From a virus, in IMG/VR virus record IMGVR_UViG_3300012006_000041, positions 1 to 20,400 of that record: a DNA stretch of 20,400 bases; one strand, 5' to 3'. Below, piece by piece: positions 1-20,400 of the stretch (positions are counted from its first letter, which is position 1; each line of letters starts with the position of its first letter). The position numbers and the translations under genes were made by a program. The notes beneath the pieces are model-generated. The model saw only the letters and a program-made list of their open reading frames with translations, searched no databases and was not told where the DNA came from.

Positions 1-33
1 CCAAACAAACGGGGGCAGAATAGCGCCGCCCCC
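1..33 (-). terminator. Possible Rho-independent terminator of the minus-strand gene
   Basis: Read on the minus strand, a GGGGGC/GCCCCC stem (plus-strand 11-16 and 28-33, 11-base loop) is followed by the T-rich run GTTTGTTTGG (positions 10-1). It lies 68 bases past the stop codon of the only minus-strand gene, where a terminator is expected. The T-tract is interrupted by G and the stem is only 6 bp, so this is plausible rather than strong. Confidence 0.4.
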
Positions 34-72
34 ATCGCGCCCACGAAACACCGTCCGTGGAATCCGTCAAAT

Positions 73-95
73 CTCGCTGACAAATTGTCAGCAAG
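73..95. repeat. 23-bp palindrome, left copy
   Basis: The arms CTCGCTGACA and TGTCAGCAAG surround the 3-base centre AAT, with one mismatch at arm position 3. It matches the copy at 486-508 at 20 of 23 positions. It sits 5 bases past the stop of the minus-strand gene. The shape suits a dimeric protein binding site. No long T-run follows on either strand, so it does not look like a terminator. Confidence 0.6.
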
Positions 96-100
96 TTTTC

Positions 101-466
101 CTACAGCCCCGCTTTGAAGCTGCGCTTCTGCCCCGCCGTGAGTTTGGCGTATCGGGCAAGCAGCGCGGCAACGGGGTCAGTCTGCCCCCGCTTCACCTTC
201 TTCGCCGTGGCCGATACCGCTGGCCACACGAACGCAACTACCCGATGGAAAGCTTGCTCCGCCGCGCTGTTGCGCGGCAGCATCAAGCCGCGTTGCCCCA
301 TAACGAGGCGCACCTTATATTTCTCCGCAGACCATTCCATGCACAATGCTCGCCCAACTACGCGGTCAACTCCGAGCACGAGCAGCTGCTCCGCAAAGTC
401 CACGGACACCGCATCGACGCGGTTAAAAATCAAGTAGGCTTGATTGCGAGTTTCAATAGTAAACAT
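101..466 (-). CDS. Hypothetical protein, 121 aa, minus strand
   Basis: I do not recognise this protein. The start at 466 is chosen because AAGGAG lies 6 bases upstream on the minus strand; the open frame extends further upstream (to 559), but that part would cross the palindrome at 486-508 and has no comparable ribosome binding site. The N-terminal half (MFTIETRNQAYLIF, then two Val/Leu-rich stretches) looks like a small alpha/beta fold. The C-terminal 30 residues are basic and helical (AKKVKRG near 93-99, ending QKRSFKAGL). There is no signal peptide or membrane segment. It is the only gene opposing the late operon and is flanked by matching palindromes, so it may be separately regulated or a cassette-type (moron) gene. 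That role is inference from context only. Confidence 0.6.
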   Translation of the reverse strand: MFTIETRNQAYLIFNRVDAVSVDFAEQLLVLGVDRVVGRALCMEWSAEKYKVRLVMGQRGLMLPRNSAAEQAFHRVVAFVWPAVSATAKKVKRGQTDPVAALLARYAKLTAGQKRSFKAGL

Positions 467-472
467 TCGTAT

Positions 473-478
473 CTCCTT
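473..478 (-). promoter_or_regulatory. Ribosome binding site of the minus-strand gene
   Basis: The minus strand reads caAAGGAGatacgATG. This fixes the start at 466 instead of the longer frame that opens at 559. Confidence 0.65.
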
Positions 479-485
479 TGTGTAA

Positions 486-508
486 CTTGCTGACAGCTTG
501 TCAGCAAG
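486..508. repeat. 23-bp perfect palindrome, right copy, candidate operator
   Basis: The perfect 10-bp arms CTTGCTGACA and TGTCAGCAAG surround GCT. On the minus strand it lies 20-42 bases ahead of the start codon of the 121-aa gene, just upstream of its ribosome binding site. It is therefore placed either as an operator or as a 5'-leader hairpin. The near-identical copy at 73-95 on the other side of the gene makes chance unlikely. Confidence 0.65.
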
Positions 509-695
509 CGGCGTCGCTGCCCCACGGCGTGAAGCAATTCGACAACTACATTCTACCATAACACGTTCTGAAAGCTCCCCATCAGCCCCGCAACGAGGTA
601 TCGGAACCCCACTGGGGGCGGGGCAACCCTTTTGGCGGGGCGGCGTGGCAGCTTGGCGGGAACACTGTTTTTGAAATATAACGACGAAAATAAGG

Positions 696-756
696 GTCTA
701 ATGTCTAATATTTTACATTTAGAATTTAAATGCGGATTTCAATTAACTTGTCTAAT
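696..756 (+). repeat. GTCTAAT heptamers: two in tandem and one 41 bases on
   Basis: Exact copies lie at 696-702, 703-709 and 750-756 within the AT-rich stretch upstream of the terminase genes. Three copies in 61 bases in such AT-rich DNA are suggestive of protein binding sites, but not proof. Confidence 0.4.
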
Positions 757-773
757 CTTATACATATGTAGGT

Positions 774-806
774 AAAAAAGTGGCCCCGGAGGAGGTGGGG
801 CCACTT
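774..806 (-). terminator. Strong Rho-independent terminator reading leftward
   Basis: The perfect 10-bp arms AAGTGGCCCC (778-787) and GGGGCCACTT (797-806) surround a 9-base loop. On the minus strand the stem runs directly into a T-tract (plus-strand A-run 774-779). It would stop transcription leaving the late region toward the left. On the plus strand it has no T-tail and would only be a leader hairpin. Confidence 0.6.
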
Positions 807-906
807 GGAGGGCGCTAAAAAAGCGCTTCACAACGGAGGAGCTTGTAGTGTATTCTATATTGAACAAAGAGTAAATACGTTTTTCGCTTATTAAGCGCGG
901 AGTTAA

Positions 907-1536
907 ATGTTTGAACACCTGATCAGCATTCAAGATGCGGACTACGCGCCCAGCGTGATGCCGAATGACGCGCAGTTCACTCCGGACTCCAAAGCCGCGC
1001 CAGCCGATATCGTTGATGGAAAGACGACCACTGAGGCGTGGCTAAAAGACCTCGGCTTTGACGACGACGCCACGATCACCAACGCGCAACAAAAATCAGC
1101 GCAAGACGCCTTCGCCGCAATGACCATCCCGCTTGACGCGGAAACCCAAAAGCAAGCGCTCACCAAGGTCACGGTTCCAAAAGCTGTCCAGCATCTTGTC
1201 GGGATGCTCACTGCATATGATTGGGCTTTTGTAGAACAAGCTAAGGAGATACGTGGTTACTGTATCGCCCAACTGCTTGAAGAATCCAAACACCCCGACG
1301 CCAAGATACGGCTCCGCTCCATTGAGGTTTTGGGCAAGGTCACGGAAGTGGCGCTGTTTACGGAACGCATTGAAATCAAAAAAACCGCGCTGTCTGACGG
1401 CGACTTGGAAAAGGAAATCCAAGCCCGGATGGACAAGTATATGGATTTGATGAAAGTTGTGGAAGGCAAGGCGAACGATATCCCTCCGGAGCTAATTGAA
1501 CTTGCACCGGAAGAGGCTGATGTCAGCACAACGTGA
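907..1536 (+). CDS. Putative terminase small subunit
   Basis: The 209-aa protein precedes the large terminase gene and overlaps its start by 17 bases. Terminase small subunits recognise the phage DNA packaging site and hand it to the large subunit. The best support is residues 132-157, where a helical stretch with RLRSIEVLGKVTEVALF is followed by TERIEI. This resembles the 'A..ALELLGK...F.ekvEv' pattern of many small terminases, in which the chain turns from the helical core to the oligomerisation part. Residues 100-128 form another amphipathic helical block, and the tail (186-205) is acidic. The first 60 residues are low in recognisable motifs. The start at 907 has GGAG five bases upstream. 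Subunit assignment rests on position plus this motif; a different DNA-binding head protein is possible. Confidence 0.65.
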   Translation: MFEHLISIQDADYAPSVMPNDAQFTPDSKAAPADIVDGKTTTEAWLKDLGFDDDATITNAQQKSAQDAFAAMTIPLDAETQKQALTKVTVPKAVQHLVGMLTAYDWAFVEQAKEIRGYCIAQLLEESKHPDAKIRLRSIEVLGKVTEVALFTERIEIKKTALSDGDLEKEIQARMDKYMDLMKVVEGKANDIPPELIELAPEEADVSTT

Positions 1537-2989
1537 ACAGAAAGAAGAACTGCTGACGCTCCTTGACGAAAAGATCAAACGTCTGGAAGTGGCAGCGTCA
1601 CAAGCATCGCTCATTGAATTTGCCCGAAGGGTGTATCCCAACTACTCCGTTGGAGGGCACCACAAGATAATGGCAAAGCTGTTCAAAGACGTTCTGGACG
1701 GCAAAAAGAAACGCATCATTATCAACATCGCCCCGCGCCACGGCAAATCAGAGTTGACATCCTACCTCTTGCCAGCGTGGTGGCTGGGGCATAAGCCCAC
1801 CGATCAGGTCATTATGGCTACGCACACCGCGTCTTTGTCCGAAGATTTTGGACGGCGGGTGCGAAACTTGATTGCCACCGCCGAATATAAAGAGGTGTTT
1901 CCCGGCACAGAACTCAGCGCTGACTCTAAGAGTGCGGGGTCGTGGAGTACGGCTCTAGGCGGGAAATACTACGCAGTTGGCACGGGGGGTGCGCTGGCAG
2001 GACGCGGCGCTAACTTGCTGGTCATTGACGACCCGCACTCGGAGCAGGACTTAAAGAGTGGGTCTAAGCTCCCGTTTGAGCAGGGTTGGAGTTGGTATCA
2101 GACCGGCCCTCGCCAGCGGTTGATGTGGGGCGGCTCAATTATTGTGGTGATGACGCGGTGGGGGCAGTTGGACTTAACCGCCAAGCTGATAGACTACCAA
2201 GCCAAGAACCCCGACGCTGATCAGTGGGAGGTTGTTGAACTCCCCGCTATCTTGCCGTCAGGCAAAGCGCTGTGGCCTGAGAAGTGGCCCATTGAAGAAT
2301 TGCTGAAAACAAAGGCGACGCTACAGCCCCGCTTCTGGAACGCTCAATACCAGCAGGAACCGACCTCTGATAACATCGCCATAATTAAACGGGAGATGTG
2401 GCGGGTGTGGCCTCATGACACACCGCCCCAGTGCCAGTTCGTGATTCAGTCATGGGACACCGCGTTTGAAGCTAAAACATCCGCTGACTATAGCGCTTGC
2501 ACAACGTGGGGGGTGTGGTTCAACGAAGAAGAGAAGAACGTAGCGCACGTCATACTGCTGGACGCATTCAAAGACCGGATGGAGTTTCCTGAGTTAAAGC
2601 AGGTGGCGCTCGACCACTACAAGGATTGGAAACCCGACGCGTTCATTGTTGAGAAGAAAGCTGCGGGTGCGCCGTTGATTCAAGAATTGCGTTTTGCTGG
2701 GATTCCGGTGCAGGAGTTTACGCCGAGCAGAGGTAACGACAAGACAGTCCGGGTCAACGCGGTGGCTGACTTGTTTGCCAGTGGGCGGGTGTGGGCACCC
2801 GACGAGCGCTGGGCGCACGATGTGATTGAAGAGATGGCAGCGTTCCCGGTGGGGGAGCATGACGACTTTGTGGATACAACTACACAAGCTCTGCTACGGT
2901 TCAGGCAGGGCGGGTTCATTGGCACCGCGCTGGATGAAGCGCCACCGGTAAAAGAGTTTCGGTCACGCCGCAGCATGGCTTACTACTAG
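1520..2989 (+). CDS. terL: Terminase large subunit (packaging ATPase and nuclease)
   Basis: The 489-aa protein powers DNA translocation into the prohead and cuts the concatemer. The N-terminal ATPase carries a Walker A-type loop APRHGKSE (71-78), the strand VIMATHT (98-103), Walker B LLVIDD (166-171) and the motif III-like VVMTRW (209-214). The C-terminal RNase H-like nuclease shows its acidic residues: D313 in QSWDTAFE, E378 in FIVEKKAAG and D448/D449 in EHDDFVDT. All catalytic motifs are intact and the length is usual for the family. I chose ATG 1520 (MSAQREQ), with GGAAGAGG upstream, over a TTG start at 1496. The ATG overlaps the preceding gene by 17 bases, suggesting translational coupling. 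It docks on the portal protein encoded two genes downstream. Confidence 0.96.
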   Translation: MSAQREQKEELLTLLDEKIKRLEVAASQASLIEFARRVYPNYSVGGHHKIMAKLFKDVLDGKKKRIIINIAPRHGKSELTSYLLPAWWLGHKPTDQVIMATHTASLSEDFGRRVRNLIATAEYKEVFPGTELSADSKSAGSWSTALGGKYYAVGTGGALAGRGANLLVIDDPHSEQDLKSGSKLPFEQGWSWYQTGPRQRLMWGGSIIVVMTRWGQLDLTAKLIDYQAKNPDADQWEVVELPAILPSGKALWPEKWPIEELLKTKATLQPRFWNAQYQQEPTSDNIAIIKREMWRVWPHDTPPQCQFVIQSWDTAFEAKTSADYSACTTWGVWFNEEEKNVAHVILLDAFKDRMEFPELKQVALDHYKDWKPDAFIVEKKAAGAPLIQELRFAGIPVQEFTPSRGNDKTVRVNAVADLFASGRVWAPDERWAHDVIEEMAAFPVGEHDDFVDTTTQALLRFRQGGFIGTALDEAPPVKEFRSRRSMAYY

Positions 2990-2997
2990 GGGCTTTG

Positions 2998-3282
2998 ATG
3001 TCAACGCAGAAATTCATGGGTAAAAATCAGATGCTGGATAGGCTGACGGAGCAGATGCGCACCCAGAAGAATCCCCCTGCCGACCCACAGGCGGCGGCGA
3101 TAGCGGTGCTGCAAGCGCGGGGGCAGATGAAGGATGATGGCAAGACATTCACTAAAAGCGGTGCCGCTAGGGATGCGATGACCGCTGAAGAACGTGCGAA
3201 AGACAGGGCTGCTAAAAGAACCGGGAAACCTGCAACAGCCTTTATTTACAACCCCAAAACAAACGCTGCTTTAAGGAAATAA
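2998..3282 (+). CDS. Small conserved phage protein between terminase and portal
   Basis: The 94-aa protein has no assigned function that I know. It begins MSTQKFMGKNQMLDRL, is basic and mostly helical, and carries the block MTAEERAKDRAAKRTGK (60-76) followed by FIYNPKTNAALRK at the C-terminus. I recall similar small proteins (GKNQ..DRL near the start, MTAEERA.DRAAKR..GK later) close to terminase genes of other phages, but this is memory rather than a search. The start at 2998 is preceded by AGGGG, the preceding stop is at 2989, and the portal gene starts 2 bases after its stop. A packaging accessory or minor head protein is possible by position only. Confidence 0.75.
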   Translation: MSTQKFMGKNQMLDRLTEQMRTQKNPPADPQAAAIAVLQARGQMKDDGKTFTKSGAARDAMTAEERAKDRAAKRTGKPATAFIYNPKTNAALRK

Positions 3283-3283
3283 C

Positions 3284-5746
3284 ATGGCTATGGAAAAAAG
3301 TATCTACCAGCCCCCGCAAGGGATGGACAACGAGCCGGATCAGCCGGATATGGAGATAGAGATTGTTGACCCGGAAGCCGTGAATATTACTGCGGACGGG
3401 GTAGAGATTGAGATAACCCCCGGTAAAGAAAGCTCTGACGACTTCAACGCTAACCTCGCGGAGTATATGGACGAACGGGATTTAGCAACGCTGATGTCTG
3501 AATTGGCGGCAGATGTAAAGAACGACCTCAACTCCCGCAAGGACTGGGAGAGCATGATGAAGGACGGCATTAAGTTGCTGGGCCTCAAATACGAGGAACG
3601 CACGGAGCCGTGGTCAGGGGCGTGTGGGGTGTTCCACCCGATGATAACGGAAGCGGTTGTCAGGTTTCAGTCCGAGACAATCATGGAGACATTTCCTGCG
3701 GCGGGGCCAGCTAAAACAAAAATTGTTGGCAAGCAGACTATTGAGAAGGATGCGTCAGCGAAGCGTGTAGCAGAAGATTTAAATTGGCAGTTGACGGAGA
3801 ATATGACGGAGTTTCGTCCTGAACATGAACGGATGTTGTGGAGCCTCCCCGCTGCGGGGTCTGCCTTTAAGAAAGTTTATAAAGACCCAGCGCTTGGCAG
3901 ACAGACTTCGGTGTTTGTGTCGGCAGAAGACATCATCCTCCCGTACGGGGCATCTGAGCTTCTGACATGCCCTCGCATCACTCACCGTATGCGCAAGAAC
4001 AAGAACGAAGTGCGGATGTTGCAATACGATGGGTTCTGGCTTGACGTAGAACTGGGTGACCCGCCCAAGACAACCAGCGATATCCAGAAACGGATAGACA
4101 TAGAGACGGGGTTGTCTGCGATAAATGATGACCGCTACGTCATCAATGAATGTTGCGCGGACTTGGACTTGCCGGGGTTTGAAGACACCGACAAAGAAGG
4201 CGAAGCAACGGGGATAGCGCGTCCCTACATCGTTACTTTTGTAGAGGGTAGCAATCAGATTTTAGCTATTCGCCGTAACTGGAAAGAGAGCGACAAGGTA
4301 AAACAGAAGCGTCTGCACTATGTTCACTACCAATATGTTCCCGGCTTTGGTGCGTATGGGTTTGGGTTGTTCCACCTGATTGGTGGTTTTGCTAAAAGTG
4401 CCACCAGCATCATTCGCCAGCTTGTAGACGCCGGGACGCTCTCTAACCTTCCGGGCGGGTTAAAAAGCCGTGGGATGCGCATAAAAGGGGATGACACGCC
4501 GATTTCTCCGGGGGAATTTAGAGACGTAGATATTGGCTCGGGTGCCATACGGGATAACATCTTGGTGCTCCCCTATAAGGAACCGAGTCAAGTATTGGCG
4601 GGGCTGCTGGATAAGATTGTGGAAGATGGACGTAGGTTTGGCGCGACTGCGGATATGAAGGTTTCCGATATGTCGGCGCAAGCCCCCGTTGGGACAACGC
4701 TGGCTATCCTTGAACGCACCCTTAAGATTATGTCGGCGGTGCAAGCGCGGGTACACTTTGCGTTCAAACAAGAACTAAAACTAATTGCAGAGCTAGTGCG
4801 CGAGGATTCTCCGGCTAATAAGGAGTATCCGTATGATGTGGACGGGGAGCAAGGCCGCAGCGCTAAATATGAAGACTACCGCCATGTAGAGATTATTCCG
4901 GTGTCTGACCCGAATGCGGCAACGATGAGCCAGCGGGTTGTTCAGTATCAGGCGGTTTTGCAACTGGCAGCGATGTCGCCACAGATTTACGACATGCCCG
5001 AGCTTCATCGGCAGATGCTGCACGTTTTGGGTATTAAGAATATTGAGAAACTTGTGCCCACTGCGGATGACATCAAACCAACCGACCCCGTGCAAGAAAA
5101 CCAGAATGTGCTGGCAGGTAAACCGGTGAAAGCCGTGGCTTACCAAGACCACGAGTCGCACATAACGGTGCATAGTATGGCTATGCAAGACCCGATTATC
5201 CAGCAGTTGATCGGGCAGAACCCGCAAGCGCAGACCATCCAAGCAGCTATGATGGCGCACATAGCGGAGCACGTTGGGTTTGCATACCGTAACAAGATGT
5301 CTGAAGCCTTGGGCGCACCGCTGCCCGACTCTAAAGAAGGTTTGCCACCGGAGATGGAATATCAGTTGTCCAAGCTCCTTGCGCAAGCTGCCGCACAGGT
5401 TATAGCGCAGAGTAAAGCGATGGTTGCTAATCAACAAGCTCAACAGAACCAGCAAGACCCGTTGATGCAGATGCAGCAGCAGGAACTTCAGATTAAGCAG
5501 TCCGAGGTTCAGATTAAGCAGTCTGAGGTTCAACGCAAGGCAGCTAAAGACCAAGCAGACAACATGGCAAAACAAGAAGAGTTAAAACTTCAAGGGCTAA
5601 AAGTTGGCGTTGATATTGCCAAAGCTAAAGAACAGTCTGGGCATCAGGGTAGTCAACGGGCGCTTGATTTTAATAAACACCGCGAACAGCTTGCCCACCA
5701 GAAAAAGATGGCTGAAACTAAAAACACCCCACCGGAGCGTGCGTAA
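3284..5746 (+). CDS. Portal protein
   Basis: The 820-aa protein forms the dodecameric ring at one capsid vertex through which DNA enters and leaves, and is the docking site for the terminase and the tail connector. Support comes from its size, its place after terL, and recognisable portal stretches: YEERTEPWSGACGVFHPM (103-120) with the following helix ETIMETFPAAGP, and SDMSAQAPVGTTLAILERTL at about 464-483. The C-terminal 150 residues are long, Gln-rich and helical, with a tandem repeat at 736-749, and could form the coiled barrel found on P22-type portals. The N-terminal 65 residues are acidic. AAGGAAA precedes the start, and a second ATG lies two codons on. The stop overlaps the next start (TAATG). 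Confidence 0.9.
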   Translation: MAMEKSIYQPPQGMDNEPDQPDMEIEIVDPEAVNITADGVEIEITPGKESSDDFNANLAEYMDERDLATLMSELAADVKNDLNSRKDWESMMKDGIKLLGLKYEERTEPWSGACGVFHPMITEAVVRFQSETIMETFPAAGPAKTKIVGKQTIEKDASAKRVAEDLNWQLTENMTEFRPEHERMLWSLPAAGSAFKKVYKDPALGRQTSVFVSAEDIILPYGASELLTCPRITHRMRKNKNEVRMLQYDGFWLDVELGDPPKTTSDIQKRIDIETGLSAINDDRYVINECCADLDLPGFEDTDKEGEATGIARPYIVTFVEGSNQILAIRRNWKESDKVKQKRLHYVHYQYVPGFGAYGFGLFHLIGGFAKSATSIIRQLVDAGTLSNLPGGLKSRGMRIKGDDTPISPGEFRDVDIGSGAIRDNILVLPYKEPSQVLAGLLDKIVEDGRRFGATADMKVSDMSAQAPVGTTLAILERTLKIMSAVQARVHFAFKQELKLIAELVREDSPANKEYPYDVDGEQGRSAKYEDYRHVEIIPVSDPNAATMSQRVVQYQAVLQLAAMSPQIYDMPELHRQMLHVLGIKNIEKLVPTADDIKPTDPVQENQNVLAGKPVKAVAYQDHESHITVHSMAMQDPIIQQLIGQNPQAQTIQAAMMAHIAEHVGFAYRNKMSEALGAPLPDSKEGLPPEMEYQLSKLLAQAAAQVIAQSKAMVANQQAQQNQQDPLMQMQQQELQIKQSEVQIKQSEVQRKAAKDQADNMAKQEELKLQGLKVGVDIAKAKEQSGHQGSQRALDFNKHREQLAHQKKMAETKNTPPERA
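5489..5530 (+). repeat. Tandem 21-bp repeat inside the portal gene
   Basis: Two copies of CAGATTAAGCAGTCCGAGGT followed by T lie at 5489-5509 and 5510-5530, with one C/T difference. They encode two in-phase copies of the heptad QIKQSEV, which extends a helical coiled-coil stretch by two turns. Confidence 0.8.
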
Positions 5747-5946
5747 TGATGTATCCGCAGTTTTCAGATGCCCTGATTAGACGGCTGCGCGAAGATATGA
5801 ATAACTATACAAACGACGCCGCTAACGGCGCTTGCAAAACATTTGACGCGTATCAAAACCTTTGCGGGGTAATAAAAGGTCTAGCCCTTGCAGAGCGCCA
5901 CATTACAGACCTCGTACGACAACTTGAAAGCGATCCAGATGAGTGA
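5746..5946 (+). CDS. Small helical protein of unknown function
   Basis: The 66-aa protein is entirely helical in appearance. An amphipathic segment FSDALIRRLREDMNNY is followed by TFDAYQNLCGVIKGLALAERHI, and the end is acidic (QLESDPDE). The first ATG is used in the junction TAATGATG; ATG 5749 is an equally possible start. It overlaps the portal stop by one base and the next gene by eight, so translation is probably coupled across all three. Small proteins with the pattern 'tFdeY..LCGvI.GLa.AE..I.dL' occur after portal genes in related phages to my memory, with no known role. Confidence 0.7.
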   Translation: MMYPQFSDALIRRLREDMNNYTNDAANGACKTFDAYQNLCGVIKGLALAERHITDLVRQLESDPDE

Positions 5947-6349
5947 AATTCTTATTGGGCAAAATCCTGATAATCCAGAACAGTCTACCGTTCTGCCAGA
6001 AACACCAGAAGCAAAAGCGAAGCAGTTGCCGCAACCATCCGGGTATCACATGCTCTGTGCGATCCCTGAGATTGATGGGACGTATGAGAGCGGCATTGCT
6101 AAAGCGGATATCACCGTGTCGTATGAAGAGCGCCTGACAACGGTGCTGTTTGTTGTCTCGCTTGGCCCCGATTGCTACAAGGATGAGAAGAAGTTTCCTA
6201 GTGGCGCGTGGTGTAAGCAAGGTGATTTTGTTCTGGTACGTCCAAACACGGGTTCACGGATCAAGATTCATAACCGCGAATTCCGCATGATTTGTGATGA
6301 CATGATTGAAGGTGTTGTCGAAGACCCACGCGGCATAGCTCGCGCATAA
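5939..6349 (+). CDS. GroES-like co-chaperonin
   Basis: The 136-aa protein resembles the Cpn10/GroES beta-barrel over residues 34-130. It starts with PSGYHMLCAIPE, where GroES has a P.gyrvLV.p strand, then has VVSLGPDCYKDEKKFPSGAWCKQGDFVLV (72-100). This matches the GroES core 'V..vGp..y.d...fp.gpwCkvGD.Vl', and the tail FRMICDDMIEGVVEDP fits the last strands. The mobile loop (about 46-65) lacks a clear hydrophobic IVL tripeptide and has only SGIAKAD. A Pro/Gln-rich leader of about 30 residues precedes the barrel. GroES caps the GroEL folding chamber; phage versions such as T4 gp31 adapt the host chaperonin for capsid protein folding. Placement just before scaffold and capsid genes supports that role. 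ATG 5939 overlaps the preceding gene by eight bases. Confidence 0.75.
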   Translation: MSEILIGQNPDNPEQSTVLPETPEAKAKQLPQPSGYHMLCAIPEIDGTYESGIAKADITVSYEERLTTVLFVVSLGPDCYKDEKKFPSGAWCKQGDFVLVRPNTGSRIKIHNREFRMICDDMIEGVVEDPRGIARA

Positions 6350-6359
6350 GGAGAACCTC

Positions 6360-7331
6360 ATGGCAAATGAAACGTATAAGTTTCCAGACGAGCAAGACAA
6401 AGATGCTGCATTGCAGCAGAAGCAAGACGATGCAGCCATAGAGTTTGATATTGAAGGCGATGTTGACATTGAAGTTAAAGATGACACGCCTGAAAAGGAT
6501 CGGGGGTACACCCCAGCGGGGAACGTAGCCGAGGTTACCGACGAAGAGTTGGAGCAATACGGCGACAAAGTTAAACGCAGAATCAAAGAGATAAGCCACC
6601 TGCGGCATGACGAGCGCCGTGCTAAAGAAGCGGCTTTTCGGGAGCGGGAAGAGCTTGAAAAGGTTGCCCGTAGCCTCGTTGAAGAGAATAAGCGCCTCAA
6701 ACAGTATGTTTCCACGGGCGAACAAGCCTATGCGGGGACACTGAAGAGTGCCGCTGACGCTGAATACGAGATTGCCAAGAAACAGTTCAAGGAAGCGCAT
6801 GAGGCTTTTGACGCGGACCTCATGATTGAGGCACAAGCGGCCTTAACTACCGCGCAGATGCGGATGGAACAAGCTAAAAACTTTAAACCAACCCCTTTAC
6901 AAGATGACTCTAATGCAGTAGAACAACAAATATCAGTCCAAGCACCTACCAAACCTGATGATAAGACCTTGCGCTGGCAAGCCAGAAACCAGTGGTTTGG
7001 TAATGATGACGAGATGACTGCCGTCGCGCTTGTTCGGCATAAGCAGTTAGTATCTTCGGGCCTAGACCCGCGTAGTGACGAGTATTACACGCAGATAGAT
7101 GCGCGTATGAAACAGCGGTTCCCTGACTTCTACAAGTCAGTAGGCGATGATGACAGCGCAGATGCTCCCGAAGTTAAAAAATCGGCAACTGTTGTTGCAC
7201 CCGCAAAGCGTTCTACAGGGGCTAAAAAAATCATTTTAACTACGACACAAGTTAGTATAGCTAAGAGGCTTGGTGTGCCTTTAGATTTGTATGCTAAACA
7301 ACTTGCTCTTCAGGAGTCTGCAAATGGCTGA
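6360..7331 (+). CDS. Scaffolding protein (putative)
   Basis: The 323-aa protein is highly charged and looks like an internal capsid scaffold, which organises coat subunits into the prohead and is then lost. It has an acidic N-terminus (1-60), then a long coiled coil with RRIKEISHLRHDERRAKEAAF and EELEKVARSLVEENKRLKQY (about 73-121), a second helical stretch rich in Ala (to about 175), a Gln/Pro linker, and a basic C-terminus (AKRSTGAKK) ending in a short helical segment. A basic helical C-terminus that contacts the coat protein is known for P22 scaffold. AAGGAG lies upstream of ATG 6360. It overlaps the next gene by 8 bases and sits two genes ahead of the capsid gene. Assignment is by composition and position. 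Confidence 0.7.
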   Translation: MANETYKFPDEQDKDAALQQKQDDAAIEFDIEGDVDIEVKDDTPEKDRGYTPAGNVAEVTDEELEQYGDKVKRRIKEISHLRHDERRAKEAAFREREELEKVARSLVEENKRLKQYVSTGEQAYAGTLKSAADAEYEIAKKQFKEAHEAFDADLMIEAQAALTTAQMRMEQAKNFKPTPLQDDSNAVEQQISVQAPTKPDDKTLRWQARNQWFGNDDEMTAVALVRHKQLVSSGLDPRSDEYYTQIDARMKQRFPDFYKSVGDDDSADAPEVKKSATVVAPAKRSTGAKKIILTTTQVSIAKRLGVPLDLYAKQLALQESANG

Positions 7332-7776
7332 AAATCGTCTCGCTCGTGAGTTGGAAACCCGTGAAACTACGCAGCGCGTGAAGCAGTGGACACAACCGCA
7401 AGGTTTGCCCACACCCCAACCGGAAGAAGGCTATTCTTTTAGGTGGGTACGGACGGCACTTCTTGGGCAATTTGACCCAACGAATACGTCTGCAAAATTT
7501 CGTGAAGGCTGGGAACCCGTAAAAGCGGATAGTCAACCGCAAATGTTCGCGTTCGCAGACCCTAACAGCAGATTCAAAGGCAATATCGAAATCGGTGGGC
7601 TTTTGCTGTGCAAAATTCCTAAAGAATTTATGGAACAACGCGCAGCCTTCTACAAGAAAGCCTCAGACGATCAGGTACAGGCCGTAGACAACAGCTTCAT
7701 GCAGCAAAACGACGCTCGTATGCCCTTGTTTAAAGATAACAGGTCGTCAGTGACGTTTGGCAGCGGCAAAAAATAA
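7324..7776 (+). CDS. Conserved virion-associated protein, function unknown
   Basis: The 150-aa protein begins at ATG 7324, with AGGAG seven bases upstream, and overlaps the scaffold stop by eight bases. I recall a family with this pattern near capsid genes of uncultured marine and freshwater phages. Its landmarks here are EEGYSFRWVRTALLG (34-48), then KFREGWEPVKADSQP, NIEIGGLLLCKIPKEFMEQR and NDARMPLFKDNRSSVTFG at the C-terminus. The chain is mixed alpha/beta with no membrane segment. Sitting between scaffold and capsid genes, it may be a minor capsid or assembly protein. No enzymatic motif is visible and no function is claimed. Confidence 0.7.
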   Translation: MAENRLARELETRETTQRVKQWTQPQGLPTPQPEEGYSFRWVRTALLGQFDPTNTSAKFREGWEPVKADSQPQMFAFADPNSRFKGNIEIGGLLLCKIPKEFMEQRAAFYKKASDDQVQAVDNSFMQQNDARMPLFKDNRSSVTFGSGKK

Positions 7777-7808
7777 CGCAACACTTAAACAACTTTTAGG
7801 AGTTTTAC

Positions 7809-8423
7809 ATGGCTTATCCTACTGTTTCAGCACCGTACGGGCTAATCCCCGTAAATCTGCTGGGTGGACAGGTCTTTTCCGGTTCAACCCGGCAAATTCC
7901 GATCCAAACGGCACACGGCACCAGTATTTACTTTGGTGATGTGGTTCTCATGTCTTCAAATGGCTGTATTACTACGGCTGTTTTGACTGCGACCACGGTT
8001 AACGTCGTTGGTGTCTTTATGGGTTGCAGTTATATCAACTCATCCAACCAGCGCATTTATGGTCAGTATTACCCCGCCCTGACCACCGGCACCCCGGACA
8101 CCACCTCTGCTATTACCGCGTATGTTGCGGATGATCCCGATCTGGTGATGAAAACCGCAATTGTTTCTGGCACCACTACTGTTGCTCAAGCTACCCGTGC
8201 AAATCTGGTTGGTGGAAACGTATCGCTGGTTGTTAATGCTGGTAGCACGACCACCGGTAACAGCGCACACGCTGTTTTGAATAGCTCAGTAACTACAGCA
8301 GCAGTCCCGGTTAAAATCGTGGACGTTGTGCCTGATACCGCACCGGCTACCGGTTCCTTTGTCGAAGTTCTGGTGTCATGGAACCAAGGCATTCATCAAT
8401 ATCGCCTTGCAACCGGCGTCTAG
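7809..8423 (+). CDS. Putative capsid decoration or minor structural protein
   Basis: The 204-aa protein is rich in Ala, Thr, Val and Ser and appears almost wholly beta-strand. It starts MAYPTVSAPYGLIPVNLLGG, followed by TRQIPI and FGDVVLMSSNG, then VVGVFMGCSY and AYVADDPDLVMK, and ends VEVLVSWNQGIHQYRLATGV. Proteins with 'aPyGl.PvnllGG...GstR' and a '..HQYR.atG.' tail are found beside capsid genes of related phages as I remember them. AGGAG lies upstream of ATG 7809, and the capsid gene starts 11 bases after its stop. The inferred role is binding to the capsid surface; it could also be a connector or fibre component. Confidence 0.65.
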   Translation: MAYPTVSAPYGLIPVNLLGGQVFSGSTRQIPIQTAHGTSIYFGDVVLMSSNGCITTAVLTATTVNVVGVFMGCSYINSSNQRIYGQYYPALTTGTPDTTSAITAYVADDPDLVMKTAIVSGTTTVAQATRANLVGGNVSLVVNAGSTTTGNSAHAVLNSSVTTAAVPVKIVDVVPDTAPATGSFVEVLVSWNQGIHQYRLATGV

Positions 8424-8434
8424 GAGAATAACTA

Positions 8435-9343
8435 ATGGCTATTTCACGCGCACAGCTACTTAAAGAACTCCTTCCGGGGCTGAATGCCCTGTTTGGTCTT
8501 GAGTACAAGAAGTATGGCGAAGAACACAAAGAGATTTTTGAAACTGAAACCTCTGAGCGTTCTTTTGAAGAAGAAACGAAACTGTCGGGCTTTTCGGCTG
8601 CTCCGGTGAAAAACGAAGGCAGCGCGATTGCTTACGACAATGCACAGGAAGCTTGGACGGCTCGTTACCAACACGAAACCATTGCTCTGGGTTTCTCAAT
8701 CACTGAAGAAGCGGTTGAAGATAACCTGTATGACAGCCTCTCGGCTCGTTATACCAAGGGTCTGGCTCGTGCTATGGCATACACCAAGCAAGTTAAGGCT
8801 GCTGCAATCCTTAACAACGCTTTTGCTGGTGGCCCGACGTACGGTGATGGTGTTGTCCTGTGTTCGGCTTCGCATCCGCTGGTTTCTGGTGGAACGAACA
8901 GCAACACGGGTGGTGCGGCTGACCTGAATGAGACCTCGCTTGAGGCTGCTGTCATTCAGATTGCTGGTTGGACGGATGAGCGCGGTCTGCTTATCGCTGC
9001 CAAACCGGTGAAGCTGGTTGTGCCTCCAAACTTGATGTTTGTTGCTACGCGTCTTCTGGAAACGGAACTGCGTGTTAGCACCAACAACAACGACATCAAC
9101 GCACTGAAAAACAACGGCTCTATTCCGGGCGGGTATTGCGTCAATCACTTCTTGACTGACACCAATGCTTGGTTCCTGACGACCGATGTTCCGAATGGCC
9201 TGAAACACTTTGTCCGCACTCCGCTGGCTAACTCAATGGATGGAGATTTCGATACAGGTAACGTAAGGTACAAATCACGCGAACGGTATTCGTTTGGAGC
9301 CAGCGATCCGCTTGGTATCTTCGGAGCATCTGGTTCTAGCTAA
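8435..9343 (+). CDS. Major capsid protein
   Basis: The 302-aa protein is the likely shell subunit. It looks like an HK97-fold coat protein of the Mu gpT-like type. An N-terminal helical arm (1-35) leads to a strand-rich E-loop region (36-65), then the spine-helix region with LGFSITEEAVEDNLYDSLSA (85-104) and RAMAYTKQVKAAAILNNAF (112-130). It continues with CSASHPLVSGG (143-153), an A-domain stretch KPVKLVVPPNLMFVATRLLE (190-209) and the late segment DFDTGNVRYKSRERYSFGASDP (271-292). There is no long N-terminal delta region, which fits a separate scaffold. The start has AGGAGAA seven bases upstream. It lies directly downstream of scaffold and decoration-like genes, and the following 164 bases are non-coding. 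Confidence 0.88.
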   Translation: MAISRAQLLKELLPGLNALFGLEYKKYGEEHKEIFETETSERSFEEETKLSGFSAAPVKNEGSAIAYDNAQEAWTARYQHETIALGFSITEEAVEDNLYDSLSARYTKGLARAMAYTKQVKAAAILNNAFAGGPTYGDGVVLCSASHPLVSGGTNSNTGGAADLNETSLEAAVIQIAGWTDERGLLIAAKPVKLVVPPNLMFVATRLLETELRVSTNNNDINALKNNGSIPGGYCVNHFLTDTNAWFLTTDVPNGLKHFVRTPLANSMDGDFDTGNVRYKSRERYSFGASDPLGIFGASGSS

Positions 9344-9507
9344 TGTAGTATGATTCAAGGGTGGATGGCAGAATGAAGAACTAGCCATTAAAAGACGGCT
9401 TAAAGCGTCCACCCGCTTTACCTTTCTGGGAATTTTACGCATAGCGACTGCCCCAGCAGACTTGTTAGAGACTCTATGCGGATGTGCTAACACACTAGGA
9501 GTTCTAA
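9344..9507 (+). ncRNA. Structured non-coding gap after the capsid gene
   Basis: The 164 bases hold no gene but several long exact pairings: GGGTGGA (9359-9365) with TCCACCC (9408-9414); TGGC (9366-9369) with GCCA (9384-9387); TAAAGCG (9401-9407) with CGCTTTA (9414-9420); CGCATAG (9438-9444) with CTATGCG (9474-9480), which encloses CTGC/GCAG around a CCCA loop (9448-9459). The third pairing places TCCACC in its loop, so it competes with the first or forms a pseudoknot with it. The last 20 bases are the ribosome-binding leader of the next gene. The region may be a stability element, an attenuator or a structured RNA. It has no tRNA signatures. That it functions as RNA is inference. Confidence 0.4.
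9488..9501 (+). repeat. Leader repeat TAACACACTAGGAG, copy 1
   Basis: This 14-bp sequence includes the ribosome binding site (AGGAG) of the 9508 gene. It is repeated exactly at 10046-10059 ahead of the next gene. Confidence 0.75.
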
Positions 9508-10020
9508 ATGGCTATTTCAACATTCGACGGCCCCGTTCGTTCGCTCAATGGTTTCTATTCCCAAGGTAACGGCAACGTCCTCACCCTTGGCGCTACGGTA
9601 ACGCTTTCTGTTGCCACTCACGCTGGTCACACCCTGCTGGTTCCCGCTACCTGCGCGATTACTCTTCCGACGATTGTGGCAACGGCTGACTCTTCGGCTT
9701 CTGGCCCCGGCTCTGACCCGAATACGGTCAGTAACATTGGTGTTGCGTTCACCTTGTTCTTCAATGTCATCTCGGCTGGCGCTACGGCCCAGACGGTTAC
9801 CTGCGGCGGCTCAGACAAATACGTTGGTAGCTTGGGTGTTGTGTCCACTGTCTATAACGCGTTTGCTTCGGTAACTGGCACGGTCATTACGCTGAATGGC
9901 ACAACTACAGGCGGTGCTGCGCGTGGTAGCCAGATCACTCTGATACCGCTGGCGTCTAACCTCTGGTCTGTAAATGGTGTTTTGATTGGTTCCGGCACTG
10001 CTGCTACGCCGTTCTCTTAA
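9508..10020 (+). CDS. Beta-rich structural protein, unknown role
   Basis: The 170-aa protein is dominated by Ala, Thr, Gly, Ser and Val with very few charged residues, typical of a phage surface or decoration protein. It begins MAISTFDGPVRSLNGFYSQGNG, a pattern I recall from small proteins downstream of capsid genes, followed by alternating strands (VLTLGATVTLSVATHAG, VAFTLFFNVISAGATAQTVT) and a C-terminal LWSVNGVLIGSGTAATPF. No signal peptide, coiled coil or enzyme motif is visible. AGGAG precedes the start by six bases within a 14-bp leader shared with the next gene. It is probably a virion protein on or near the head; a fibre or trimeric spike component is also possible. Confidence 0.65.
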   Translation: MAISTFDGPVRSLNGFYSQGNGNVLTLGATVTLSVATHAGHTLLVPATCAITLPTIVATADSSASGPGSDPNTVSNIGVAFTLFFNVISAGATAQTVTCGGSDKYVGSLGVVSTVYNAFASVTGTVITLNGTTTGGAARGSQITLIPLASNLWSVNGVLIGSGTAATPFS

Positions 10021-10026
10021 TCTTCT

Positions 10027-10042
10027 GGGGGCTTCGGCCCCC
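10027..10042 (+). terminator. UUCG-capped hairpin between two structural genes
   Basis: The perfect stem GGGGGC/GCCCCC is closed by the TTCG tetraloop, seven bases past the stop at 10020. It is followed by TGTTAAC rather than a T-run, so termination would be partial. Such stems can also protect upstream mRNA from 3' exonucleases. Confidence 0.5.
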
Positions 10043-10045
10043 TGT

Positions 10046-10059
10046 TAACACACTAGGAG
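10046..10059 (+). repeat. Leader repeat TAACACACTAGGAG, copy 2
   Basis: This is an exact copy of 9488-9501 and supplies the AGGAG ribosome binding site for the 10067 gene. Confidence 0.75.
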
Positions 10060-10066
10060 ATTAACC

Positions 10067-10366
10067 ATGCAGACAGACGTTCTAGCAAGCGTACCCATTA
10101 CCGCCAGCGGTCAGTTTACTGACCAAGGTACTACTAGTCTTGCTCGTTGCAGAGTCAAGGCAATCTACATCGTCCCCACCGCCACGGCGGGTAGTCTTGT
10201 TCTTAGGGATGGCGGATCAAGCAGCACGATTAAAATCACGATCAATACCGTTGCCTCTGCTACTCAGCCGACCTATATGTTGCTTCCCGGTGAGGGGTTG
10301 GTGTTTCAAACCGCTGTATATGGAACGGTTTCAAACCTTGGTTCCGCAACTATAATTTACGGATAA
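10067..10366 (+). CDS. Small beta-rich structural protein
   Basis: The 99-aa protein consists of short beta-strands: VLASVPITASGQF, then ARCRVKAIYIVPTATAGSLVLRDGG (26-50), IKITINTVA, YMLLPGEGLVFQTAVYGTVSNLGSATIIYG. I recall a family of about 100-residue phage proteins with R.rvKgIYi..gatAGsvvLkdGg and a closing 'G..F...iYatvtn' strand pair, seen next to capsid and tail genes, with no assigned function. The start is fixed by AGGAG seven bases upstream in the repeated leader. It is separated from the glycosyltransferase gene by only two bases. A head decoration or connector subunit is the likely role. Confidence 0.65.
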   Translation: MQTDVLASVPITASGQFTDQGTTSLARCRVKAIYIVPTATAGSLVLRDGGSSSTIKITINTVASATQPTYMLLPGEGLVFQTAVYGTVSNLGSATIIYG

Positions 10367-10368
10367 AA

Positions 10369-11121
10369 ATGCAAACAAGCACAGATTTTCATCTGGCGGG
10401 TAAGAAACTGATGATAGGTCTTCCCGCCTATGACCACAAAGTAACTGTAAGCATGGCTGTGTCACTTATGAAACTCAGCCAGATGGTGATGCGGCATGGG
10501 ATTGATATACAGGTGAATAGCATCTGTGGTTGCTCTGTTGTCTCCCGTGCGCGTAACGTCATTGCCAAACAGTTCTTGGAGTCTGATTGTGACCACCTGA
10601 TGTTCATCGACGCGGACATGACGTTTGAGCCGGAGTCAGTTATTCGGTTGATGGGGTGGAATCAAACCCGTGGGGTTGTTGCTGGTGCGTATCTAGCCCG
10701 TAAAGAACCAAAGACATACATCTTGTCGCTGGATGGCGGAGATGGTATCAACGGCTCCCATGGCAAAGTTACGATGGATGAAGATGGGCTTGTCAGGGCT
10801 TACCGCGTAGCTACTGGCTTTATGATGATCCAGAAGCAAGTCTTTACCAAGTTGGCTGAACAGCATCCTGAGTGGAAGCACATGGATAACGGCAGTCCGC
10901 AAATGCTTTACAGCTTCTTTGACTTCTTGGTAACCCCGGAAGGCATGATTGGCGAAGACTTCCTCTTTTGTGACCGTGCGCGTGATGCTGGGTTTGAGGT
11001 ATGGGTTGACCCGACCATAAAGCTGGGTCACATGGGTGTGATTGAGCATAAGAGCGACTTTGGTGAAGACGTTCTGTATCCGTCTATGATTAAAAATCAA
11101 ACCATGAGTGACGCAGCATGA
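10369..11121 (+). CDS. Glycosyltransferase, GT-A fold (GT2-like)
   Basis: The 250-aa protein would transfer a sugar from a nucleotide-sugar donor. It opens with a strand LMIGLPAYDHKV (14-25), then SRARNVIAKQFLESDCDHLMFIDADMTF. This is the usual run into the metal-binding DxD motif, here DAD at 81-83. The segment VVAGAYLARKEP and a C-terminal GEDFLFCDRARDAGFEVWVDPTIKLGHMG (195-223) supply the catalytic acidic ED and the late metal-binding His seen in GT-A enzymes. No transmembrane segment is present, so it is cytoplasmic. Related enzymes occur inside phage structural operons; the acceptor is unknown and could be a virion protein or a host surface component. The ribosome binding site is weak, and coupling to the preceding gene is likely. 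Confidence 0.82.
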   Translation: MQTSTDFHLAGKKLMIGLPAYDHKVTVSMAVSLMKLSQMVMRHGIDIQVNSICGCSVVSRARNVIAKQFLESDCDHLMFIDADMTFEPESVIRLMGWNQTRGVVAGAYLARKEPKTYILSLDGGDGINGSHGKVTMDEDGLVRAYRVATGFMMIQKQVFTKLAEQHPEWKHMDNGSPQMLYSFFDFLVTPEGMIGEDFLFCDRARDAGFEVWVDPTIKLGHMGVIEHKSDFGEDVLYPSMIKNQTMSDAA

Positions 11122-11306
11122 GTACCGTTCAAAACGCCCCGATTACGTGGGTAGTAGAACACTTGATGTGCGACTGCGGCGGTGAGTTTCAACATAAGTT
11201 TAGCGTCAAATACAAAACCAATCCGTTCACTCATGTGTGCGATAAGTGCAATGTTATTGAAGAGACGGACGCTGTATATCCTAAAACCGTTTGGAGCGAA
11301 GCATGA
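11118..11306 (+). CDS. Small zinc-ribbon-like protein
   Basis: The 62-aa protein carries CDCGGEF (18-24) and HVCDKCN (39-45), a CxC...CxxC arrangement that suits a single bound zinc ion. The rest is short strands (QHKFSVKYKTNPF, TDAVYPKTVW). It overlaps the glycosyltransferase stop as ATGA and the next gene in the same way, so three genes are translationally chained. Zinc ribbons of this size usually bind nucleic acid or stabilise a protein interface. No partner is evident. Confidence 0.65.
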   Translation: MSTVQNAPITWVVEHLMCDCGGEFQHKFSVKYKTNPFTHVCDKCNVIEETDAVYPKTVWSEA

Positions 11307-11551
11307 GCCAAGCATGGACAAGAAAAGAAGGCAAAAACCCCAAAGGTGGTTTGAACGCGAAGGGGAGGGCATCATACAACGCCGCCAACCCCGGAAAACC
11401 CGGTTTGAAAGCGCCCCAACCAGAAGGTGGAAGCCGCAAGAAATCATTCTGTGCGCGGATGACGGGTATGAAGAAGAAGCTGACTTCAGCCAAGACCGCC
11501 AATGACCCGAATAGCCGTATCAATAAAAGCCTTCGGGCTTGGAAGTGTTAG
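11303..11551 (+). CDS. Small basic protein (possibly DUF6321-type)
   Basis: The 82-aa protein is basic and begins MSQAWTRKEGKNPKGGLNAKGRASYNAANPGK, followed by KAPQPEGGSRKKSFCARM and ending SRINKSLRAWKC. These three blocks (GKNPkGGLnakGRasYn, GGSrkkSFcARM, sriNksLRaW.c) characterise a small uncharacterised family widespread in marine phages; I believe it is listed as DUF6321, but that name comes from memory. Charge and Gly/Lys content suggest nucleic-acid contact, perhaps packaged with DNA. The start at 11303 overlaps the preceding stop as ATGA; a start 12 bases earlier is less likely. Confidence 0.7.
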   Translation: MSQAWTRKEGKNPKGGLNAKGRASYNAANPGKPGLKAPQPEGGSRKKSFCARMTGMKKKLTSAKTANDPNSRINKSLRAWKC

Positions 11552-11560
11552 GAGATAAGC

Positions 11561-11815
11561 ATGGCGGGTAAAAAACTTACCGACGCAGAAACTAAAAAAC
11601 TTGAGGACAAAGCGCCGACTACTAAAACAACTATGGGCGAAGGAAAACTTGGCTCAACTGATTATTTTGGTTTTGAACCCTCCAGTTTTAATGAAGCCGG
11701 TAAAAAAGCCGTGGAACCAACTTACGTTAAGCGAAAAGCTGGTGGCTCTGTAAAAAAGATGGCTCGTGGCGGTGGCATTGAATCTCGCGGCAAGACTAAA
11801 GGGCGGTTTGTATAA
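11561..11815 (+). CDS. Small Lys/Gly-rich protein with RGKTKG tail
   Basis: The 84-aa protein has a charged first half (KKLTDAETKKLEDKAPTTKT), a middle DYFGFEPSSFNEAGKKAVEPTY and a very basic glycine-rich tail: KAGGSVKKMARGGGIESRG, then KTKGRFV. The tail closely resembles the end of the next gene product (KMASGGSVG...DGIAQRGKTRC). It has AGGAGATAAGC before its ATG, and its stop overlaps the next start as TAATG. I know similar tails from small proteins of uncultured phages, with no known function. DNA binding inside the capsid is a reasonable guess from charge alone. Confidence 0.65.
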   Translation: MAGKKLTDAETKKLEDKAPTTKTTMGEGKLGSTDYFGFEPSSFNEAGKKAVEPTYVKRKAGGSVKKMARGGGIESRGKTKGRFV

Positions 11816-13089
11816 TGCCTTCTACCTCCAAGAAGCAGCATAACTTTATGGCAGCAATTGCCAACAACCCATCGTTTGCTAAAAAAGTTGGGGTATCTCA
11901 ATCTGTTGGCAAAGACTTCAATGCTGCTGACAAAGGTAAAACTTTTAATAAAGGTGGCATTATGAAGAAACGCAAATTTGCAACCGGGGGTTTGGAAGAC
12001 GAAGGCTTTACTCCGGAAGAAAGTTACGATGAAGAAGGTAATCCTTCTACCGTTTATCGCAAAGGCTTTAGCCCAAATATTCGGATGAGTGAAAAAAAAT
12101 CTACCGCTAAAGTTAAACCTGCTGCTAAAGCTAAATCTGCCGATAAAAATAAACCCGCTGGAGACACTTACTTTGACGGCGACTACCCCAGTTCAATGAT
12201 AACTACGTCTTCTGGTTTTAAAAAGTATGTGCCAAAAAGTGGCAGAGGATTAGTTGGAATTGTTGGCAATGAAGATGAGGGTGACCGTCTCCGCGCCCGT
12301 TTGGGTGATACTGATGACCAATTCAAAGGTATTAGCCGTGCAGGAAGGTTGTTCCGTAGGGACACTGAAGCTGGAATTAAACAAATGAAAAGGGGCGGAA
12401 TGATGAAAGAATCTAAAGCAATGGTTGGCAAAGAAGTGTCCTTTATGCAAAAGAAGGGCGCTCCCGCTTCCATGATTAAACATGAAAAAGCCGAGATGGG
12501 TATGAAAAAAGGCGGTATGCCCATGAAAGACGGAAAACCTGCGTTTATAAAGAAGTTTGTCGAGGGCGGCGCTGAAAGCGATGCTTACGAGCTTGAGCCA
12601 CAGCGTATGGGGCGGCAAGAGGGGGCTAAGGAATACCTAAAACGTAAACAGACCGAAGACAGTATCTCTAATCCAATTGTTCGTGGGTTACGCAAGGCCA
12701 CGACATACGCTAAAGACAAGTACGGAGATTTGCGGGACGATGTTCGTACTGCCATTACTTCTGATGATAGCGCCGCGTTCCGTAAGGGGCAACGGGCTAT
12801 TCGTGAAAAAGTGTATGGATACAAAAAAGGCGGTATGCCCATGAAAGACGGGAAGCCATCGTTTATGAAGAAGTTTGCCAAGGGCGGCGTTACAGGCAGA
12901 AGCGGTTATGTTGCCAATGGCAAAAGAGAAAATTCCACTACGGGTGACTCGGTAGCTGGCGAGAACCCAAAAATTCAAAAAAGAGGTCTTACTGAGGGGC
13001 GCGTCATTAAGATGGCTTCGGGTGGCTCCGTTGGCTCCGCTTCACGCCGTGCTGACGGTATTGCTCAACGCGGCAAGACCCGCTGCTAG
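11815..13089 (+). CDS. Large Lys/Gly-rich modular protein, unknown function
   Basis: The 424-aa protein seems built from small units. Residues 1-42 (MPSTSKKQHNFMAAIANN...) resemble the SKKQ.NFM head of small phage proteins. Residues 45-60 are basic and Gly-rich. Residues 62-185 are mixed-charge, Lys/Ala- and Asp-rich. Residues 190-230 (MKRGGMMKESKAMVGKEVSF, then KHEKAEMGMKKGG) resemble a small protein otherwise found alone. KKGGMPMKDGKPAFIKKF (231-248) recurs as KKGGMPMKDGKPSFMKKF (337-354). The tail DGIAQRGKTRC matches the tail of the preceding gene product. There is no membrane segment and no enzyme motif. Such composition points to a nucleic-acid-associated or internal virion protein. It overlaps the preceding stop by one base. 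Confidence 0.65.
   Translation: MPSTSKKQHNFMAAIANNPSFAKKVGVSQSVGKDFNAADKGKTFNKGGIMKKRKFATGGLEDEGFTPEESYDEEGNPSTVYRKGFSPNIRMSEKKSTAKVKPAAKAKSADKNKPAGDTYFDGDYPSSMITTSSGFKKYVPKSGRGLVGIVGNEDEGDRLRARLGDTDDQFKGISRAGRLFRRDTEAGIKQMKRGGMMKESKAMVGKEVSFMQKKGAPASMIKHEKAEMGMKKGGMPMKDGKPAFIKKFVEGGAESDAYELEPQRMGRQEGAKEYLKRKQTEDSISNPIVRGLRKATTYAKDKYGDLRDDVRTAITSDDSAAFRKGQRAIREKVYGYKKGGMPMKDGKPSFMKKFAKGGVTGRSGYVANGKRENSTTGDSVAGENPKIQKRGLTEGRVIKMASGGSVGSASRRADGIAQRGKTRC
12505..12570 (+). repeat. 66-bp internal repeat, copy 1
   Basis: It encodes the 22-residue unit that starts KKGGMPMKDGKP and ends KKFVEGG. The first 29 bases (12505-12533) are identical to copy 2 at 12823-12888; later differences are scattered. 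Confidence 0.75.
12823..12888 (+). repeat. 66-bp internal repeat, copy 2
   Basis: It encodes the second unit, starting KKGGMPMKDGKP and ending KKFAKGG, 318 bases after copy 1 and in the same frame. The high DNA identity suggests a recent duplication or gene conversion. Confidence 0.75.
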
Positions 13090-13090
13090 G

Positions 13091-13375
13091 ATGCGCCCGT
13101 CTCGTGGGATGGGGGCCATAGCCCCTTCAAAGGTGCCAAAGCTCATCAAGAAGCGTGATGGGAACGAGCCTGTTAAGGTGTTTAAAGAGGGCGGTGAAAC
13201 AAAGTCCAAAGTAAATGCTGCTGGTAACTACACCAAGCCGGGGCTGCGTAAACGCATCTTTAATAGCGTCAAGGCTGCGGCAATTGTAGGCACGGGTGCT
13301 GGGCAATGGAGCGCGAGGAAGGCGCAAGTTATGGCTAAACGCTACAAGGCCGCTGGGGGTGGATACCGTGATTAA
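13091..13375 (+). CDS. Small basic conserved phage protein
   Basis: The 94-aa protein starts MRPSRGMGAIAPSKVPKLIKKRD. Its C-terminal half contains KSKVNAAGNYTKPGLRKRIF (37-56), then GAGQWSARKAQVMAKRYKAAGGGYRD. This half matches a conserved phage block 'KVN.aGNYTKP.mRKrlF..ik....g.pGqWSARKAQ.lAk.YKa.GGGY' that I remember from marine phage genomes, without a known function. It is strongly basic, helical at the C-terminus and probably binds nucleic acid or an acidic virion protein. ATG 13091 sits two bases after the preceding stop with no clear ribosome binding site, so coupling is likely. Confidence 0.7.
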   Translation: MRPSRGMGAIAPSKVPKLIKKRDGNEPVKVFKEGGETKSKVNAAGNYTKPGLRKRIFNSVKAAAIVGTGAGQWSARKAQVMAKRYKAAGGGYRD

Positions 13376-13484
13376 ACATACTGAAGACTGTCTGCTTGAA
13401 GAATCTGGTCAATGTAATTGTGACGCAATGACTGACGAAGAAATAGACGCTGAATTACTTGAAAAAGAGGACGCAAAAACGTGA
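13368..13484 (+). CDS. Very small acidic Cys-containing protein (GTG start)
   Basis: The 38-aa protein reads MIKHTEDCLLEESGQCNC, then an acidic helical end (DEEIDAELLEKEDAKT). The GTG start overlaps the preceding gene by eight bases (GTGATTAA), with GGGGGTGG seven bases ahead. It overlaps the next gene as GTGA. His and three Cys (HTEDC, CNC) could hold a metal, but too little sequence is present to say. The unbroken overlap chain on both sides is the best evidence that it is translated. Confidence 0.5.
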   Translation: MIKHTEDCLLEESGQCNCDAMTDEEIDAELLEKEDAKT

Positions 13485-13714
13485 AAGCGCCACAGCAATC
13501 GCTAAAAGACTGGGGTGACCAGAAATGGCGCACTAAGTCTGGTAAACCATCGTCAAAGACGGGTGAGCGATACCTGCCAGAGAGGGCAATTAAAGCCCTC
13601 AGTCCACAAGAGTATGCAGCCACTACCAAAGCTAAACGGCAAGGTAAGGCGGCAGGTAAGCAGTTTGTAGCCCAACCCAAGAGCATAGCCAGAAAAACGG
13701 CGGGATATAGATAA
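13481..13714 (+). CDS. Small basic protein (possibly DUF5872-type)
   Basis: The 77-aa protein starts at GTG 13481 in a GTGA overlap, with GAGG upstream. The sequence QSLKDWGDQKWRTKSGKPS (6-24), KTGERYLPERAIKALSPQEYAAT and GKQFVAQPKSIARKTAGYR matches a small family found in phages and some bacteria, which I believe is DUF5872 (name from memory). No activity is known. It is strongly basic. The stop overlaps the next ATG as TAATG. Confidence 0.7.
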   Translation: MKAPQQSLKDWGDQKWRTKSGKPSSKTGERYLPERAIKALSPQEYAATTKAKRQGKAAGKQFVAQPKSIARKTAGYR

Positions 13715-14445
13715 TGGCTGCTAAAACCACAGATACCACCGCTTTTAACCTAGACCTAAATGGTCTGGTAGAAGAGGCGTTTGAGCGTTGCGGACAGGAG
13801 TTACGGTCTGGCTACGACATGCGGACGGCTAGGCGCTCCCTGAACCTGCTGACGATGGAGTGGGCTAATCGCGGTATCAACATGTGGACTATAGAGCAGG
13901 GCAGTATACCGCTGGTATATACCACTCCAACTCCGACGATTACCTACGACCTGCCGGTAGACACCGTAGACCTGCTTGACCACGTTATCCGCACGGGAAC
14001 TGGCACCAATCAGACCGACATTAATATCAGCCGCATATCGGTCAGCACCTACGCATCCATCCCCAACAAGAACGCGACGGGTAGACCCATCCAAGTCTGG
14101 ATACAGCGCCTCTCAGGGGCTACAGACTCGACTAACGCTACCGTCCCACCCAACATCAACGTCTGGCCTTCGCCGGATAACAGTCAGACCTACACCTTCG
14201 TTTACTGGCGTTTGCGCCGGATGCAGGACGCTGGGAATGGTATCAACGGGCAGGACATCCCGTTTCGGTTTATGCCCTGTATGGTGGCTGGGCTGGCTTA
14301 CTACCTGTCCCTGAAGATACCCGGCGCGGAAAGTCGTATCCAGATGCTTAAAGCGGAGTATCAGGAGCAGTTTGAGATGGCGGCGACGGAAGACCGGGAA
14401 AAGGCGTCTGACCGGTTTGTTCCCCGTCAGATGTTTATAGGCTAG
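13714..14445 (+). CDS. Connector / head-tail adaptor-like protein
   Basis: The 243-aa protein probably joins the portal to the tail. It has an N-terminal helical bundle (LNGLVEEAFERCGQELRSGY, 15-34, then TARRSLNLLTMEWANRG), a central strand region with ITYDLPVDTVDLLDHVIRTG and VSTYASIPNKNATGRPIQVW, and a C-terminal helical part with PFRFMPCMVAGLAYYLSLKIPG (211-232 region) ending in KAEYQEQFEMAATEDREKA. This helix-strand-helix layout and the 'DLPaDtvdll..virtG' and 'vyWRLRRMqDAGn' phrases match phage adaptor or tail-accessory proteins as I know them. The closest functional analogue by position is the P22 gp4/gp10 connector set. It overlaps the preceding gene by one base. Confidence 0.65.
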   Translation: MAAKTTDTTAFNLDLNGLVEEAFERCGQELRSGYDMRTARRSLNLLTMEWANRGINMWTIEQGSIPLVYTTPTPTITYDLPVDTVDLLDHVIRTGTGTNQTDINISRISVSTYASIPNKNATGRPIQVWIQRLSGATDSTNATVPPNINVWPSPDNSQTYTFVYWRLRRMQDAGNGINGQDIPFRFMPCMVAGLAYYLSLKIPGAESRIQMLKAEYQEQFEMAATEDREKASDRFVPRQMFIG

Positions 14446-14448
14446 GTC

Positions 14449-14838
14449 ATGGGCAATAAGTTTGCATCCGGTAAGAACGCTATAGCGGAATGTGACCGCT
14501 GCGGCTTCCGGTATAAACTGACAGAACTAAAGCCTTTAACGATAAAGACCAAGATAACCAATATTATCGTTTGTCCCAGTTGCTGGGAGCCAGACCAGCC
14601 TCAGTTGCAACTAGGGATGTATCCGGTTAACGATCCACAGGCGATTAGGAATCCACGCCCGGACAACAGCTACGTGACTTCAGGGGTGGGCGATGATGGA
14701 TACCCTAGCGGGGGTAGTAGAATCATCCAATGGGGCTGGAATCCGGTGGGCGGTTCTAGGCAGTTTGACGCAGCTTTAACCCCCAATAACTTAGCCCTCA
14801 CGGTTAGTATTGGCACGGTTACAATAGCGGTTACTTAG
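14449..14838 (+). CDS. Zinc-ribbon protein of the connector region
   Basis: The 129-aa protein has a four-Cys zinc ribbon, CDRCGFRY (15-22) and CPSCWEPDQPQLQLG (42-56), joined by strands (YKLTELKPLTIKTKITNIIV). After NDPQAIRNPRPDNSY the tail becomes Gly/Ser/Thr-rich (VGDDGYPSGGSRIIQWGWNPVGG, then ALTVSIGTVTIAV). The ribbon followed by 'QLQLG..pv.DPqA.rnPRPD' is a combination I recall from phages related to this one. A structural role at the neck or on the virion is inferred from its position between the two connector genes. Three bases separate it from the preceding stop. Confidence 0.65.
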   Translation: MGNKFASGKNAIAECDRCGFRYKLTELKPLTIKTKITNIIVCPSCWEPDQPQLQLGMYPVNDPQAIRNPRPDNSYVTSGVGDDGYPSGGSRIIQWGWNPVGGSRQFDAALTPNNLALTVSIGTVTIAVT

Positions 14839-14847
14839 GAGATTCAA

Positions 14848-15000
14848 ATGGATAAGAAACAGGTTAAGAAGATTGCCGACAAAGAAATTAAAGGGCATGA
14901 GAAACGTCTGCACGGCATGAAAAAAGGCGGAGTTACGGGTATGGCTATGAAAGCCGTGGGTCGTAATATGGCTCGTGCGAACAACCAGAAGGGGAAATAA
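14848..15000 (+). CDS. 50-aa Lys-rich protein
   Basis: This small frame starts at ATG 14848 with AGGAG eight bases upstream, and its stop overlaps the next start (TAATG). It reads MDKKQVKKIADKEIKGHEKR, then LHGMKKGGVTGMAMKAVGRNMARANNQKGK. Net charge is strongly positive and the middle KGHEKRLHGMKKGG resembles residues 221-234 of the 424-aa protein encoded at 11815 (KHEKAEMGMKKGG). A DNA-binding or internal virion protein is plausible; no function is established. Confidence 0.65.
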   Translation: MDKKQVKKIADKEIKGHEKRLHGMKKGGVTGMAMKAVGRNMARANNQKGK

Positions 15001-15236
15001 TGGCTGATAATCTTCCGGCTTCTGCCTACGCCAAGCCGCACACCATGACTGGCAAGTCTGTAACGGTTGTTAATAATCCCGGTTCTGGTAAAGACTTGAG
15101 TAATCTTAAAAATCGGGTTATGAGTACCGGTAATGTCAGCACTTCCATGATGAACGAAGTGAAGACCTCTGGCATTCAGGTGCGTGGTGGTAAGGCGCAG
15201 ACCAAAGGCAAGATGGCTCGTGGCCCGATGGCGTAA
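15000..15236 (+). CDS. Small basic protein of unknown function
   Basis: The 78-aa protein begins MADNLPASAYAKPHTMTGKS, runs through short strand and turn segments (VTVVNNPGSGKDLSNLKNRV) and ends in a basic Gly/Lys tail RGGKAQTKGKMARGPMA. It starts on the last base of the previous stop (TAATG), so it is translationally coupled. I do not recognise it. The tail resembles those of the 84- and 424-aa proteins upstream in composition (K/R, G, M) but not in exact motif. Confidence 0.6.
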   Translation: MADNLPASAYAKPHTMTGKSVTVVNNPGSGKDLSNLKNRVMSTGNVSTSMMNEVKTSGIQVRGGKAQTKGKMARGPMA

Positions 15237-15239
15237 TCT

Positions 15240-16238
15240 ATGAACTACTCTACGCTGTTTATAACAATCAAGGGTTACCTTGAGTCCGACTTCCCCGATA
15301 CCATCTTCTATGGTAGCGACGGAACAACCGCGACTACCCTCACCAGCGTACAGCAGATCAACACGTTCATCACCCAAGCTGAACAGCGTATATACAACTC
15401 TGTTCAGTTTCCTTCTTTGCGTAAGAATGTGACCGGCACGACAACTGCAAGTAACAAGTATCTAGCTTGCCCCACTGACTTTCTAGCTCCGTATTCAATG
15501 GCGGTGGTTACAGGCGTTACTAATGCAAACCTTGATACAGGCACTTACTCGTACCTGTTGAACAAAGACGTTAACTTCATCCGTGAGTCGTATCCCTCAC
15601 CAACCGATACCGGCGTTCCGGCTTACTACGCTCTGTTTGGCCCTACCACCACGAACGCAACACCCCCCGTGCCGACTACTGAGTTGTCGTTCCTTTTGGG
15701 GCCGATGCCAGACGCAACTTACTTTATAGAGCTTCACTACTACTATTACCCTGAGTCAATTATTCAAAGACCCATTACTGGGTTAGGGTCTGTTACAGGC
15801 GGAAGTAGTTACACTAATGGAACGTATTCTAATGTCCCCCTTACAGGTGGAAGCGGTAACGCCGCTATTGGTAATGTTGTAGTAGCTGGTGGTGTTGTAA
15901 CTTCTGTATCCTTAGTAAGCGGCGGGACAGGATATGTTGTTGCTGATACTTTGAGCGCAACTGCTGCAAACATCGGCGGTTCTGGTACTGGGTTTTCTAT
16001 CCCCGTATCAACTGTTGGTAATACTTCAGGGCAATCTTGGCTGGGGGATAACATTGATTCAGTCCTGCTCTACGGTGCAATGGTTGAAGCTTGCACGTTC
16101 CAAAAGGCTGAAACAGATATCCTTGCCAACTACAACGGCAAGTATCAAGAAGCACTCATGCTGGCTAAACGGTTGGGTGATGGCCTTGAGCGTCAAGATG
16201 CTTACCGTAGTGGGCAAGCTAGGATTCCGGTGAAATAA
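15240..16238 (+). CDS. Head-tail connector/adaptor protein with inserted beta module
   Basis: The 332-aa protein has the outline of a phage adaptor. It has N-terminal helices (VQQINTFITQAEQRIYNSVQ, 37-56), a strand core including ELHYYYYPESI (164-174), and a C-terminal helical part with SWLGDNIDSVLLYGAMVEAC (266-285) and KYQEALMLAKRLGDGLERQDAYRSGQ (301-326). Between YYYYPESI and SWLGDN, where I expect the chain to be nearly continuous, lies a Gly/Ser/Val-rich stretch of about 85 residues (178-263). It contains GGSSYTNGTYSNVPLTGG and VSGGTGYVVADTLSA, a module otherwise familiar from tail-fibre proteins. No ribosome binding site is obvious; the start is three bases after the preceding stop. Confidence 0.65.
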   Translation: MNYSTLFITIKGYLESDFPDTIFYGSDGTTATTLTSVQQINTFITQAEQRIYNSVQFPSLRKNVTGTTTASNKYLACPTDFLAPYSMAVVTGVTNANLDTGTYSYLLNKDVNFIRESYPSPTDTGVPAYYALFGPTTTNATPPVPTTELSFLLGPMPDATYFIELHYYYYPESIIQRPITGLGSVTGGSSYTNGTYSNVPLTGGSGNAAIGNVVVAGGVVTSVSLVSGGTGYVVADTLSATAANIGGSGTGFSIPVSTVGNTSGQSWLGDNIDSVLLYGAMVEACTFQKAETDILANYNGKYQEALMLAKRLGDGLERQDAYRSGQARIPVK

Positions 16239-16660
16239 TGGCATTCACTGGAAATTACACAACTGACGCCTTTCTCTTGGGGATGCCTAGCGGGTCGTAT
16301 AACTTCGCTACCGGCACTTCTGACGTATTTAAGATTGCCCTGTATACCAACGCGGCTACGTTGGATGCATCAACTGCTGTCTATACCGCAACGGGTGAGG
16401 TTACAGATACAGGCTATACGGCGACTGGAGAGACTTTGGTAGTTAGCACAGTCCCCGTTGTTACAAGCAATGTATCTTACTGGTCGTTTGACAATGTTTC
16501 ATGGTCAGGCGCTATTACCGCCCGTGGTGCGCTGATCTACAAGGTCAGTGGCGGGACAGTCTGCGTTCTGGACTTCGGTTCAGATAAGACCTCTACCACG
16601 ACGTTCACCGTGCAGTTTCCTTCGCCAGATAATACGTCAGCCATCATAAGGATTGCGTGA
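16238..16660 (+). CDS. Beta-rich virion protein, paralogue A
   Basis: The 140-aa protein has few charges and alternating strands: FKIALYTNAATLDASTAVYT (31-50), then EVTDTGYTATGETLVVST, SYWSFDNVSWSGAITARGALIY, VLDFGSDKTSTTTFTVQFP and a closing AIIRIA. It shares its layout and several phrases with the 163-aa product of 16861, so the two are probably duplicates. The start overlaps the connector stop (TAATG). Proteins of this type occur in the tail region of related phages as I remember them, without a function. A tail-tip, fibre-attachment or neck role is possible. Confidence 0.65.
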   Translation: MAFTGNYTTDAFLLGMPSGSYNFATGTSDVFKIALYTNAATLDASTAVYTATGEVTDTGYTATGETLVVSTVPVVTSNVSYWSFDNVSWSGAITARGALIYKVSGGTVCVLDFGSDKTSTTTFTVQFPSPDNTSAIIRIA

Positions 16661-16851
16661 TGCTTATTACGACAACCAAAGGCGCTATGGAAGAGTTCCT
16701 GCTGGAGAAGCGGGAAGGCTCTATTGACAATGATAACGAACTAACTACTTGGGTTGAATACTGGGATGCGGGTGAGTTGGTGCATCGTTCCGCTCATGTA
16801 ACACTTAAAAAATCTTTTTCCCCATTTGTAGAAGTAGCGCCTTTAGGCTAA
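16660..16851 (+). CDS. Small protein of unknown function between two paralogues
   Basis: The 63-aa protein begins MLITTTKGAMEEFLLEKREG and continues DNDNELTTWVEYWDAGELVHRSAHVTLKKS, with a Pro/Val-rich end. It is acidic in the first half, and the second half looks like two antiparallel strands. ATG 16660 overlaps the preceding TGA, with AAGGA upstream; a GTG one codon earlier is possible. I do not recognise the family for certain. Confidence 0.6.
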   Translation: MLITTTKGAMEEFLLEKREGSIDNDNELTTWVEYWDAGELVHRSAHVTLKKSFSPFVEVAPLG

Positions 16852-16860
16852 GGAAATATT

Positions 16861-17352
16861 ATGGCAAATACTCAATCACTTTGCACCAGCTTTATGTCTG
16901 AGTTAATGCTTGGGCAGCACCAGCTTGGCACATCAACAATTACTTCCCGTACAAGTCTGACTTCACCAACGACGGATACGGTAAAGGCGGCGCTGTATGT
17001 AACCACGGCTACGCTGAATGCTTCTACTACGGCGTATTCTGCTAGTAATGAAGTGTCTGGGACTAACTATGTTGCCGGTGGTGTTACGGTAACCAATGCT
17101 GTAGCTCCTACATCTACCAATAGCTCCACAACGGCTGGCGTGGCTTACTGGACGCCTTCTACAAGCATTGCTTACACAACGGTAACGCTGTCTACGTCAT
17201 TTGACACGGTTCTTTTGTATAACTCAACGCAAAGCAATAAAGCTATTTCTGTGCATACCTTCACCGCACAGACAGTTGTTGCGGGTACGTTTACGATACT
17301 GATGCCGTCAAATACCACAGCCGCCGCATTAATTCGTTTTTCTACGACGTAA
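16861..17352 (+). CDS. Beta-rich virion protein, paralogue B
   Basis: The 163-aa protein aligns by eye with the product of 16238: VKAALYVTTATLNASTTAYS against FKIALYTNAATLDASTAVYT, EVSGTNYVAGG against EVTDTGYTATG, VAYWTPSTSIAYTT against VSYWSFDNVSWSGA, and a shared ending FTILMPSNTTAAALIRF against FTVQFPSPDNTSAIIRI. The N-terminal 35 residues (MANTQSLCTSFMSELMLGQH...) differ and are longer. AAGGAAATATT precedes the start. It is probably a structural protein of the tail or adhesion apparatus, with a duplicated and diverged partner. Confidence 0.65.
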   Translation: MANTQSLCTSFMSELMLGQHQLGTSTITSRTSLTSPTTDTVKAALYVTTATLNASTTAYSASNEVSGTNYVAGGVTVTNAVAPTSTNSSTTAGVAYWTPSTSIAYTTVTLSTSFDTVLLYNSTQSNKAISVHTFTAQTVVAGTFTILMPSNTTAAALIRFSTT

Positions 17353-17355
17353 GCT

Positions 17356-17661
17356 ATGTTTGGTAGCTCCGCATTCGCAGAGACACCGTTTAGTGCGCTA
17401 CCTAGCACAGACAGAAGTGTCGCTTTAACTGGTGTAGCCGCAAGCGGTGCTTTAGGTTCTATAACCTCTACGGTAATTGTTGCGGTAACATTAACAGGTG
17501 TGTTGGCTACTGGAACACTTGGTCAGGAAGCGGTTACTCAAACGGTAAGCATTACCGGTGTTGCAGCAATAGGTGCCGTAGGAACGGCAAGCCCATTTTT
17601 GTTTTGGGGGTTGGTGAACACATCCCAGACCCCTAGTTGGACAAATATAAATACAAGTTAA
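17356..17661 (+). CDS. Small protein with three internal repeats
   Basis: The 101-aa protein starts MFGSSAFAETPFSALPST and then has three copies of a 15-residue unit: VALTGVAASGALGSI (22-36), VTLTGVLATGTLGQE (44-58) and VSITGVAAIGAVGTA (64-78). It ends FLFWGLVNTSQTPSWTNINTS, a tail that resembles the 'QtPnWt.I' ends of other phage proteins. Repeats of 'vtgv.AtGavGtv' type occur in tail-associated proteins of uncultured phages in my recollection. Each unit probably makes a beta-hairpin. It starts three bases after the preceding stop without a clear ribosome binding site. Confidence 0.65.
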   Translation: MFGSSAFAETPFSALPSTDRSVALTGVAASGALGSITSTVIVAVTLTGVLATGTLGQEAVTQTVSITGVAAIGAVGTASPFLFWGLVNTSQTPSWTNINTS

Positions 17662-17670
17662 GGAAATGAT

Positions 17671-18804
17671 ATGGCCCTCGTTACTGCGGATCGGGTAAAA
17701 GAAACTACTACTGTTACTACGGGGACAGCGACCTTACTTGGTGCGGCTACCGGATTTCAATCATTTGCTGTTATTGGCAATAGTAATACAACCTACTACT
17801 GTATCGCCGGGCAAACTACTTCCGAATGGGAAGTTGGGATTGGGACTTACACTTTATCTGGCACCACGCTTGCGCGGACAACGGTTCTTGCCAATAGCTC
17901 TGGGACTCAACCGACTGCGTTAACCTTCAGCGCCGGAACTAAAGATGTATTCGTTACCTACCCGTCTAGCAAGGGTGTGTATCTTGATGCCTCTGGTAAC
18001 GCCATTGGTCTTGGAACCCCTGCGGCTTTTGTCGCCACCAACGTAACGGGTCTGCCTATCTCTACAGGTGTGTCTGGCCTTGGGACAGGTGTAGCTACAT
18101 TCCTCGCCACGCCGTCAAGTGCCAACCTAGCTGCCGCATTGACGGATGAAACCGGCACGGGGGCTAACGTATTTGCCACCTCCCCCACGCTTGTGACTCC
18201 AGCACTCGGCACACCTACTGCTCTTGTTCTGACCAGCGCAACCGGACTTCCGCTCTCTACGGGCGTGACAGGAACACTACCAGCCACTAACGGCGGGACG
18301 GGTGTAGCTAACAACGTAGCAAGCACACTTACTATATCAGGTAGCTTCGCCAGCACTTTTGTAGTGACTGGTGCTTTCTCATACACCCTGCCCGGCGCTA
18401 CAGATACCTTGGTTAACTTGGGATCAACGCAGACCCTGACAGCCAAGACTCTTACTACGCCGGTTCTGACTAATCCGACCGTCACGGCCTACCTTGAAAC
18501 CGCACCAGCTATTGTCAACTCATCTACTACACAGACAATCTCCCTCGCAAGCGGGACAGTTCTTTCTTACACGCTGACGGGTAACTGCACTTTTACTATG
18601 CCGACTGCAACTTCTGGCACTTCGTTTATTGTGCGTCTGATTCAGGATGCAACAGGGTCACGGACTGCGACTTTCACTGGCGTTAAATGGCCGGGTGGAA
18701 CGGTTCCGACAATTACGACTACTGCATCAACGGGAGTAGATATTCTCAGCTTTGTTTGCATTGCTTCTGTCTGGTATGGCACCTTTGCACAGGCGTTTGC
18801 ATAA
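17671..18804 (+). CDS. Tail-fibre-like protein
   Basis: The 377-aa protein begins [20 protein letters not shown], an N-terminal module I know from phage fibre-like proteins. The middle is made of Thr/Gly/Leu-rich repeats: [20 protein letters not shown], the block [21 protein letters not shown] and [20 protein letters not shown], then a second [20 protein letters not shown] with TGVANN. The C-terminal 100 residues are beta-rich ([20 protein letters not shown], ending [12 protein letters not shown]) and could be the exposed head. Low charge, repeats and length fit a trimeric fibre or baseplate appendage. AAGGAAATGAT precedes the start, and its stop overlaps the next gene (TAATG). Confidence 0.7.
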
Positions 18805-19673
18805 TGTTTGCTGCTAAAAACTTTATGTTTTCTGGCGCTAGAAGAATAGTTCCTGTTACTTATTTAGTCGTAGCTGGCGGCGGTTCTGGCGGTTGTGGTG
18901 GTGGTGGCGGCGGCGCAGGAGGATTTAGGTCTGGCAGCCTGTCGGCAAGTTCATTCATTGTAACAATTGGCGGCGGCGGGGCATCTTCAACCAATAATGC
19001 CGTTGCGGGAAACAACGGAAGCAATTCTGTTTTTAGTACAATTACTTCAACAGGCGGTGGTGGTGGTGGTCCATCATCAAACGGAACAGCGCCGTATTCG
19101 GGTGCAGACGGGGGAAGTGGAGGCGGCGGCGGTTCGCTATCTGGTGCTACAAACGCAGGGGGGGCGGGAAATACACCGTCAGTTTCTCCATCGCAAGGAA
19201 ACAACGGTGGGGGGCATACAACAACGAGTTCAGATTACTCTGCGGGTGGTGGCGGCGGCGCTGGGGCTGTTGGTGGCGATAACTCAGGTAATACTTCTGG
19301 CAGCGGCGGCGCAGGATCGTCATCCAGCATTAGCGGGAGTAGCCTCAATTATAGCGGAGGCGGAGGCGGCGGCGGTTGCAGAAGCAGTCAAGGTGGCGTA
19401 GCTGGTTCAGGCGGCACAGGTGGCGGCGGCGCAGGTAGTGCAACCGGCGTTGGAACAGCGGGAACTGTAAACACTGGAGGCGGCGGTGGTGGTAGCAATA
19501 TTCCCGGATCAAATGCATCTGGCGCTGGTGGGTCTGGAATCGTTGTAATTTCATACGCAAACACTTACGCAGATATTACATCTATCGGCGGCGGGTTAAC
19601 TTACGCTAGAACAACTCCTACCGGGTATAAGGTTTATACCTTTACAGCCGGAACAGGAACGGTGACATTCTGA
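18804..19673 (+). CDS. Glycine-rich tail/adhesin-like protein
   Basis: The 289-aa protein has a short N-terminal part ([18 protein letters not shown]), then YLVVAGGGSGGCGGGGGGAG, the typical opening of polyglycine domains in phage fibres. It continues with FIVTIGGGGAS and more than ten runs of four to six Gly, interspersed with Ser, Asn and Ala. The end SGIVVISYANTYADI and GYKVYTFTAGTGTVTF closes the domain. Polyglycine segments in fibre-tip adhesins such as that of phage S16 form packed polyglycine II helices that present receptor-binding loops; this one may do the same. The start overlaps the preceding stop. Other frames open here only because of the biased codons. Confidence 0.7.
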   Translation: MFAAKNFMFSGARRIVPVTYLVVAGGGSGGCGGGGGGAGGFRSGSLSASSFIVTIGGGGASSTNNAVAGNNGSNSVFSTITSTGGGGGGPSSNGTAPYSGADGGSGGGGGSLSGATNAGGAGNTPSVSPSQGNNGGGHTTTSSDYSAGGGGGAGAVGGDNSGNTSGSGGAGSSSSISGSSLNYSGGGGGGGCRSSQGGVAGSGGTGGGGAGSATGVGTAGTVNTGGGGGGSNIPGSNASGAGGSGIVVISYANTYADITSIGGGLTYARTTPTGYKVYTFTAGTGTVTF

Positions 19674-20011
19674 TGGCTCACTACGCATTTTTAGACGTAA
19701 ACAATATTGTTACCGAAGTTATTGTTGGTAAGGACGAAACCGATCTGTCTGAAGATTGGGAACAGTTCTATGGTGCAATCCGCAATCAAGTCTGCAAGCG
19801 CACCAGCTATCACGGAAATATCCGTAAAAACTACGCCGGGATCGGCTACTCTTACGACGCAGGGCGTGATGCGTTTATCGCTCCGCAACCGTTTCCGTCG
19901 TGGGTTCTGAATGAGCAGTCTTGCCAGTGGGAAGCGCCTGTGCCGATGCCTACGGACGGCAAGATGTATTCTTGGGATGAAGCAACCTTAAATTGGATTG
20001 AGAGCGTTTAA
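19673..20011 (+). CDS. Conserved phage structural protein, 112 aa
   Basis: It begins MAHYAFLDVNNIVTEVIVGKDE, then QVCKRTSYHGNIRKNYAGIG (38-57), with YSYDAGRDAFIAPQPFPSWV following and a closing DGKMYSWDEATLNWIESV. This matches a small family I remember from cyanophages and other aquatic phages ('fldeNNiVteVIvG.de', 'RKNYAGiGytYD..rDAFipPqPfpSW'), usually near tail-fibre genes and without a known function. It is mixed alpha/beta with aromatic-rich C-terminal strands. It overlaps the preceding stop as TGATG. Confidence 0.7.
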   Translation: MAHYAFLDVNNIVTEVIVGKDETDLSEDWEQFYGAIRNQVCKRTSYHGNIRKNYAGIGYSYDAGRDAFIAPQPFPSWVLNEQSCQWEAPVPMPTDGKMYSWDEATLNWIESV

Positions 20012-20013
20012 AC

Positions 20014-20400
20014 ATGGCCTCAACATACAGCAACCTTGGCATTGAACTGATTGGTTCCGGTGAACAGACGGGAACGTGGGGAACCACGACCAATACCAAT
20101 CTGGGAACCCTGATAGATCAGGCAATCGGTGGATATGCAACCTACAGTTGCACAGGAACGCCAGACACTATTACTATTCCTAACGGAGCTACGGGTGTAG
20201 CAAGGAATATGTATTTGAAGTTGACTGGGACGGGTGGCAGCACTTTAACTGTGCCTACCAATACAAAGCTCTATTTCATCTTCAATAGCACTGCCTCCGC
20301 TATAACTGTTAAAACGTCTGGAGCGGGTGTTTCAGTCCCCGCTGGTGCTAAGACAGTTCTTTTATGCGATGGCACAGACATTGTTGTTGCTGAAAACTAT
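20014..20400 (+). CDS. Fibre-like structural protein, 3' end outside the window
   Basis: The 129 codons visible run open to the right edge. The start is MASTYSNLGIELIGSGEQTG, followed by TWGTTTNTNLGTLIDQAI, then strands (ATYSCTGTPDTITIPNGATG, RNMYLKLTGTGGSTLTVPT). The opening resembles a known module of tail proteins in cyanophages and other aquatic phages ('styS.LkieLigtGeqsGtWGttTNtNLGtliEqAI'). It continues the fibre region that starts at 17671. No strong ribosome binding site is seen, and the gap to the preceding stop is two bases. Confidence 0.75.
   Translation, partial: MASTYSNLGIELIGSGEQTGTWGTTTNTNLGTLIDQAIGGYATYSCTGTPDTITIPNGATGVARNMYLKLTGTGGSTLTVPTNTKLYFIFNSTASAITVKTSGAGVSVPAGAKTVLLCDGTDIVVAENY

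Follow-up and report, generated by a model that had tools for sequence, protein, structure and literature searches.

In phage T4, the internal proteins IPI-III and Alt carry a capsid targeting sequence (PMC7411985), a short N-terminal sequence on non-homologous, variable phage proteins, which recruits this cargo to the prohead and is cleaved by gp21. The heads of SPN3US and the phiKZ-like phages contain many internal proteins that are carried with the DNA and processed, and their propeptides and ejection proteins have been described (PMC5694885, PMC7411985); the propeptides are long and individual (64-130 aa), with a proposed targeting role. The virus record considered here (the window, a stretch of 20.4 kb that is itself a fragment) encodes two proteins, C and D, which end in a common tag of ∼25 residues. 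Like the T4 sequence, this tag is a short terminal sequence on non-homologous, variable phage proteins. In contrast to T4, recruitment is a role that we propose, with packaging inferred, the position is C-terminal except in some members of gene H, and neither a protease nor a cut site was seen. The putative targeting role resembles that of the SPN3US/phiKZ-like propeptides, but the tag is one shared sequence and the phages are unrelated. The functional class of the tag is, provisionally, best called a variant of the terminal targeting signals. The cassette that the tag defines has not been described before, and the core strings of the tag were absent from the literature searched.

Judged from its genes, the window is of the Pam1-type short-tailed organisation, the gene order of which was described in PMC9382816. 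Genes for a terminase large subunit, portal, GroES-like protein and MCP flank the cluster, with an adaptor gene (J) to its right. By tblastn, J has matches in CRP-901, Pag-Yong1 and DSL-LC04 to proteins with the annotation adaptor or portal-adaptor (the DSL-LC04 record uses the name 'Pam1 adaptor protein'), and the MCP has relatives in HTVC023P, HTVC027P, CRP-901, DSL-LC04 and the 65,014-bp Pag-Yong1 record. The Pam1-type phages HTVC023P, CRP-901, Pag-Yong1 and DSL-LC04 have the same head module (GroES-like, scaffold-like, MCP, cement and adaptor), but their content from MCP to adaptor differs from that of the window, and among those inspected a significant tag was present only in Pag-Yong1. 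The GroES-like co-chaperonin gene, which these four phages have too, lies at 5888-6349 in the window, between the portal and a scaffold-like gene at 6360-7331. The records OQ594354, OL906435 and PP438419 are 65,014 bp each and gave identical match values under different named cyanobacterial hosts; their host assignment is doubtful. The features of the cassette are as follows.

A, 11118..11306, + strand: 62 aa, possible zinc ribbon; sporadic, 2 loci
B, 11303..11551, + strand: 82 aa, net +17, DUF6321 (PF19846); Pfam 71.9 bits, cut-off 28.5
C, 11561..11815, + strand: 84-aa tagged protein; tag HMM E 2.9e-5, residues 57-84
C-terminal tag of C, 11735..11812, + strand: KAGGSVKKMARGGGIESRGKTKGRFV; tag HMM
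D, 11815..13089, + strand: 424-aa tagged protein, net +38; internal KKGGMPMKDGKPxF repeats
N-terminal MPSxSKKQHNFM domain of D, 11815..11949, + strand: phrog_16759, E 7.8e-21; tblastn
C-terminal tag of D, 13012..13086, + strand: MASGGSVGSASRRADGIAQRGKTRC; tag HMM E 2.7e-14, consensus
E, 13091..13375, + strand: 94 aa, net +17; phrog_17747
F, 13368..13484, + strand: 38-aa acidic ORF; window only
G, 13481..13714, + strand: 77 aa, net +14; phrog_14910
J, 13714..14445, + strand: portal-tail adaptor at the right edge of the cassette; tblastn
H, 14848..15000, + strand: 50-aa basic protein; conserved order
I, 15000..15236, + strand: basic protein of 78 aa next to H; conserved order

A sequence-only reading of this stretch had suggested that a chain of seven small, mostly basic genes, from A to a cluster end at 13714, forms one functional unit, perhaps of DNA-condensing or ejected internal proteins or of late host modifiers. 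All seven ORFs were found where it had placed them, as were their junctions (ATGA at 11303, a 9-base gap before 11561, TAATG at 11815, a 1-base gap before 13091, an 8-base overlap at 13368, GTGA at 13481 and TAATG into 13714). Its description of charge applies to B (+17), C (+9), D (+38), E (+17) and G (+14), which are strongly basic, but D with its 424 aa is not small. Net charges of the other computed window proteins ranged from -26 to +4, the exceptions being those at 14848 (+11), 15000 (+8) and 2995-3282 (+10). The last of these is a small basic protein encoded between terminase and portal, the end of which (MTAEERAKDRAAKRTGKP..FIYNPK) looks like the end of gene G.

The conserved gene order was determined in 80 IMG/VR loci retrieved with gene G, using profiles built from each window gene. 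In nearly all 80 loci, the order was MCP, cement-like, 10067-like, (glycosyltransferase), B, one or more C/D genes, E, G, J, K, H, I and Q. Among the loci searched, G was found in 84, E in 83, J in 81, K in 74, H in 69, I in 68 and B in 65. This order, kept across 80 relatives, supports the idea of one functional unit, and independent scattering of its genes was not seen within the lineage. The limits of the unit had to be redrawn, however. It does not end at 13714, since H (14848) and I (15000) share the conserved order, and two of the proposed members do not belong to it. Gene A was present in 2 loci and is probably not part of the unit, and its Pfam match (E 0.073, under the cut-off) leaves it a possible zinc ribbon. 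The acidic F was found in one locus, the window itself; in the nearest relative (L002, 99% identical) it is absent and E and G overlap directly, and F is probably an insertion or no gene. The cassette is thus a fixed frame of B, E, G, J, K, H and I with an interior consisting of a rotating set of 1-5 unrelated tagged proteins. Upstream it adjoins a glycosyltransferase-like gene (10369-11121; phrog_1574, with weak GT2/Anp1 similarity), of which only 18 loci have a detected copy. In other lineages, MEP401 has B-E-G directly ahead of the terminase, E and G are adjacent in HTVC035P, and they lie apart in HMO-2011.

The main feature of the cluster, which the earlier reading had overlooked, is the tag KKGGxVxSASxRADG[IC]Ax[RK]GKT[KR]GxM at the ends of C and D. 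When the C/D proteins of the relatives were compared side by side, their bodies were wholly different and their ends alike. The motif occurred 173 times in 74 loci, every time on the coding strand; 150 of these matches were at the C-terminus (84 exactly four residues from the end), and the remaining 23 were near the N-terminus of gene H. The consensus of 143 distinct tails was S-A-S-x-R-A-D-G-[IC]-A-x-[RK]-G-K-T-[KR]-G-[KR]-M-[VC]; its G and T positions were conserved in 100% and its D in 96%, and the median net charge of the tail was +8. An alignment of 89 representatives added an invariant upstream GG in a KKGG context, and the tag was the sole conserved stretch of these proteins besides the initial Met. 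Pooling two independent sets gave at least 318 tagged ORFs. Of their bodies, 268 had a length of 45 residues or more; these formed 79 families, including 51 singletons, and no similarity outside the tag was seen in any of 199 same-genome pairs. These comparisons show that the tag sits on bodies without a common origin. In four relatives the tag is fused onto the C-terminus of B, and in 25 of 67 relatives H matches the motif at E<0.01, its position, where determined, being close to the N-terminus; the H of the window is without it. The tag of the window's C is divergent (tag HMM E 2.9e-5 vs 2.7e-14 for D). In the Pag-Yong1 isolate the tag profile, for which the best reversed decoy scored 0.037, found one tagged protein, UMO75986.1 (E 1.1e-5), encoded between the capsid and adaptor genes. 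Pfam and PHROGs recognised none of the 89 tagged representatives apart from the B fusions, and the body of C had no match in either. A tblastn search of the phage collection with the bare tag, a query that is too short, gave no match. The similarity of the end of gene I to the tag was not significant with the tag profile, which also gave no support to the HTVC023P ends RGxGAAxRGxxFxGV as relatives of the tag. These ends are found on two unrelated HTVC023P proteins (L094:13-393 and L094:10481-10864) and are possibly a second, different C-terminal tag.

In IMG/VR, a degenerate DNA pattern of the tag alone returned at least 73 loci, some of which were other pieces of contigs already in the set. 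Among the matches listed, 73 of 73 loci contained B, E, G or J, and among the loci listed for this pattern all 174 tags agreed in strand. With a second pattern (DGCA type), the cassette was present in 68 of the 71 loci among the matches listed; the other three were contig ends or 1-kb pieces. In eight records of 45-63 kb, all matches to the tag DNA pattern fell inside the cassette, and a reversed control pattern gave 0. In the genomes examined, the tag is thus confined to this cassette.

A conserved tail could also be a DNA or RNA element, either the ribosome-binding site of the next gene or a recombination site for gene shuffling. Such shuffling is evident here, and in 237 of 318 tagged ORFs the end overlaps the next ATG or adjoins it. 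The codons point elsewhere. None of the 258 same-genome tag pairs was identical in DNA, and synonymous sites were saturated, with 0.70 synonymous and 0.19 nonsynonymous differences per site. Mean codon entropy was 1.55 bits at wobble positions and 0.47 and 0.46 bits at the first two, and wobble was near-random (1.9 bits) at the last core codons; because the genomes are related and not independent, these codon values are descriptive and do not amount to formal tests. Because of this codon pattern we rejected a DNA repeat, recent gene conversion and a ribosome-binding element as causes of the conservation, and we regard a ribosome-binding or recombination element as ruled out and any nucleic acid element as highly improbable. 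As read from the codons, selection on the tag acts at the level of protein, not DNA.

We also considered how quickly the tagged bodies change. Cassette pairs in which the adaptor J was 90-99% identical had a mean of 0.17 of their tagged families in common, as computed without the common MPSxSK family, and 33 of 52 such pairs had no tagged family in common. Between the window and L002, J, K, G and B are 98-99% identical, yet C is missing from L002 and D is 424 aa in the one and 221 aa in the other. The tagged bodies thus turn over quickly while flanking genes stay >90% identical. This bears on the idea that the cassette encodes tail or neck assembly chaperones, or minor head proteins, that act on J through the tag as an assembly interface. 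The cassette always adjoins J, and small DUF5872-like and DUF6321 proteins occupy the same slot in HTVC023P and DSL-LC04 (the DUF5872 half-matches there are weak). Such proteins would be expected to co-vary with J, however, whereas swapping was observed at constant J, and we consider this idea quite unlikely. The bodies themselves had 14.5% hydrophobic content, compared with 28.8% for the MCP, and one TM-like segment among 268; they are probably disordered, and these two properties are compatible with unfolded passage through the portal. Pfam and PHROGs revealed no enzymatic or anti-defence domain in any tagged body. The N-terminal domain of D also occurs in the jumbo phage proteins phiKZ 165.1, RaK2 ORF156 and 201phi2-1 p383, and in phage BUCT555. 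RaK2 ORF156 has the record label 'virion structural protein' but is absent from the main text of the RaK2 paper.

Among the constant genes, E from 13211 on corresponds to the first half (GNYTKP...GQWSARKAQ...YKAAGGGY) and G to the second half (SLKDWG..WRTKSGK...RYLP...GKQFVAQPK) of a two-part DUF5872-like protein. A profile search of genome contigs with the joined E-G alignment gave 403 confirmed relatives, and 78 of the best 80 of these 403, all bacterial, had both halves in a single ORF. E and G thus correspond to the halves of a single bacterial protein, a relative of DUF5872 (PF19197). Window E and G each had no match to the DUF5872 profile; among seven bacterial fusions searched against Pfam, it was found in three (L120 27.7, L108 26.4 and L122 22.6 bits), one of which exceeds the cut-off of 27.5 bits. 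DUF5872 has the same two-part layout as these fusions, with both halves in one chain, whereas in this phage they are separate adjacent genes. Four of the seven fusions had a Rho_N match at the C-terminus (E 0.018 to 1.7e-4, under the cut-off), and this Rho_N-like domain, together with the charge of B, E and G, fits nucleic-acid binding. AF2 predicted a helical fold for the fused E-G protein with high confidence (pLDDT 92.7, pTM 0.60), and this model had no fold match in the PDB.

Upstream of the bacterial fusion gene (L108-L187), near its start, the motif GGAAC-N16-19-GTT was found in 23 of 78 cases, compared with 0.39 expected from the same contigs; these 23 include close relatives, and independent cases are fewer. 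The motif has the general form of EcfG promoters in alphaproteobacteria. The bacterial DUF5872-like gene may accordingly belong to the general stress response. Through E-G, three families unknown in PHROG/Pfam are tied to bacterial genes that have stress-type promoters, and a laboratory bacterium could therefore reveal the function of the E-G domain. The resemblance to stress-response genes would also suit late host-takeover factors that are not packaged, with the tag docking on a host or phage machine such as RNA polymerase, ribosome, nucleoid or protease. Rapid turnover is in keeping with this idea, and a late-gene location is no proof of packaging. Host-takeover genes are, however, common in early regions, and the position of the cassette and its strict linkage to head and adaptor genes would be unusual for them, which makes such a role rather unlikely in our view.

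Charge itself offers another explanation, namely that the cassette encodes a basic chromatin that neutralises the genome and compacts it in the head, with the tag as a basic DNA-binding tail. With a net charge of +18 to +21 per 100 aa, B, E and G resemble histones, and with H included the range reaches +22; the basic tail and the bacterial Rho_N-like domain would also suit such a function. Against this, the bodies of the tagged proteins are no more than mildly basic, with a median of +5 per 100 aa, and 13 of 144 are acidic, so that the tag and not charge is what unites these proteins. The invariant D-G, G and T positions go beyond a charge patch, and dense turnover of bodies is unexpected for a structural condensing protein. 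We therefore consider DNA condensation an unlikely explanation.

The reading that we prefer is that of a sorting tag, which would recruit a rotating and mostly disordered cargo to the virion with B, E and G as nucleic-acid-associated partners. It would require a constant tag reader in every phage of the lineage, and the whole set is placed among head and adaptor genes. With the T4 capsid targeting sequence as precedent, a label for exchangeable cargo at the assembling head is the simplest account. As an address label, the tag would bind a single constant partner that each phage of the lineage makes, which might be scaffold, portal, adaptor or B/E-G, and any protein given the tag would be recruited to the assembling head. 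More tentatively, the cargo might travel in the virion together with the DNA, to which B and E-G would be bound, and enter the host at infection, by analogy with the T4 internal proteins, and its variability might reflect an arms race with the host. Annotated proteomics of other phages gave no support for B or the N-terminal domain of D, and for this reason our confidence in a sorting tag stays a little short of even. In S-SM1 (virion study PMC3037559), the B-domain protein is annotated 'hypothetical' and not structural; neither it nor 201phi2-1 p383 is annotated as MS-detected, whereas neighbouring proteins are. The product of the DUF6321 gene goes unmentioned in the cryo-EM paper on P-SCSP1u. 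Two further points count against the sorting tag, namely the divergent tag of C in the window and the finding of no recognised enzymatic or anti-defence domain in the tagged bodies. No prohead protease that could make a T4-style cut was recognised in the 20.4-kb fragment. A more specific form of the proposal, possible but more doubtful, is an exchangeable cargo system with a dedicated C-terminal sorting signal in a common aquatic podovirus lineage. Any tagged protein would then be loaded into the particle and reach the host in it, and the constant partners on the DNA side would be DUF6321 and the split stress-type DUF5872. Under the sorting-tag reading, the tag is a sequence rule by which 79 body families, nearly all of them new to Pfam and PHROGs, can be assigned to a single predicted pathway, and 'hypothetical proteins' become a list of cargo that can be tested. 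It also offers a candidate with which to ask whether a C-terminal signal can bring unrelated proteins into phage heads.

The AF2 model of B was of moderate confidence (76) and had no matches, BFVD returned uncharacterised viral relatives only, and PDB sequence searches with B, D, E and G gave nothing usable; the low PDB E-values of G came from repeat stretches of designed proteins, no single stretch being significant. By sequence, B, with which the conserved cassette begins, covers model positions 1-72 of DUF6321 (71.9 vs 28.5 bits) and is a full member of this family, which is also found in cyanophages. B stands alone, whereas in cyanomyoviruses the domain is the C-terminal part of longer proteins, such as the 427-aa 'structural protein' of Synechococcus phage RN05-S (L089:2957-4240). 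The N-terminal part of that protein looks like several further small basic modules.
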